From Psychroflexus gondwanensis ACAM 44 (GTDB lineage: Bacteria > Bacteroidota > Bacteroidia > Flavobacteriales > Flavobacteriaceae): a stretch of DNA of 64,000 nucleotides. Of the stretch, positions 1-64,000 are shown one piece after another; position 1 is the stretch's first letter; each line of letters begins with the position of its first letter. Where the stretch lies: assembly GCF_000355905.1 (NCBI RefSeq), contig NZ_APLF01000002.1, forward strand, positions 62,001-126,000, read 5' to 3'. The notes beneath the pieces were generated by a model that saw only the letters and a list, made by a program, of their open reading frames with translations, was not told the origin of the DNA and did no database searches. Both the position numbers and the translations under genes were made by a program.

Positions 1-438
1 ACCGAAACTCTTCAAGTAGGAGATGGGCTTAATTCAATACAAGTTTATAACCAAAAGCTTTATGCTCTAGATTCTGAAGGAGTAAAGCGAATTGACCTAG
101 GAACTTTTACTGTAGAAACTGAAATAAATAAGCCTGAAGCTTTAACTTCTGTAAGTAATCTGAGAATTGAAAATGATCAATTTTATTACACTTCAGGTAC
201 AGCTGCTTTTACCACGTCAATTTCATCATCAGAATTATCTTCTGAAGCTATTTTCGATTATGGGAGTGACTCTGCTTTTGGGTCCTTTTACGGTTTTGAA
301 GTGAACGAAGGCCAGATTTACGTTGGGGATGCAGCAGATTTTGCTTCAAATGGATCTGTATTCATCTATTCTTTGGAAGGACAATTAGTAAAAGAGTTTA
401 ATGTTGGTCTTGCACCCAACAGCTTTTACTTCCAATAA
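1..438 (+). CDS. C-terminal part of a DUF5074/YncE-like beta-propeller surface protein (partial)
   Basis: The reading frame is open from the first base and stops at 436-438, giving about 145 residues. The residues show repeated short beta-strand blades of the kind seen in YncE/surface-layer propellers (for example SIQVYNQKLYALDSEG and GQIYVGDAADFASNG) and end in NVGLAPNSFYFQ, the usual end of DUF5074-type lipoproteins of Bacteroidota. Family members are exported and often sit next to TonB-dependent receptors, but the upstream neighbour is outside the window. The N-terminus and signal peptide cannot be seen. The family assignment rests on pattern memory; the exact ligand or partner is unknown. 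Confidence 0.6.
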   Translation, partial: TETLQVGDGLNSIQVYNQKLYALDSEGVKRIDLGTFTVETEINKPEALTSVSNLRIENDQFYYTSGTAAFTTSISSSELSSEAIFDYGSDSAFGSFYGFEVNEGQIYVGDAADFASNGSVFIYSLEGQLVKEFNVGLAPNSFYFQ

Positions 439-458
439 TTAAATCTTTAACTACTTTT

Positions 459-490
459 CAAAAGCTTCTGTTTCGACAGAAGCTTTTGTT
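459..490 (+). terminator. Intrinsic terminator after the propeller protein gene
   Basis: Perfect 11-bp stem at 460-470 and 477-487 (AAAAGCTTCTG / CAGAAGCTTTT) with a 6-base loop TTTCGA. A U-rich tail follows on the plus strand and an A-rich flank precedes it. It separates the partial gene from the glycan genes. Confidence 0.8.
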
Positions 491-565
491 GTTTATAAGT
501 GAATCGAAATGATATTCAAAGTTTTTAAAAATTGTACTTTCGGTTTATGAATATGAACAATCTAA

Positions 566-1855
566 GTGCTTAAACGTTTAAAATCTGTAATTCAACAATC
601 TACTCTATTGAAAGTGAGTTCTTTCAATGGACTATCCGTTGTTATTAAAATGATTACAGGGCTTGGCGTTTCAAAGCTAACAGCTATCTATCTTGGTCCA
701 CAAGGCATTGCGATATTAGGAAACTTGAGAAATGTTTTAGAAATTTTTCATAAGTTTTCAAGTGGAGGATTAGCCAATGCAGTCGTCAAATACTCCGCAG
801 AACATAAATCTGATCCCAAAGCATTCTCCTCCTTTTTATCCACCTTGATCTGGTCTGGATTGGTAATGTGTTTTCTTACCATAGCTGTGATTCTTGTTTT
901 CTCAGAATTTATCAACACGCTAATCTTTGGTTCTAGAAATTTCGTGTCGGTTATTCGTTTGTTGGCCTTTGTCTTACCTCTTCACGTCATTAATCTGTAT
1001 TTGATTTCTATTTTGCAAGGCTTCAATGAGTTTAGTAAAGTCATTAAAATTAATATCGCCTCTCATTTTTTGAATATCATAGCTTTTGCACTGCTGGTGT
1101 ATTGGTTTAATCTTGAAGGTGCTTTATTGACTATTGTGATTGTTCCTTCGGCGATGTTGATTTTTACCTTGTACTATGTTCAATCTTGGTTTGGGGCAAT
1201 TACCTCGTTTCAATGGAGCAGATTTTCAACACCGGTACTCAAAAATTTAGGTCAATATGCATTTATGACCTTAATTTCTAGCTTGAGTTTTCCTTTGGTT
1301 TTTCTAGGGATTCGAAACTTACTTATCGATACACTTGGAGAAAGCAATGCTGGGTTTTGGGAATCTACAGTAAGAATATCCAGTTATTACCTTTTGTTTA
1401 TTTTGTCTTTATTGAATTTATTTATTTTACCTAAAATGGCTGAAGCTCAGAAACCATCAGAATTTAGATCTATTGTTTTCAATTTCTATAAACAGATTCT
1501 ACCCTTTTTTGTAGTAGGATTAATCTTGGTGTATATCCTAAGAGATTGGATAGTGACACTGGTTTTTTCAAAAGATTTTTTACCAGCGGCCGACTTATTT
1601 TTTTGGCAAATGCTAGGCGATTTCTTTAGAGTATTAGCAATGGTGATGGTCTATCAATTTCATGCTAAGAAAATGCTTTGGCATTATATTATCACAGATT
1701 TATTTTTAGCTTTAAGTTTATTTTTAAGTGCCATATATCTGGTTCCGAAAATTGGTCTAGAAGGTGTTGTTTTGGGACATGCATTAACCTATATCCTTTA
1801 CTTTTTCATTATCTTATTTATTTTTAGGAAGAGTTTAATTTTTTATAAACGATGA
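566..1855 (+). CDS. Wzx-like oligosaccharide/O-antigen flippase (polysaccharide biosynthesis protein, MOP superfamily)
   Basis: A 429-residue, almost entirely hydrophobic protein with about 12 predicted membrane segments. The N-terminal region resembles O-antigen translocases (STLLKVSSFNGLSVVIKMIT, then LGPQGIAILGN). The family moves undecaprenyl-linked oligosaccharide units across the inner membrane. The start is GTG at 566; an ATG at 553 opens only a six-codon ORF in another frame (ending at 573) that overlaps it. A near-consensus promoter box (TACTTTCG, 536-543) lies upstream. The stop overlaps the next glycosyltransferase start by 4 bases, so the two are translationally coupled. The substrate cannot be read from the sequence. 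Confidence 0.8.
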   Translation: MLKRLKSVIQQSTLLKVSSFNGLSVVIKMITGLGVSKLTAIYLGPQGIAILGNLRNVLEIFHKFSSGGLANAVVKYSAEHKSDPKAFSSFLSTLIWSGLVMCFLTIAVILVFSEFINTLIFGSRNFVSVIRLLAFVLPLHVINLYLISILQGFNEFSKVIKINIASHFLNIIAFALLVYWFNLEGALLTIVIVPSAMLIFTLYYVQSWFGAITSFQWSRFSTPVLKNLGQYAFMTLISSLSFPLVFLGIRNLLIDTLGESNAGFWESTVRISSYYLLFILSLLNLFILPKMAEAQKPSEFRSIVFNFYKQILPFFVVGLILVYILRDWIVTLVFSKDFLPAADLFFWQMLGDFFRVLAMVMVYQFHAKKMLWHYIITDLFLALSLFLSAIYLVPKIGLEGVVLGHALTYILYFFIILFIFRKSLIFYKR

Positions 1856-2667
1856 TTGTAAAACCTACTTTGGAAATAATGATATCTACCATGAATAGGA
1901 GTGATCTTTCTTTTCTGGAAGCTATGTTTCCTGACATGGATCTGAGTTCATATTCCATTTTAATTATTAATCAGACTAAATTAAACCAAGATTTAGTGTC
2001 TACTACTGAAGGCATACGAGTGATTAATTCAAGAGAATTTGGATTGAGTAAAAGCAGGAATCTGGCGATTGAAAATGCTATCGGCGACATATTGGTAGTA
2101 GCAGATGATGACATAGAGTATTTACCAGACTTTGATAAAACGATTTTGCGAGCCTATAAAACATATAATCAAGCAAGTTTAATTTCATTTCAATTTGTGG
2201 ATGAAAACGATCAACTTCAAAAAAAATACCCTAAAACTGAAGGGTATACTACATCTACGAAACGACCATTATCTTCAGTGGAAATCACATTTAGAAGAAA
2301 AGATGTTAAAGAAAAAGGAATAAGAATGAACGAAAATTTTGGACTTGGGACTACATTCCCTTCTGCTGAGGAACAAATTTTTAAACAGTCTATGTTGAGT
2401 GAAGGTTTAAAGGTGGCTTTTATTGCTCAAACCATTGTTAGACATTTTGGAAAAACTTCTGGGTTCAATCAATCAGCATCAGGATTTATAAGAGCAATTA
2501 CAGCTCAGAAATTTTTAGTTTATAAAAACTGGACATATCTCTGGTTAATAAAATACGTTTTCTTTTTATACAGGCATAAGTATATTTCTTTTTTTGAGCA
2601 ACCTAGAGCATTTAAAATTGGGTTTAAAGCTATAAATGATATCAAATCTATAGAGCATGAAAGTTAA
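1852..2667 (+). CDS. Family 2-like glycosyltransferase
   Basis: A 271-residue GT-A type protein. It has an N-terminal nucleotide-sugar half (EIMISTMNRSDLSFLEAMF), the GLSKSRNLAI segment typical of GT2 enzymes at about residues 64-73, and a DDD metal-binding triad at 85-87 (VVADDDIEY). There is no signal peptide, so it should act on the cytoplasmic face of the inner membrane on a lipid-linked glycan. It overlaps the flippase by 4 bases and the phosphoethanolamine transferase by 11 bases, which implies one transcript and a shared envelope glycan. Donor and acceptor sugars are unknown. Confidence 0.75.
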   Translation: MIVKPTLEIMISTMNRSDLSFLEAMFPDMDLSSYSILIINQTKLNQDLVSTTEGIRVINSREFGLSKSRNLAIENAIGDILVVADDDIEYLPDFDKTILRAYKTYNQASLISFQFVDENDQLQKKYPKTEGYTTSTKRPLSSVEITFRRKDVKEKGIRMNENFGLGTTFPSAEEQIFKQSMLSEGLKVAFIAQTIVRHFGKTSGFNQSASGFIRAITAQKFLVYKNWTYLWLIKYVFFLYRHKYISFFEQPRAFKIGFKAINDIKSIEHES

Positions 2668-4246
2668 TTATAGATCACTTTTTTTGTGGACTCTACCGAT
2701 GGCAGTAGCTTTTGGATTTGAATATTTCTTTGCTGCTTTTAGAAACTATAACATTCAAAACTTTATTGAAAATATAGTTTTTCTAGTATGCATTTTAATT
2801 TTTATAAGTTTTTTCAAAGCCACGAGATTTGAAGTTGCTGTTTCAAAATTGAGTTATTTTATATTTATTTTTTGTCTAACTATTGAAACTGCTTTTTTTT
2901 ATCTCTTTAGCACTTTTTTTTCATCATCATCTATTTTTATTGTTTTAGAAACTAACCCTGCTGAAGCTTTTGAATTTTTAGATCTTTACGTGGATTATAC
3001 GCTTATCATGTTTATGGGTGTAGAGCTACTATTTTTGTTGATATTTCTCTTAAAACCTTATCAAAGATTATTCACAATATCTTTTAAAATTAAATCTATT
3101 TATAAAATTATCAGTCTTATTATATTGATTTTAGGATTGAAACTTTCCGTTTTAATAATTGCAAATTTTCCTTTTCAGGTTTTAAAAGGAACAATAAGCT
3201 ATATGTATGAAGTGCAAAAGTTTTCTGATCTCAATCTTGATAAACCCTTTGGGTCCTTAAAGGAAGTTGATTTTAAGGGAGATACAACTCCTCATACATT
3301 TGTGCTCATAATAGGTGAATCTACAGCTCGCAAACAAATGGGGATTTACGATTTTGAAAGTCAAACTACGCCTCGTTTGACAAAGCGTAAGGAAGAGCTG
3401 CTAATTTATAGGGACGTTATCAGTTCTCAAGCGCACACTATACCGTCTCTTCAAGAGGCTTTGATCTTCAAAGACGAAGAAACTCAAACAGAATCTACAA
3501 TAGTTCAGTTGATGAATCAAGCTGGTTTTAAAACTTTTTGGTTGTCCAATCAAATGCCAATAGGAATCTACGAAACCTTGCTTACAAAGCTGTCTAAAGC
3601 TTCAGATAAATACGTTTATACCAACACCACTAGATGGAGTTTTGTCACTCCATTTGATGAGGTTTTACTACCGCATTTAGATGAAGCCTTAAAAGATCCA
3701 GCAACTCATAAATTTATAGTCATCCATTTACTAGCAACCCACTCCAATTATGGATTAAGATATCCAAAGGAATTTGATGTTTTTAAGACTGAGCCTTCAA
3801 CAGCATTCCCCTCAGAAGAAAGCTTTAAAGTAATAAACGAGTATCATAATTCTATTTTTTACGTAGATTTTATACTAGACCAAATCATTGAAAAAACAAA
3901 ATCAAAAGACGAAAAAAGTTATGTGCTTTATTTTTCAGATCACGGAGAAGAAGTCTATGTTGATAAAAATTTTAAAGGACATAACGATTCCGATATCCCT
4001 ACTAAATCTATGTATGAGATACCCTTTTTTGCATGGACTTCAGAAGAATTCGATTCTTCTTATACTTTTGATTTTGATCCTGAAAGACCTTATGTCTTAG
4101 ATGATTTAATGCACTCCTTAAGTGATTTTTCTCAAATCAATTTTTTAAAATTTGACTCATCAAAAAGTATTTTCTCTAAGGACTTTCAACCTAAGCCCAG
4201 AATTATCGGTAACAAGATCGATTATGATGAATATTTTAAAGAATGA
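2657..4246 (+). CDS. EptA-like phosphoethanolamine transferase (sulfatase fold)
   Basis: 529 residues. About five membrane helices fill the first 180 residues, followed by a periplasmic alkaline-phosphatase/sulfatase domain. The nucleophile motif GESTARKQMGIYDF places Thr at residue 223. The FSDHGEE motif and the following KGHND carry the distal metal ligands. The family transfers phosphoethanolamine from phosphatidylethanolamine to lipid A sugars or other surface glycans, which usually lowers surface negative charge. It overlaps the preceding glycosyltransferase by 11 bases and closes the three-gene set. The acceptor is unknown; a cell-surface polysaccharide fits the context as well as lipid A does. 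Confidence 0.82.
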   Translation: MKVNYRSLFLWTLPMAVAFGFEYFFAAFRNYNIQNFIENIVFLVCILIFISFFKATRFEVAVSKLSYFIFIFCLTIETAFFYLFSTFFSSSSIFIVLETNPAEAFEFLDLYVDYTLIMFMGVELLFLLIFLLKPYQRLFTISFKIKSIYKIISLIILILGLKLSVLIIANFPFQVLKGTISYMYEVQKFSDLNLDKPFGSLKEVDFKGDTTPHTFVLIIGESTARKQMGIYDFESQTTPRLTKRKEELLIYRDVISSQAHTIPSLQEALIFKDEETQTESTIVQLMNQAGFKTFWLSNQMPIGIYETLLTKLSKASDKYVYTNTTRWSFVTPFDEVLLPHLDEALKDPATHKFIVIHLLATHSNYGLRYPKEFDVFKTEPSTAFPSEESFKVINEYHNSIFYVDFILDQIIEKTKSKDEKSYVLYFSDHGEEVYVDKNFKGHNDSDIPTKSMYEIPFFAWTSEEFDSSYTFDFDPERPYVLDDLMHSLSDFSQINFLKFDSSKSIFSKDFQPKPRIIGNKIDYDEYFKE

Positions 4247-4252
4247 TTTTTA

Positions 4253-5188
4253 TTATTTATAAGGACTTTTATAGAGATTGTATTGTGTCAACTTAGATTG
4301 TAAATACTTTAAACCTCTCAAAACATTTGCAGGGGTTTTAAGGAGTAATTTTTGTTTGGAATTTAGATGATGAATATCCAATCTGCCCACAAGCTCTTTA
4401 AAAAGCACATTATCCTGAGCCATTTTAGCCTGTATAGCAAGCGAAAATCGATTGATATCCATGTAGTGGTGAAGTGGGGGATTTTTCTTTTCTTCAGATC
4501 TGTGGTTATCGATATAGTTTAATTTTTCTCTCAATCCTGTCTCATCAGAAAGATTATTTTCTGTTTTCCTATGATAGCGCATAGTCACTTTGGGATTAAA
4601 AGCTATTGTAGCTGCCAAACCAAATTTTACCATTAAGTCAATATCTTGTCCAGATTTTATATTAGTATCAAATTCACCCACCTTTTTAAATATTGAAGAT
4701 GTAAAACTAAGCGCAGATGTCCATGCGATGGGATCTATTAAACTCCCTTTAAAATAATCTTCAATGTATTGAGCTTTTAGAGGATATTCAATAGAGAAGG
4801 TAGGGTGTTTAACATAATCCTTCTCAAGCAATATTTCATAATTGTTGCAAACCACATCAGCTTTTGGAAATTGTTCAATGGTGTTTTGCAATTCCTCTAA
4901 ATGATTTGGGTACCAATAATCATCTGCATCGATTAAGGCAATCCACTCGTGTTTAGCCAAAGAAATAGCTTTGTTTCTAGCCGCTGAAGCTCCTTTATTT
5001 TCTTGATGCACCAGACGTATGCGTGAGTCTTGAAATCTTTCAACTACAGTTTCGCTACCATCGGTGCTTCCATCGTTTACAAGGATAACTTCAAACTCTT
5101 TATGAGTCTGTTTCAAAACGCTTTCTAGGCAGTTTTGAATGTAGTTGGCCTTGTTATATAAGGGAATAACGACTGAAAACTGTATCAT
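4253..5188 (-). CDS. Family 2 glycosyltransferase
   Basis: 311 residues with a textbook GT2 N-terminus (FSVVIPLYNKANYIQNCLES), the NDGSTDGS motif at about residues 38-45, GASAARNKA at 66-74 and the DADD metal motif at 87-90. The C-terminal third is variable, as expected for the acceptor region. It starts within the last 4 bases of the upstream glycosyltransferase gene. The two appear to be the end of a minus-strand operon that begins at ftsE. It converges on the phosphoethanolamine transferase with only 6 bases between the stops and no obvious terminator. Sugar specificity is unknown. Confidence 0.82.
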   Translation of the reverse strand: MIQFSVVIPLYNKANYIQNCLESVLKQTHKEFEVILVNDGSTDGSETVVERFQDSRIRLVHQENKGASAARNKAISLAKHEWIALIDADDYWYPNHLEELQNTIEQFPKADVVCNNYEILLEKDYVKHPTFSIEYPLKAQYIEDYFKGSLIDPIAWTSALSFTSSIFKKVGEFDTNIKSGQDIDLMVKFGLAATIAFNPKVTMRYHRKTENNLSDETGLREKLNYIDNHRSEEKKNPPLHHYMDINRFSLAIQAKMAQDNVLFKELVGRLDIHHLNSKQKLLLKTPANVLRGLKYLQSKLTQYNLYKSPYK

Positions 5189-6075
5189 TGTTTTTGATAT
5201 GATTTTGAAAAATGGTAAAGTTTATAGAGTTTAAAATAAATTAAACTCGGCTGATTTGATACTAAATTAGACTTAAGTGCTCTTTCAATAACGTTCAGAA
5301 ATTTATAAATAACAACATTAAGTCTGTATCTTTTAAGTTTAAAATATAATGTTGAAAGGCTAGTGGCTTCTTGGCTTAAAGTTCCTTTTTGAATTAAACC
5401 GACTAAATTGTCTAAGGCCGTTTCTGTTTTTTGAAGGAACACCATAGAGGTTTCAAGACCTTTATGGATGACTGGATTATCAATTTGCAGTACATCAATT
5501 TCGTGTTCTTTCAAAAACTCAGAGAAAACCAAATCTTCATACCCATAAGTATTTAATTCAGTATTAAAAATGGGCTGTTCAAATTCAGATTTTTTGATGA
5601 GAAGGTTAGAGACTAAGATATTGTAAGGGTATCGAGATTGTCTTAAGTTAGCTGGCTTTGCTTCTTCTTTGTGACCATAAACCCACCTCAAGAGTTCAGA
5701 AGCCTCTGGAGGATTTTTTTCGTATGCAAGTCCTCCATAGGCAACAAAGCAGTTAGTGTTCAAGGCTTCTAAGTATAGCTTGATAAAATTAGTTTTTAAT
5801 GGAACTACATCCGCATCCATAAGTAATACTATATCATATTTAGATTTACTTATCAATTTATTCAAATTGTTGGAACGCCCTAGATTTTTACTGTTTTTCC
5901 AATAGTTTACCATCGGCAATCGGCTAAGCTTTTGGTGGTCTAAATTTTTACCATTGGGATCATCATCAGAAATAAGAATTTCAAATTCAATATCCAAAAA
6001 TTGACATTCTGCATGTAAAACTGACACAATATCAATCAATGGATTATCAAAAGACCTGATAAGTATAGAAAGCAT
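5185..6075 (-). CDS. Family 2-like glycosyltransferase
   Basis: 296 residues. It has the N-terminal core LSILIRSFDNP, then NLGRSNNLNKLI at about 64-75 and DAD at 87-89 (LLMDADVVP). The later ELNTYGYEDLVFSEFL block resembles the ED/E-E-D catalytic region of galactosyl- or chondroitin-like GT2 transferases (pfam Glyco_transf_7C type). It starts one base after the M3 peptidase stop codon on the same strand and overlaps the next glycosyltransferase by 4 bases. I infer a cytoplasmic membrane-associated role in glycan assembly; the substrate is unknown. Confidence 0.72.
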   Translation of the reverse strand: MLSILIRSFDNPLIDIVSVLHAECQFLDIEFEILISDDDPNGKNLDHQKLSRLPMVNYWKNSKNLGRSNNLNKLISKSKYDIVLLMDADVVPLKTNFIKLYLEALNTNCFVAYGGLAYEKNPPEASELLRWVYGHKEEAKPANLRQSRYPYNILVSNLLIKKSEFEQPIFNTELNTYGYEDLVFSEFLKEHEIDVLQIDNPVIHKGLETSMVFLQKTETALDNLVGLIQKGTLSQEATSLSTLYFKLKRYRLNVVIYKFLNVIERALKSNLVSNQPSLIYFKLYKLYHFSKSYQKQ

Positions 6076-6076
6076 T

Positions 6077-8215
6077 TTATTCTTTTGGAACTGGGAAACC
6101 TCTGTCTCGCATCAAGGCGTCAATTTCTGCATCTCTACCTCTAAATTGTCGATAAGCTTCGGCTGGATCTATAGCATTTCGTGGTGCAAAAAGAAAGTCC
6201 ACTAAGTTTTGTGACAGCGTTTCATCATAAAAACCACCTTCAGCTTCAGCAAAAGCTTCTGCAGCATCGGAGGTAAGTACATCTGCCCATAGATATCCAT
6301 AATAACCTGTAGCATAGCCTTCGCCAGAAAACACGTGGCCAAATTGTGGTGAGCGATGACGCATCACAAGCTCATCTGGCATGTTCAATTGGTCTAAGGT
6401 TTCCTTTTCAAAGGTTTTTGGATTTATAGTTTCAGGATCTGTTGTATGATATTTCATATCCATGATGGCTGATGCTAAAAACTCAGTAGTTGCAAAACCT
6501 TGGTTGAATTTAGAAGCATTTTTAATCTTGGCTACAAGTTCTGCTGGCATAGGCTCGCCAGTTTTATAATGTTTTAAGAAGTTATTGATAACTTCATCGG
6601 TATAAATCCAACGTTCCAAAAGTTGGGATTGAAATTCTGTATAATCTCTTACACCACCATTTAATGTTGGGTATTTTACATCTGCACTCAAAAAGTGTAA
6701 AGCATGTCCAAATTCATGGAAAAAAGTTTCTGCATCATCCCAAGACACTAGAATAGGCTCACCTTCTGCTGCTTGCACAAAGTTGGAGTTATTGGAAGCT
6801 AAAACATTGGTCTCTCCATCAAAATTTGTATAAGATCTATAGGTGGTAGCCCAAGCCCCAGATCGCTTACCTTTTCGAGCATAAGGATCTAGGTAGAAAA
6901 CACCAACATGCTCTCCGTTAGATTTTTGGGTAACTTCATAAACCTTAACATCCTCATGAAATACGGGAACGCTACCGTCTGTAATTTCGGAAAATTCAAA
7001 ATCAAAGAGTCTTCCAGCTACATAAAAAATAGCATCTGTTAGATTTTCTAAGACCAAATATTCCTTTACCTCCTCCGAGTCCAAATCATATTTTTCTTGC
7101 CTTACTTTTTCAGCATAATATCTGTAATCCCAAGCTTCAATTTCAAAATCTGCTCCTTCTTGCTTGGCAATCTTTTGCATATCTTCTACTTCTTCTTCAA
7201 CTCTAGCGATGGCCGATGGCCAAACCGCCATTAATAAATTCATAGCATTTTCTGGATTTTTCGCCATCCTGTCTTGAAGTCTCCACTCAGCAAAGTTGTC
7301 GTACCCCAATAATTCGACTCGTTCATCTCTCAATTTCAGAATTTCTTTAATGAGAGCATTGTTATCGTATTCATCATTATTATCTCCTCTAGAATAATAG
7401 TTTTCCCATACTTGTTTTCTTAGTTCTCTTTCATCTGAATAAGTGAGAAAAGGATCTATAGAGGACCTAGAGTTCACAATGGCATATTGATCTGGTTTTC
7501 CTTGTTCTTCAGCTGTTTTTTTAGCAGATTTAATAAAAGACTCGGATAAGCCATTTAGTTGTTCTTCACTAAGAAAGGTGACATAGTTCTCTTCATCATG
7601 AAGTATGTTGTTTGAAAAATCAGTATAAAGCTTGGATAACTCTTTATTGATCTCAGCATAACGTGTTTTGCCTTCTTCATTCAAATTGGCCCCATTCATT
7701 TCAAAAGACTTATACATTAAATCTACAACTCGTTGTGCTTGGGGCTCTAAAGGATTTTTTTGACTAGACTCATAAACCGACTTAATTCTATTGAAAAGGT
7801 TTTCATTTTGACGAATTTTGGATTGGTAATCCGATAATTTTGGAGATAATTTTTGTTGTATGTCCCTAAATTCTTCAGAAGATAAATTACTACTCCAGAT
7901 GCCGTAATAGGTATAGACTCTATCTACAGTTTTACCTGTACGTTCCATAGCTTCAATTGTATTTTCAAACGTAGCTGGCTCCTTAGCATTAGCGATTTTA
8001 TCAATTTCTTTAAGGTGCTTCTCTATAGCTACATCCATTGCCGGCTCAAGATCTTTTAGGTCCATAGCATCAAAATTCGGTACGCCTTCATACGGACCCT
8101 CCCATTTCTTTAGTAAAGTATTATCTGCCATCATATTGTCTTTTGATTTATCTTCTGTGTTGCAAGCAAAACATGTAATAAGTAAGGCGATTGCAGTGAG
8201 TTTAACAGGTTTCAT
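6077..8215 (-). CDS. M3 family zinc metallopeptidase, predicted lipoprotein (Dcp-like)
   Basis: 712 residues. The zinc motif HEFGH is at residues 500-504 (ETFFHEFGHALHFL), and the third ligand lies in the downstream DYTEFQSQLLE. The overall length and the ENAMNLLMAVWPSAIARVEEE region fit peptidyl-dipeptidase Dcp/oligopeptidase A. The N-terminus (KLTAIALLITCFACNTED) is a lipoprotein signal with Cys at about residue 18, so the enzyme is probably exported and membrane-anchored rather than cytosolic like E. coli Dcp. It lies 12 bases downstream of ftsE and 1 base upstream of a glycosyltransferase, probably one transcript. The link between these functions is not obvious. Confidence 0.88.
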   Translation of the reverse strand: MKPVKLTAIALLITCFACNTEDKSKDNMMADNTLLKKWEGPYEGVPNFDAMDLKDLEPAMDVAIEKHLKEIDKIANAKEPATFENTIEAMERTGKTVDRVYTYYGIWSSNLSSEEFRDIQQKLSPKLSDYQSKIRQNENLFNRIKSVYESSQKNPLEPQAQRVVDLMYKSFEMNGANLNEEGKTRYAEINKELSKLYTDFSNNILHDEENYVTFLSEEQLNGLSESFIKSAKKTAEEQGKPDQYAIVNSRSSIDPFLTYSDERELRKQVWENYYSRGDNNDEYDNNALIKEILKLRDERVELLGYDNFAEWRLQDRMAKNPENAMNLLMAVWPSAIARVEEEVEDMQKIAKQEGADFEIEAWDYRYYAEKVRQEKYDLDSEEVKEYLVLENLTDAIFYVAGRLFDFEFSEITDGSVPVFHEDVKVYEVTQKSNGEHVGVFYLDPYARKGKRSGAWATTYRSYTNFDGETNVLASNNSNFVQAAEGEPILVSWDDAETFFHEFGHALHFLSADVKYPTLNGGVRDYTEFQSQLLERWIYTDEVINNFLKHYKTGEPMPAELVAKIKNASKFNQGFATTEFLASAIMDMKYHTTDPETINPKTFEKETLDQLNMPDELVMRHRSPQFGHVFSGEGYATGYYGYLWADVLTSDAAEAFAEAEGGFYDETLSQNLVDFLFAPRNAIDPAEAYRQFRGRDAEIDALMRDRGFPVPKE

Positions 8216-8227
8216 AGTGTAATATAT

Positions 8228-8920
8228 TTAATGCTGTTGTTGTTTCTTTTGAACAACCTCAAATAGACGTTGTCCATCACATTTTAAGGTTTTTGAAGGG
8301 TATTTTAGTAACAATGCATAATCGTGAGTAGCCATCAAAATCGTGTTGCCATTCTTATTTATGTCTTGTAAGACTTCCATGACTTCTACAGAGGTTTGTG
8401 GGTCTAAGTTTCCAGTAGGCTCATCTGCTAAGATAAGTTCAGGATCATTGAGTAGAGCTCTAGCAATAGCTACACGCTGCTGTTCACCCCCAGAAAGTTG
8501 GTAAGGAAATTTGAAGCTTTTGGTTTTCATTCCTACTTTATCCAAAACGTCCTCAATTTTCTGATTCATTTTAGTCTTGTCTTTCCAGCCAGTTGCTTTT
8601 AAGACGAAAATTAAATTCTCCTTGACATTTCTGTCATTTAATAGTTTAAAGTCTTGAAAGACCACTCCTAGCTTTCTTCTTAGATATGGGATTTCCTTTT
8701 CTTTCAAGCTTTGTAAATCGATATCGACGATTTGTCCAGATCCACTTTTTAAAGGTAAATCTCCGTAAAGCGTCTTCATAAAGCTACTTTTACCAGTTCC
8801 TGTTTTACCTATAAGATAAACGAATTCTCCTTTTTTTATCTCTATGTTAACATCCGAAAGTATGAGGGTTTCTCGTTGAAATATACTGGCATTATTGAGT
8901 TCTAGAATGGTTTCTGACAT
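8228..8920 (-). CDS. ftsE: Cell-division ABC transporter ATP-binding protein FtsE
   Basis: 230 residues. Walker A GKTGTGKS is at 38-45, followed by the Q-loop FQDFKLL, the signature [15 protein letters not shown] and Walker [14 protein letters not shown], then the H-loop ATHDYALL. Size and sequence match FtsE, which pairs with FtsX to drive periplasmic peptidoglycan hydrolysis at the septum. No ftsX is in the window, so the partner must be elsewhere, as is common in Flavobacteriia. The gene heads a minus-strand run with the M3 peptidase and two glycosyltransferases. It is divergent from the TPR gene, sharing a 152-base intergenic region. Confidence 0.85.
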
Positions 8921-9040
8921 TGGCGTTTTGAGAAAAAATTATTGAGGCTAAAGATATGATTAATTTGTGAAGCGTGAAAAATCTATTGTTTTTTGCTTAT
9001 AATTAAAATGAGCCAGCAACGTTATATGACTATATAATTT

Positions 9041-9048
9041 TATCTTTG
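9041..9048 (+). promoter_or_regulatory. Bacteroidota -7 box of the TPR gene
   Basis: TATCTTTG matches TAnnTTTG exactly. No clear TTG -33 element is seen at the expected spacing. The box contains the TTG codon at 9046, which argues that translation starts downstream at ATG 9073 and not at 9046. Confidence 0.55.
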
Positions 9049-9072
9049 ACTGTTACCAAAATCAAGCCCCTT

Positions 9073-12000
9073 ATGTCTAAGTTTTTAACCCTTTGTTTTC
9101 TTTTCTTGACCTTTTTAATTCAGGCTCAACAATCTCAATATTCTGAGGATGCCCTTGGAAAGTATCAAGACGCCCTTCATTTATATGATCAAAATCAATT
9201 TGCTGCTGCGGCAAAGGCCTTCAAGCAAATCGATACGTCCTTGGACAGTGATCAGCTAAAGTCTAATATTGACTTTTATCTAGCGAATTGTGCCATTAAA
9301 CTAAGCGAACCAAATGCAGATGAGCAGATGGAAGACTTTATAAAGGCAAACCCTACAAGTCTAAAAACCAACAAGGCTTATCTGGAAGTGGGGAATTATT
9401 ATTTCCAAGAGAGAGATTTTTTAAAAGCCAATAAATGGTTTAGCCAAGTGAATACACGTTCTTTATCGAGAGATGAACTTAAGACTTATGAGTTCAATTA
9501 TGGGTATACAAGCTTCAAAAGCAAGAACTATGACCAAGCAGAGCAACTCTTTAATAGAGTTAGAAATGATAAAAAATACGGAGCTCAGGCCAAATACTAC
9601 ATTGGTTTTATAGCTTATGAAGAAAACGAATACGAGTCCGCTTCAGAATTATTTGATGAGGCTAGGAGTGAAGGCGTTCAAGGAAATAACATTTCTTATT
9701 TCCAAAGTGATATGAATTTTAAACTTGGTAATTTTCAAAAGGCGATTGATTTAGGCATGGAAAAGTTACCAAAATCCAATACTCGCGAACGCTCTCAACT
9801 CAATAAAATCATAGGTGAAAGTTATTTCAATTTAAAGGACTATGCTAGTGCTATTCAATACCTAAAAGACTATAAAGGGAATAGAGGTAAGTGGAATAAC
9901 ACAGATTATTATCAACTTGGTTATGCTTACTATCAAACGGGACAGTATGAATTGGCTATCGACGAATTCTCTAAAATCCTAGATGGTCAAGATTTTGTGG
10001 CCCAAAATGCATATTACCATCTGGCTAAGGCTTATCTAAAAACCGATAAGAAAATTCAAGCGCTCAATGCTTTCAAAAATGTGACAGAAATGGACTTTGA
10101 TGAAAAGCTAAAAGAAGATGCTTATTTGAATTACGCAAAGCTTAGCTATGAAATTGGAAATACGTACCAATCTGTTCCTGAAGTTCTGCAGGCTTTTATT
10201 GAAAACTATCCAACGTCTCAAGAGTCTGATTTGGTAGGGGACTTGTTGATTGATTCTTATTTAACATCAAAAAATTACGAAAAAGCGATTTCGATGCTAG
10301 AGGGAAGTCGGGACTATAAAAATAAATTGGCTTTCCAAAAAGTAACCTATTATTATGGAATTGAATTGTTTAGAGATAACCAACTTAAATCAGCCAAAGA
10401 CTATTTCAATAGATCTTTATCTGAACGCTTAGACCCAGAGTTTACAGCAAAAGCTACGTATTGGAAGGCCGAAGTGGATTATGCATTGGGAAACTATGAT
10501 AAGGCTTTGATAGGCTATAAAGAGTTTAAAGGGATGCCAATGGCAAAGCAATTGGCGGAGTTTTACTCTATAGACTACAATATCGCATACGCTTACTTTA
10601 AAACAAAAAACTATAGATCGTCTATTTCTTTCTTTGAAAGCTTTATTGCTATTGAAAGGCCGTCACAAAGCCTTCATGATGCCTATGTGAGACTCGGAGA
10701 CGCTCAATTTGCTCTTGGTCAATATTGGCCTGCAATGGAGGCTTACAATAGTGCTATTGCAGTGGGGAATTACAAAAGTGATTATGCCTTCTTTCAAAAG
10801 GCTTATAGCTATGGATTTGTGGATAGAAATGCACAAAAAATTGAAAACCTAAATCTATTTGTCCAAAACTATCCGAAATCTATTTATAAGGATGATGCTC
10901 TATTTGAGCTTGGTAATACCTACGTGGCAGAAAATGATGACCAAGCAGCAATTACAACTTATCAAAATATTTTAACCAATTATAAACAAAGTATATATTA
11001 CCCTAAAGCCTTGTCTAAACTAGCATTGATCTATTTCAACAAAGGAGAAAATCAGGAGGCTTTGGTGAGGTTAAAACAGTTGGTCAAGGAATATCCGAAC
11101 TCTCAGGAGGCTCTTCAGGCTGTTCAAACGGCTAGGTTAATTTATATAGATCTTGGTCAAACAGACCAGTATGCTACTTGGGTAAGAGGTTTAGATTTTG
11201 TTGAAGTTGCCGATTCTGATATTGAAGAAGCTACTTACGAAGCTGCAGAAAATAAATTTTTGGATAATGAAACTGATAAAGCAATAGAAGGATTTAAAAA
11301 ATACTTAGAAGAATTTCCTAACGGAAAAAACAGTCTGAAGTCCAATTTCTATCTCGCTCAGTTGTTGTTTAATAGTGATCAGCGTCAAGCATCTATTCCT
11401 TACTACGAAGCAGTTATCAATAGCCGATCTAGTGAGTTTACAGAAGAATCTTTGAGGCGATTAGCTCAAATCTATTTATCCGAAAAGAGCTATGATAAAG
11501 CGATTACCAGTCTGAACAGGTTAGAGACAGAAGCCAATTTTTCTCAAAATGTATTGTTTGCTCAGTCCAATCTAATGAAAGCCTATTATGAAATTGAGAA
11601 TTTTGATAAAACTGTTATTTATGCTGAATTAATTTTATCTAAAGACAATATAGAAGAAGAAGTCCTTAGTGATGCAAAAATATTTATTGCCAGAGCTTCT
11701 TTGGAAGTTGGTGACGAGAAAAGAGCGGAAACTGCTTATAGAGAAGTATCAGAAACGGCCACAGGAAAACTAAAAGCCGAGGCTTTATATTACGATGCTT
11801 ACTTTAAGACCAAGTCTCAAAATTATGAAGCTTCTACTATCGTTATTCAGGATCTTACGAAAAACTATTCTAGATATAGAGAATTTGGTGTAAAAGGACT
11901 TTTATTGATGGCCAAAAATTTCAATGCTTTAGGGGATGATTATCAGGCCACTTATATTCTGGAAAATATCATTAAAAACTTTCAATCATACCCTGAAATT

Positions 12001-12084
12001 ATTTCTGAAGCTGAAGAATTACTAGAACAAATTAAGAGCAGAGCTGCAGAAACCAATTCCTCTATTGAAGTCGATAAAAATTAA
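9073..12084 (+). CDS. Large exported tetratricopeptide-repeat protein
   Basis: 1003 residues from ATG 9073. The N-terminus (MSKFLTLCFLFLTFLIQAQQ) is a clear signal peptide with cleavage after QA, so the protein acts in the periplasm or at the envelope. The rest is an unbroken array of TPR units, seen as repeated patterns such as YYQLGYAYYQTGQYELAIDEF, ALFELGNTYVAENDDQAAI and LSKLALIYFNKGENQEAL. TPR arrays are protein-binding scaffolds. I start at 9073 because the in-frame TTG at 9046 lies inside the promoter box. It is monocistronic, divergent from ftsE and convergent with rpoD. Specific function is unknown; similar large TPR proteins are widespread in Flavobacteriia. Confidence 0.85.
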   Translation: MSKFLTLCFLFLTFLIQAQQSQYSEDALGKYQDALHLYDQNQFAAAAKAFKQIDTSLDSDQLKSNIDFYLANCAIKLSEPNADEQMEDFIKANPTSLKTNKAYLEVGNYYFQERDFLKANKWFSQVNTRSLSRDELKTYEFNYGYTSFKSKNYDQAEQLFNRVRNDKKYGAQAKYYIGFIAYEENEYESASELFDEARSEGVQGNNISYFQSDMNFKLGNFQKAIDLGMEKLPKSNTRERSQLNKIIGESYFNLKDYASAIQYLKDYKGNRGKWNNTDYYQLGYAYYQTGQYELAIDEFSKILDGQDFVAQNAYYHLAKAYLKTDKKIQALNAFKNVTEMDFDEKLKEDAYLNYAKLSYEIGNTYQSVPEVLQAFIENYPTSQESDLVGDLLIDSYLTSKNYEKAISMLEGSRDYKNKLAFQKVTYYYGIELFRDNQLKSAKDYFNRSLSERLDPEFTAKATYWKAEVDYALGNYDKALIGYKEFKGMPMAKQLAEFYSIDYNIAYAYFKTKNYRSSISFFESFIAIERPSQSLHDAYVRLGDAQFALGQYWPAMEAYNSAIAVGNYKSDYAFFQKAYSYGFVDRNAQKIENLNLFVQNYPKSIYKDDALFELGNTYVAENDDQAAITTYQNILTNYKQSIYYPKALSKLALIYFNKGENQEALVRLKQLVKEYPNSQEALQAVQTARLIYIDLGQTDQYATWVRGLDFVEVADSDIEEATYEAAENKFLDNETDKAIEGFKKYLEEFPNGKNSLKSNFYLAQLLFNSDQRQASIPYYEAVINSRSSEFTEESLRRLAQIYLSEKSYDKAITSLNRLETEANFSQNVLFAQSNLMKAYYEIENFDKTVIYAELILSKDNIEEEVLSDAKIFIARASLEVGDEKRAETAYREVSETATGKLKAEALYYDAYFKTKSQNYEASTIVIQDLTKNYSRYREFGVKGLLLMAKNFNALGDDYQATYILENIIKNFQSYPEIISEAEELLEQIKSRAAETNSSIEVDKN

Positions 12085-12108
12085 TTGGTTTTTTCAGATA
12101 TCAGTATA

Positions 12109-12140
12109 AAAAAAGGCCCTCAATTAGAGGGCCTTTTTTG
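12109..12140. terminator. Bidirectional intrinsic terminator between the TPR gene and rpoD
   Basis: Stem 12110-12121 with 12127-12138 (core AAGGCCCTC / GAGGGCCTT) and 5-base loop AATTA. It is flanked by an A-run on the left and a T-run on the right, so it can terminate both converging transcripts. Confidence 0.9.
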
Positions 12141-12159
12141 TAAGATTCTAAAACTAAAC

Positions 12160-13023
12160 CTATCCTAGGTAAGTTTTGAGTATAGTGCTTCTAGAGGTGT
12201 GTTTTAAGCGTCTAACCCCTTTTTCCTTAATCTGTCTTACTCTTTCTCTAGTAAGTCCAAAAGTCTCTCCAATTTCTTCTAAAGTCATAGGTTGTTGATT
12301 GCCTAATCCAAAGTAAAGACGGATAACATCAGCCTCACGTGTGGTTAAGGTTTCTAGAGCTCTCTCTATTTCAGTTTGAAGCGATTCGTGTAGTAAATCG
12401 TTTTCCGGATTTGGAGATTCTCCAAATTTTAAAACATCATAAAGATTGGAGTCTTCACCTTCAATCAACGGAGCATCCATTGATAAGTGACGCCCAGAAT
12501 TTTTTAAAGACTCCTTAACGTCATTGATTGTCATTTCTAATTCTTTTGCAATTTCATCTGGACTTGGTGGTCTTTGATGGCGTTGTTCTAGAATAGCAAA
12601 GGTTTTATTGATTTTATTAATAGAACCAATTTTATTCAAAGGCAGTCTCACTACACGGGATTGTTCAGCTAAAGCTGAAAGGATGGATTGTCTAATCCAC
12701 CACACCGCATAGGAAATGAATTTGAAACCCCTTGTTTCATCAAAACGCTTTGCAGCTTTAATCAGCCCTAAATTTCCTTCATTAATAAGATCGGGTAGGG
12801 TAAGACCTTGATTTTGGTACTGCTTTGATACAGATACTACAAATCTTAAATTGGCCTTGGTCAATTTCTCTAAAGCTAAATCATCTCCAGCTTTAATTCT
12901 TTGTGCAAGTTCAACTTCTTCCTCTGCAGTAATCAAGTCTACTTTTCCAATTTCTTGGAGATACTTGTCTAGGGATGCAGTTTCTCTGTTGGTAACCTGT
13001 TTGGTAATTTTAAGTTGTCTCAT
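12160..13023 (-). CDS. rpoD: Primary RNA polymerase sigma factor RpoD/SigA
   Basis: 287 residues. Region 1.2 is at the N-terminus ([19 protein letters not shown]). Region 2 follows, with [35 protein letters not shown] and the promoter-melting segment [13 protein letters not shown]. Region 3 comes next, then region 4 with the helix-turn-helix [20 protein letters not shown]. The short form without region 1.1 is the normal housekeeping sigma of Bacteroidota, which recognises TTG/TAnnTTTG promoters. It stands alone, with a terminator downstream shared with the TPR gene. Confidence 0.97.
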
Positions 13024-13132
13024 TTAGATATGTCCTCGATTATCGTTAATCTACATATTATTTTACGAGCTAAAACGAAAAAATGTTACACCAAGACATG
13101 AAATTATTTTTAAAACTGACGTCATCTTTCAC

Positions 13133-13164
13133 AAAAAAGCCTGCTTTAGATTGAAAAGCAGGCT
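13133..13164 (-). terminator. Intrinsic terminator of proCBA
   Basis: On the minus strand a 10-bp stem (AGCCTGCTTT / AAAGCAGGCT; plus-strand positions 55-64 and 38-47 of the 13100s) has a 7-base loop and is followed by a U6 run (A-run at 13133-13138). It lies 26 bases past the proA stop codon. Confidence 0.9.
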
Positions 13165-13189
13165 GTTAAGGCATCTTGAATTTTAATAT

Positions 13190-14389
13190 TTATTCTCGGA
13201 TTTGTCCGTTACCCCAAATATAATATTTGTTGGTCACCAGTTGTTTTAGTCCTAATGGACCTCTGTGATGGAGTTTATCAGTCGAAATAGCAAGTTCTGC
13301 TCCTACACCCATTTGTCCTCCATCTGTAAAACGAGAAGACGCATTTTGGTACACTGCGGCACTATCAATTTGTTGCATGAAGTCGAGAGCTTTATCACCA
13401 TCTTTAGTCATAATGATGGAAGAATGTCCACCTGAGTATGCATTTATTTTCTCAACAGCTTCATCAAAAGATTCTACGGAAGATAAAACTATTTTTAGAG
13501 CTAAAAATTCCTCTGTCCAGGTATCTTTTGTTGGTAGTGTAGGTTTATCTAAAACATCTTCTACTTTACCATCAACAAGGATATCTACGTTGTAATCATT
13601 TTCTAGAGTCTCTGCTAAGTCTTTAACTTTAGCATCGAAATCTGGAAGATGAGAGTCAATTAATACCTTGTCAAGAGCATTACATCCTGAGATTTTATCT
13701 GTTTTTGCATTGATGATAACTTTCTTAGTCATTTCCCAATCTGCATCTGGAGATACGTATAAGAAATTATTCCCTCTACCACTAACGAGGACAGCTCCTT
13801 TAGCTGTTCTCTTCACAAAATCTATCAACTTATCTCCACCTCTAGGAACTACTAAATCCATTTTTTCTGGTGGGTTGCTTAAGAATTCTCTTGTTTCTTC
13901 ACGGTTGAGGTGAAGTAGAGAAATCCAATCTTTAGACAGTCCATTTTCTTCTAAAGCTTCATGCCAGCATTTTTCTAAAATGATATTACTATGATTTGCT
14001 TCTTTTCCACCTTTCAAGAATATTTTATTATTCGCTTTAAAGGCTAAAACTGCTGCTTCAATAGTTACATCTGGCCTAGATTCATAAATGATCATAATAG
14101 TCCCAAAGGGGTCGGTTTTGTTGACGATTTTTAAACCATTATCTAAAGTTCTTTCAGAAATAGTTTTTCCAACAGGATCATCTTGTTCCTTAACTTCCCT
14201 AATAGCTTGAATCATACCGTCAACTTTACTTTGATTCACAATCAATCTATCGTAAAGGGCTTGGTCATCTCTATTGAAAGATTCTAAGTCTTTTTGATTT
14301 TCTTCAATAATCTCGTTTCTTCTTTTATCGATAATAGTCATCATCGATTGAAGAACGTCGTTTTTAACTTTTGTATCTAATAACTTCAT
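13190..14389 (-). CDS. proA: Glutamate-5-semialdehyde dehydrogenase (gamma-glutamyl phosphate reductase)
   Basis: 399 residues, normal length. It catalyses the NADPH-dependent reduction of gamma-glutamyl phosphate to glutamate semialdehyde, the second step of proline synthesis. Family hallmarks are RPDVTIEAAVLAFKANNKIFLKGGKEA, VPRGGDKLIDF and ISGCNALDKVLID with the catalytic Cys. The C-terminal SRFTDGGQMGVGAELAISTDKLHHRGP block is diagnostic. It is the last gene of proC-proB-proA, 16 bases after proB, and is followed by a strong terminator. Confidence 0.96.
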   Translation of the reverse strand: MKLLDTKVKNDVLQSMMTIIDKRRNEIIEENQKDLESFNRDDQALYDRLIVNQSKVDGMIQAIREVKEQDDPVGKTISERTLDNGLKIVNKTDPFGTIMIIYESRPDVTIEAAVLAFKANNKIFLKGGKEANHSNIILEKCWHEALEENGLSKDWISLLHLNREETREFLSNPPEKMDLVVPRGGDKLIDFVKRTAKGAVLVSGRGNNFLYVSPDADWEMTKKVIINAKTDKISGCNALDKVLIDSHLPDFDAKVKDLAETLENDYNVDILVDGKVEDVLDKPTLPTKDTWTEEFLALKIVLSSVESFDEAVEKINAYSGGHSSIIMTKDGDKALDFMQQIDSAAVYQNASSRFTDGGQMGVGAELAISTDKLHHRGPLGLKQLVTNKYYIWGNGQIRE

Positions 14390-14405
14390 AAATTAGTTTT
14401 TAAGA

Positions 14406-15206
14406 TTAAACAGTGAATTTCGTACCAACTTCTTTACCTTCTAAAATGTCTATGATGATATTTTCCTCCTTCCCGTTGGCTATGAAAGTAGGAATATTCT
14501 TACTAGCGGTCATCTTAGCTATATTTAGCTTGGATTCCATTCCGCCTCGGCCTTCGCCTTCGCCTTTTTCATTTTCTTGAACATACTTTTCAACATTATC
14601 GTGGACTCTCACATGTCTTAATAATTTAGAATCCTCATGATCTGGATGCCCTGTATAAAGGCCCTCGATATCTGTAAGCATAATTAACATGTCTGCCTTA
14701 ACCAATTCTGAAACCAAACTGGCCAACTCATCATTGTCTGAAAACATCGACATAGAAAGGGATGTCGCATCATCTTCATTGGCAATTGGAATGATACCTT
14801 CTTTTAAAAGGCCTTCGTAACAATTGATCATATTTTCTCGATATTTCCCGGGGGCGAAATCTCTTTTAGTGGCTAATACTTGCCCACAACGCATCCCGAA
14901 ATCATGGAACATCGTGTAATAATGTCTCATCATTCTAGGTTGCCCTACAGAAGAATACACTTGACGCCTAATAGACTTATCGGTTGAAGAACATGAGCCT
15001 AAGACTTCTTTTCCTGCTATGGCAGATCCAGAAGATACAAGAATTGTAATGATATCGCGCTCATATAAATAAGCAATTTGTCTCACCAAGTTTTTTAGAA
15101 TTGGACCTACAATTCTATTACTTCTGTTGGTCATGACATTGGTCCCAACTTTTACAACTATACGTTTTGAATGCATATTTTTAAGGTTTAAATTACTCAT
15201 CCCCAA
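14406..15206 (-). CDS. proB: Glutamate 5-kinase, single-domain form without PUA
   Basis: 266 residues. The amino-acid kinase fold is complete: VVKVGTNVM at the phosphate-binding loop, ILVSSGSAIAGKE, NEDDATS, FSDNDELASLVSELVKADMLIMLTDIEGLY and GRGGMESKLNIAKMTASK. It phosphorylates glutamate at the gamma carboxyl. It lacks the C-terminal PUA domain of the 367-residue E. coli enzyme. As placed, it overlaps proC by 14 bases; internal ATGs at 15200 and 15176 are alternatives, and the last would leave the genes just separate. The kinase core near VVKVGTNVM is unaffected. Confidence 0.94.
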   Translation of the reverse strand: MGMSNLNLKNMHSKRIVVKVGTNVMTNRSNRIVGPILKNLVRQIAYLYERDIITILVSSGSAIAGKEVLGSCSSTDKSIRRQVYSSVGQPRMMRHYYTMFHDFGMRCGQVLATKRDFAPGKYRENMINCYEGLLKEGIIPIANEDDATSLSMSMFSDNDELASLVSELVKADMLIMLTDIEGLYTGHPDHEDSKLLRHVRVHDNVEKYVQENEKGEGEGRGGMESKLNIAKMTASKNIPTFIANGKEENIIIDILEGKEVGTKFTV

Positions 15207-15996
15207 GTTCTACTGCTCTGTTAAAGGCTGCATAGGCTGCATCCTGAATAAGCTGTTTTACATTATTATCGTCCATAGAGTCTAGTGCTGCTCTGGTTGT
15301 ACCCCCTTTAGAAGCAACGCGATCCATCCACTTTTCTGGAGATAAATCAGATTCATTAAATAAATGAACTGCACCTTCAAAGGTATTGCTCACCAAGATT
15401 TTAGAATCGTGATCTGAAAATCCCATTTTCTTAGCGGCATCCAACATTGAGGCCATAAAGTAAAATATATAGGCCGGTCCACTACCAGAAATACCAGTGG
15501 ATTTATTGATGAAATCTTCATCTTTTACACGAATTGATTGACCCGTGGTATCCAGTAGGTTTCTAATCATAAGTAGCTCTACTCTAGAGACTTCCTTAGA
15601 TTCAGTATAAGAAGTCACCCCTTTACCAACCTTTGCAGGTAAGTTGGGCATAGTCCTTACTACTTTTTTAACATTGAGTCCATTTTGAATGTTTTCAATG
15701 GTAACGCCAGCCATTAAGGATACAATGATTTGTTGATCATTGAGCATTGTTCTCATTCTTTCAAACAATTCCTCACTGTGGTAGGGCTTAACTGCTAGAA
15801 AGACGACGTCTGCGTCGGGTAAACAATCTTCTAGATTATCGAAAGTGTCATAGTAAGACACCTCGCTAAGTTTGTTCAATAAGTCCCTTGAGACGTCATG
15901 AATCATCAGATTTTTTCTATTTAATAAAGGGGATTTTGCCATTCCTTCAGAGTAAGTTAATCCCATGTTACCCGCTCCAATTACTAATACTTTCAT
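15193..15996 (-). CDS. proC: Pyrroline-5-carboxylate reductase (proline operon copy)
   Basis: 267 residues. An N-terminal Rossmann fold starts KVLVIGAGNMGLTYSEGM, followed by VFLAVKPYH, MPNLPAKVGKGVT and the C-terminal dimerisation motif SGSGPAYIFYFMASMLDAA. DRVASKGGTTRAALDSM is also typical. It catalyses the NAD(P)H-dependent last step to proline. It heads the proCBA operon on the minus strand. A second, divergent proC lies at 48.6-49.4 kb inside the arginine operon, so this copy is likely the dedicated proline enzyme. Confidence 0.95.
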   Translation of the reverse strand: MKVLVIGAGNMGLTYSEGMAKSPLLNRKNLMIHDVSRDLLNKLSEVSYYDTFDNLEDCLPDADVVFLAVKPYHSEELFERMRTMLNDQQIIVSLMAGVTIENIQNGLNVKKVVRTMPNLPAKVGKGVTSYTESKEVSRVELLMIRNLLDTTGQSIRVKDEDFINKSTGISGSGPAYIFYFMASMLDAAKKMGFSDHDSKILVSNTFEGAVHLFNESDLSPEKWMDRVASKGGTTRAALDSMDDNNVKQLIQDAAYAAFNRAVELGDE

Positions 15997-16032
15997 TTTA
16001 TTTTTTTAATGATTAATAAAAATGATTTACTC

Positions 16033-16060
16033 GTAAAGTGCAATGATCATGCACATTTAC
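16033..16060. promoter_or_regulatory. Inverted repeat upstream of proC, possible operator
   Basis: GTAAA-GTGCA, 7-base centre ATGATCA, then TGCAC-A-TTTAC: a 10-bp dyad with one extra A (position 55 of the block). It ends about 37 bases upstream of the proC start on the minus strand. It could be an operator or a leader hairpin. No consensus promoter box is clear beside it. The rest of the 251-base gap to pnp is AT-rich and featureless apart from the pnp terminator. Confidence 0.3.
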
Positions 16061-16197
16061 TAAAATACCTATTTTATTATTTTATTTTGAATTATTAAAC
16101 ATGTTTTATGAAAAAAAGCTATTTTTCATCAATATACTGAACAAAACAACTTAATAAGTTCTGAAAATATGTCAGTGATGCTATGTTGTCAGTAAAC

Positions 16198-16233
16198 AAA
16201 AAAAACGGTTTAGAGTAATCTAAACCGTTTTTT
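16198..16233 (-). terminator. Intrinsic terminator after pnp
   Basis: Stem 16204-16214 with 16219-16229 (AACGGTTTAGA / TCTAAACCGTT), GTAA tetraloop on the plus strand, long A-run on the left giving a U-run on the minus transcript. The right flank also has T6, so it is potentially bidirectional. Confidence 0.9.
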
Positions 16234-16247
16234 GAAATTTATTTTAA

Positions 16248-18407
16248 TTATTCAGATTTATTTGAGTCTTCCTCATTTTTCTGAGGTCTTTCAGGCTTTT
16301 CTAAAAGTGCCTTTCTAGAAACCTTAGGTTTCTTAGTTCTAGGATCTACACCAAAGTATTTCACATCTAAAACGTCACCTAGTTTCATAATATCTGCAAC
16401 ATTTTCTGTGCGCTCCCAAGCTAATTCTGAAATGTGTAACAAAACTTCATTTCCAGGGGCATCATTATACTCTACAACTGCCCCAAAGTCTAAAACTTTA
16501 ACAACAGTGACTTCATAAACACTCCCTTTCTCTGGTTTGAAAGTTACAGAATCGATTTTAGCTAAGACTTTGTCTATACCTTCTTGTTTTGTACCAAGAA
16601 TTTCAACAATTCCCTCTTCAGTAATAGGATCTTCATTTATAACTATTTCTGTTCCTGTTGATTTTTGTAATTCTTGAATAACTTTACCTCCAGGTCCAAT
16701 TAATGCACCAATAAATTCATTTGGAATTCGTCTAGTAATAATTTTTGGAGCATGAGCTTTTACATTCTCATTTGGTTCTGAAATAGTATCAGTTAATTTC
16801 TCAAGAATATGTAATCTACCTGCTCTTGCTTGTTGTAACGCTTTTACCAAAATTTCGTAAGGCAATCCTTTTACTTTAATATCCATCTGGCAAGCAGTGA
16901 TGCCGTCTGCAGTCCCTGTCACTTTAAAATCCATATCACCCAAGTGATCTTCGTCTCCTAAAATGTCAGAAAGAACAGCATGGCGATCTCCATCAGAAAT
17001 TAATCCCATGGCTATTCCAGAAACTGGTTTTTTCATTTTTATTCCTGCATCCATCATGGCCATAGTTCCCGCACAAACGGTTGCCATAGAAGAGGATCCA
17101 TTAGATTCTAAAACTTCAGATACAATTCTTACTGTGTAAGGATTATTTTCAGGAATCATTCCTTTTAGGGCTCTTTGAGCAAGATTTCCATGACCTATTT
17201 CTCGTCTAGAAGTCCCACGTATTGGGTAAGCTTCACCGGTACAAAAAGGAGGGAAGTTATAATGTAAATAGAACGCCTCTTCACCTTGGTGAGTTGGCAT
17301 ATCTATTGTGCTGGCTTCTCTAGAAGTCCCAAGAGTTACTGTAGCTAAAGCTTGAGTTTCTCCACGAGTAAATATAGCAGAACCATGAACGGAAGGTAAA
17401 TAGTCAACTTCACACCAGATAGGTCTAATTTCGTCTGTTTTTCTTCCATCTAGACGTAAGCCCTCAGCTAGAGTAAGTTCTCTTACTGCTGCTTTTTCAG
17501 TTTTACTATAGTATTTCTTAATCAGCTTTTCGTTTTCTTCTAATTCCTGTTCAGAAAACAAAGCCATAGCTTCATCTTTTACCGCAGAAAAAGCTTCTCC
17601 ACGATCTTTTTTGCTGTGACCACCTTTAGCAATTTCATATATTTTATTGTAGGCTAAATCATGAATTTTCTTTTCAAAATCTTCATTATCTTCAGTTACA
17701 GCATATTCTCTAACGGGTTTTTTACCAAAAGCTTCTGCTAGGCGCAATTGCGCTTCCACTTGTTTTTTGATATGCTCGTGAGCGAACTGAATGGCTTCTG
17801 CCATTTCTTCTTCAGAAATCTCTTTCATTTCGCCTTCTACCATCATCACAGAATCCATAGAGGCACCAATAATCATATCGATATCCGATTCTTTTAGCTG
17901 GCTTCGGCTTGGATTAATAACGAATTCTCCATTTATTCTTGCAACTCTAGCTTCAGAAATAGCTGTTTCAAAAGGAATATCTGAAAGTTGTATGGCTGCA
18001 GAAGCTGCAAGGCCTGCTAAAGCGTCTGGCATTACATCTTCATCATGAGACATAAGCTGAATCATAACTTGTGTTTCAGTTCTGTAATCTGAAGGGAAAA
18101 GTGGACGTAAAACTCTATCTACAATTCTCATTGTTAATACTTCACCATCACTTGGTCTTGCTTCTCTTTTGAAGAAACCTCCAGGATAACGACCTGCTGC
18201 TGCAAATTTTTCTCTGTAGTCTACAGTTAATGGAAAGAAATCCATTTTACTTTCTTTGTAAGACGACACTACTGTACAAAGTAACATAGTGTCACCCATT
18301 TGTACGACTACAGAACCGTGTGCTTGTTTTGCTAATTTACCAGTCTCAAGTTTGATTTCTCTACCATCGCCGAGATCGATAATTTCACTAAATGTTTTTG
18401 GAATCAT
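16248..18407 (-). CDS. pnp: Polynucleotide phosphorylase
   Basis: 719 residues. Two RNase PH-like domains flank an alpha-helical linker; the first carries [28 protein letters not shown], the second [15 protein letters not shown] and [24 protein letters not shown] domain ([24 protein letters not shown]) and an S1 domain ([19 protein letters not shown]) follow at the C-terminus. The enzyme degrades RNA 3' to 5' using phosphate. It lies downstream of rpsO, the classical order, but a terminator separates them here. The C-terminal tail is charged and probably flexible. Confidence 0.97.
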
Positions 18408-18515
18408 AAACTAATGATTTTAAAGGTTATACATTTTCTTAAAAATAGTTGTTGTGTTGTTGTTTAGAAGAATCGTATAAACCAATGGAAGTCGTTCTAA
18501 AGAACGCTTTTAAAC

Positions 18516-18542
18516 TAAAAAAGGGGCAATGTTGCCCCTTTA
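18516..18542 (-). terminator. Intrinsic terminator/attenuator between rpsO and pnp
   Basis: Near-perfect palindrome 18520-18541 (AAAGGGGCAA / TTGCCCCTTT). On the minus strand it is followed by U6 (A-run 18517-18522). It sits a few bases after the rpsO stop, so pnp expression depends on readthrough or its own promoter. A second small stem (CGTTC-TAAA-GAACG, about 18493-18506) lies in the pnp leader. Confidence 0.85.
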
Positions 18543-18545
18543 AAT

Positions 18546-18815
18546 TTATTTTCTTAATCCTAAATCTTTTACAATAGCTCTATATCTCAGGATATCTTTC
18601 TTCATCAGATAATCCAATAGGTTTCTTCTTTTACCTACAAGCTTTACTAGAGAACGTTCAGAATTATAGTCTTTTCTGTTTGTTTTGAGGTGTTGAGAGA
18701 TGTATTCAATTCTCCTGGTCATCAATGCGATTTGACCTTCGGCAGAACCAGAATCTTTCTCGTCTTTACCGTGTTTAGCAAATAATTTGCCTTTTTCTTC
18801 TAATGTTAAGTACAT
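18546..18815 (-). CDS. rpsO: Ribosomal protein S15
   Basis: 89 residues, the universal S15 length. Typical segments are FAKHGKDEKDSGSAEGQIALMTRRI, ISQHLKTNRKDYNSERSLVKLVGKRRNLLDYL and the C-terminal YRAIVKDLGLRK. S15 binds 16S rRNA in the small-subunit platform and helps nucleate assembly. It is followed by a terminator and then pnp, an order conserved across many bacteria. Confidence 0.97.
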   Translation of the reverse strand: MYLTLEEKGKLFAKHGKDEKDSGSAEGQIALMTRRIEYISQHLKTNRKDYNSERSLVKLVGKRRNLLDYLMKKDILRYRAIVKDLGLRK

Positions 18816-18915
18816 GCCAATATTGTTTCAATAATTTTTATGCTAGAATAGGTTTTCTATTCAATTGTGCAAAAGTATGCTTTTAAATTGAAATTGAATA
18901 TTAAATTTATAAAAA

Positions 18916-19776
18916 TTAAGCTCTTACGGGTTGATTCAAGATCAGATCCAAGTATAAGTTAATTTTATTTTTCAATTCTTTTCTGTGTGAAATGAAATCT
19001 AAAAACCCATGTTCTTTTAAAAATTCTGAAGATTGAAAACCTTTTGGCAGGTCTTTACCCGTAGTATCTTTTACAACTCTAGGTCCTGCAAAACCTATTA
19101 AGGCCCCCGGTTCTGATATATTAATGTCTCCTAGCATAGCAAAAGAAGCTGTGGTTCCGCCTGTAGTAGGATCTGTGCAAAGAGATATATACGGTAATTT
19201 TGCGTTAGCAAGTTGTGTCAGCTTTATAGATGTTTTGGCCAACTGCATTAAGGATAAGGCCGCTTCCATCATTCTTGCTCCTCCAGATTTTGAGATGATA
19301 ATCAAGGGACACTTATGAGCAATAGCATGATCTACAGCTCTAGCGATTTTCTCACCAACTACGGAACCCATAGAGCCACCGATAAACTTAAAATCCATTG
19401 CTGCAATGACGACCTCTTTCCCTTTAGATTTCCCAATACCTGTTCTAATGGCATCATTCAATTGGGTTTTATCTTGAACTTCTTTGAGTCTGTCTTTATA
19501 TTTTTTGGTATCCTCAAACTTTAAGGGATCTTTCGACTTGAGTTTTTCATCTAGTTCTTCAAATTTTCCATTATCGAACAAAATGTCAAAATATTCAGCA
19601 GAACCAATTCTAACGTGATAACCATCTTCTGGACTCACATAAAAGTTTTTTGCTAGTTGTTCTGCATCGATAATTTTACCTGTAGGAGATTTATACCAAA
19701 GACCTTTGGGAACATCTTTCTTGTCTTCGGTAGCGGTTTGTATTCCTTTTTTCTTTCTTTTAAACCAAGCTGCCAT
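18916..19776 (-). CDS. accD: Acetyl-CoA carboxylase carboxyltransferase subunit beta, zinc ribbon degenerate
   Basis: 286 residues. The crotonase-fold carboxyltransferase core is intact ([65 protein letters not shown]). It transfers carboxyl from carboxybiotin to acetyl-CoA to make malonyl-CoA, with AccA as partner. The N-terminal C4 zinc ribbon has lost its cysteines: the CxxC pairs are replaced by Ser30/Gly33 (WYKSPTGK) and Ser48/Asp51 (YVSPEDGYH), although the surrounding fold signature is kept. It follows fbaA by 19 bases on the same strand. Confidence 0.93.
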
Positions 19777-19795
19777 ATCTTTTTTTATATAACTG

Positions 19796-20863
19796 TTATA
19801 ACGTGTTGACGTTGTTTAAATCCTCGAAAGCTTTCTTTAATCTGGCTATAAATGTGTTCTCACCTTCTCTAAGCCACTTTCTTGGATCGTAATATTTTTT
19901 GTTTGGAACATCGCCTCCTTCAGGATTTCCGATTTGAGTAGAAACATAGTCAGCATTATCTCTCATGTAATCTCTTATGCCTTCTGCAAACGCGTATTGA
20001 AGATCTGTATCTATGTTCATTTTGATGACCCCGTATCCAATGGCCTCCTTTATCTCTTCTACTGTAGAACCGCTTCCTCCATGGAAGACGAAATCGATAT
20101 GATTTTCTTCGACATTGTATTTTTTAGAAACGTATTCTTGAGAATTTTTAAGAATCTTTGGGGTTAATTTGACATTACCTGGCTTATAGACACCATGTAC
20201 ATTTCCGAAAGCTGCAGCGATTGTAAATTGATCGGATACTTTACTTAACTCTTCGTAAGCATACGCCACTTCTTCAGGCTGGGTGTAAAGCTTAGAAGAA
20301 TCTATATCTGTATTGTCTACGCCATCTTCTTCACCACCTGTTACTCCAAGTTCGATCTCTAAAGTCATTCCCATTTTTTTCATTCTCTCTAAGTATGTCT
20401 TACAGATCTCTATGTTCTCTTCTAGAGGCTCTTCGGACAGGTCAATCATATGAGAACTATAAAGTGGTTTACCGTGAACTTTAAAAAACTTTTCACCTTC
20501 ATCCAACAAACCGTCGATCCATGGCAACAATTTTTTAGCACAGTGGTCTGTATGTAAGATGACGGTTGCGCCATAAGCTTCTGCTAAGTCATGCACATGT
20601 TTTGCGCCAGTAGCAGCTCCTTTGATGGCTGCAAGTTCGTTGTCATTGCTCAAACCTTTGCCAGCGTTAAACTGTGCCCCTCCATTTGAAAATTGAAGAA
20701 TAACTGGCGAGTTTAGTTTTGCAGCAGTTTCCAAAACTGCATTAATTGTATTGGATCCTACAACATTTACTGCGGGTAAGGCATAGTTGTTTTCTTTTGC
20801 GTGTTGGAAAATCTCTTGAACTTCTTTTCCAGTGGCAACGCCTGGTTTTATGTTTTGACTCAT
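19796..20863 (-). CDS. fbaA: Class II fructose-bisphosphate aldolase
   Basis: 355 residues, E. coli FbaA type. Zinc and substrate motifs are visible: [76 protein letters not shown] and [18 protein letters not shown]. It interconverts fructose 1,6-bisphosphate with glyceraldehyde-3-phosphate and dihydroxyacetone phosphate in glycolysis and gluconeogenesis. It lies directly upstream of accD (19 bases), a pairing that links glycolytic flux to fatty-acid synthesis and suggests cotranscription. Confidence 0.96.
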
Positions 20864-20911
20864 AGTCTATGTTTTAAAAGTTAAAGCGTAAAATTAAGAA
20901 ATAATAATCTT

Positions 20912-23467
20912 CTAGAATGGATAATTGATCCCAAAGTTAAAAATCACGTTGCTAAAATTATAATCTTTAAACCATTTAGACCCTTCACTACCAGGATTAT
21001 AGGTTTTAAAACCAAGATCCATCCGGATCACGAAAAAATCAATATCATATCTTAATCCAAAACCAGAAGCGATGGACAACTCACTAAGATCTTTCAACCC
21101 ATCAAACCTTGCTGCTGGATCTTCTACATTATCTAATACATTCCAAATATTACCTGCATCTATAAACAAAGCACTGTTTAGTGAGCCAAAAAGATTAAAC
21201 CTATATTCTGCATTAAAGGATAATTTAAAATTAGCCTCATTAAAATCATTCACAGCATTGGTGCTTCCTGGTCCAAGATCGTAAGGTCTCCATCCTCTGT
21301 TGTCATTGGGGCCACCTCCAAAAAAACTTCTAGGAAAAGGAATAGAGTTTGCGTTTCCAAAAGGAATGGCAATACCTCCATAAGCTCTTGTTGCAATAAC
21401 GCGTTGGTTGCCCAAATCCCAATGCTTTATGTAGTTAAGCTCAGTTTTGACATACTGAGAAAATTGAACGCCAAATAATCGGTAATTTCCAGCCTCAGTT
21501 TGTTCTAAACCTAAGGGATTGGCTAAAGCAGACAAGAGGCTCCCAGCCCATTCTACCTTACCTCTAAATTGTGAAAAGTTTTCATCATAAATGTTCTGTC
21601 TTGAACTGTAGTCGTACACAAAATTGGAAGCGATAATAAGGTTATTTTCTGTAAGTCGTTCTTTTCTCTCTATCAATGAATTCGCTATTTGTTGCTCTTC
21701 TGCATTTAGGCTGGTTGTTCCGTTATTAATAGAATTGATAAAGCCTTCAGCACCCTGAGGAATAATCAGGTTAAAATCGCCCTCATTATTTCCAACAAGA
21801 AATTCTGGATTCACCTGCTCAATATTGTTTATTGCTATTTCATTTAACTCTGTATAGGAATTTCTGAAGACGTTGAAAAAGTTATCAACATTTAAATTAT
21901 TAACAAATTGAATATTCATTAAATCGAATTGATAAGACCTTCTGTCTTTAGGTTTCCAGCGATAGCCAAAAGTGGCATTCAGATTTCTTCGATCTAAACC
22001 GATGTTTTCTTGCGTGCTAAACCCAACACTTGCCGACGTAAATGGAGACATCCTGTTGTTGATGATGCTTTGAGTCGAGAAAGGGAAGATAATTCTAGGA
22101 AAATTCAGCCTTAAATCTGCTCCATACTCTAGAATGTCCAGAAATTGATCCTCAGAATTTGCTAAGTCTCGGGACGCCCCAAAATTTCCTCTTCCCGAAA
22201 GCTCTAAAGTTTCTGCGCCCCTAAAAATATTTCTTGATAAAATGGAGGTGTTAAAACCAACACCAAATTCTTGAATATTACTTTGGCTTACGTCCACACT
22301 AAAATTGGTTGAAAACCTATCCTTTGGAGTTAAAAGAATATTGGCTATTAGATCTGTGCCGGTAGAATCTCTTGGGTCCTCTTGGTAAAGTATGTTTGGG
22401 TATTTGAAAATTCGAGTTTCAGAAATTCTATTGTTTGTTCTTGTTCTGTCAACATCTCTATAAACACTATCTTTTTTTATAAAAATGAAGTCAGACAAGA
22501 CTAGAGGCTTGAGCTTTAGGTTCCCGAAACTGAAAATATTTAAACCTTTTAATTGCAATGAATCTTCTATCTTTTTGGATGTTCCGTCATAATCTGAAAA
22601 GACGTTGACTTCACTAATCTTATGTACCTTAAAAGGAATGGATGCAACGGTATCTCTCACGTCAATACTGCGATTGGATATGTTTAATTCGAGATTTATC
22701 TTTTTGTTATTATTAATAGTATCGGCATAGTAGCTAATAAACTCCTTCTCAAAATGATATAGTCCATGATTTCTGAAATAGGTATTGATTCGATCTCTGT
22801 CGATATTAAACTGATTGGTGTTATAAGGTTGTCCTACTTTAACTTTCGAGTTTTTTTTGATAATTTGATATAAAGAGTCTGCTGCAGGAGATGCAATGTT
22901 TTCCGAAATCGAGTCGATAAGGTATAAGTTGCCAGGATCCACGGTGTAATCGATTTCAACGGTTTGTTGAATAGAGTCTGTCTTAATCGAATATTCTGCC
23001 TTTGCATTAAACCAACCGTTGTTCCAATACCAAGATTGTAATTTTTTAAGTGAGTTTTCAGTTTTAGTCTTATCGAAAAGAGTAGGGGCTTCTCCTGTTT
23101 TTTTAATAGAATTATTGATATTGATCCAATATTTTTTCAATTGAATTACTTGGCGTTTTGATAAAAATGAAACTAACCTATCCGATCTTTTGTCTTTCTT
23201 ATTTACCCAATTTATAAATCGCTTCTCTGGATTGCGTTGACCTAAATTATAAATATGAAGTTTAAGAGGAAAGCCTAGAAGTTTGGTATTGACTTGTTGA
23301 GATAATTGATTGTAAAGCTCTCTTTTTATGACTGTGGAATCTTTGCTGTAGATAGATTGCTGTGTGATTAAAAACTCATCACTCTTAAGCTTTCTAGTTA
23401 CATCACAAGAAAAAAATAGGACCACTATTAAAAGAATTAATGGTAGTTTTGCGAGTCTGTAGTTCAA
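20912..23467 (-). CDS. tamL: TamL-type BamA/TamA family outer-membrane lipoprotein
   Basis: 851 residues. The start LAKLPLILLIVVLFFSCDVTRKL is a lipoprotein signal with lipobox FFSC (Cys about residue 21). POTRA-like segments follow over roughly residues 30-400. The C-terminal half is a BamA-superfamily beta-barrel (surface antigen D15): FFGGGPNDNRGWRPYDLGPG is the lid-lock/RGF-like region, and the protein ends in an aromatic FNFGINYPF barrel strand. In Bacteroidota the lipidated paralogue is called TamL and works with TamB in envelope biogenesis. It is divergent from the trmH-family gene. No tamB is in the window. Confidence 0.85.
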   Translation of the reverse strand: MNYRLAKLPLILLIVVLFFSCDVTRKLKSDEFLITQQSIYSKDSTVIKRELYNQLSQQVNTKLLGFPLKLHIYNLGQRNPEKRFINWVNKKDKRSDRLVSFLSKRQVIQLKKYWININNSIKKTGEAPTLFDKTKTENSLKKLQSWYWNNGWFNAKAEYSIKTDSIQQTVEIDYTVDPGNLYLIDSISENIASPAADSLYQIIKKNSKVKVGQPYNTNQFNIDRDRINTYFRNHGLYHFEKEFISYYADTINNNKKINLELNISNRSIDVRDTVASIPFKVHKISEVNVFSDYDGTSKKIEDSLQLKGLNIFSFGNLKLKPLVLSDFIFIKKDSVYRDVDRTRTNNRISETRIFKYPNILYQEDPRDSTGTDLIANILLTPKDRFSTNFSVDVSQSNIQEFGVGFNTSILSRNIFRGAETLELSGRGNFGASRDLANSEDQFLDILEYGADLRLNFPRIIFPFSTQSIINNRMSPFTSASVGFSTQENIGLDRRNLNATFGYRWKPKDRRSYQFDLMNIQFVNNLNVDNFFNVFRNSYTELNEIAINNIEQVNPEFLVGNNEGDFNLIIPQGAEGFINSINNGTTSLNAEEQQIANSLIERKERLTENNLIIASNFVYDYSSRQNIYDENFSQFRGKVEWAGSLLSALANPLGLEQTEAGNYRLFGVQFSQYVKTELNYIKHWDLGNQRVIATRAYGGIAIPFGNANSIPFPRSFFGGGPNDNRGWRPYDLGPGSTNAVNDFNEANFKLSFNAEYRFNLFGSLNSALFIDAGNIWNVLDNVEDPAARFDGLKDLSELSIASGFGLRYDIDFFVIRMDLGFKTYNPGSEGSKWFKDYNFSNVIFNFGINYPF

Positions 23468-23498
23468 GTGTTTCTTGTTTTCAAAAATGTAATTCTAA

Positions 23499-24226
23499 AT
23501 GCTTAGTAAAAATCAAATTAAACTCATAAAAAGTTTAAATAAAAAAAACACCGAGTAGAAAACGGTCTTTTTGTGGCTGAAGGTGTAAAAGTAATCAAAG
23601 AATTTCTAAAAAGTCCCTTCAGACTTAATGCATTATATTCAATAGCCGATATTTTTCATATTGAAGAAGGTGAAAGTCATATCATTTCAGAAAAAGACCT
23701 ACAGCGAATTTCAAATCTTAAAACAGCTCAAACTGCATTGGCTGTTTTTGAGATGCCTAAATCCTCTGTTCCCGATGAAAAAGTAGAGCTGAGTCTTGCC
23801 TTAGATAGCATTAGGGATCCTGGAAATTTGGGAACTATAATTAGAATGTGCGATTGGTTTGGAGTAGAGCAGTTGCTTTGCTCTTTGGATACCGTAGATT
23901 GCTTTAACCCTAAAGTAGTTCAAGCCACTATGGGGTCTTTAACAAGGGTTAATGTGGTTTATACAGACTTAAAGTCTTATTTATCCAGCACTTCAAGTTT
24001 TAAATACGGAGCCTTTATGGATGGTGAAAATATTCACGAAGCTTCATTAAAAACTAAAAACGCGATTATAGTTTTAGGAAATGAAGCTAACGGGATTAGT
24101 TCAGAAATTAAGTCAGAACTGGATGCTAAGATCTCCATTCCTAGTTATGGTGTCGTAAAAGGTGCAGAAAGTCTTAATGTAGCTATGGCGGGAGCCATTT
24201 TGCTTAGTGAATTCAAACGTCGATAA
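23499..24226 (+). CDS. SpoU/TrmH-family RNA 2'-O-methyltransferase, 5' end in another frame (A8 run)
   Basis: The catalytic part is intact from GTG 23573 (217 residues): motif 1 DSIRDPGNLGTIIRMCDWFG, motif 2 VLGNEANGIS and motif 3 SLNVAMAGAILLSEF form the trefoil-knot SAM site. Homologues begin about 25 residues earlier. Here ATG 23499 reads MLSKNQIKLIKSLNKK, a family-like N-terminus, but hits TAG at 23556. One extra A in the A8 run at 23541-23548, or a -1 shift there, joins it to KKHRVENGLFVAEGVKV. I annotate the whole span as one gene. It could be a true frameshift, a base-call error, or programmed slippage. The RNA target (tRNA or rRNA) is unknown. Confidence 0.8.
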
Positions 24227-24227
24227 G

Positions 24228-24926
24228 TTATTGAAACGTAAAGTTGATAAAAATCCCTCTGGTTTTTAAAGATTCAATATTAGCTGTCCAAGGACTATTT
24301 ATATCTTCGTCTCTAACTAGCTCATCGCCCATTCCGAAAACACCTCTAATGGAGGGGGTGAATTTGAAATAGTCAAAATAAAAATCTATTCCAAAACCTA
24401 CTTCATAATAATAATTTTGAGTTTTTAGACGAAATTGACCAGCAGAATTATCCTGTGGATTGTCTTCATTACTGGATAAATTATGAGATATCGAAGCCCC
24501 TCCAATAACAAAAGGTTTAAAGTTATTGATACGCTTTGCCGAAAATTTCAAAAGTAAAGGGATGTGAATGTAAGAAGATTGTACCTCCCTAAAGCTATCA
24601 CCTTGGTTTACGAAATCGGGAAAATTCAAATTTCTATTGGCAAATACAACACCTGGTTCTAGTCTTAAATCTAGGTAGTCATTAATCCTTAAGTTTCCAA
24701 TTAACCCCACACTAAAACTAGGACTTTTTTCAACTGCGATATCTTCTCCTTGATCTTTATATTTAATTTGGAAATCGTACATATTAAATCCAAGGAAATA
24801 GCCCCAAGACCATCTTTCTTTATCAATATTCTCCTTATTAAGAATTTTTTCTTCACCGAAAAGTTGAGCATTTGCAAAGTTAAATCCCAATAAAAATACC
24901 AGTAGAAAAATAAGCCTCATAATCAC
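24228..24926 (-). CDS. porT: PorT/SprT family type IX secretion outer-membrane protein
   Basis: 232 residues. A signal peptide ([18 protein letters not shown]) is followed by an eight-strand type outer-membrane barrel: [41 protein letters not shown] and a closing NFTFQ strand. The family is PorT (SprT in gliding flavobacteria), needed for type IX secretion. The neighbour supports this, since porT is classically adjacent to ubiE/menG in Bacteroidota. Here the start codon overlaps the ubiE stop by 4 bases. It converges on the trmH-family gene with one base between stops. Confidence 0.82.
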
Positions 24927-25654
24927 TTTTTTGTTGCAGAATAAATCGTAGAAACACCAAATGTTTGTGGAAGGTTTTCTACCTCTGTAAACCCAGTTTT
25001 CCTTAAAATATTGTTGAACTTTTCTCCATAAGGAAAAACAGAGGCGCTTTCACTTAAATATTGATAAGCACTTTTGTCTTTAGAAAAAAGTTTTCCAATG
25101 ATAGGCAGTATGTAATTAGAGTAGACTCGATATCCTTGTTTAAAAGGAAATTTGGTGGGAATTGAGGTTTCTAGGACGACAAAGATGCCTCCAGGCGAAA
25201 GTACCCGATAAATTTCTGATAAGCCTTTTTCTAAATTTTCAAAATTACGAACACCAAATGCAACTGTAATAGCGTCGAAAGTGTGATCTGGATAGGGTAA
25301 ATTTTCCGAATCTGCTTGAACCATTTCAATGCGTTTGTTCAACTCTTTTTTCTGAATTTTATCTTTCCCAACTTGAAGCATACCAGCAGAAATATCCAAT
25401 CCAATAATTTTTTCAGCATCAGAATCTGCCATGGCAATAGCTAAATCTCCAGTACCAGTGGCGACATCCAAGATGTATTTAGGATTGGTTTTTTTTACCA
25501 TCTCTATGACCTTTCTTCTCCACTTGAGGTCTATACCGAAAGAGATGACACGGTTTAAACTGTCGTAATTTCCTGAAATATTATCAAACATCTGTTCGAC
25601 TTGTTTTTTCTTTTCTACCTCAGAATCTTTGTAGGGCTTTACGTCCTTACTCAT
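24923..25654 (-). CDS. ubiE: Demethylmenaquinone methyltransferase (UbiE/MenG)
   Basis: 243 residues. UbiE signatures are [24 protein letters not shown] at the N-terminus, the SAM motif [13 protein letters not shown], and [30 protein letters not shown]. It methylates demethylmenaquinone to menaquinone, the respiratory quinone expected in this group; the same enzyme would serve ubiquinone in other bacteria. It is the first gene of the ubiE-porT pair, divergent from trkA. Confidence 0.95.
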
Positions 25655-25693
25655 GGCTTATAATTTTTGGCGAAGATACAATCTTCTAAAGAA

Positions 25694-25701
25694 TACCTTT
25701 G
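25694..25701 (+). promoter_or_regulatory. -7 box of the trkAH operon
   Basis: TACCTTTG matches TAnnTTTG and would give a leader of about 50 bases. A second exact match, TAATTTTG at 25746-25753, lies only 5 bases before the trkA ATG and would yield a leaderless message. The -33 element is not convincing for either. Confidence 0.45.
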
Positions 25702-25758
25702 TCCAATATATAAGCTGTTAATAGTACTTTTTTAAAATTTTACCTTAATTTTGTACTT

Positions 25759-27123
25759 ATGAAAATAATTATTGCTGGTGCTGGAGAAGTTGGTTTTCAT
25801 CTTGCCAAACTTTTCTCGTACGAATCCCACGCTATTACTCTTTTAGATATTGATGAAGATAGATTAGAGTATGCCAATAAACATTTAGATATTAAAACCC
25901 TTATTGGTGATGCGACTCTTCCAAGTTCATTAAAAGAAGCAGATGTTGTTCATTCAGATATGGTCATTGCTGTCACCTCCAACCAGTCTATAAATATTTC
26001 GGTTTGTGTTTTTGCTAAACAGATGGGAGCTGGAAGAACTGTCGCTAGAGTTTCTAACCAAGAACTATTGGACTTTCATCAATTGGAAAGTGATAAAGTT
26101 ATAGACATGAAGGCTTTAGGGATTGATGAAATGATTTCCCCTGAAGCCCTTGCAGCAAAAGAAGTGGAAATGCTCCTAAATCAATCTGCTTTTACAGATA
26201 CTTTCAAATTTGATGATGGTGCCCTTACTATGATGGGGCTTACTTTGAGGTCTAAGGCACCATTTATAGGGAATACGGTAGAAGAGGCAGCTGATATTTT
26301 CCCAGGTTTACACTTTGTGCCCATAGCCCTACAACGTTATGGGACTCAGCTCACCATTATACCTCGGGGAGATACTATTTTTAAAAGAGGGGATAGGGTT
26401 TATTTTATTACAGATTCTGAAGGAGTTGAAGAATTATACAAACTTACTGGAGCAGAAAAGCGATCTATAAAAAAAGTGATGATTTTGGGCGGTAGTAATA
26501 TCGGTAGAACACTCGCCAAAAAACTTTGCAAAAAGAACTTTTCAGTTAAAATGATTGAGAAAGATCATAAGAAAGCGACTCACCTTGCTAATATTTTACC
26601 AGATGCATTGGTAATTAATGCCGATGGTAGAAATGTTGAAATCTTAAAAGAGGAAAACATCAGTAAAATGGATGCTTTCATTGCTGTGACTGAGGATTCC
26701 GAAACAAACATTATCACTTGCTTGGTAGCCAACTCTAAAGGCGTAAGAAAAACCATAGCGCTTGTTGAAAATATGGATTATTTCCAATTGAGCCATTCAA
26801 TAGGGATTCACTCCTTAGTTAACAAAAAACTATTGGCCGCCAATAGTATATTTAGATATTTGCGAAAAGGAGATGTTATTGCTATGACAAAACTCAACAA
26901 TATGAATGCTGAATTACTTGAGTTTGTTGTAAAAGCAAATTCAAAAGTGACTAACAGTAAAATCGTTGATATCGACTTCCCTCGAACAGCTGTCGTTGGT
27001 GGAGTGATAAGAGACGGCAAAGGAATAATTGCTCTTGGAGATTTTAAAATTAGAGAAGGAGATAGGATCGTTGTGTGTACACTTCCTAAGTCCATAAAAA
27101 GTGTAGAGAATTTATTTTGTTAA
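25759..27123 (+). CDS. trkA: Trk potassium uptake system NAD-binding protein TrkA
   Basis: 454 residues with two tandem RCK units. Each has an N-terminal Rossmann RCK-N domain (MKIIIAGAGEVGFHLAKLFS at 1-20; KVMILGGSNIGRTLAKKLC at about 240) followed by an RCK-C domain. Acidic DIDEDRLEYANK and EKDHKKATHLA segments are the NAD-contacting parts. TrkA forms a cytosolic ring that gates the TrkH channel in response to nucleotides. The stop is immediately followed by the trkH start, so the two are coupled. Confidence 0.95.
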   Translation: MKIIIAGAGEVGFHLAKLFSYESHAITLLDIDEDRLEYANKHLDIKTLIGDATLPSSLKEADVVHSDMVIAVTSNQSINISVCVFAKQMGAGRTVARVSNQELLDFHQLESDKVIDMKALGIDEMISPEALAAKEVEMLLNQSAFTDTFKFDDGALTMMGLTLRSKAPFIGNTVEEAADIFPGLHFVPIALQRYGTQLTIIPRGDTIFKRGDRVYFITDSEGVEELYKLTGAEKRSIKKVMILGGSNIGRTLAKKLCKKNFSVKMIEKDHKKATHLANILPDALVINADGRNVEILKEENISKMDAFIAVTEDSETNIITCLVANSKGVRKTIALVENMDYFQLSHSIGIHSLVNKKLLAANSIFRYLRKGDVIAMTKLNNMNAELLEFVVKANSKVTNSKIVDIDFPRTAVVGGVIRDGKGIIALGDFKIREGDRIVVCTLPKSIKSVENLFC

Positions 27124-27124
27124 T

Positions 27125-28621
27125 GTGTCGAATTTGAATCTTAAAATAGTTGCTCACATCATGGGCGTGCTCCTTGTTTTCAACGGGGGCTTTATGCTTA
27201 TACCTGCTATTTATAGCTGGTTTTCTCAGGAGTCTGCAGCCTTTTCTATAGCGGTCTCAGCTATTATTTCAATATTTATTGGCCTATTGGCGATGTTTTT
27301 TACTAAAAATCACGAGAAAGATATCTCCCAAAGAGAGGGGTATTTAATTGTGAGTTTGGGTTGGCTTTTTATGGTGTTAAGTGGAATGCTGCCTTATGCT
27401 TTGTCTGGAGAAATACAAGGGATTGAAAATATCTTTTTTGAAACGATGTCGGGGTATACGACTACAGGAGCTTCGATTGTAAACGATATTGAGGCATTGC
27501 CAGAAGGTATTTTACTTTGGAGAAGCCTTACGCATTGGATTGGGGGTATGGGTATTATCGTTCTTGCTGTAGCCATATTACCTTTGTTTGGAATAGGAGG
27601 GATGCAATTGTTTTCTGCAGAATCTCCAGGCCCTAGTGCTGACAAAGTCAAACCTAAAATAGCAGATACAGCTAAACGTTTATGGCTTATTTATTTTGGA
27701 TATACCCTCTCAGAAACAATTCTGCTAAAAGTTGCCGGTATGACATGGTTCGATGCTTCCAATCATGCCCTAAGTACTCTTTCTACAGGAGGATTTTCAA
27801 CAAAAAACGCTAGTCTAGCCTATTGGAACGATAATCCATCTATACAATACATTGTTATATTTTTTATGTTTTTGGCAGGGACCAATTTTGTGGTAAGCTA
27901 TTATGCGTTTAAAGGCAAAATATCTAATGTTCTTCATAATGAAGAGTTCAAATGGTATTTGTTATTTATTATAGGGGCTACTGCAATTACTTCACTATCG
28001 ATCTATTATTTCTCAGATCCAAGTATTGCGAGTATAGAATACCCGATGGTATTTGGAGAAATTGAAAGTGCTCTACGTCATGGCCTATTTCAGGTACTCG
28101 CTATAATAACAACAACAGGATTTGTCTCGGCAGATTACACCTTATGGACACCTTTACTCACGGTTTTATTCTTTGGTTTGTTTTTTCTCGGAGGGTCTGC
28201 AGGGTCAACTTCAGGTGGTATAAAGGTGATAAGACACCTCATTATGATCAAAAATGGATTTCAAGAATTTAGAAGGATGCTTCACCCTAACGCTATTCTT
28301 CCTGTAAGGTATAAAGGTTCCTCTGTAGATCAAAAAATCGTTTATAATATTTTGGGATTCTTTATTTTATATTCTCTTTCTTTCATCATAGGTGCTGCAG
28401 TTTTTGCAGGAACTGGACTAGATTTTGAAACTGCTTTAGGAGCTTCTGCATCCTCTTTAGGAAACGTTGGGCCAGCCTTTGGAGAACTTAGTCCAGTAGA
28501 TAATTACGCTTCCCTTTCTGTATTTGGTAAATATTGGAGCTCCTTTTTGATGTTAATTGGAAGATTAGAATTATTTACAGTTTTGATATTGTTCACCCCA
28601 TACTTTTGGAAAAACACTTAA
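27125..28621 (+). CDS. trkH: Trk/Ktr potassium transporter membrane subunit TrkH
   Basis: 498 residues with about 12 membrane segments and four selectivity-filter loops. The loops are visible as TTTGASI (first filter), STGGFST (second), TTTGFVSAD (third) and SLGNVGPAFG (fourth). LGGSAGSTSGGIKVIR precedes the last part. It moves K+ across the inner membrane, gated by TrkA. The start is GTG at 27125, one base after the trkA stop; an overlapping ATG at 27123 gives only a four-codon ORF. Confidence 0.95.
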   Translation: MSNLNLKIVAHIMGVLLVFNGGFMLIPAIYSWFSQESAAFSIAVSAIISIFIGLLAMFFTKNHEKDISQREGYLIVSLGWLFMVLSGMLPYALSGEIQGIENIFFETMSGYTTTGASIVNDIEALPEGILLWRSLTHWIGGMGIIVLAVAILPLFGIGGMQLFSAESPGPSADKVKPKIADTAKRLWLIYFGYTLSETILLKVAGMTWFDASNHALSTLSTGGFSTKNASLAYWNDNPSIQYIVIFFMFLAGTNFVVSYYAFKGKISNVLHNEEFKWYLLFIIGATAITSLSIYYFSDPSIASIEYPMVFGEIESALRHGLFQVLAIITTTGFVSADYTLWTPLLTVLFFGLFFLGGSAGSTSGGIKVIRHLIMIKNGFQEFRRMLHPNAILPVRYKGSSVDQKIVYNILGFFILYSLSFIIGAAVFAGTGLDFETALGASASSLGNVGPAFGELSPVDNYASLSVFGKYWSSFLMLIGRLELFTVLILFTPYFWKNT

Positions 28622-28655
28622 GAAAAAAGCTGCTTAGGTTTCCCTAAGCAGCTTG
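28622..28655. terminator. Intrinsic terminator between trkH and the converging unknown gene
   Basis: Perfect 12-bp stem AAGCTGCTTAGG / CCTAAGCAGCTT at 28627-28638 and 28643-28654 with a 4-base loop. A6 at 28623-28628 gives a U-run for the minus transcript. The plus-strand tail (GTAATAT) is weak, so it serves mainly the minus-strand gene. Confidence 0.85.
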
Positions 28656-28678
28656 TAATATAGAATTCAAAAAAGATT

Positions 28679-30139
28679 TTAAAAGCCTACTTTTTCAGAA
28701 GTCTTCTTATATTCTCTTTGAAATAGCTGTTGTTCTTCGATCATTTTAGCGGTTTTTTCAGGTAAAGCTTCCTGCCAACCATTTTCACCGTTTGAGATTT
28801 TCTGGAGAATATCCCTAGAAAATATACTTAAAATATCCTTGTCATAATTTTCAATATCAACAACTCTTCCGTTATGCTTAAAGAATTTATATAGCTCTTT
28901 CATACGAGGATGAACTTTTAAGTTGTCACTATTAGTCACTTTTTCTGTATTTGGATCTTTATAAGGATATAAATAAACCCTCAAATCTTTAAAAAATAAC
29001 TTGCCAAAAGCTTCAAGGATTCCTCCGCTTAAGTGCCTGTAATACTTTTCATCAAAAACATCGATAAGGTTATTTACACCCATAGCAAGCCCCATTCTTT
29101 CTTTGGTATAGTTAGAAAAGTATTCTACAAGTTTATAATACTCTTGAAAGTTTGAAATCATAACTGTATGGCCTAGTGAGCAAAGGAGTTTCGCTCTATC
29201 CATAAAGTCCTCTTCGTTTATCTCTCCTTCAGATCTCAAGTTGGATAAGGTAATTTCAAATACGGCTTGGATATTTTCTTTTTTAACTTTCTTTTCCTTT
29301 TCAAACAGTTCCAGAGCGGTATCATAAATATCCATATTCACTTTAGTTACAGGCCTAAAGCTGCCTCTTAGGGCTAAGATATTTTTTTTATATAATGCTT
29401 TAGCGGGTAATATATTATTACCATCTGGCGCAAACATAACCGCTTCTGTCATACCATTTTTTACCAATTGTAAACTCATTAACCTATTATCCACTTCTTT
29501 GAAAACAGGTCCTGAAAAATTTATAGTATCAATTTCTATCTGATCTTTATGTAAGTGGTCATAAAGTTCATTAAGGATTTGTTTGGGATTATTATGGGCA
29601 TAGTAAGCTGCATATATGAGATTCGTTCCTAAAGTTCCCAGTGTGTTTTGCTGTAATCTAGCGTCGTTTTCTTTAAAACGAATGTGCAAGGCTATTTTGT
29701 TATATTCAGATTTAGGCTTCAATTGGTATTTAATTCCAACCCACCCATGGCCTTTATAGCGCTTTGCAAAATCTATTGTAGCAACTGTATTCGCGTAGGT
29801 GAAAAATAATTTATTAGGGTGTTTACTTCTGTGAATTCGTTCTTCAATCAGATTAGTCTCATGATCTAGCATCTTTTGAAGTCTGCTTTCTGTCACGTAG
29901 CGTCTATCTACTTCAATACCATAGATAGCATCGCTAAAATCCTTATCGTAGGCGCTCATGGTCTTTGCTATGGTTCCTGACGAGCCTCCAGCACGAAAAA
30001 AATTCCTTACGGTTTCTTGGCCAGCACCAATTTCAGCAAAAGTTCCGTAAATATTTTCGTTGAGATTTATTCTTAATGATTTGTCTTTGATGGAAAGTGC
30101 ACTTTCAAAGTCTTTGTCACCCATTATTGTAATAGACAT
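28679..30139 (-). CDS. Conserved protein of unknown function (sometimes labelled nicotinate-nucleotide adenylyltransferase)
   Basis: 486 residues, with no signal peptide and no membrane segment. The most distinctive block is near the N-terminus: GTFAEIGAGQETVRNFFRAG followed by GSSGTIAKTMSAYDKDFSDAIYG. I recognise this as a family found in several phyla and, from memory, variably labelled as a nicotinate-nucleotide adenylyltransferase or a TonB-dependent receptor. I see neither an adenylyltransferase HxGH motif nor a barrel, so both labels look doubtful. It is monocistronic on the minus strand, with a terminator downstream and a divergent MBL hydrolase upstream. Function unknown; probably cytosolic. 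Confidence 0.8.
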   Translation of the reverse strand: MSITIMGDKDFESALSIKDKSLRINLNENIYGTFAEIGAGQETVRNFFRAGGSSGTIAKTMSAYDKDFSDAIYGIEVDRRYVTESRLQKMLDHETNLIEERIHRSKHPNKLFFTYANTVATIDFAKRYKGHGWVGIKYQLKPKSEYNKIALHIRFKENDARLQQNTLGTLGTNLIYAAYYAHNNPKQILNELYDHLHKDQIEIDTINFSGPVFKEVDNRLMSLQLVKNGMTEAVMFAPDGNNILPAKALYKKNILALRGSFRPVTKVNMDIYDTALELFEKEKKVKKENIQAVFEITLSNLRSEGEINEEDFMDRAKLLCSLGHTVMISNFQEYYKLVEYFSNYTKERMGLAMGVNNLIDVFDEKYYRHLSGGILEAFGKLFFKDLRVYLYPYKDPNTEKVTNSDNLKVHPRMKELYKFFKHNGRVVDIENYDKDILSIFSRDILQKISNGENGWQEALPEKTAKMIEEQQLFQREYKKTSEKVGF

Positions 30140-30232
30140 AAGCTGAAGTTTTATGAAGTCTTAAACAGTTTTTAAACTCAGAACAAAAGTAGGTAATACT
30201 CTTATCTTAAGAAAAAAAAACTATAGTTTTGT

Positions 30233-31009
30233 ATGAAAAATAACGTTTTGAAGGTAACATTTTTAGGGACGGGAACTTCTCAGGGAGTTCCTATAATAGG
30301 TAGTGATCATCCAGTGTGTTTAAGTAAAAACCCAAAAGACAAGCGCTTAAGGGTTTCAGTGCTTCTAGAATGGGAAGATTTTTCTTATGTAATAGATTGT
30401 GGGCCAGACTTTAGGCAACAAATGCTGGTCAATAATGTGCAAAAAATAGACGGTATTTTATTTACTCACGAACATAACGACCACGTTATAGGTCTTGATG
30501 ACATAAGACCCTTTTATTTTAGGCAAGGAAATATTTCAATTTATTCTCATAAAAGAGTTCTAGAGAGTTTAAAACAAAGGTTTCAATATGTATTCGAAAC
30601 CGAAAACAAATACCCAGGTGCACCAACTTTAGACACCACGATTATTGATGATTTGCCCTTTTTAATAGGGAATAAAGAAGTTATTCCTATGAATGTTTAC
30701 CACCCAGAACTTCAAGTCTATGGGTTTAGAGTTGGTGATTTCGCTTATGTGACAGACGCCAAGATCATTCCAGATATAGAATTAGAAAAACTTAAAGGTG
30801 TAAAAACTTTAGTGTTGAATGCTTTAAGAAAAGAGGAACACAGATCCCACTTAAATTTGAATCAAGCTTTGGATGTGGTTGATTATTTGAAACCTGAAAG
30901 AGCTTACTTCACCCATATAAGTCACCACATGGGATTTCATGATGATGTTCAAAATGAATTACCAGAAGGTGTTTTTCTGGCATACGATAACTTAAAAATT
31001 GAAGTATAA
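30233..31009 (+). CDS. MBL-fold metal-dependent hydrolase (PhnP-like)
   Basis: 258 residues. The metallo-beta-lactamase signature THEHNDHVIGLDDI supplies the HxHxDH metal site; YVTDAKIIPD and THISHHMGFHDD provide the remaining ligands. The N-terminal VTFLGTGTSQGVP and the CLSKNPKDKRLRVS block place it with PhnP-like cyclic phosphodiesterases, whose substrates in Bacteroidota are mostly unknown. A TAGTTTTG -7-like box ends 1 base before the ATG at 30233. If that box is real, translation might start at TTG 30248, which gives the family-typical start MKVTFLGTG. The stop overlaps a small membrane protein gene by one base (TAATG). Confidence 0.87.
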   Translation: MKNNVLKVTFLGTGTSQGVPIIGSDHPVCLSKNPKDKRLRVSVLLEWEDFSYVIDCGPDFRQQMLVNNVQKIDGILFTHEHNDHVIGLDDIRPFYFRQGNISIYSHKRVLESLKQRFQYVFETENKYPGAPTLDTTIIDDLPFLIGNKEVIPMNVYHPELQVYGFRVGDFAYVTDAKIIPDIELEKLKGVKTLVLNALRKEEHRSHLNLNQALDVVDYLKPERAYFTHISHHMGFHDDVQNELPEGVFLAYDNLKIEV

Positions 31010-31158
31010 TGGCTAAAAATATCTACTTATATCTTTTTGTGCTATCCGCACTCATTGCGGTTTTTTTATATATAAATAGCAAACGGATAATTGATGATCA
31101 AGAAAAAACGATCAATGAGCTTCAAACAAAAATTGAAAACCTAGAAGCAAAACAATAA
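31009..31158 (+). CDS. 49-residue single-span membrane protein
   Basis: ATG 31009 overlaps the stop of the MBL hydrolase (TAATG), typical of coupled translation, and the frame closes at 31156-31158. Residues 4-22 (NIYLYLFVLSALIAVFLYI) form one membrane helix. Residues 26-48 are a charged heptad-like helix (DDQEKTINELQTKIENLEAK), probably a short coiled coil on one side of the membrane. I do not recognise a named family. The tight overlap and plausible topology support a real gene that may act with the hydrolase. Confidence 0.6.
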   Translation: MAKNIYLYLFVLSALIAVFLYINSKRIIDDQEKTINELQTKIENLEAKQ

Positions 31159-31218
31159 ATTTTTCCTAATTAAGTGTGAAATAGAGATCTATTTTCGAAA
31201 TTCGATTTAAAATTTTAA

Positions 31219-32334
31219 ATGATGAATATAAAGGCATTGACTCTTGGATTGTTGAGTATTAGCTTTATGGCTTGCGCTCAGAACGATAATACGATTGATA
31301 CTTTGGAAGAAGACTACTCTCACGAAGTTATTATTGACAATATTGAAATACCATGGGGACTAGATTTTTTTGAAGATGGAAGCTTTTTAGCAACTTCAAA
31401 AGAGGGTCAAATTTATTATCACAAAAACGGAACAACCACTAAAGTTGCCGATGTGCCAAATGTATATAACAGAGGGCAAGGTGGATTAATGGACGTGAAA
31501 ATCCACCCAGATTATCCACAAAAGCCTTGGATATATTTTACACATGCATCTACCCAAGGTGATGAAGATGGAGGCCATACAGCACTTGTAAAAGCTGACT
31601 TTATTGATGGAAAGCTCTCTAATATGGAGACCCTTTATAAAGCATCACCAAACACAACAAAAGGCCAGCATTTTGGTAGCAGATTGGAGTTTGATAAGGA
31701 TGGATACTTATACATGTCTATTGGAGAAAGAGGAGAGAGAGAAGTAAATCCTCAAGACATCAGCAGAGATGCAGGTAAAATCTATAGATTTAACGATGAT
31801 GGTTCTGTTCCTGAGGATAATCCCTTTTATACCGACGGAAATGCCAAAAAAGCTATTTACTCTTATGGTCACAGAAACCCTCAGGGTATGGAAATACATC
31901 CAGAGTCTGGTGAAATATGGGTTCATGAACACGGACCAAGAGGTGGAGATGAGATCAATATCATCAAAAAAGGAGCGAATTATGGTTGGCCTGTGATCAG
32001 TTATGGAATCAATTATAACGGGACCGAGTTTACAGACCAAACTTCGCAACCAGGTATGGAACAGCCATTTTATTATTGGGTTCCTTCCATTGCTCCTAGT
32101 GGAATGACCTTTGTCACTTCAGATAAATATCCAGAATTGAAAGGTAATATCCTAGCCGGCTCACTCAAGTTTCAATACTTAGAACATTTAGTTATCAATG
32201 AGAATGGGGTTCAGAAAAGAGAAAAACTTTTAAATAAAGTTGGTCGAGTGAGAAGTGTAAAACAAGGCACAGATGGTTTTATTTATGTCGGTATAGAAGG
32301 AGTTGGTGTCGTTAAAATGCTTCCTAAATCTTAA
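31219..32334 (+). CDS. PQQ-dependent aldose sugar dehydrogenase-like lipoprotein
   Basis: 371 residues. The N-terminus KALTLGLLSISFMACAQND is a lipoprotein signal (lipobox FMAC). The body is the six-bladed glucose/sorbosone dehydrogenase fold: EIPWGLDFFEDGSFLATSKEGQI, RGQGGLMDVKIHPDYPQKPWIYFTHA, YSYGHRNPQGMEIHP and EHGPRGGDEINIIKKGANYGWP, all typical of the soluble Asd/YliI group. These enzymes oxidise aldoses in the periplasm with PQQ. The next gene, 2 bases downstream, encodes a small c-type cytochrome that could take the electrons. Whether this organism makes PQQ cannot be judged here. Confidence 0.88.
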   Translation: MMNIKALTLGLLSISFMACAQNDNTIDTLEEDYSHEVIIDNIEIPWGLDFFEDGSFLATSKEGQIYYHKNGTTTKVADVPNVYNRGQGGLMDVKIHPDYPQKPWIYFTHASTQGDEDGGHTALVKADFIDGKLSNMETLYKASPNTTKGQHFGSRLEFDKDGYLYMSIGERGEREVNPQDISRDAGKIYRFNDDGSVPEDNPFYTDGNAKKAIYSYGHRNPQGMEIHPESGEIWVHEHGPRGGDEINIIKKGANYGWPVISYGINYNGTEFTDQTSQPGMEQPFYYWVPSIAPSGMTFVTSDKYPELKGNILAGSLKFQYLEHLVINENGVQKREKLLNKVGRVRSVKQGTDGFIYVGIEGVGVVKMLPKS

Positions 32335-32336
32335 GT

Positions 32337-32786
32337 ATGAAATATCTGTTTGTACTATTCTTTATCGCCTATAATTCATATAACACTGGACTTGAATTTG
32401 AATCTGAAAATTCTTCTGGCTATTTCCCTATTACTCAGGAAAAAGATCTAAAACAAAGCATCAAAGATGGTCAAGGGGTGTATTCAGGCTTTTGCATGCG
32501 TTGCCACTTATCTGAAGGAGAGGGCGTTGAAGGGATATATCCACCTTTAGCAAATTCAAATTGGTTAGCAGAAAAAAGAATGGAAAGCATTAAGTCCGTC
32601 AAATACGGACTTAATGGTGAAATAGAAGTTAATGGAAAGACGTACAATAACAATATGACCTCCATGGGGCTTACCGATAGAGAAGTTGCCGATGTTATGA
32701 ATTATATAATGAACAGCTTTGGTAATGAAGACAGAGATCTTTCTCAAGTCACTTTGAAAGAAGTTTCAAAGCTTAGTAAAGATTAG
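32337..32786 (+). CDS. Small exported monoheme cytochrome c
   Basis: 149 residues. The heme-binding site CMRCH occurs in GVYSGFCMRCHLSEGEGVEGIYPPLANSNW, and the axial Met is likely in NNMTSMGLTDREVADVMNYI, a class I cytochrome c C-terminal helix. A short hydrophobic N-terminus (KYLFVLFFIAYNSYNTG) suggests export. It starts 2 bases after the sugar dehydrogenase stop, so it is probably its electron acceptor, passing electrons to the respiratory chain. No second heme motif is present. Confidence 0.88.
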   Translation: MKYLFVLFFIAYNSYNTGLEFESENSSGYFPITQEKDLKQSIKDGQGVYSGFCMRCHLSEGEGVEGIYPPLANSNWLAEKRMESIKSVKYGLNGEIEVNGKTYNNNMTSMGLTDREVADVMNYIMNSFGNEDRDLSQVTLKEVSKLSKD

Positions 32787-33439
32787 TTTACTCCTTATTA
32801 ACTTTCTTAACTTTAACTGAAAAGTTTAAGTTTAAATTTTTATTTTGTAGATCAAGAATTTTAAGAATATACTCTACGAATCTTAAAAGAGGCTTACTAC
32901 AGAATAATTGGTGATAAATGTAGGTTTAGAGTGCTCCTAACACATTATTTTCTTTATATCTCAAATTTTATAAACTCCTCTTTTGTCATTATTAGAGGAG
33001 TTTTTTTATTTTGATAAAAATATCGCTTTCAGATTCTATTAAAACAAATCTATTTTTATACCAATTTAAACGTATAATGTCGCAAAAATCGTTTTACCGA
33101 TACGAATTCGGCACAGGCTTTTTTCGTTTGTTTTTATCAAAAATAATTACCGTAACAGAGGTTATGCTAATTATTTTTCAACTTCAATCAATCAAAAAAC
33201 TTGTGCTGAGCTATGTCGTAGTATAATCCAGTTTATTTATACGATACAATAAATTTAATCTGGTATTACAGATTTATTAATTAAAACGAGTTCCTTTAAT
33301 TTATTTTTAGCTAAACGGTGTTTTTGTTTAGAATCATTTAAATTCAACGAAAAGAGCTATAGAATCTTTTACTTCAAAATAAATTAACCGTCATTTGTAA
33401 ATGGTTTTAACTAAAAATTTGTAGCTCAATAACGAAAAA
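32787..33439. other. Long intergenic region before thrA with a possible leader
   Basis: 653 bases without a convincing gene. After the terminator at 32972-33007, an ORF from ATG 33077 to 33226 (49 codons) contains KIITVTEVMLII, rich in Ile/Thr/Val; this could be a leader peptide for the threonine operon, but I see no consensus promoter and codon content is not decisive. It is followed by an imperfect hairpin (CCAG at 33228-33231 with CTGG at 33260-33263, plus TTTATT/AATAAA) and by CTAAAC-loop-GTTTAG near 33310-33330. The rest is AT-rich and unassigned. Confidence 0.35.
32972..33007 (+). terminator. Intrinsic terminator downstream of the cytochrome c gene
   Basis: 10-bp stem AAACTCCTCT / AGAGGAGTTT (32972-32981 and 32994-33003), 12-base loop, then T7. 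It lies about 190 bases after the cytochrome stop, within the 653-base gap before thrA. Confidence 0.8.
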
Positions 33440-35896
33440 ATGTCGGTCATGGATGTATTAAAATTTGGAGGGTCATCAGTATGTAACTCAGAAAACATAA
33501 CTAAGGTTATGGATATTCTAGAAAGTTATTCAAAAAAAGGAAAAGTGATCTGTGTGGTTTCTGCTATAGGCGGTATCACAGATAAACTGCTTAATTCTGG
33601 TTTATTGGCTTTAAATAAAAATGAAGACTATATTACTGAATTTGAAGCTATAAAAAATATCCATTTTAAAATTCTTTCAGAATTAATTCCATCTGGTAAT
33701 GAAATAGCTCAAGATTATTTATCAAGTGAATTAAATTACTTGAAAAATCTTTTGGATGGGATTTTTCTGATCAATGAATTAACGCCTAAAACGTCTGATA
33801 AGCTGGTGAGTTTCGGAGAATTAATGTCTTCATTTATTATTACAGAAGCCATTAAGGCAAGAGGTATTGACGCTGTAAGAAAAAACAGTCAGGAACTTAT
33901 TGTGACCAATTCTATGTTTACAAAAGCAGATGTTAATTACTTAGTAACCAACAAAAACATTCAAGACTATTTTCAAGAAAGTCATAGGCTAACAATTCTT
34001 CCAGGGTTTGTTTCAAAATCTAATATTGGAGAAATAACGACTCTTGGTCGGGGAGGATCAGATTTTACAGCCTCCATTATTGCTGCGGCTCTTAGAGTAA
34101 AACAATTAGAAATCTGGACAGATGTTAGCGGGATGTATACAGCTAATCCTAAGCTTGTGAAACAAGCTTCTCCTATAGAAGTCTTGTCTTATCAGGAAGC
34201 CATGGAGTTATCTCATTTTGGGGCTAAGGTTTTGTTCCCACCTACAATACAACCAGCTTTGAACTCAGAAATACCAATTTTAATTAAAAATACGTTGAAG
34301 CCCAACGATAAAGGGACTTTAATTAAAACTCAAGGCAACTTAGGTCCTAGATCTAATGTAGTGAGTGGAATAACAAGCGTAGATAATATTGCTTTGCTTA
34401 CGCTCCAAGGTAATGGAATGATTGGCATTCCAGGCTTTTCTAAACGTTTGTTTGAAGTTCTAGCTCTTGAAAAAATTAATATTATATTTATTACTCAGGC
34501 TTCCTCCGAGCATTCTATTTGTTTCGGAATTTCAGAATATGATACAGAGCTTGCAGCCACAGCTGTAAATGAGGAATTTGAATATGAAATTTCAAAACGA
34601 AAAATTAAACCTGTAACTGTCGAAAAAGACTTGTCAATTGTCGCTGTGGTTGGGGATAATATGAAAAACCATCAAGGGATAAGCGGAAAAATGTTTAGTG
34701 CTTTAGGAAAGAACAATATTAATGTTAGAGCAATAGCTCAAGGAGCTTCTGAAAAAAATATATCTGCAGTAATCTTTAAAAAAGACGTCAAGAAGGCTTT
34801 GAATTCTCTTCATGAAACTTTTTTTGAAGTTAAAACCAAACAGCTTAATGTCTTTATTACTGGTGTAGGAAATGTTGGAGAGCGATTGTTGTCTCAGATT
34901 CATCAACAACGCAAATTCTTAAAAAAAGAATTACATATTAATTTAAGAGTTATAGGAATTTCGAATTCTAAAAAAATGGTTTTTGATGACGATGGCATTC
35001 CACTAGAAAACTGGAAAGAATTGCTTTCGTCTGGCGAACCATCATCTCTTCATAGTTTTTTAAAGAAAACTACTTTATTGAATAAACGAAACAGTATTTT
35101 TATAGATATTACAGCAAGTGAACCTGTTTCCAACATGTATGCAGAGTATTTAAAACGAAGTATTTCTGTAGTTGCTTGTAATAAAATTGCTTGCTCTAGT
35201 GATTACAAAAACTATCAAAACCTTAAATATCTATCTAAAAAATATAATGCTTCATTTCTGTTTGAAACCAATGTTGGAGCAGGTTTACCTATAATTGATA
35301 CGCTAAACAATTTAGTGGCTTCTGGAGATAAAATAACATCTATAGAAGCTGTTTTATCTGGAAGTTTAAACTTCGTTTTTAACAACTTCAACAGTTCAAC
35401 AAAATTTCATGACGTCGTGAAGCAAGCTCAGGCCGAAGGCTTTACAGAACCAGATCCTAGAATAGATTTAAGTGGTGTAGATGTCGCTAGAAAGATACTT
35501 ATCCTGGCAAGGGAAAGTGGCTATGAAATGAATCTAGACGATATTGCTAACGAATCTTTCTTGACTCAAGCCAATCTAAAAAGCGACAGTGTGGATGATT
35601 TTTATAATACACTTATCGAAGATGAAAAGCATTTTCAAGACCTATTCGATTCTGCTCAAGCGAATGACTCCCAATTGAAATATGTTGCACAATTTAACCA
35701 AGGAAAAGCTTATGTATCTTTAAAAGAGATTCCTCAAGGTCATCCTTTTTACAACTTAGAAGGGAAAGATAACATTGTTATGTTTTATTCTCAGCGATAT
35801 CCAGAACAGCCTATCCTTGTAAAAGGAGCTGGTGCTGGAGCAGAGGTTACAGCGTCTGGACTCTTTGCAGATATCATAAGAGTAAGCAATAGATAA
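33440..35896 (+). CDS. thrA: Bifunctional aspartate kinase / homoserine dehydrogenase I
   Basis: 818 residues. The aspartokinase domain spans about 1-290 (VLKFGGSSVCNSENI at the start, TTLGRGGSDFTASIIAAAL, WTDVSGMYTANPKLV). Two ACT regulatory segments follow (LLTLQGNGMIGIPGFSKRLF; VAVVGDNMKNHQGISGKMF). Homoserine dehydrogenase occupies the C-terminal half (VFITGVGNVGERLLSQ, ETNVGAGLPIIDTLNNL, FTEPDPRIDLSGVDVARKIL). It catalyses the first and third steps from aspartate towards threonine, and the ACT domains predict feedback control by threonine. It heads thrA-thrB-thrC. Confidence 0.97.
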   Translation: MSVMDVLKFGGSSVCNSENITKVMDILESYSKKGKVICVVSAIGGITDKLLNSGLLALNKNEDYITEFEAIKNIHFKILSELIPSGNEIAQDYLSSELNYLKNLLDGIFLINELTPKTSDKLVSFGELMSSFIITEAIKARGIDAVRKNSQELIVTNSMFTKADVNYLVTNKNIQDYFQESHRLTILPGFVSKSNIGEITTLGRGGSDFTASIIAAALRVKQLEIWTDVSGMYTANPKLVKQASPIEVLSYQEAMELSHFGAKVLFPPTIQPALNSEIPILIKNTLKPNDKGTLIKTQGNLGPRSNVVSGITSVDNIALLTLQGNGMIGIPGFSKRLFEVLALEKINIIFITQASSEHSICFGISEYDTELAATAVNEEFEYEISKRKIKPVTVEKDLSIVAVVGDNMKNHQGISGKMFSALGKNNINVRAIAQGASEKNISAVIFKKDVKKALNSLHETFFEVKTKQLNVFITGVGNVGERLLSQIHQQRKFLKKELHINLRVIGISNSKKMVFDDDGIPLENWKELLSSGEPSSLHSFLKKTTLLNKRNSIFIDITASEPVSNMYAEYLKRSISVVACNKIACSSDYKNYQNLKYLSKKYNASFLFETNVGAGLPIIDTLNNLVASGDKITSIEAVLSGSLNFVFNNFNSSTKFHDVVKQAQAEGFTEPDPRIDLSGVDVARKILILARESGYEMNLDDIANESFLTQANLKSDSVDDFYNTLIEDEKHFQDLFDSAQANDSQLKYVAQFNQGKAYVSLKEIPQGHPFYNLEGKDNIVMFYSQRYPEQPILVKGAGAGAEVTASGLFADIIRVSNR

Positions 35897-35943
35897 ATTG
35901 AATTAAAGAAGAGTAAATTTTTTTGATAACCTAATAAAATAGA

Positions 35944-36879
35944 GTGGTTTTGAATAAAGAAATACGCATATTTTCTCCAGGTACAGTCTCTAATGTATCC
36001 TGTGGGTTCGATGTTTTGGGGTTCTGCTTAGATACTGTTGGTGACGATATGGTCGTGAGAATATCTTCAGAAAAAGGGATCCGAATAACAAAGATTGAAG
36101 GTTTTGATTTGCCTTTTGAAACACATAAAAATGTAGCTGGAGTCTCTGCACAAGCTCTTATCGATGATTTAAAACCAGACTGTGGTTTTGAAATTGAAAT
36201 CTATAAATTCATAAAACCAGGTAGCGGAATAGGGAGTAGTGCTGCAAGTGCTGCAGGTAGCGTATTTGCTATTAACGAACTCATGGGAAGACCTTACACC
36301 AAAACAGAATTGACTCGTTTTGCAATGAAAGGTGAAGCCTTAGCAAGTCAAAGTGAACATGCTGATAATCTAGCCCCAGCCATTTTTGGCGGCTTTACAT
36401 TGGTAAAAAGTCTTTGTCCTTTAGAGATTTTAGAGCTTCCAATCCCAGATGAGCTTTATGCTACAATTATACATCCTCAAATTGAAATTAAAACTGCTGA
36501 AGCCAGAGCTATTTTACCAAAATCTGTTCCATTGCAAGATGCTATTGCACAGTGGTCAAACTTAGGGAGTTTGGTCCATGCTTTACATAATGGAGATTAT
36601 GAACTTTTGCAGCGTTCTCTTCATGATACCATTGGAGAGCCTTACCGCAGTAAACTTATTCCTCATTTTGAAGATATAAAATTAGCCACCTTAGCTTCAG
36701 GAGCTCTTGGAATTGGTATTTCTGGTTCTGGACCTTCAATTTTTGCTTTATCCAAAGGGGAAAAAACAGCAAAAGCAGTGGAACATGCTATGCGCAAAGT
36801 ATATACCAAAACTAGTTTTCAATTCGAAACTTACGTTTCCAAAATCAACTCAAAAGGCATTAAGATCATAGAGGCATAA
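35944..36879 (+). CDS. thrB: Homoserine kinase
   Basis: 311 residues of the GHMP kinase superfamily. The ATP loop is PGSGIGSSAASAAGSVFAIN, the N-terminal motif is FSPGTVSNVSCGFDVLGFCL, and the third motif is GALGIGISGSGPSIFAL. It phosphorylates homoserine for ThrC. The start is GTG 35944, since upstream in-frame codons offer no ATG and the next residues fit the family. It lies 47 bases after thrA and 23 bases before thrC. Confidence 0.95.
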   Translation: MVLNKEIRIFSPGTVSNVSCGFDVLGFCLDTVGDDMVVRISSEKGIRITKIEGFDLPFETHKNVAGVSAQALIDDLKPDCGFEIEIYKFIKPGSGIGSSAASAAGSVFAINELMGRPYTKTELTRFAMKGEALASQSEHADNLAPAIFGGFTLVKSLCPLEILELPIPDELYATIIHPQIEIKTAEARAILPKSVPLQDAIAQWSNLGSLVHALHNGDYELLQRSLHDTIGEPYRSKLIPHFEDIKLATLASGALGIGISGSGPSIFALSKGEKTAKAVEHAMRKVYTKTSFQFETYVSKINSKGIKIIEA

Positions 36880-36902
36880 GTTTTTATAAAAAATATACTA
36901 GA

Positions 36903-38195
36903 ATGAATTTTTATTCACTTAACCAACAAGCACCAGAAGTAAGTTTTAAAGAAGCAGTCATCAAAGGACTAGCTTCAGATAAAGGCTTATATTTTCCAAC
37001 CTCAATAAAACCCTTGCCAGATTCATTTTTCAAATCCATAGGTGATTTATCTTATGAAGAGATTGCTTTTGAAGCTATTCAGCAATTCGTTGCACCAGAA
37101 ATTTCAAATGATGAATTAAAACGAATTATTTCTGAAACTCTTTGTTTCGATTTCCCCGTAGTTACTTTAAATAAAAATATATCTTCTCTAGAGTTATTTC
37201 ATGGTCCAACCATGGCTTTTAAAGATGTTGGCGCAAGGTTTATGTCCAGATGTCTTCGGCTTTTTCATTCTGAACAAAAAAATGATATAACGGTTTTGGT
37301 GGCTACCTCTGGTGATACTGGAGGAGCAGTTGCTAATGGTTTTATTGGAGTCGAAGGGGTTAAGGTCGTCATACTTTACCCAAAGGGTAAAGTGAGTAAA
37401 GTACAAGAAAAACAACTCACTACTTTGGGACAAAATATTACAGCACTGGAAGTCGATGGTTTTTTTGATGATTGTCAGGATATGGTAAAGAAAGCATTTT
37501 TAGATCATCAAATCACAGATCACATTCAACTCACTTCGGCTAATTCCATCAACGTGGCGCGTTGGTTGCCTCAGATGTTCTACTTTTTCTTTGCTTACAA
37601 ACAGCTTTATAAAAATCATAAAAAAATTGTCTTTTCTGTACCTAGCGGTAATTTTGGAAATATTTGTGCTGGATTTATGGCGCAAAAATTAGGCTTGCCT
37701 ATTCATCATTTTATTGCTGCCAACAACAGTAATCAAGTTGTTACAAACTACTTAGAAACCGAAAATTACCAGCCAAAACCTACAGTACCAACCATTAGTA
37801 ATGCTATGGATGTTGGTAATCCTAGTAATTTTATTAGAATTCAGGAACTATTCAAAAACGAGTTTAGCAATCTCAAGGCCCACTTGTCTTCGAGTAGCTT
37901 TTCAGATGGCTCTACTATAGAAGGGATCAAAGAGCTTTATAAAGAGTATAACTATATAGCAGATCCACATGGAGCTATTGGTTTTTTAGCTGCAAAAGAG
38001 TATCAACAAAAACATCCTGATACCCACTGTGTGTTTTTAGAGACCGCTCATCCTAGCAAATTTTTGGAGACTGTAGAAAAAGCTATTCAAACGAAAGTAG
38101 AGTTACCACAACAAATAAAAGCTGTGATTGACAAAGAGAAAAAGTCCATCCAAATCTCTACTTACGATGAACTCAAATCGATTTTACTCAACTAA
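36903..38195 (+). CDS. thrC: Threonine synthase
   Basis: 430 residues. Features are the N-terminal YSLNQQAPEVSFKEAVIKGLASDKGLYFP, the PLP lysine in FHGPTMAFKDVGARFM, VATSGDTGGAVANGF and SVPSGNFGNICAG. It converts O-phosphohomoserine to threonine with PLP and completes thrABC. Threonine made here feeds IlvA in the operon just downstream. Its stop codon lies inside the terminator hairpin that follows. Confidence 0.96.
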   Translation: MNFYSLNQQAPEVSFKEAVIKGLASDKGLYFPTSIKPLPDSFFKSIGDLSYEEIAFEAIQQFVAPEISNDELKRIISETLCFDFPVVTLNKNISSLELFHGPTMAFKDVGARFMSRCLRLFHSEQKNDITVLVATSGDTGGAVANGFIGVEGVKVVILYPKGKVSKVQEKQLTTLGQNITALEVDGFFDDCQDMVKKAFLDHQITDHIQLTSANSINVARWLPQMFYFFFAYKQLYKNHKKIVFSVPSGNFGNICAGFMAQKLGLPIHHFIAANNSNQVVTNYLETENYQPKPTVPTISNAMDVGNPSNFIRIQELFKNEFSNLKAHLSSSSFSDGSTIEGIKELYKEYNYIADPHGAIGFLAAKEYQQKHPDTHCVFLETAHPSKFLETVEKAIQTKVELPQQIKAVIDKEKKSIQISTYDELKSILLN

Positions 38196-38211
38196 AGGAG
38201 TTGAGTTTTTT
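38186..38211 (+). terminator. Intrinsic terminator of thrABC, overlapping the thrC stop
   Basis: Stem ACTCAACT / AGTTGAGT (38186-38193 and 38199-38206), loop AAAGG, then T6. The first base of the thrC stop codon (38193-38195) is in the left arm. Confidence 0.88.
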
Positions 38212-38530
38212 GCAGATTATATTTTCTTCTGAATTTACCCCTGATACGATTAATGATGCACTACTTATGTTAATCATTTAGTTCACATTTTCCAATAACT
38301 CGGCTAGTCGATAGCACTGAAGTTTGAGAGAATACAAATAACATAGTGTCTATTTATGAACAGCATTTAATGCCTGTAGAAGGAGTTTTCTACCCCGCTT
38401 CAAAAGCTATGAAATCACTTCAAAATCATATTCAGGGATAAATGATCTGGTTGTGTTCAAAAGAAATTTAAAAATATAAAGAGTTGAGTATTCCAATATG
38501 AATTAATTAAATGTCTGTATGTTAATGTTT

Positions 38531-38538
38531 TATGTTTG
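38531..38538 (+). promoter_or_regulatory. Predicted -7 box of the ilv operon
   Basis: TATGTTTG fits TAnnTTTG exactly, about 95 bases before the ilvD ATG, predicting a leader of roughly 88 bases. No TTG element is seen at 17-23 bases upstream. The remaining part of the 421-base gap after the thrC terminator holds only very short ORFs and a small GTAGAA/TTCTAC hairpin near 38377-38392. Confidence 0.45.
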
Positions 38539-38566
38539 TTTCTTGGTGATTGAATTTAACAAACAC

Positions 38567-38624
38567 TTTCATTTTAAAAGAGTCATCATCTCTTAAAAAT
38601 TTAAATTCGATTTTTAAAATGAAA
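38567..38624 (+). promoter_or_regulatory. 13-bp inverted repeat in the ilvD leader
   Basis: Left arm 38567-38579 (TTTCATTTTAAAA) and right arm 38612-38624 (TTTTAAAATGAAA) are perfectly complementary. Within the loop are a small alternative stem GAG/CTC (extending to AAGAG/CTCTT) and AAAAAT/ATTTTT. The right arm ends 8 bases before the ilvD ATG, so folding could occlude the ribosome-binding region. This is a candidate cis-regulatory RNA; no terminator-type U-run follows. Confidence 0.45.
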
Positions 38625-38632
38625 CAGGCACA

Positions 38633-40309
38633 ATGGAACTAAATAAATATAGCAAAACTGTTACTCAAGATCCTACTCAACCAGCTGCTCAAGCTATGCT
38701 GCATGCTATAGGTTTAACCAAAGAAGATTTTTTTAAGCCTATCATAGGTATTGCTAGTACTGGATACGAAGGGAATCCTTGTAATATGCATCTAAATGAT
38801 CTCGCTAAACTTGCTAAACAGGGGACAGCAAATGAAGACATTATAGGTTTAATATTTAATACCATAGGGGTGAGTGATGGAATTTCTATGGGCACACCAG
38901 GAATGCGCTACTCTCTACCTTCCAGGGATATCATCGCAGACTCTATGGAAACTGTTGTTCAAGCTATGAGTTATGATGGTTTAATTACTGTCGTAGGCTG
39001 CGATAAAAACATGCCCGGTGCCTTAATAGCTATGATTCGACTCAATAGACCTTGTATTATGATCTATGGAGGTACCATCGATTCTGGTTGTCATAATGGA
39101 AAAAAATTGGACGTGGTTTCCGCTTTTGAAGCCTGGGGAAGTAAAGTGGCTGGAACCATGCCAGAAGAGGAATACCAAAGCATTATAGAAAAAGCTTGTC
39201 CTGGTGCTGGTGCTTGTGGAGGGATGTACACCGCTAATACGATGGCCTCTTCTATAGAAGCTTTAGGAATGACTTTACCTTTTAATTCTTCGAATCCAGC
39301 ACTAAGTCCAGAAAAAAAACAAGAGTCTATTAAAGCAGGTGAAGCTATGAGAGTTTTATTGGAAAAAGACATCAAACCTTCAGATATAATTACAAGAAAA
39401 TCTTTAGAAAACGCTATACGGTTAATTACAATTTTGGGAGGATCTACAAATGCTGTTTTACATTTTCTAGCTATTGCTAGAGCCGCCGAAATTGATTTCA
39501 CTTTAAGTGACTTTCAAGCTATTAGTGATAATACTCCTTTTTTAGCAGACATAAAACCTAGTGGTAAGTACCTCATGGAAGATTTACACGAGGTAGGTGG
39601 AATTCCAGCAGTTTTAAAATATTTACTTAAAAAAGGACTTCTTCATGGGGATTGCTTAACCGTCACAGGAAAAACTTTGGCAGAAAATTTACTAGATGAA
39701 GAGGATCTTACAGCAGGTCAGCAGGTCATAAAATCAATAGAAAGCCCCATTAAGATTTCAGGACATCTAAGAATGCTCTTCGGGAATTTAGCTGAAGATG
39801 GCAGCGTTGCTAAAATCACAGGGAAAGAAGGTTTAAAATTTCGAGGTAAGGCAAAAGTTTTTGAAGGTGAATACAAGGCTAATGATGGAATTAGAGATGG
39901 AAAAGTTCAAAAAGGAGATGTAGTGGTTATTCGTTATGAAGGCCCTAAGGGAGGTCCAGGCATGCCAGAAATGTTGAAACCTACTGCTGCAATAATGGGA
40001 GCAGGCCTAGGCAAAGATGTCGCTTTGATTACCGATGGAAGATTCTCTGGAGGAACTCATGGTTTCGTAGTTGGGCATATCACTCCAGAAGCTCAAGAAG
40101 GCGGTACAATTGCCCTTGTTGAAGAAGGGGATTATATCACTATTGATGCCGAAACAAACAGTATCAATTTAGAGGTATCTGATGAGGAACTCACTAAAAG
40201 GAAAAAAAATTGGAAGGCACCAGATTTAAAATTCAAACGAGGTGTTCTTTATAAATATGCAAGAATGGTCAATTCTGCATCAAAAGGTTGCGTGACAGAC
40301 GAATTTTAA
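38633..40309 (+). CDS. ilvD: Dihydroxy-acid dehydratase
   Basis: 558 residues. Iron-sulfur cysteines occur in [26 protein letters not shown] and [31 protein letters not shown] and [21 protein letters not shown] are the C-terminal signatures. It dehydrates dihydroxy-isovalerate and dihydroxy-methylvalerate to the keto acids of valine and isoleucine. It is first in ilvD-ilvB-ilvN-ilvC-ilvA, with 33 bases to ilvB, and has its own promoter and structured leader. Confidence 0.97.
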
Positions 40310-40342
40310 GAATAGTAAAAGAAGAAGAAAAAATCGGCAAGG

Positions 40343-42076
40343 ATGGAAGAAAGCTATACCGTTGAAAAAAACGAAAAAGTAATCACTAAAGAAAGGATTT
40401 CTGGTAGTGAGGCATTGATGAAATGTTTGATGGCAGAAGGAGTTGATACGTTATATGGTTATCCTGGCGGTGCTATAATGCCTGTTTATGATCAACTTTA
40501 CAAATATCAAGATCGAATTCACCATGTCATGGCTCGCCACGAACAAGGAGCGACTCATGCTGCTCAAGGCTATTCCAGAATTTCTGGTAAAGTAGGAGTA
40601 GTCATAGCAACATCAGGCCCAGGAGCGACAAATTTGGTAACTGGTATTGCAGATGCTCAAATAGATTCTACTCCTTTGGTTTGCATTACGGGTCAAGTGT
40701 CTTCTCACTTATTAGGAAGTGATGCTTTTCAAGAAACAGATATTATAGGGATTTCTACACCTGTTACCAAATGGAATCACCAAATCACAAAAGCTGAGGA
40801 TATCCCTAAAGTTCTTGCTAAAGCTTTTTTCATTGCTAAAAGCGGAAGACCAGGTCCTGTTTTAATCGATATCACTAAAGATGCTCAGTTTGAAGAGTTT
40901 GATTTTTCTTATCAAAAATGTATAGGTATACGAAGTTATAAGCCTGTTCCTGTTGTGAATAAAAAACAAATTGAAGTAGCGGCAGCACTAATAAATTCTG
41001 CAAAGCAGCCGCTTATTGTCTGGGGTCAAGGGGTTATTTTGAGTAAAGCTGAAGACATTTTTAAAGCCATAGTTGAAAAATCAGGTATTCCAGCAGCTTG
41101 GACTATCCTAGGAGCTTCCGCCTTGCCTACTTCTCATCCCTTGAATGTTGGTATGGTTGGAATGCATGGTAATTATGCTCCCAATATGCTCACAAACGAA
41201 TGTGATGTTCTTATTGCTATTGGCATGAGATTCGATGATAGAGTCACTGGAAATTTGGATTCTTATGCCAAACAAGCCAAAGTCATTCATTTTGAAATTG
41301 ATCCTGCTGAAATCGATAAAAACGTTACTGTAGATATTGCAATTCTTGGCGATGCTAAGGATAGTTTGACTCAGTTGTTACCTTATTTGGAAGATAAAAC
41401 CTATCCCGATTGGCATCAGAAATTCAAAGATTTATATGCTATTGAATATGATAAAGTTATCAAGAATGATCTTCATCCTACAAAAGAAGGTCTTACTATG
41501 GGTGAAGTTATTAATCAGATCAATCTCGAGACAAAAGGTAATGCTGCTATTGTAAGTGATGTAGGGCAACATCAAATGATTGCTTGCCGATATACAAACT
41601 TTAATATTACAAAAAGTAATATTACTTCCGGGGGATTAGGAACTATGGGTTTTGCTCTTCCAGCTGCCATTGGAGCTAAAATGGCTGCACCAGAGCGCGA
41701 TGTCATTGCAATTATTGGTGATGGAGGTTATCAAATGACTATTCAAGAATTAGGAACTGTGTTTCAACAGAGAATACCCCTAAAAATAGTGGTCTTGAAC
41801 AATGAGTTTTTGGGTATGGTAAGGCAATGGCAACAGTTGTTTTTTGACAAACGATATGCCTCTACAGAAATGACAAATCCAGACTTCGTAGCTATTGCTA
41901 AAGGGTATTATATAGATGCTCAAAAAGTGACAAAGCGGTCAGAATTAAAATTGGCTGTTCAAGAAATGATGGCAAGTGATGGTCCTTACTTCTTGGAAGT
42001 TTGTGTTGAAAAAGAAGGTAATGTATTTCCAATGATACCCTCAGGAGCGAGTGTTTCAGAAATAAGATTAGAATAA
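40343..42076 (+). CDS. ilvB: Acetolactate synthase large (catalytic) subunit
   Basis: 577 residues. ThDP enzyme with the catalytic Glu in YGYPGGAIMPVYDQL...RHEQGATHAAQGYSR, and the cofactor motif GDGGYQMTIQEL followed by VVLNNEFLGMVRQWQ. FAD-domain features are ASALPTSHPLNVGMVGMHG. It condenses pyruvate with pyruvate or 2-oxobutyrate. It is one base upstream of its regulatory subunit gene, consistent with stoichiometric translation. Confidence 0.96.
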   Translation: MEESYTVEKNEKVITKERISGSEALMKCLMAEGVDTLYGYPGGAIMPVYDQLYKYQDRIHHVMARHEQGATHAAQGYSRISGKVGVVIATSGPGATNLVTGIADAQIDSTPLVCITGQVSSHLLGSDAFQETDIIGISTPVTKWNHQITKAEDIPKVLAKAFFIAKSGRPGPVLIDITKDAQFEEFDFSYQKCIGIRSYKPVPVVNKKQIEVAAALINSAKQPLIVWGQGVILSKAEDIFKAIVEKSGIPAAWTILGASALPTSHPLNVGMVGMHGNYAPNMLTNECDVLIAIGMRFDDRVTGNLDSYAKQAKVIHFEIDPAEIDKNVTVDIAILGDAKDSLTQLLPYLEDKTYPDWHQKFKDLYAIEYDKVIKNDLHPTKEGLTMGEVINQINLETKGNAAIVSDVGQHQMIACRYTNFNITKSNITSGGLGTMGFALPAAIGAKMAAPERDVIAIIGDGGYQMTIQELGTVFQQRIPLKIVVLNNEFLGMVRQWQQLFFDKRYASTEMTNPDFVAIAKGYYIDAQKVTKRSELKLAVQEMMASDGPYFLEVCVEKEGNVFPMIPSGASVSEIRLE

Positions 42077-42077
42077 T

Positions 42078-42599
42078 ATGTGCGAAAATAAAATTTATAC
42101 CGTTTCGATTTACTCCGAAAATAACATCGGATTGCTAAATAGAATATCCGCTATTTTTCAACGAAGACACATCAATATTGAAAGTATTAATACGTCGTCT
42201 TCTGAAATTGAAGATATTGCAAAATGGACTATTGTTGTAGAATTGTCCGAAGATCGAATGAAGAAGATCATTGGACAAATAGAAAAACAAGTAGAAGTGA
42301 TTAAGGCTTACTATCATAAAGAAGATGAGATCATTTACCAAGAATCGTGTTTGTTCAAAATAAAATCAGAATTGCTTTTTGAAGAACGACAAATTCAAAA
42401 CATCATCAAAGACAGCAATGCTAGTATAGTCCACGTAAACCGAGAGTTTTTTGTTTTAGAAAAATCGGGGAGAACAGAGGATATCGAATTATTTCATAGA
42501 GAATTAAAAGCCTTTGGAATCATGCAATTTACTCGATCTGGACGCATAGCGGTAACCAAAGATGAAATGGAAATAAGTAAAATGCTTAGAGCATTCTAA
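42078..42599 (+). CDS. ilvN: Acetolactate synthase small (regulatory) subunit
   Basis: 173 residues. The N-terminal ACT domain reads [34 protein letters not shown]; the C-terminal half (residues about 80-170) is the second ALS_ss domain, ending [23 protein letters not shown]. It binds valine and confers feedback sensitivity on IlvB. It starts one base after the ilvB stop. Gene nomenclature could equally be ilvH. Confidence 0.93.
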
Positions 42600-42616
42600 A
42601 ATTAAAACATAGTAAA

Positions 42617-44113
42617 ATGGCAAATTATTTTAACACACTTACCTTAAGACAACAACTCAAACAGTTGGGTAAATGCAGGTTTATGGAATCTTCTGAGTTT
42701 GAAGGTGGAGTAAAAGTCCTAAAAGGTAAGAAAATTGTTATCGTTGGTTGTGGAGCTCAAGGCTTAAATCAAGGTCTTAACATGAGGGATTCTGGTCTTG
42801 ATATTTCTTATGCTTTAAGACAAGCGGCTATTGATGAGGAGAGAGATTCTTTCAAAAATGCGAAGTCTAACGATTTTAAGGTGGGAACTTATCAAGAATT
42901 GATCCCTGATGCAGATTTGATTTTGAATTTAACTCCAGATAAACAACATACCCATGTGATTAAAAGTATTATGTCTCTGATGAAGAAAGGGTCAACTTTA
43001 AGTTATTCTCATGGGTTTAATATTGTGGAAGAAGGAATGGACATAAGAAAGGACATCACAGTGATCATGGTCGCTCCAAAATGTCCTGGAACAGAAGTTA
43101 GAGAAGAGTACAAAAGAGGTTTTGGAGTTCCCACTCTCATAGCAGTTCATCCTGAAAACGATCCTGGGCAGAAAGGTTGGGAACAAGCAAAAGCCTATGC
43201 AGTAGCCACTGGCGGACATAGAGCTGGTGTTCTAGAATCTTCATTTATTGCTGAGGTGAAAAGTGATTTGATGGGAGAACAAACCATTCTTTGTGGAGTG
43301 TTACAAACTGGTGCTATTTTATCTTTCGACAAAATGATAGATGAAGGCATAGACCCAAGCTATGCAGTAAAATTAATTCAATACGGATGGGAAACCATTA
43401 CCGAAGCTCTTAAGCATGGGGGGGTAACCAATATGATGGATCGTCTTTCTAACTCGTCCAAGATAAAAGCTTTTGAACTTTCCGAAGAATTGAAAACTAT
43501 TCTAAGACCTTTATTTGAAAAACACATGGACGATATCATTTCTGGTCATTTTTCCAAAACTATGATGGAAGATTGGGCTAATGATGATGCTAATCTCTTA
43601 AAATGGAGAGCTGAAACAGGTGAAACTGCTTTCGAAAAAACAAAATTAACCGATGAACATATTAGTGAACAAGAGTATTTTGATAACGCTGTCCTTCTCG
43701 TTGCCTTCGCTAAATCTGGAATTGAATTAGCTTTTGAAACCATGGTAAGTGCTGGGATAATTGAAGATTCTGCCTATTACGAATCTTTACATGAGTTACC
43801 TTTAATAGCCAATACTATTGCAAGAAAAAAATTATTTGAAATGAATAGAGTTATCTCTGATACAGCAGAATATGGCTGTTATTTATTTAATCATGCCAGC
43901 AAACCCCTATTAGCCGATTTTATGGAGTCTGTAGATACTTCAGTTATTGGGCAGCCTTATCCTAATGCAGTCGAACTCGATAACATTAAATTAATAGAGG
44001 TAAATGCTGAGATAAGAAATCACCCTATCGAAAAGGTAGGTAAACGATTGAGAACAGCCATGATAGCCATGAAAGCACTCAAAACAGAACCTAAAGAAAA
44101 AGTGACTTTATAA
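42617..44113 (+). CDS. ilvC: Ketol-acid reductoisomerase, class II (long form)
   Basis: 498 residues, close to E. coli IlvC in length and sequence. The NADPH fold shows [20 protein letters not shown] and [15 protein letters not shown], followed by [10 protein letters not shown] and [20 protein letters not shown]. The duplicated knotted domains include [18 protein letters not shown] and [20 protein letters not shown]. Most bacteria carry the short class I enzyme (about 330 residues), so the long form is worth noting but is common in Bacteroidota. It reduces and isomerises acetohydroxy acids. It lies in the middle of the ilv operon. Confidence 0.97.
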
Positions 44114-44114
44114 A

Positions 44115-45380
44115 ATGGAAGTAGAAACCACTTATTTTCCAAAACTTGAGGATGTGATAAAAGCATCCGAAAATCTTAAAGGGGTTGCCGTTGTTACTCC
44201 TCTAAGCCATAATTTGAGGTACTCAAAACAATACAATTCCAATGTTTTTTTCAAAAGAGAGGATTTACAACAAGTTCGTTCCTATAAAATAAGAGGAGCT
44301 TACAATAAAATGTCTTCACTTTCAGAAGATGAAATAAAAAACGGGATTGTTTGCGCTAGTGCTGGAAATCATGCCCAAGGTGTTGCCATCTCTTGTAAAG
44401 TCTTAAAGATTAAAGGAACAATTTTTATGCCTTGCCCAACACCTAATCAAAAAGTAGATCAGGTGGAAATGTTTGGGGAAGAATTTATAAATATCGTTCT
44501 AGTTGGAGATAGTTTTGATGATGCTTATCATGCAGCCATGACACAACGCGACAGATTAAACCAGACCTTCATACATCCGTTTAACGATCCAAAAGTCATT
44601 GAGGGACAAGCGACGGTTGGTCTTGAAATTATAAACCAATCTGAAGAAAAAACAATAGATTATGTGTTTCTTCCCGTTGGAGGCGGTGGATTAGCTTCAG
44701 GGCTTTCCTCTGTTTTTAAACATTTATCTCCATCTACCAAAATAATTGGGGTAGAGCCTAAAGGTGCTCCCTCCATGTCAAATTCTATAAAGAATGATAA
44801 AAATATTGAACTGAATACGATAGAAAGCTTTGTAGACGGAGCGGCTGTAAAACGTGTAGGTGATTTGACCTTTTCTATTGCCAAGCAAAACTTGCACGAT
44901 ATGATAACTGTAGATGAAGGTCATATTTGCCAGACTATATTAGATTTATATAATAAAGAAGCGATTGTAGCCGAACCTGCAGCAGCTCTTAGCATTGCAG
45001 CTTTAGAGCATTATGCAGAAGAAATTCAAGGTAAAAATGTAGTCTGTATTATAAGTGGGAGTAACAACGATATTACGCGAACTGCTGAAATAAAAGAACG
45101 AGCTATGCTGTATGCTCAGTTAAAACACTATTTTATTGTCAAATTCCCTCAGAGGGCTGGAGCTTTGCGCCAGTTTGTTGCTGAAATTTTAGGGCCTGAT
45201 GACGATATTACTTACTTTCAATATACTAAAAAAACCAATAGAGAAAATGGTGCCGCAGTAGTAGGGTTAGAACTGAAATCGAAAGAAGACTTAGAACCGT
45301 TGGTAAAGCGTATGAAAGACAAAAAGTTTTATGGAGATTACTTAAACAATAAACCAGATTTGTTTCAATTTTTAGTTTAA
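44115..45380 (+). CDS. ilvA: Threonine ammonia-lyase (threonine dehydratase), biosynthetic
   Basis: 421 residues. The PLP lysine is in QVRSYKIRGAYNKM; SAGNHAQGVAISCK and the glycine loop LPVGGGGLASGL complete the active site. The C-terminal ~90 residues (YFIVKFPQRAGALRQFVAEILG) form one ACT-like regulatory domain, fitting the shorter class with allosteric control by isoleucine. It converts threonine to 2-oxobutyrate. It begins one base after the ilvC stop and is the last gene of the operon. No terminator is visible before the arginine leader. Confidence 0.95.
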   Translation: MEVETTYFPKLEDVIKASENLKGVAVVTPLSHNLRYSKQYNSNVFFKREDLQQVRSYKIRGAYNKMSSLSEDEIKNGIVCASAGNHAQGVAISCKVLKIKGTIFMPCPTPNQKVDQVEMFGEEFINIVLVGDSFDDAYHAAMTQRDRLNQTFIHPFNDPKVIEGQATVGLEIINQSEEKTIDYVFLPVGGGGLASGLSSVFKHLSPSTKIIGVEPKGAPSMSNSIKNDKNIELNTIESFVDGAAVKRVGDLTFSIAKQNLHDMITVDEGHICQTILDLYNKEAIVAEPAAALSIAALEHYAEEIQGKNVVCIISGSNNDITRTAEIKERAMLYAQLKHYFIVKFPQRAGALRQFVAEILGPDDDITYFQYTKKTNRENGAAVVGLELKSKEDLEPLVKRMKDKKFYGDYLNNKPDLFQFLV

Positions 45381-45413
45381 CGCTAATAATTGGAATAAAT
45401 ATTTGATCTTTAA

Positions 45414-45443
45414 TTGGTTATATGAATAATAATTTTATATTTG
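45414..45443 (+). promoter_or_regulatory. Promoter of the arginine operon
   Basis: TTG at 45414-45416, 19 bases, then TATATTTG at 45436-45443. Both elements and spacing match the Bacteroidota TTG/TAnnTTTG consensus, the best match in the window. Transcription should start near 45447, giving a leader of about 300 bases before the first arginine gene. Confidence 0.65.
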
Positions 45444-45447
45444 AAGT

Positions 45448-45513
45448 ATGAAATTACCCAAAAATAAAATTTTACCACACAATCTAATAATAGAAATTCT
45501 CCGCCGTAGCTAG
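45448..45513 (+). CDS. Candidate arginine leader peptide 1 (21 residues)
   Basis: ATG 45448 opens a 21-codon ORF ending EILRRS then TAG. The two adjacent Arg codons (CGC CGT, 45502-45507) sit directly before the end, where a leader peptide senses charged tRNA. A U-rich stretch (TAGTTTTTATC) follows. The predicted transcription start lies at or just before this ATG, so translation would have to be leaderless. Short ORFs arise by chance; support comes from the Arg pair, the position, and a second similar ORF downstream. Confidence 0.45.
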   Translation: MKLPKNKILPHNLIIEILRRS

Positions 45514-45566
45514 TTTTTATCTCTCCAAAGCTATAATTTCTTTTATTATAATTTTATTTTATCATT

Positions 45567-45659
45567 ATGTCTATTCACATCACATATAAAAATTCACTAA
45601 TTAGTTTTAAGACTGCTATTCCTACGATTAGTTCTTTTAATCTATTTCGTCGCCCCTAG
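45567..45659 (+). CDS. Candidate arginine leader peptide 2 (30 residues)
   Basis: ATG 45567 opens a 30-codon ORF ending NLFRRP then TAG at 45657-45659. Arg codons CGT CGC (45648-45653) and the stop overlap the left side of the GC-rich palindrome at 45652-45663, which is exactly where a stalled ribosome would change RNA folding. CGN codons are unusual in such an AT-rich leader. This is the stronger of the two leader candidates. It lies 89 bases before the first arginine gene. Confidence 0.55.
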   Translation: MSIHITYKNSLISFKTAIPTISSFNLFRRP

Positions 45660-45723
45660 GGGCTATTCTATTCTACAGAACTTAGATGTGTTCGGTTCTA
45701 CTTTTCAAACTCTAATTTTTTTT
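45652..45723 (+). promoter_or_regulatory. Structured end of the arginine leader (candidate attenuator)
   Basis: Palindrome GCCCCTAGGGGC (45652-45663), strikingly GC-rich against its surroundings, folds as a 4-bp stem with a CTAG loop. It is followed by AGAAC/GTTCT (45677-45681 with 45695-45699) or the alternative GAAC/GTTC. A T8 run lies about 15 bases further (45716-45723). The spacing is too long for a textbook intrinsic terminator, so the mechanism remains open. Confidence 0.4.
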
Positions 45724-45748
45724 CTTAATTTTTAAAACATCAATCACA

Positions 45749-46372
45749 ATGAGAATTCTTATTGCTGATAAGTCGCATAGTATTTATGCTGAAATTATTT
45801 GCCAAGCTATAGCTAAAGCTGCACAAATTAGGGGTACTGGTATCGCTAAGCGAGAGCCTGAATACATTAACGCCAAAATGAAAAAGGGTGATGCTGTTAT
45901 CGCTTTAGACGGAGATCAGTTTGCAGGCTTCTGTTACATTGAATCTTGGAGCCATGGTAAATTTGTAGCCAATTCAGGCTTAATTGTAGATCCCGATTAT
46001 CGAAATATTGGCTTGGCAAAACAGATTAAGCAGAAAATTTTTGATCAATCCAGAATTAAATTCCCAGACGCTAAAATATTTAGCATTACCACGGGATTAG
46101 CTGTTTTGAAAATGAATAGCGATTTGGGTTACAAACCTATGACCTTTTCTGAATTAACAGATGATCAGTCTTTTTGGAACGGTTGTCAAACCTGTAAAAA
46201 TTACGATATACTTCAACGAACAAATCAGAAAATGTGCTTGTGCACAGGAATGCTTTTTGACCCTAAAGCCAAACAAGAACCTAAAACAAAAAAATACCCA
46301 TTTGATAAAAAAATATGGAAGCGAATAAAAGAATTGAAACAGTCCGTTTTTCTAAAAAAAGATAAAAAATGA
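45749..46372 (+). CDS. GNAT acyltransferase, probable N-acylglutamate synthase of the arginine pathway
   Basis: 207 residues. GNAT acyl-CoA signature is in SGLIVDPDYRNIGLAKQIKQKIF (about 76-98). An unusual C-terminal cysteine cluster, Cys146-x2-Cys149 and Cys163-x-Cys165 (GCQTCKNYD...KMCLCTG), could bind a metal. No other gene here encodes the first step (acylation of glutamate), and ArgJ is absent, so by position it should make N-acetyl- or, given the argF' enzyme, N-succinylglutamate. From memory, GNAT genes at this site in Bacteroides have been given this role; I cannot verify that here. It overlaps argG by 4 bases. Confidence 0.8.
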   Translation: MRILIADKSHSIYAEIICQAIAKAAQIRGTGIAKREPEYINAKMKKGDAVIALDGDQFAGFCYIESWSHGKFVANSGLIVDPDYRNIGLAKQIKQKIFDQSRIKFPDAKIFSITTGLAVLKMNSDLGYKPMTFSELTDDQSFWNGCQTCKNYDILQRTNQKMCLCTGMLFDPKAKQEPKTKKYPFDKKIWKRIKELKQSVFLKKDKK

Positions 46373-47553
46373 AAAAATTAGTTATAGCCTACAGTGGCGG
46401 TTTAGATACTTCATACTGTGCAGTAAGCCTATCAAAAGCAGGATACGAAGTACATGCCGTAAGTGTAAATACAGGAGGATTTACTTCAGATGAAATTAAA
46501 AAAATCAAAGCTAAAGCCCTTAAAATGGGTGTAGCTACCTATCAAAATATCGATGCTATTCAATCCTATTATCAAAAGGTGATTAAATATCTTATTTATG
46601 GTAATGTTCTAAAAAACAATACTTATCCATTGTCTGTAAGTGCTGAACGTATTATTCAAGCTATTGAAATTGTTCAATACGCTAAAAGCATCAATGCCCA
46701 ATATATAGCTCACGGCAGTACAGGTGCTGGTAATGACCAAGTGCGTTTTGATATGATCTTTCAAATTTTAGCACCTGAAATAGAAATTATAACACCAATA
46801 AGAGATGGAAAATTAACCAGACAAGAAGAAATAGATTATTTGAAGTCCAATGGTATTGAGATGCCATGGGATAAAGCAAAATATTCTATCAATCAAGGAC
46901 TGTGGGGCACAAGTGTTGGTGGCAAGGAGACTTTGACCTCTCAAAATCCATTACCAGAATCAGCATATCCTTCACAACTTAAAAAAGAAGTAGGTGAAAA
47001 AGTTACCTTAAGCTTTGAAAAAGGTGAATTTGTAGCTTTAAACAGCACTAAAAATTCACCAGAGAAAAATATCGAGTTATTAAACAAACTAGCCTCGGCT
47101 TATGCGATTGGTAGAGATATTCATGTAGGGGATACCATTGTTGGCATTAAAGGGAGGGTTGGCTTTGAAGCCGCTGCAGCTCTAATTATTATCAAAGCCC
47201 ATCATTTACTGGAAAAACATACACTCACCAAATGGCAACTTCAGCATAAAGAATACTTATCTAGTTTCTATGGGATGCATTTACATGAAGGTCTGTATTT
47301 AGATCCGGTGATGAGAGATACGGAGGCCTTTTTAGAAAGCAGTCAAGCCAAAGTTTCTGGAAATGTGGTTGTGAGTTTAAAGCCTTATCATTTTATGTTG
47401 GATGGTATAGATTCTAAGCATGATTTAATGAATGCCAAATTCGGGAGTTATGGAGAAGAGAACACAGGATGGACAGCAGCAGAAGCCAAAGGATTCATAA
47501 AAATATTTGGTAATCAGAATAAAATCTATCAACAGGTAAATTCAGAATCATGA
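46369..47553 (+). CDS. argG: Argininosuccinate synthase
   Basis: 394 residues. The ATP pyrophosphatase P-loop is VIAYSGGLDTSYCAVSL. IAHGSTGAGNDQVRFD and YSINQGLWGTSVGG are diagnostic, with HVGDTIVGIKGRVGFEAAAALI in the synthetase domain. It joins citrulline and aspartate with ATP. It overlaps the GNAT gene by 4 bases and argC by 4 bases, a tightly coupled operon. Confidence 0.96.
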   Translation: MKKLVIAYSGGLDTSYCAVSLSKAGYEVHAVSVNTGGFTSDEIKKIKAKALKMGVATYQNIDAIQSYYQKVIKYLIYGNVLKNNTYPLSVSAERIIQAIEIVQYAKSINAQYIAHGSTGAGNDQVRFDMIFQILAPEIEIITPIRDGKLTRQEEIDYLKSNGIEMPWDKAKYSINQGLWGTSVGGKETLTSQNPLPESAYPSQLKKEVGEKVTLSFEKGEFVALNSTKNSPEKNIELLNKLASAYAIGRDIHVGDTIVGIKGRVGFEAAAALIIIKAHHLLEKHTLTKWQLQHKEYLSSFYGMHLHEGLYLDPVMRDTEAFLESSQAKVSGNVVVSLKPYHFMLDGIDSKHDLMNAKFGSYGEENTGWTAAEAKGFIKIFGNQNKIYQQVNSES

Positions 47554-48527
47554 TACAGGTAGGTATAATAGGCGGTGCAGGATACACGGCGGGAGAATTG
47601 ATAAGACTACTACTCAATCATCCTGAAACTCACATTAATTTTATTTACAGCACTTCCAATGCTGGTCATAAAATTAGTAAAATCCATCAGGATTTAATTG
47701 GGTCAACAGACTTGATGTTTTCAAGCAAAATAAATCCAGAGATTGATGTTTTGTTTTTATGTCTAGGTCATGGTAATTCTAAAGCATTTTTAGAAAAAAA
47801 CAGCTTTTCTGAGACCACAAAAATTATTGATTTAAGCACTGATTTTAGATTAGAAGCAGATTCTAATTTAAATGGAAAAGCCTTTGTTTATGGTTTGCCA
47901 GAATTACAAAAAGAAGCTATTAAAAAAGCGAATTATATTGCAAATCCAGGTTGTTTTGCAACAGCAATTCAATTGGCATTATTACCACTAGCCAAATCCA
48001 ATGGGATAAAAGATGATCTACATATTAACGCAGTGACAGGAGCTACTGGGGCAGGAACCTCTTTATCAGCAACAACACATTTTGCTTGGAGAGACAACAA
48101 TTTTTCGCATTACAAAGCATTCACACATCAACATTTAGCGGAGATTAACCAAACTGTAAATCAATTACAGTCTAATTTTAATTCAGAAATTAATTTTATG
48201 CCGAATCGCGGGAATCATTCAAGAGGTATTTTCTCTACACTTTACACAAAGTTTGAAGGGAGTATAGAAGAAGCAAAAAAAATGTATTCAGATTTTTATA
48301 AGAATGCAGCATTTACTTTTGTTTCCGACGATCCTATTCATTTAAAGCAAGTGGTAAACACCAATAAATGTATTCTTCATTTACATAAACACAACGACAA
48401 ACTATTAGTTACAAGTATTATTGATAATCTTTTAAAAGGGGCTTCAGGGCAAGCAGTTCAAAATATGAATTTGATTTTTGGTTTTAATGAAAAAGAAGGC
48501 TTACAGTTGAAAGCAAATTATTTTTAA
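47550..48527 (+). CDS. argC: N-acyl-gamma-glutamyl-phosphate reductase
   Basis: 325 residues. The N-terminal Rossmann fold is QVGIIGGAGYTAGELIRLLLNHPE; the catalytic Cys is in NPGCFATAIQLALLPL. DLSTDFRL and AVTGATGAGTSLSATTHFAWR are typical of the Bacteroidota branch. It reduces the acylglutamyl phosphate to the semialdehyde; the acyl group is likely succinyl here. It is coupled to argG by a 4-base overlap and followed by a short repeat before proC. Confidence 0.95.
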   Translation: MIQVGIIGGAGYTAGELIRLLLNHPETHINFIYSTSNAGHKISKIHQDLIGSTDLMFSSKINPEIDVLFLCLGHGNSKAFLEKNSFSETTKIIDLSTDFRLEADSNLNGKAFVYGLPELQKEAIKKANYIANPGCFATAIQLALLPLAKSNGIKDDLHINAVTGATGAGTSLSATTHFAWRDNNFSHYKAFTHQHLAEINQTVNQLQSNFNSEINFMPNRGNHSRGIFSTLYTKFEGSIEEAKKMYSDFYKNAAFTFVSDDPIHLKQVVNTNKCILHLHKHNDKLLVTSIIDNLLKGASGQAVQNMNLIFGFNEKEGLQLKANYF

Positions 48528-48540
48528 CAAGTTCACCAAA

Positions 48541-48573
48541 AACCTGTTAGTTCTAAAAACCTGTCAGGTGTTA
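48541..48573. repeat. Intergenic ACCTG-type short repeat
   Basis: AACCTGTTAG at 48541 and the dyad ACCTG-T-CAGGT at 48559-48569, separated by TTCTAAA. This looks like a worn copy of the AACCTGTCAGGTT-type short repeats I recall as dispersed in flavobacterial intergenic DNA. It is the only copy I noticed in this window. Confidence 0.4.
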
Positions 48574-48590
48574 ATAAAAAACACAACAAC

Positions 48591-49391
48591 ATGAAAATCG
48601 CAATCATAGGAACAGGAAATTTAGGGAAGTCCATCGCAAAAGGACTCCTTACAAATAATGCGATGACATCTTTATATTTAACCAAAAGAGATTTGAATGA
48701 TATTCAAGAATTTGATGGCTATAAAAACGTAACGTTAACTACAGAAAACCTTGAAGCTGTAAAACAATCCGATATTTTAATCTTTGCAGTTCAGCCAACA
48801 CATTTTGAACAAATCCTAATAGATATAAAGCCTTATCTAACAGAAAATCACATCTTAATATCAACAATAACTGGATTTTTAATTCCAAAGATTGAAGGTT
48901 TAGTTGGTAACGACCAGTTCATTATTCGAGCTATGCCAAACACAGCAATTGCTGTTGGAAAATCTATGACCTGTTTATGTAGTAATGAAAAAGGCGCTAA
49001 ACGCATAAAAGTTGCCGAAGCTATTTTTAATAGATTAGGACATACTTTGGCTATTCCAGAATCTCAAATGCAAGCAGCAACTGTAATTTGTGCAAGTGGA
49101 ATTGCCTTTTGGATGAGACTCATTCGCGCCTCAACTCAAGCCGCAATTCAACTAGGTTTTGATGCTAAAGAGGCCCAGGAACTGGCTATGTATACCAGTG
49201 AAGGTGCTGCCAATTTATTGATTACAAATGGTCTACATCCAGAAGAAGAAATTGACCGTGTGACTACGCCTAAAGGGTGTACCATTGAAGGCTTAAATGA
49301 AATGGAGCATAAAGGATTGAGCTCATCTCTAATACAAGGTATGGTCGCTTCATTTAATAAGATTAACAACATTAAAAAAGAACAGATATGA
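48591..49391 (+). CDS. proC: Pyrroline-5-carboxylate reductase paralogue within the arginine operon
   Basis: 266 residues. The fold is complete: KIAIIGTGNLGKSIAKGLL, IFAVQPTHFEQIL, IRAMPNTAIAVGKSMTCL, and CASGIAFWMRLIRASTQAAIQLGF replaces the usual SGSGPAYI block. The C-terminal RVTTPKGCTIEGLNEME replaces the GGTT motif of the proline-operon copy. It is clearly divergent from the 15.2 kb ProC. It could make proline from semialdehyde arising in arginine metabolism, or have another imine substrate. It overlaps argD by 4 bases. Confidence 0.85.
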   Translation: MKIAIIGTGNLGKSIAKGLLTNNAMTSLYLTKRDLNDIQEFDGYKNVTLTTENLEAVKQSDILIFAVQPTHFEQILIDIKPYLTENHILISTITGFLIPKIEGLVGNDQFIIRAMPNTAIAVGKSMTCLCSNEKGAKRIKVAEAIFNRLGHTLAIPESQMQAATVICASGIAFWMRLIRASTQAAIQLGFDAKEAQELAMYTSEGAANLLITNGLHPEEEIDRVTTPKGCTIEGLNEMEHKGLSSSLIQGMVASFNKINNIKKEQI

Positions 49392-50512
49392 GTATATTTA
49401 AAGTATATCCATTATTTGACGTTACACCTGTTAGTGCAAAAGATGTTTACGTTTACGATGATAAAGGCATTGAATATTTAGACCTTTATGGTGGACATGC
49501 AGTAATTTCTATTGGGCATTCCCACCCAACATATGTAGCTGCAATCACAGAACAAATTCAAACTCTCGGATTCTATAGTAATGCTATTCAGAATCCGTTA
49601 CAAGCTAAATTGGCTAATAAACTCGAAGCACTTTCTGCTTGTAAAGGCTACCACTTATTTATGTGTAGTTCTGGAGCAGAGGCTAATGAAAATGCTCTAA
49701 AATTAGCGTCGTTTCATAATCAAAAGCACAGAATTTTAGCCTTTAAAAATTCCTTTCACGGTCGTACTTCGGCAGCGGTGGCAGCCACAGATAATACAAA
49801 GATTGTAGCGCCTTTAAATGCTCAACAAGGTGTTGATTTTGTAGAGTTGGGTGACTTAAATGCAGTTGAAGATATTCTAAAACAAAACGAAACTTGTGCA
49901 GTCATTGTTGAATGCATTCAAGGTGTTGGTGGTTTAGACCAAAGTACAACTGAGTTTTGTCAAGGTTTAGAAAAACTTTGTAAACAATACAATACAGTAT
50001 TAATTGCTGATGAAGTACAGTCTGGTTTTGGTAGAACTGGTGATTTTTTCGCTTTTGAAAAGCATAATTTTAAACCGGATATTATTTCAATAGCGAAAGG
50101 CATGGGCAACGGCTTCCCAGTTGGTGGTATTTTAATCCACCCAAGTATCCAAGCATCTTACGGACTGTTAGGCACTACTTTTGGAGGAAACCATTTAGCT
50201 TGTGCAGCTACGCTTTCTGTCCTAGACGTCTTAGAGAATGAAAACTTGATGCAAAATGCCAAAGAAATGTCTAATTATTTTGTTGGTAAAGCTGAAAAAA
50301 TCCCAAAATTAAAAGCTGTTAAAGGACGTGGATTGATGCTAGGTTTGGAGTTCGATTTTCCCGTTGCTATGTTAAGGAAAAATCTTCTTTATCATCAACA
50401 CATATTTACAGGAAGTTCTAAAAATCCTAATCTCATTAGAATTCTCCCACCTTTGACTATTCAAAAAAAACATATAGACTTCTTATTTGAAGCCCTAAAA
50501 CTAGAATTGTAA
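49388..50512 (+). CDS. argD: N-acyl-ornithine aminotransferase
   Basis: 374 residues, class III PLP aminotransferase. Motifs are YLDLYGGHAVISIGHSHP, FMCSSGAEANENALKLA, FKNSFHGRTSAAVAATDN, LIADEVQSGFGRTGDFFAFE and the PLP lysine in ISIAKGMGNGFPVGG. It converts N-acylglutamate semialdehyde to N-acylornithine. In this context N-succinylornithine is the likely product. It is coupled to proC and one base from argF'. Confidence 0.94.
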   Translation: MSIFKVYPLFDVTPVSAKDVYVYDDKGIEYLDLYGGHAVISIGHSHPTYVAAITEQIQTLGFYSNAIQNPLQAKLANKLEALSACKGYHLFMCSSGAEANENALKLASFHNQKHRILAFKNSFHGRTSAAVAATDNTKIVAPLNAQQGVDFVELGDLNAVEDILKQNETCAVIVECIQGVGGLDQSTTEFCQGLEKLCKQYNTVLIADEVQSGFGRTGDFFAFEKHNFKPDIISIAKGMGNGFPVGGILIHPSIQASYGLLGTTFGGNHLACAATLSVLDVLENENLMQNAKEMSNYFVGKAEKIPKLKAVKGRGLMLGLEFDFPVAMLRKNLLYHQHIFTGSSKNPNLIRILPPLTIQKKHIDFLFEALKLEL

Positions 50513-50513
50513 A

Positions 50514-51455
50514 ATGAAAAAATATACCACTATATCAGATATTTCAAATCTTAGTGAGACTATTATGCAAGCCATATCGCTGAAAAACAATCCTTTTCTT
50601 TATTCGGAATTAGGCAAGCATAAAACCTTAGTCATGTTATTTTTTAATGCCAGCTTACGTACCCGATTAAGCACAGAAAAAGCTGCTAGAAACTTGGGTA
50701 TGGAAGTGATGATTTTAAATGTAAACGATGCATGGCAGTTAGAATTTGAAGATGGTACTGTTATGAACACCAATACTTCTGAACATATTAAAGAGGCGGC
50801 TCAAGTTATTTCGCAATATGCAGATGTGATTGCAGTTCGGGCATTTCCAACTCTAAAAGACAAGAAAAAGGACGAGTCTGAATATGTGTTGAATAGCTTT
50901 GTAAAATATGCATCGGTTCCAGTTATTAATATGGAAAGTGCAATGTCACATCCTTTACAAGCATTGGCAGATGCGATAACAATTTCAGAATTAAGCACAA
51001 AACGAAAGCCTAAAGTGGTATTGTCTTGGGCACCACATCCAAAAGCTTTGCCTCAAGCTGTACCCAATTCATTTGTTGAAATGATGCAGCTTTTGGAGGT
51101 TGATTTTTGTATCACGCATCCTAAAGACTATGAGTTAAACCCTGAAATTACTAAACACTCACAGATTAATTACAATCAAGAAGAAGCCTTGAAAGATGCT
51201 GATTTTGTTTATGTAAAAAATTGGAGTAGTTATAAGGAATATGGTCAGATTTTATCTCAAGATAACAACTGGAGAATGACCAAAGCTAAACTAGGCAATG
51301 CGAAATTTATGCATTGCTTACCTGTAAGGCGGAATGTGGTTGTTGAAGATGCTGTTTTAGATAGTGACAAGTCCATAGTGATGCAACAAGCTAATAACAG
51401 AACTTACGCTGCACAGGTGGTTTTGATGCAACTCGTAGAAGATTTAAATAAATAA
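50514..51455 (+). CDS. argF': N-succinylornithine carbamoyltransferase (argF' type)
   Basis: 313 residues. The carbamoyl-phosphate loop is FFNASLRTRLST (residues 43-54) and the C-terminal HCLPVRRN is typical of N-acylornithine transcarbamylases; HCLP is shared with OTCase. NMESAMSHPLQALADA is the acyl-branch version of the HPxQ motif. The specificity position, Glu92 in Xanthomonas N-acetylornithine and Pro90 in Bacteroides N-succinylornithine enzymes, is Ser89 here (NTNTSEHI). Published substitutions of Glu92 by Ser, Pro, Val or Ala switch the acetyl enzyme to succinyl, so succinylornithine is predicted. The product is N-succinylcitrulline. Confidence 0.9.
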   Translation: MKKYTTISDISNLSETIMQAISLKNNPFLYSELGKHKTLVMLFFNASLRTRLSTEKAARNLGMEVMILNVNDAWQLEFEDGTVMNTNTSEHIKEAAQVISQYADVIAVRAFPTLKDKKKDESEYVLNSFVKYASVPVINMESAMSHPLQALADAITISELSTKRKPKVVLSWAPHPKALPQAVPNSFVEMMQLLEVDFCITHPKDYELNPEITKHSQINYNQEEALKDADFVYVKNWSSYKEYGQILSQDNNWRMTKAKLGNAKFMHCLPVRRNVVVEDAVLDSDKSIVMQQANNRTYAAQVVLMQLVEDLNK

Positions 51456-51459
51456 AACC

Positions 51460-51474
51460 CTTCCCTCTGGGAAG
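51460..51474 (+). other. Small hairpin between argF' and argB
   Basis: CTTCCC-TCT-GGGAAG, 6-bp stem and 3-base loop, in the 25-base gap just before the argB start. No U-run follows, so it is more likely a processing or translation-tuning element than a terminator. Confidence 0.35.
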
Positions 51475-51480
51475 ATTAGT

Positions 51481-52263
51481 ATGGGAATGAAAACACTTAA
51501 AGTCATTAAAATCGGCGGGAATATCATAGATGATAATGAAGCTTTGTTAGGCTTTCTAAAAGACTTTTCAAACCTTAAAGGCCCTAAACTTTTGGTCCAT
51601 GGTGGTGGAAAATTGGCGACAGATTTGGCTCAAAAAATGGGTGTAGAAGTTAAAATGATTGATGGCAGACGTATAACCGATGTCCACACTCTAGATATAA
51701 TTGTTATGATGTATGCTGGTAAAATCAATAAAAACATAGTTGTAAATCTTCAGGCTAACCAATGCAACGCTATCGGGTTTTCGGGTGCAGATGGAAATAG
51801 CATCATTTCTACAAAAAGACCTACTACTCCTGTTGATTTTGGATTTGCAGGCGATGTGACTCAAGTCAATACAGAAGTTCTGGAATTATTGATTAACCAA
51901 AATATAACGCCAGTATTTTGTGCCATTACACATGATAAAAATGGACAACTTTTAAACACCAATGCCGATACCATTGCTTCAGAATTAGCTATCGCTTTGG
52001 CTAAGACCTACCAAACAGAATTATATTACTGTTTTGGAAAAAGTGGAGTTTTAAGGGATATAAACGATGAATTTTCAGTTATAGAATCCATAACTCCAGA
52101 TAATGTGCAAGAGTTAATTCAAAATAAAATAATTTCCGATGGTATGCTTCCTAAAATTAAGAATAGCATAAATGCCATTAATCATAGAGTCAATAAAGTC
52201 TGCATTGGCAAATCTGAAATGATTTTTAACCCATTTACATATTTTACAAGCATAACAAAATGA
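51481..52263 (+). CDS. argB: N-acylglutamate kinase
   Basis: 260 residues of the amino-acid kinase family: KVIKIGGNIIDD, LLVHGGGKLATDLAQKMG, MIDGRRITDVHTLDIIVM, NTNADTIASELAIAL and the C-terminal SDGMLPKIKNSINAI. It phosphorylates N-acylglutamate. The start at 51481 has an alternative ATG 6 bases later. Its stop overlaps the argE start by 4 bases. With argF' of succinyl type the substrate is likely N-succinylglutamate. Confidence 0.94.
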   Translation: MGMKTLKVIKIGGNIIDDNEALLGFLKDFSNLKGPKLLVHGGGKLATDLAQKMGVEVKMIDGRRITDVHTLDIIVMMYAGKINKNIVVNLQANQCNAIGFSGADGNSIISTKRPTTPVDFGFAGDVTQVNTEVLELLINQNITPVFCAITHDKNGQLLNTNADTIASELAIALAKTYQTELYYCFGKSGVLRDINDEFSVIESITPDNVQELIQNKIISDGMLPKIKNSINAINHRVNKVCIGKSEMIFNPFTYFTSITK

Positions 52264-53321
52264 TAGATAAACTAACAACTAAAGCCATCAACTTATTGAA
52301 ACAACTCGTAGAAACGCCATCTTTTTCTTTTGAAGAGGAACATACAGCGCAACTTATAGAGCATTGGTTTCAACATCAGAGCATTCCTTTTAACCGTCAA
52401 AAAAATAATATTTGGTCAACCAATGAATATTTTGATGAAAGTAAACCCACGATTTTACTCAACTCCCATCACGATACTGTGCAACCTAATAGTGGTTACA
52501 CCAAGGATCCATTTGAGGCTGTGGTTGAAGGCGGAAAGCTATATGGATTGGGAAGTAATGATGCTGGGGGATGTCTGGTCTCTTTATTAGCCACTTTCGC
52601 CTATTTTTATGCAAAGAAAGACTTGAAGTACAACTTAGTCATCGTAGCCTCTGCTGAAGAGGAAAACAGTGGCGATAATGGTTTGAATAGTATGTTGACC
52701 ATTATTCCCAAAATAGAGGTGGCTATTGTTGGTGAACCCACCTTAATGCAGCTTGCTGTTGCCGAAAAAGGCTTGGTTGTTTTTGATGCTAAAATAAAAG
52801 GTACACCTAGTCATGCTGCTCATCCTAATACCGACAATGCTATTTATAACTGCATACCCGTTTTACAATGGTTTCAAGATTATAAATTTGAACGAACATC
52901 GTCTGTTTTAGGTGATGTAAAAATGACCGTAACACAAATAAAGGCAGGTAAACAACACAACGCAATACCAGGGGAGGTGGAGTTGGTCGTCGACGTGAGA
53001 GTGAACGAATGCTATACCAACGAGGAAATTGTACAAACTCTTCAAGAAAATGCACCTTGCTCAAGTATTATACCTCGAAGTACTCGATTAAACTCTTCTT
53101 CTATTCCTCTCGAACACGAATTGGTGAAAGCGGGTACAGAATTGGGAAGGACAACCTATGGCTCACCAACGCTCTCAGACCAAGCGATATTAACTTGCCC
53201 TTCGTTAAAATTAGGTCCAGGCGACAGTACGCGATCGCATACTGCAGATGAATTTATTTATGTAAATGAAATTGAAGATGGGATTAAAACCTACATTAGT
53301 TTATTAAAAAAAGTACTATAA
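52260..53321 (+). CDS. argE: N-acyl-citrulline/ornithine deacylase, M20 family
   Basis: 353 residues. Metal-binding motifs are NSHHDTVQPN, GLGSNDAGGCLVSLL, SAEEENSGDNG with the catalytic Glu, and VGEPT; the C-terminal HTADEFI provides the last ligand. The dimerisation lid is in the middle (GTPSHAAHPNTDNAI). With an argF' pathway its substrate should be the acylcitrulline (probably N-succinylcitrulline), giving citrulline for ArgG. It is coupled to argB and followed by argH after 31 bases. Confidence 0.92.
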   Translation: MIDKLTTKAINLLKQLVETPSFSFEEEHTAQLIEHWFQHQSIPFNRQKNNIWSTNEYFDESKPTILLNSHHDTVQPNSGYTKDPFEAVVEGGKLYGLGSNDAGGCLVSLLATFAYFYAKKDLKYNLVIVASAEEENSGDNGLNSMLTIIPKIEVAIVGEPTLMQLAVAEKGLVVFDAKIKGTPSHAAHPNTDNAIYNCIPVLQWFQDYKFERTSSVLGDVKMTVTQIKAGKQHNAIPGEVELVVDVRVNECYTNEEIVQTLQENAPCSSIIPRSTRLNSSSIPLEHELVKAGTELGRTTYGSPTLSDQAILTCPSLKLGPGDSTRSHTADEFIYVNEIEDGIKTYISLLKKVL

Positions 53322-53352
53322 AACTGAAATTGGAACTAGTAAAACTACACTT

Positions 53353-54627
53353 ATGAAACTTTGGGACAAAGGTATTTCAATCGACAAAAAAATAGAACAA
53401 TTTACTGTTGGTAACGACCGTGAAATCGATTTACATATTGCTAAATACGATGTTCAAGCATCTCTAGCACATGCTAAAATGTTAAGGCACATCGGTATTT
53501 TAACTGGTGACGAATTAATTCTATTAGAACAAGGTTTAAAAGGTTTAGCACAACAAATTGAAAAAGGTACTTTTACAATTGAACCTCAGTTTGAAGACGT
53601 TCATTCTAAAATTGAATTTGAGTTGACCACTAGTTTAGGTGAAGTCGGTAAAAAAATTCACACGGCACGTTCTAGAAACGATCAAGTTTTGGTCGCTTTA
53701 CAGTTGTTTTATAAAGATCATTTAAAGGAAATTAAAACGAAAACGAAAACTTTTTTCGACACGCTTCTATCGCTTGCAGACTCTCATAAAAACTCTTTGC
53801 TTCCTGGTTACACCCATTTACAAGTGGCTATGCCTTCCTCTTTTGGTTTGTGGTTTTCAGCCTATGCTGAACAGTTAATAGACGATGTCTTTTTATTGGA
53901 TGCTGCCTTAAAAACGGTAGACCAGAACCCTTTGGGTTCCGCTGCTGGATATGGAAGTTCATTCCCCATAAATAGGGAGTTTACAACCAAAGAACTAGGC
54001 TTTTCGACATTAAAATACAATGTGGTAGCTGCTCAAATGAGTCGTGGTAAAAGCGAACGAACTTTAGCATTAGCTCTGGGAAGTTTATGCAATACTATGT
54101 CGCGTTTTGCTATGGATATCTGTTTGTATAACAGTCAGAATTTTGGATTTATTGGATTTCCAGACCAGTTGACTACAGGGAGTAGTATTATGCCACATAA
54201 AAAAAACCCTGATGTTTTTGAGCTTATAAGAGGGAAATGCAACAAAATTCAAGCTTTACATACCGAGATGGTTTTAATTACCAATAATTTGCCAAGCGGT
54301 TATCATAGAGACTTCCAACTACTAAAAGAAAACAGCATTGCAGCAGTTGAAGATGTAAAAGACATACTTGACATTTTTAATTATACTATTCAAAAAGTGA
54401 TTGTAAAAGACATTGATTTAACGGATGAAAAATACCAGCATTTATCTACTGTAGATAGCATAAATAATCTGGTAATTGAAGGAATGTCATTTAGAGAAGC
54501 TTATCAAACTATAGGGAAGCAAGTTGAAGAAGGGACCTATACTTCGGATTCTGCTAAAAGCCACACTCACGAAGGCAGTATAGGAAATCTCTGTTTAGAA
54601 GAAATAAAAGCTAAATTTCCAAACTAA
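53353..54627 (+). CDS. argH: Argininosuccinate lyase
   Basis: 424 residues of the fumarase/aspartase superfamily. EDVHSKIEFELT, HTARSRNDQVLVALQL, YTHLQVAMP and the catalytic-loop signature GSSIMPHKKNPDVFELIRGKC are all present. It splits argininosuccinate into arginine and fumarate. It is the last gene of the operon; its stop codon overlaps a strong terminator. Confidence 0.97.
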   Translation: MKLWDKGISIDKKIEQFTVGNDREIDLHIAKYDVQASLAHAKMLRHIGILTGDELILLEQGLKGLAQQIEKGTFTIEPQFEDVHSKIEFELTTSLGEVGKKIHTARSRNDQVLVALQLFYKDHLKEIKTKTKTFFDTLLSLADSHKNSLLPGYTHLQVAMPSSFGLWFSAYAEQLIDDVFLLDAALKTVDQNPLGSAAGYGSSFPINREFTTKELGFSTLKYNVVAAQMSRGKSERTLALALGSLCNTMSRFAMDICLYNSQNFGFIGFPDQLTTGSSIMPHKKNPDVFELIRGKCNKIQALHTEMVLITNNLPSGYHRDFQLLKENSIAAVEDVKDILDIFNYTIQKVIVKDIDLTDEKYQHLSTVDSINNLVIEGMSFREAYQTIGKQVEEGTYTSDSAKSHTHEGSIGNLCLEEIKAKFPN

Positions 54628-54660
54628 AACACAGCATTTCTAAAGAAATGCTGTGTTTTG
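54626..54660 (+). terminator. Intrinsic terminator of the arginine operon
   Basis: Perfect 15-bp stem AAAACACAGCATTTC / GAAATGCTGTGTTTT at 54626-54640 and 54645-54659 with TAAA loop. It starts inside the argH stop codon. The A-rich left arm may also serve leuB transcripts from the opposite strand, 30 bases away. Confidence 0.88.
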
Positions 54661-54689
54661 GAAGTTGTTAATAAAAGAAATTGTAAAGC

Positions 54690-55799
54690 CTAAATTATGG
54701 TTGACTGTCCAATATGAATATTTATAAAATTATGGTTGGAGTCAGTTGGGTTACTGATGAAATCAGCTATAAAGTCACCGACTTTTGAAGTCGAGATTTC
54801 CTCATGTTTTATACCTAAATCTGGGGTAGTGATGCCCAATTTCAGTGATTTTTCTACGGCATAATTAATTATTTCAGCCTCATCAAATAGTCCAAAATGT
54901 TCTAAAAGCATAGCTGCAGATAAAATAGCTGCGATAGGATTGGCAATGCCTTTTCTAGTAGCCTCAGGGTAGGAGCCATGAATAGGCTCAAATAAAGCGT
55001 ACTTATCTCCAATAGAAGCTGAGGGTATTAAACCTATAGAGCCACCGATAACACTTGCTTCATCACTTATAATATCGCCAAACATATTCTCTGTCAAAAT
55101 CACGTCGAATTGTTTAGGGTTCAATATCATTTGCATCGCAGCATTATCTACATACAAATACTCCAGTTTAACCTCAGGATAAGCTTTGGAAAGTTCTGTA
55201 ACGGTTCGTCTCCAAAGGCGAGAAGTTTCTAGGACATTAGCTTTATCAATTAAGGTGACCTTTTGGCGTCTAGTTTTAGCTGCTTTAAAAGCTAAATGAG
55301 CTAAGCGTTCAATTTCTTTTTTGGAATATTCACACAAATCAGAGGCATAATTACCATCCTGACTTACCTCTTTTTTTCCAAAATAAATTCCACCCGTTAA
55401 TTCTCGATAAATACTGATATCAACATCTTTTATTAGATGTGCTTTAAGGGGGGACTTATCCAATAATGAGTCAAAAGCTTTTACAGGTCTTATGTTTGCA
55501 AATAGACCTAATTCTTTTCTCATTTTAAGTAAACCTTGTTCTGGACGTATTTCAGCATCATCGTATTTTGGATCACCAATCGCTCCAAACAATATAGCAT
55601 CGCTAGTTTTACAAAGCTCTAAGGTCTCTTGTGGGAAGGGATCTCCATATTCATCAATCGCAGCACCCCCAACCTTGGCATAGTTAAACGAAAACTTGTG
55701 GTCAAATTCCAAAGCAATTGCATCCAATGCTTTAATAGCTTGATCGCTTACTTCCGGTCCAATTCCATCTCCGGCTAAAACAGCTATATTCAATTTCAT
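54690..55799 (-). CDS. leuB: 3-isopropylmalate dehydrogenase
   Basis: 369 residues. MKLNIAVLAGDGIGPEVSDQA starts the fold; RPEQGLLKMRKELGLFANIRP, RELTGGIYFGKKE, LEYLYVDNAAMQMIL and FGDIISDEASVIGGSIGLIPSAS are diagnostic, followed by EPIHGSYPEATRKGIANP. It oxidises and decarboxylates 3-isopropylmalate with NAD. It is the last gene in leuA-leuC-leuD-leuB on the minus strand, 128 bases after leuD, so it may have an extra promoter. That gap is AT-rich with no clear hairpin. Confidence 0.96.
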   Translation of the reverse strand: MKLNIAVLAGDGIGPEVSDQAIKALDAIALEFDHKFSFNYAKVGGAAIDEYGDPFPQETLELCKTSDAILFGAIGDPKYDDAEIRPEQGLLKMRKELGLFANIRPVKAFDSLLDKSPLKAHLIKDVDISIYRELTGGIYFGKKEVSQDGNYASDLCEYSKKEIERLAHLAFKAAKTRRQKVTLIDKANVLETSRLWRRTVTELSKAYPEVKLEYLYVDNAAMQMILNPKQFDVILTENMFGDIISDEASVIGGSIGLIPSASIGDKYALFEPIHGSYPEATRKGIANPIAAILSAAMLLEHFGLFDEAEIINYAVEKSLKLGITTPDLGIKHEEISTSKVGDFIADFISNPTDSNHNFINIHIGQSTII

Positions 55800-55927
55800 C
55801 TTTAATATTTTTTATAATTATTATTATTTTTTTGCGTTTATTATTATTTGTTAATACGAGCATAAAGTCGCGCTTTCAAAACTTGGTTTTTTCTTTAATT
55901 AAAAGAAACAAAACTCACACAAACCCA

Positions 55928-56533
55928 TCAATCATAAACGTTAAGTAACTTTCTTTGATTCTCAAAGTGTTCTATTTTATCTTTTTTACTCAATAAAAAG
56001 TCAATGTCATCATACCCATTGATCATGCAAGTTTTTTTATAAGTGTCAATTTTAAAACTTTCCTTAAGCTTTGAATTTTCTATAGAAATACTTTGACTTT
56101 CAAGATCTACACTTACTCGCGTTTCAGGCTTTTCAGAAATCAATTTCATGATATCCTTAAGGAAATCGGGACTTACCTGAATGGGTAACAAACCATTATT
56201 GAGGGCATTTCCTTTAAAAATATCCGCAAAAAAACTAGAAACGATCCCTTTAAAACCATAATCTGAAAGTGCCCATGCAGCATGTTCTCGACTGGATCCA
56301 CAGCCAAAATTATCGCCAGCTATTAAAACACGACCAGAGTAGCGTTTGTCGTTTAAAACAAAATCAGATCGTTCTGATCCATTTTTATCGTATTTCCAAT
56401 CTCTAAAAAAGTTTTCTCCAAAACCTTCTCGACTTGTAGTTTTTAAAAAACGCGCTGGGATGATTTGATCTGTATCGACATTTTCAATATCCAGTGGAAT
56501 AGCTCTTGAGTTTAGTGTTGTAAACTTTTCCAT
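55928..56533 (-). CDS. leuD: 3-isopropylmalate dehydratase small subunit
   Basis: 201 residues. [46 protein letters not shown] and [10 protein letters not shown] are hallmark swivelling-domain segments of the aconitase family. It forms the isopropylmalate isomerase with LeuC. It starts one base after the leuC stop on the minus strand. Confidence 0.96.
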
Positions 56534-56534
56534 T

Positions 56535-57917
56535 TTAGTTCAGTTGTTTAGTAATATCTACAATTCTACCTTCAATAGCTGCAGCAGCTGCAACCAAAGG
56601 GCTTGCTAAAATAGTCCTAGAGCCTTGACCTTGTCTTCCCTCAAAATTCCTATTTGAGGTAGATACACAATATTCACCTTCGGGAATTTTATCATCATTC
56701 ATAGCCAAACAAGCACTGCAGCCAGGTTGTCGTAATTCAAATCCTGCCTTTTGGAATATATCTTTTAAGCCTTCTTTTTCAATCTGGTTTTCTACCTGTT
56801 TGCTGCCTGGAACAAGCCAAGCGGTCACGTTTTTAGCCTTTTGCTTTCCTTTTACATAATGGGCAACAACTCTAAAGTCCTCAATTCTAGAATTTGTACA
56901 GCTCCCTATAAATACATAATTGATAGGTTTGCCTGCCATGTCTTCACCCTTTTGAAAATTCATATATTTCAAAGATTTTTCAAAAGAAGCATCTTTTTTG
57001 TTAGGAATTTTCTGCCCTACTTTAATGCTCATTCCAGGGTTTGTACCAAAGGTGATCATCGGGTCAATATCTTCAGCTTCAAAAACGAATTCTTTATCAA
57101 AAATGGCATCCTTATCAGTTGGTAAAGTCTTCCAATAATGAAGTGAAGACTTCCATTTCTCAGCTTTAGGGGCAAACTTTTTACCTTTTACATAATCAAA
57201 AGTAGTTTGGTCAGGAGCAATCATTCCGCCTCTAGCACCCATTTCAATGCTCATATTACAAACGGTCATTCGACCTTCCATGGACATGTTTTCAAATACC
57301 TCTCCTGCGTATTCACAGAAATACCCAGTTCCAACATTGGTTCCTAGCTTAGAGATGATGTATAGAATCACATCCTTGGGGAGGACCCCATTTTTCAAAG
57401 TTCCATTTACTTTTATTCTCATGCTTTTTGGCTTGGTCAGTAACAAACACTGACTTGCAAATACTTGAGTCACTTGGCTTGTTCCAATCCCAAATGCAAT
57501 GCTACCAAAGGCCCCATGTGTAGACGTGTGTGAATCACCACAAACTATAGTCATGCCAGGTTGGGTAATCCCCAATTCTGGAGCTATAACATGGACTATA
57601 CCATTGTATTTATGTCCAAGTTCGTATAGCTTTATGTTGTTCTTTTTACAATTTTCGGATAATTGAGCAAGTTGTTTTCTTGACAATTCGTCCTTCACTG
57701 GTAAATGTTGATCCACAGTTGGGGTATTATGGTCTGCTGTGGCAACAATTTCTTTAGGTCTGAAAACTGGAATATTTCTTCTCTCTAGTTCTTGAAAAGC
57801 TTGTGGACTGGTGACCTCATGGATTAAATGCTTATCGATATATAAAATCTGGGGACCATCTTCGATTGTATCTACAACATGTGCATCCCAGACCTTTTCA
57901 AATAATGTTTTACTCAT
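56535..57917 (-). CDS. leuC: 3-isopropylmalate dehydratase large subunit
   Basis: 460 residues. The 4Fe-4S cluster ligands lie in [13 protein letters not shown] and [39 protein letters not shown] and the C-terminal [29 protein letters not shown] are typical. It isomerises 2- to 3-isopropylmalate with LeuD. It lies 10 bases downstream of leuA. Confidence 0.97.
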
Positions 57918-57927
57918 AGTTTTATCT

Positions 57928-59103
57928 TTAAGCCGACATAATATCTCTGTAAACTTTGCTTGTTTCTATAATTTGGTGAATGTCCTCATCATTAACTTCT
58001 TTACGCTGATCTGCAAAATTTAAGAAGTTAGCGTAGACTTCATCCAGTTGTAGTTTAGTTAAATCATAGCCTACGTTTTTAGCTTTATAGGCTAGAGCAG
58101 CCCTACCGCTTCTAGCAGTAAGAATAATAGCAGATTCTGTAACACCTACATCGGCAGGGTCTATTATTTCATAAGTATCTCTTCTTTTGATAACCCCATC
58201 TTGGTGAATTCCAGAACTATGTGCAAAGGCATTGGCTCCCACTATTGCTTTATTAGGTTGTGGGTAAATACCCATGTGCTTAGAAATTAACTGACTTAAT
58301 TTAAAAAGATGTTTGGTATTGATATTAGTGTCAAAATTTAAGTAAGGATGTTGTTTCAAAATCATTACGATTTCTTCCAAAGCTGTATTTCCAGCACGTT
58401 CTCCTATGCCATTAATGGTGCATTCTACTTGTCTTGCGCCATTTTTGATGGCTTCTATAGAATTGGCAGTAGCAAGCCCTAAGTCATTGTGACAATGACA
58501 AGAAATAATGGCTTTATCAATATTCTTTACATTCTCTTTAAGGTACTTGATTTTTGCACCATATTCGCTAGGTAAACAATACCCTGTAGTATCAGGTATG
58601 TTTAATACAGTAGCTCCTGCTTTTATAGCAACTTCACATACTTTAGCTAGGTAGTCGTTGTCGGTACGACCCGCATCTTCAGCATAAAATTCAACATCTT
58701 CGACAAAAGTTTTAGCATAACTTACGGCATCGTAAGCTCGTTGTATGATTTCTTCTCTGTTGGATTTAAATTTATATTTTATGTGAGAGTCTGAAGTCCC
58801 TATACCTGTATGGATTCTTGGTCTTTTAGCATAGGCAATAGATTCTGCAGCAACCTTAATATCGTTTTCAACCGCTCGACTTAAGCTACATACTCTAGCA
58901 TTTTTAACGAGTTTAGAAATAGCAACAATAGAGTTGAAGTCACCAGGACTCGATACGGCAAATCCTGCTTCAATAACATCTACGCCTAACTCATCAAGCT
59001 CTTTGGCAATAATGAGCTTTTGCTCGGTATTAAGCTTACATCCAGGAACTTGCTCTCCATCTCTTAATGAAGTATCGAAAATTTCAACTTTATCATGTGA
59101 CAT
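57928..59103 (-). CDS. leuA: 2-isopropylmalate synthase, short form without the regulatory domain
   Basis: 391 residues. The TIM-barrel is intact: [74 protein letters not shown] and [22 protein letters not shown]. It ends about 130-150 residues earlier than E. coli LeuA, so the C-terminal leucine-sensing LeuA dimer domain is missing. It condenses acetyl-CoA with 2-oxoisovalerate, taken from the ilv pathway. Feedback control may therefore be transcriptional. Homocitrate or citramalate synthase activity cannot be ruled out from sequence, but the leuCDB context favours leucine. Confidence 0.93.
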
Positions 59104-59144
59104 ATCAAAATTATTTATATGTTTCTATTTCAAAACTATATGTT

Positions 59145-59170
59145 ATTACCGTTGAAAAATAACCGGTAAT
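59145..59170. promoter_or_regulatory. Inverted repeat between leuA and the divergent gene
   Basis: ATTACCG (59145-59151) and CGGTAAT (59164-59170) with a 12-base spacer lie 42 bases upstream of the leuA start in a 124-145 base divergent region. It could be an operator for either gene. Box TAGTATTG (59223-59230, one mismatch to TAnnTTTG) is the likely promoter of the rightward gene. Confidence 0.35.
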
Positions 59171-59248
59171 TGGTATTTTTACGATGTTCAACTCCTGTTA
59201 TTTTAAGTAAGACACTGATAATTAGTATTGTATATAAAAATTTCATTG

Positions 59249-60799
59249 ATGATTAAAGATCAAAAAGACAACCTATTTTTATTGATAAAGTCTTTAACCA
59301 AATCTGAAAAGCGCCAGTTTAAGCTTTATGTAGGTCGATTGGAAGATAATGAGGATTCAAAATTTTTGAATTTATTCAACTTTTTGGAAAAGGCTTCTAA
59401 GTACAAGGAAAAGGATATTTTGACGACGGGCTTTGTAAAAAAACAACAATTAGCCAATGTAAAAGCACATTTATATAAGCAGATTTTAATTAGCCTTAAG
59501 CTTAATCCTTTTCATCAGAATGTACGTTCACAAATAAGAGAACAAACAGAATTTGCTACTATTCTTTACCATAAGGGTTTGTATAAGCAAAGTCTAAAAA
59601 TCTTAGGTAAAGCTAAAGAAATAGCGGTAAGCCATGAAGAAAAGAATTTAGTGTTTGAGATTGTTGAGTTAGAAAAACTTATAGAGTCTCAGTATATCAC
59701 CAGAAGTATTGAAAGTAGAGCAGATGATTTGATTGAGCAGTCCAGCAGATTTAGCCATCTCAACTTGATTGCGAGTAGTTTATCTAATTTGTCACTTAAA
59801 CTTTATAGTATTATTTTAAAGTCAGGCTATGTAAAAAGTGACAAAGAGAAAGTTGAAGTTCTTCACTACTTTAATTCTAATTTACCAAAATTTGATATAA
59901 AGGATTTAGGATTTAGAGAAAAACTATGGCTTTATAATTCTTACTTATGGTTGAGTTTTTTAATCCAAGATTTCATAGCCTGTTATAAATATTCCAAAAA
60001 ATGGGTAGAATTATTTCAAGATTATACTAAAATGATTTCCCTCAACCCTGTTTGGTTTTTAAAAGGAAATCAATACCTGTTGGAATCTTTATTTTATATA
60101 CAAGATCACAAAAGGTTTGAAATTGTGTTGGAAAACATGGAAATGAATATTTCAAAAAAATCATTTCCAAAAGATGATAATATTGAGGGGCTAGTCTTTT
60201 TATATCTAAATACCGATAGATTAAACCTTTGTTTTATAAAAGGTTTATTTGAAGAGGGGCTTAGCTTAGTGACTAATATCCTAAAGGGTATAAAGTATTT
60301 TCAAAACAGAATTGATGAACACCACATTATGGTTTTCTATTACAAAATAGCCAGCCTTCATTTTTGTGTAGGAAACAATAAAGAGTGTATACATTATTTG
60401 GATAAAATTATTTCCAACAAATCTTTAATCATGAGAGAAGATTTGATGTGTTTCTCAAGAATATTAAATCTCTTCGCACATTATGACGCCGGTATGGATT
60501 ACCACTTGGAGTCACATTTGAGAAGTACTTATAAGTTTCTTATCAAAATGAACGAGTTGAATGATGTGCAAAAGGAAATTATCAGTTTTATGAAAGCCTT
60601 ACCAGATATTTTTCCTCACGACCTCAAATCAGCTTTTAGAGAAGTTTTAGAAAAACTCAAGAAATACGAAGATGACCCTTATGAGCGTAGAGCATTTTTA
60701 TATCTAGATATTATATCTTGGTTGGAAAGTAAAATTACAAACGTATCTGTAGATCAAATCATAAGGAATAAGTTTTTAGAAAAAAAATCAATGCATTAA
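59249..60799 (+). CDS. Conserved flavobacterial alpha-helical protein of unknown function
   Basis: 516 residues from ATG 59249. I prefer this start to TTG 59228 because the TTG falls in a promoter-like box and MIKDQKDNLFLLIKSLTKSEKRQ resembles the family start. The sequence is Lys/Leu rich and all-helical, with TPR-like spacing of aromatic residues, no signal peptide and no membrane span. Segments such as LTKSEKRQFKLYVGRLEDN, ANVKAHLYKQILISLKLNP and TILYHKGLYKQSLKILGKAKEIA are the conserved parts I recognise. It is divergent from leuA and convergent with the Lrp-family gene. No function can be assigned. Confidence 0.75.
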   Translation: MIKDQKDNLFLLIKSLTKSEKRQFKLYVGRLEDNEDSKFLNLFNFLEKASKYKEKDILTTGFVKKQQLANVKAHLYKQILISLKLNPFHQNVRSQIREQTEFATILYHKGLYKQSLKILGKAKEIAVSHEEKNLVFEIVELEKLIESQYITRSIESRADDLIEQSSRFSHLNLIASSLSNLSLKLYSIILKSGYVKSDKEKVEVLHYFNSNLPKFDIKDLGFREKLWLYNSYLWLSFLIQDFIACYKYSKKWVELFQDYTKMISLNPVWFLKGNQYLLESLFYIQDHKRFEIVLENMEMNISKKSFPKDDNIEGLVFLYLNTDRLNLCFIKGLFEEGLSLVTNILKGIKYFQNRIDEHHIMVFYYKIASLHFCVGNNKECIHYLDKIISNKSLIMREDLMCFSRILNLFAHYDAGMDYHLESHLRSTYKFLIKMNELNDVQKEIISFMKALPDIFPHDLKSAFREVLEKLKKYEDDPYERRAFLYLDIISWLESKITNVSVDQIIRNKFLEKKSMH

Positions 60800-60815
60800 C
60801 TCGGTATCATTAACT

Positions 60816-61262
60816 CTAAAATTCTATTTCTCTAGTAAAGGTCTGCTCCAAACAAATAAAGGTTTCAGTTCTAGCGACACCATCTATTGTTTGAATCTTG
60901 TTGCTTAAAACTTCGGTGAGGTGCTTATTGTCTCTACATATTACTTTGACTAATAGCGAAAAGTTCCCCGTTGTATAATTGCATTCTACTACTTCATCAA
61001 TTTCATACAAGGCTTGACTTACTTTCCTGTAAATATTGGCTTTATTGAAGTAAATACCGATAAAACTTTGAGTTTGATAGCCCAATAAATAAGTATCTAT
61101 AACACTCTTCGAACCAGTAATAATCTTTTGTTCCTCCAGTTTTTTCACCCGAAGATGGACTGCTGTAGCACTCATGTTGCATTCGTTTCCAATTAGCTTA
61201 AGAGAGGCCTTAGCGTCCTTACTTAATATATTTAAGATTTTCCTATCAGTTACATCTATCAT
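60816..61262 (-). CDS. Lrp/AsnC family transcriptional regulator
   Basis: 148 residues. The N-terminal winged helix-turn-helix is DRKILNILSKDAKASLKLIGNECNMSATAVHLRVKKLEEQKIITG; the C-terminal RAM ligand-binding domain contains FIGIYFNK, VVECNYTTGNFSLLVKVICRD and IQTIDGVARTETFICLE. It is divergent from asnB with a 119-base AT-rich intergenic region, the same arrangement as E. coli asnC-asnA, so it probably controls asnB and possibly the nearby amino-acid genes. The effector (asparagine or another amino acid) is unknown. Confidence 0.9.
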   Translation of the reverse strand: MIDVTDRKILNILSKDAKASLKLIGNECNMSATAVHLRVKKLEEQKIITGSKSVIDTYLLGYQTQSFIGIYFNKANIYRKVSQALYEIDEVVECNYTTGNFSLLVKVICRDNKHLTEVLSNKIQTIDGVARTETFICLEQTFTREIEF

Positions 61263-61381
61263 CTTTATATTTTTTAGTAATAAGCTAAATTAAAACTTAT
61301 TTTTAATAATTATAGCTTTTATATTGTTTTATATTAAGTATTATCTCTTATTTGCTTTATATTAATTAAATAAAATCTGTT

Positions 61382-62956
61382 ATGTGTGGAATATTTGTAG
61401 CCATCGAAAGTGCAAAATCTAGTCAATTTTTAGTGGATGAGTTCATGAAAATCAAACATCGTGGACCAGACTCCTCAGACTTTAAAACTATTAAAAAAAA
61501 CACCTATTTTGGTTTTCACCGTTTAGCCATAAATGGCTTAACACCAATGGGAAACCAACCGATGTATAAAAATGGAGTTTGGCTAGTGGCCAACGCAGAA
61601 ATATTTAATTATTTAGAATTAGCAGATAAATATGATATTAAGTTAGAGACAGGATCGGATTGTGAAATTCTTATTGATTTATATCAATTAATAGGTGAAG
61701 AAAAAATGCTTCTAGAAATAGATGGGGAGTTTGCTTTTGTTCTTTACGACGAATCCAAGGATTTGTATATTGCTGCAAGAGATCATTTAGGCGTGAGAGG
61801 CATGTATATGGGGTATCACGATTCTGAAATATATTTTTCGTCAGAAAGCAAAGCTATTAGCTTTTCAAAAGAACTAAACCAATTTCCTCCAGGTCATTAT
61901 TGGAATTCCTATACGGATAAAGTGATACCTTACTTTTTTCATGATTATGACACTACAGATCTCACTGAGGAGGAGTACTGTAAAAAAATCAATGAATTAT
62001 TAACTCAATCTGTTGAAAAACGGATGATGAGTGAAAGACCTTTAGGCTGCTTATTAAGCGGAGGTTTGGACAGTAGCCTTGTTGCAGGAATACTGGCAAG
62101 AAAATTAAAAGAAAAAGGGAAACAATTGGAAACGTTTTCTATTGGTTTAGAAGGAAGTCCAGATATTGTTGCTGCCAAAAAAGTTGCAGATCATATAGGA
62201 AGTAAACACCATAGCATCGTTTGTACAGAACAAGATTTCTTAGACGAACTAGAACATACCGTTTATATGTTAGGAAGTTATGATGTCACTACTATACGCG
62301 CTTCGGTAGGTCACCAACTCGTCGCCAAATACGTAAGAGACCACTCCGATGTGAAAGTTTTATTCTCTGGAGAAACTGCAGATGAATTTGGATCTTATCT
62401 GTATTTTCAAAATGCACCAGACTCAGAGAGTTTCCAACAAGAATCTATTAGATTGCTCAAGGATATTCAGTTTTTTGATATGAAGAGAGCGGATAGGTCA
62501 ATTTCAAACGCAGGACTAGAAGCAAGAGTTCCCTTTGCAGACAAAGCTTTTGTGAAATTCTTCATGTCTATTCCTCCTGAAAGCAGAATGTTTTCTGACC
62601 AAAAAATTGAAAAGTACCTGATTAGAAAAGCTTTTGAAAAGGAAAACTTAATTCCAGAGGAAGTACTATGGCGTCGTAAAAACGGGTTTTCAGATAGCGT
62701 GAGTAGTAAGCAAAAATCTTGGAGTGCTATTATTCAAGAGCACGTCAATACTTTAGTTTCTGACGAAGAATTTCAAACTGAAAAGTTTAAATATTCTCCT
62801 GAACCCGCAACAAAAGAAGCGTATTACTATCTCAAAACGTTTGAATATTATTATAAATCACACTTTCAACTAACTCCATATCAGTGGTTGCCTAAATGGT
62901 GTGGGGATGTTAAAGATCCTTCAGCTAGGGTTTTAGAGATATATCAAGCTGATTAA
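61382..62956 (+). CDS. asnB: Asparagine synthetase (glutamine-hydrolysing)
   Basis: 524 residues. Cys2 (MCGIFVAIE) is the glutaminase nucleophile; HRGPDSSDF, FGFHRLAINGL and ETGSDCEILIDLYQ belong to the amidotransferase half. The synthetase half has the PP-loop LLSGGLDSSLVAGILARKL and LFSGETADEFGSYLYF. It converts aspartate, glutamine and ATP to asparagine. It is divergent from the Lrp/AsnC gene and followed by a terminator. Confidence 0.96.
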   Translation: MCGIFVAIESAKSSQFLVDEFMKIKHRGPDSSDFKTIKKNTYFGFHRLAINGLTPMGNQPMYKNGVWLVANAEIFNYLELADKYDIKLETGSDCEILIDLYQLIGEEKMLLEIDGEFAFVLYDESKDLYIAARDHLGVRGMYMGYHDSEIYFSSESKAISFSKELNQFPPGHYWNSYTDKVIPYFFHDYDTTDLTEEEYCKKINELLTQSVEKRMMSERPLGCLLSGGLDSSLVAGILARKLKEKGKQLETFSIGLEGSPDIVAAKKVADHIGSKHHSIVCTEQDFLDELEHTVYMLGSYDVTTIRASVGHQLVAKYVRDHSDVKVLFSGETADEFGSYLYFQNAPDSESFQQESIRLLKDIQFFDMKRADRSISNAGLEARVPFADKAFVKFFMSIPPESRMFSDQKIEKYLIRKAFEKENLIPEEVLWRRKNGFSDSVSSKQKSWSAIIQEHVNTLVSDEEFQTEKFKYSPEPATKEAYYYLKTFEYYYKSHFQLTPYQWLPKWCGDVKDPSARVLEIYQAD

Positions 62957-62979
62957 TTTATTTTTAGTTTTAGTTTGTT

Positions 62980-63011
62980 ACTGCCTATTTACTTCAAATA
63001 GGCAGTTTTTT
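62980..63011. terminator. Intrinsic terminator after asnB
   Basis: 11-bp stem ACTGCCTATTT / AAATAGGCAGT (62980-62990 and 62996-63006), ACTTC loop, then T-run. It reaches into the stop codon region of the converging FAD gene. Confidence 0.88.
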
Positions 63012-64000
63012 ATTTAGAAATTTGAGGAGAATCTACCAATACTTTTGCTATGGCAATGGCACAACGCTCGCCATCCAATGCAGCTGAAACAATTCCCCCA
63101 GCGTATCCTGCTCCTTCGCCACAAGGGTAAAAGCCTTTTAAGTCAGGATGTTCTAAAGTATCGTTATCTCTCGGAATTCTTACAGGAGAAGACGTTCTAG
63201 ACTCTGGAGCTAAAATAACAGCATCAGGATGGTCAAAGCCTTTCATTTTTTGAGAAAACTTTATAAAACCTTGTCGAAGTCTTTTTGTTATGGTTTCAGG
63301 AAAAATAGCATCCATTTCTACTGAAGTTGTTCCAGGTTGATAAGAATTTTTGGGGATGGAGTCAGATTTTCTCTTTTTTATAAAATCCTGAAGTCGTTGT
63401 GCTGGAACATTTTGAGATTCACCAGCTAATGTCCAGCATTTTTTCTCAATATCTTCTTGAAATTTCAAACCTTTTAATGGTCCATATTTTTGATAATCTT
63501 CCAATTGCTCGTTATCAACAGTTACTACAATCCCGGAATTGGCATAAGGATTATTTCTCTTGGAGGGTGACCACCCATTGGTGACTACTTCTCCCGGGGA
63601 AGTAGCACACGGGGCGATTATGCCTCCAGGACACATACAAAAGGAATACACTCCTTTATCATCTACTTGCTCGACTAAACTATAAGCTGAAGGTGGTAGA
63701 TAATCGCCTCGTTCTGGTGTTTTATATTGAATTTGATCTATCAAGGATTGGGGATGCTCTACACGAACTCCCATAGCAAAGGTTTTGAATTCTATCTTTA
63801 TGTTTCGGTTATGAAGTAGATAAAATATATCCCTTGCGGAATGTCCAGTGGCTAGAATACAAGCCTCTGCATAGATATTTTGGTTTTGGTTAACTTCCAC
63901 GCCTACAAGTCGATTTTTATCTATGATAAAGTCAGTCAGTTTAGTGTTAAAATGTATTTCTCCACCAAAATTCAAAATCGTTTCTCGCATCTTCGTGATA
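63010..64000 (-). CDS. FAD-dependent oxidoreductase (uncharacterised FAD-dependent protein family), partial at window edge
   Basis: The frame is open past the internal Met at 63990 to the window edge (the preceding codons read ITK), so the true N-terminus, with the FAD Rossmann GxGxxG, lies outside. About 330 C-terminal residues are visible. They include ACILATGHSARDIFYLL, YSFCMCPGGIIAPCATSPGEVVTNGWSPSKR, VILAPESRTSSPVRIPRD and the C-terminal FAD motif GFYPCGEGAGYAGGIVSAALDG. This is the broadly distributed family with the FAD-dependent protein C-terminal domain. The substrate is unknown. Confidence 0.85.
   Translation of the reverse strand, partial: ITKMRETILNFGGEIHFNTKLTDFIIDKNRLVGVEVNQNQNIYAEACILATGHSARDIFYLLHNRNIKIEFKTFAMGVRVEHPQSLIDQIQYKTPERGDYLPPSAYSLVEQVDDKGVYSFCMCPGGIIAPCATSPGEVVTNGWSPSKRNNPYANSGIVVTVDNEQLEDYQKYGPLKGLKFQEDIEKKCWTLAGESQNVPAQRLQDFIKKRKSDSIPKNSYQPGTTSVEMDAIFPETITKRLRQGFIKFSQKMKGFDHPDAVILAPESRTSSPVRIPRDNDTLEHPDLKGFYPCGEGAGYAGGIVSAALDGERCAIAIAKVLVDSPQISK

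Follow-up and report, generated by a model that had tools for sequence, protein, structure and literature searches.

The leader of the arginine operon of Psychroflexus gondwanensis ACAM 44 is best read as an arginine-responsive control region that is monitored by the ribosome, and from the comparison of sequences we put the probability of this reading at about 0.78. Two short ORFs ending in arginine codons, together with a folded RNA element, recur in relatives. This suggests that arginine is sensed through the movement of ribosomes along tiny ORFs and not through the usual repressor protein. In the Flavobacteriaceae genomes compared, where no ArgR was found, the leader and its RNA element go with the arg operon.

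The features are collected in Table 1, where the window is the whole stretch of 64,000 nucleotides that was analysed. An earlier note on this DNA had described a promoter of the form TTG-N19-TATATTTG, two ORFs of 21 and 30 codons ending in RRS-stop and RRP-stop, a GC-rich palindrome at the end of the second ORF, and a run of eight T before the first gene; all of these are present in the sequence. In the window ORF2 starts 53 nt downstream of ORF1 and has just two Arg codons. The product of the first gene, a GNAT acetyltransferase, is possibly the N-acetylglutamate synthase.

Table 1. Features of the arginine operon and its leader (positions in the window).
Feature	Position	Strand	Remarks
Promoter	45414..45443	+	TTG 45414-45416, N19, -7 box TATATTTG 45436-45443
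ORF1	ATG 45448 to TAG 45513	+	21 codons, MKLPKNKILPHNLIIEILRRS, ends ILRRS-stop; predicted leaderless leader peptide
ORF2	ATG 45567 to TAG 45659	+	30 codons, MSIHITYKNSLISFKTAIPTISSFNLFRRP, ends FRRP-stop; second leader peptide
B+C element matched by RNA model R1	45642..45701	+	63.2 bits, E 3.1e-14
Hairpin B (GCCC-CUAG-GGGC)	45652..45663	+	palindrome GCCCCTAGGGGC; encloses the Pro codon and stop of ORF2; from folding
B-C linker	45664..45676	+	13 nt; length almost constant in relatives
Hairpin C	45677..45699	+	6 pairs, 2-nt bulge, 2 pairs, 5-nt loop (UGUGU); from folding and covariation
Short pyrimidine tract ACTTTTC	45700..45706	+	directly 3' of hairpin C
T8 run	45716-45723	+	from the sequence; before the first gene
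GNAT acetyltransferase, first gene	45749..46372	+	Pfam PF00583 above cut-off; no NCBIfam match
argG, argC, proC, argD-like, N-acetylornithine carbamoyltransferase (argF'), argB, ArgE/DapE-like deacylase, argH	46369..54627	+	NCBIfam; the argD and argE assignments score under the curated cut-offs

Elsewhere in the window, the Rfam S15-Flavobacteria ribosomal protein leader (RF03161) is found at 18813-18877 on the reverse strand with 56.9 bits. The window also has ilv and leu genes; reading by eye, we saw no leader in front of them.

Relatives were collected through the GNAT gene. Homologues are present in 264 of 397 family genomes (E 1e-40), and were also taken from 8 of 27 genus genomes and from named contigs (the best 80 of 346 matches). 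The resulting 116 loci were reduced to 102 non-redundant Flavobacteriaceae loci by removing those with identical last 320 nt. An ORF of 19-27 codons was counted as ORF1 if at least two of its last eight codons were Arg and its start followed a promoter box by 3-7 nt, the accepted boxes being TAnnTTT(G/A), TAnnTTAG or TAnnTTAA.

A distinct, box-coupled ORF1 ending in arginine is found in 91 of the 102 loci, and in 81 it has at least three Arg. The figure of 91 is a lower bound, as L049 and L103 have an Arg-ending ORF at the place of ORF1 with no recognised box. It is corrected from a looser scan, for any box-coupled short ORF with at least two Arg in the last eight codons, that gave 95 of 102 loci but included 14 picks of ORF2. 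Dinucleotide-shuffled leaders gave a mean of 1.55 and a maximum of 6 of 102 in this looser scan over 20 rounds, and the reverse strand gave 3 of 102. The claim that paired arginine endings exceed chance holds, as most relatives have the two ORFs with such endings at matching positions. With this conservation and these controls, the idea that the ORFs arose by chance in AT-rich DNA is untenable: nothing is left in its favour, and we give it a negligible probability. A box-coupled ORF1 is missing from 11 loci, and in two of these (L007 and L097) the box is, by eye, 4 nt before ORF2. Two further loci, L153 and L158, have by eye a single GTG-started Arg-rich ORF located 4 nt after TAGTTTTA and the box-like TTAGTTTG, respectively.

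The distance between box and ORF1 is narrowly fixed. It is 4 nt in 69 of the 91 loci and 4-5 nt in 80, and the start codon is ATG in 90 of them. Further, the strict pattern TAnnTTT(G/A)+N4+ATG occurs in 56 of 102 leaders, while shuffled leaders give a mean of 0.3 and a maximum of 2. In Flavobacterium the sigma-A box TAnnTTTG is described as sitting at -12 to -5 (PMC9723704), and in F. johnsoniae boxes 4 or 5 nt from the start have been taken as a mark of probable promoters (PMC6847099). Because this published geometry is combined with the conserved 4-5 nt spacing, ORF1 is predicted to be leaderless, its start codon lying at the first base of the RNA. The coincidence of first ATG and transcription start had been raised as an objection to the leader. 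The coincidence itself is predicted here as well; as an objection it falls away, since the spacing is a conserved feature, and it becomes a predicted leaderless leader peptide instead. Leaderless mRNAs are uncommon in this group: they are put at 5.5% in F. psychrophilum (PMC9723704), and in Bacteroides thetaiotaomicron about 3.7% are given as having a 5' UTR shorter than 10 nt (PMC7366714). A hairpin at the stop of ORF1 was also considered and gave no signal, with 66 of 95 loci against 71.7 in shuffles (the 95 include the 14 mis-picks).

ORF2 ends in RRP-stop in 80 of the 102 loci and in RP-stop in 89. In a search 15-45 codons back from its stop, the most distant in-frame NTG start lies at 31 codons in 56 loci, and over all 102 it is TTG in 54, ATG in 26 and GTG in 22. 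In the 90 of 102 rows with a final Pro, the fraction of Arg is 0.99 at codon -2 and 0.90 at codon -3, and extra Arg peaks are seen at codons -4, -7, -8 and -12, all outside hairpin B. For ORF1 the fractions at codons -2 and -3 are 0.77 and 0.78 (calculated on the 95 uncorrected picks, 14 of them ORF2); the GNAT gene, as background, has an Arg fraction of 0.034. The leader does contain short ORFs enriched in codons for the end product of the operon.

The choice of arginine codons differs between leader and genes: in the leaders they are chiefly CGC and CGT, in the genes chiefly AGA, with CGC making up 208 of 452 Arg codons in the ORF1 picks vs 49 of 650 in GNAT. At the same leader position CGT, CGC, CGA and AGA replace each other synonymously. 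The first three of these would presumably be read by one tRNA with the anticodon ICG. The conserved start position, the frame and the synonymous Arg changes are indirect signs that the leader may be translated. An alignment of relatives had been proposed as a check, in which the RR-stop endings and the palindrome should persist while other codons drift, and among the Flavobacteriaceae this is what is seen.

Fungal arginine attenuator peptides sense free arginine as nascent peptides in the exit tunnel, and an Arg-rich nascent peptide could act in this way here. The frequent RRP-stop ending would agree with it. However, the other residues drift, the number and position of Arg vary, and the constancy of the RRP codons can be put down to hairpin B, with which they overlap; in the class, moreover, Arg-rich endings recur without a common peptide motif. 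We consider such sensing improbable, and prefer reading of the arginine codons by the ribosome. In one clade the Arg codons of ORF1 seemed, by eye, able to pair with those of ORF2; such pairing is absent from the window and was set aside.

The end of ORF2 lies in the RNA element. Hairpin B in relatives is of the type GCCC-NUAA-GGGU, enclosing the Pro codon and the stop. Its pairs are preserved in 87.8% of cells (99 sequences), with zero two-sided changes. Some loci (for example L017, L020, L052 and L106) have retained hairpin B, as CGCCCUUUGGG or CGCCCUUUUGGG, and lost its stop. Since the hairpin persists where the stop is gone, it may be the more constrained of the two, judging by these loci. 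The distance from CGCCC to the loop of hairpin C is 33 nt in 52 of 102 loci and 32-34 nt in 88, in a scan that covered only 22-55 nt upstream of the C-loop.

Hairpin C, which the earlier note did not describe, is the best supported structure of the leader as judged by the alignments. Over B and C together, 94.4% of the cells are paired in the 99 sequences, and this falls to 23.8-61.4% when the partner is slid. There are 47 cells with two-sided changes, all in C, vs 7.4 in whole-structure shuffles, where 0 of 500 were as high. Two of the five covariation measures lie within the shuffles, namely the number of pairs changed on both sides (66 of 500 as high) and the pair types (262 of 500). The alignment of 99 sequences was fitted to the model; an unfitted MAFFT alignment of 59 gave a similar picture, with 30 two-sided cells vs 6.0. 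On the long alignment RNAalifold recovered hairpin C alone. The loop and bulge of C are conserved in sequence, and the pyrimidine tract that follows has T in 77, 90 and 88 of 102 loci at three consecutive positions, then mainly A. A third hairpin, A, lies within ORF2 and is mostly at one place: a stem of at least 6 is found in 90 of 102 loci vs 40.5 in base shuffles. In the window this hairpin is weak. Compensated stems were seen by eye. No Rfam covariance model, T-box included, matched the region 45380-45780 up to E 5.

Two other roles for parts of these hairpins were discarded. A kissing interaction between the loop of B (UAAG) and CUUA of hairpin C, noticed by eye, fails where the loop is UUA or UUU. 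The AGGUG of hairpin C resembles a Shine-Dalgarno site. Psychroflexus has AGAUG instead, and the opposite arm has changed to match (GC to AU), which favours pairing over the Shine-Dalgarno-like reading.

The conserved loop and bulge of C would also be expected if B and C formed a protein-binding RNA element that regulates the operon, with the arginine codons as a by-product of its sequence; CGTCGCCC indeed supplies hairpin B and the last Arg codons alike. This can hardly account for Arg codons beyond B, which are found at the end of ORF1 as well as at -4, -7, -8 and -12 of ORF2 and show synonymous changes; hairpin C, moreover, lies at varying distances from the gene start. We judge this explanation unlikely, and continue with a leader that is read by ribosomes.

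A covariance model of B and C, R1, was built from 59 sequences, with L001, identical to the window sequence, in the training set. It matches all 99 of the Flavobacteriaceae relatives given to it (of 116; the 59 training sequences are included) and does not match L143. In the family R1 is found in 246 of 397 genomes, three of which have two matches. Its presence follows that of the GNAT gene: R1 is found in 239 of 264 GNAT carriers vs 7 of 133 genomes without GNAT (odds ratio 172), and lies 44-142 nt upstream of the GNAT match in 16 genomes compared. The seven genomes with R1 and no GNAT at E 1e-40 are G049, G110, G178, G279, G301, G351 and G372, and some of their matches are weak. In the genome of the window the sole other R1 match is weak and within coding sequence. 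In a sample of the order, R1 occurs in 25 of 296 genomes, 22 in the family and 3, weak, outside it. Matches at L118 and L140 (inside coding sequence), L141 (antisense in an ORF) and L142 (no arg gene) were taken as chance.

Within the genus, R1 and GNAT are found in the same 8 of 27 genomes. The other 19 have neither the GNAT gene nor R1, and this suggests that arginine synthesis has been lost in much of the genus.

How the leader acts on the operon is a separate matter. The earlier note had stated that no textbook terminator is formed, and in the window region no intrinsic terminator was found before the first gene (0, with 0.0 expected from shuffles too). In the relatives, terminator-like matches occur in 23 of 102 leaders vs 9-19 in five shuffles, and none is clearly conserved. 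Of these 23 matches, 18 consist of hairpin B and the U-rich linker, which may be a weak terminator, and 0 are at hairpin C. The earlier proposal of a candidate leader-peptide attenuator stands in its first part, as conservation supports control by leader peptides; the term attenuator goes further than the sequences show, as no intrinsic terminator is clearly conserved, and the output might be termination, Rho action, RNA decay or an effect on translation. As the stretch from the C-loop to the gene is variable (58-116 nt), the site of output is probably at or before hairpin C.

Transcription attenuation would be the likeliest output, at somewhat better than even odds. As the main rival, the same arginine leader, read by ribosomes, could act through mRNA decay or Rho termination, which we regard as possible but rather doubtful. 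The lack of a clear intrinsic terminator would suit it, and there is a precedent in the Salmonella orf34-speF leader, where two consecutive Arg codons, Rho and RNase G are described as acting jointly (PMC6386406). Against it, hairpin C and the pyrimidine tract are conserved and positioned like a pause or terminator hairpin. In the window the RNA after C is AT-rich and C-poor, unlike the usual Rho site with the preference described in PMC6386406.

Equilibrium folding with masked ribosomes gave a mean probability of hairpin C of 0.39 in the free RNA, 0.58 with a ribosome at the stop, and 0.51 with one near codon -8. For hairpin B the modelled probability is 0.91 with a ribosome near codon -8 vs 0.79 in the free RNA. 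In these equilibrium folds no ribosome-driven switch or competing pairing was seen; hairpins A, B and C recur. As B would still fold with a ribosome near codon -8, the ribosome would have to stall on the last Arg codons to cover it.

The simplest reading of the attenuation is termination or pausing at hairpin C, gated by whether a ribosome occupies the last Arg codons and hairpin B. With a leaderless 5' AUG, a ribosome would begin ORF1 as the RNA emerges, and ORF2 would be initiated separately, in most relatives from a start codon other than ATG. When arginyl-tRNA is ample, ribosomes would pass the CGC and CGT codons and be released on arriving at the stop in hairpin B; B and C would then fold, and most transcripts would end or be lost near hairpin C. 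When it is scarce, a ribosome would stall on the last Arg codons before the Pro and stop, hairpin B would be covered, and the operon would be read. ORF1 might be a second sensor or an early device for loading ribosomes; a second threshold is among the guesses.

A search for the C-terminal domain of ArgR (PF02863) found it in 0 of 299 family genomes, that of the window included, while 8 of 14 control genomes were positive. In the class it is present in 2 of 60 genomes. We looked for leaders there at 24 argG loci, two of which were dropped as no GNAT was located. A short ORF with at least three Arg in the last nine codons precedes GNAT in 12 of the 22, where 1.7 are expected from dinucleotide shuffles, by a criterion first tried on the same loci; the other 10 lack such an ORF. 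The 12 loci belong to other families (L172, L174, L175, L178, L179, L181-L183, L185-L187 and L190). The only ArgR carrier among the 24 class loci (G731, L192) has no Arg-rich ORF, which fits, as a single case that proves nothing.

In another family of the order (f7), two of the 41 genomes have GNAT, and in both it is preceded by an Arg-rich ORF. The leaders of these two loci (L167 and L168) end in RRSRRRLRA-stop and RRFERRLRA-stop, and small inverted repeats are seen by eye downstream. In genus g128, probably Flavobacterium, 8 of 9 genomes asked have a GNAT match. Six of its loci (L143-L148) have kept the first gene of the operon and lack R1; 200-330 nt upstream of GNAT they share a different conserved short ORF, box-coupled and with CGG codons, and an inverted repeat GTACTTC..GAAGTAC. 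Two loci with weaker GNAT matches (L157 and L161) have neither the ORF with CGG codons nor R1. A class-wide hairpin with the loop Y-R-N-G-Y was found in 11 of 36 loci vs 0.7 in base shuffles, yet 7 of the 11 are Flavobacteriaceae, and elsewhere it is just a lead.

The classical amino-acid leader-peptide attenuators are those of the trp, his, leu and ilv operons of proteobacteria. The present leader resembles them in that a short ORF, followed by structured RNA, precedes a biosynthetic operon and carries codons for the end product of that operon. Unlike in those systems, the amino acid is arginine, there are two ORFs, the first is predicted to be leaderless, the control codons are at the very end and adjoin the stop, and there is no clear intrinsic terminator. 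In mycobacteria, leaderless polycysteine short ORFs attenuate operons. They resemble the predicted ORF1 in being short and leaderless, in abounding in a single amino acid and in preceding an operon, but are from another phylum and concern cysteine, and we know of no tandem ORFs or B+C element in that system. Among the papers searched for arginine or argG leader peptides we found no report for this bacterial group. A comparative paper by Lopatovskaya et al. from 2010 is said to treat attenuation in bacteria and may hold related predictions.

Compared by description only, orf34-speF is alike in that consecutive Arg codons of a short leader ORF read the supply of arginine, and its authors state that no Rho-independent terminator was found (PMC6386406). 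It differs in its target, ornithine decarboxylase, in having one ORF, located at +32 with a Shine-Dalgarno site, and in the place of the Arg codons, which are codons 12-13 and not at the end (PMC6386406). Closer by descent is F. psychrophilum, of the same family, for which strong clues to leader-peptide attenuation before amino-acid operons are described, as well as conserved structured 5' elements without Rfam matches, e.g. before pheA and hisG (PMC9723704). In the main text of that study the only mention of arginine concerns cyanophycin, and we found there no description of tandem or leaderless leader ORFs (PMC9723704).

A wider picture, which we hold tentatively and at a little under even odds, is that in much of the class Bacteroidia leader peptides would replace ArgR. 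In the Flavobacteriaceae they would form a two-stage sensor: a leaderless first peptide loads and gates ribosomes at the 5' end, and a second peptide has its stop in the loop of hairpin B. Beside it would lie a new ribosome-gated signal for termination or decay, distinct from an intrinsic terminator and made up of hairpin C, whose bulge and pentaloop are conserved, and the pyrimidine tract.

In textbooks, arginine synthesis stands for control by a repressor, ArgR/AhrC. If leader peptides did this work throughout the family, and perhaps the class, they would explain how the pathway is regulated in genomes without ArgR. Such a system would also be a clear example of leaderless translation with a function, in a phylum without Shine-Dalgarno sites and with few leaderless mRNAs. 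Further, B and C would give a defined RNA element for studying how Bacteroidota end or destabilise their transcripts.
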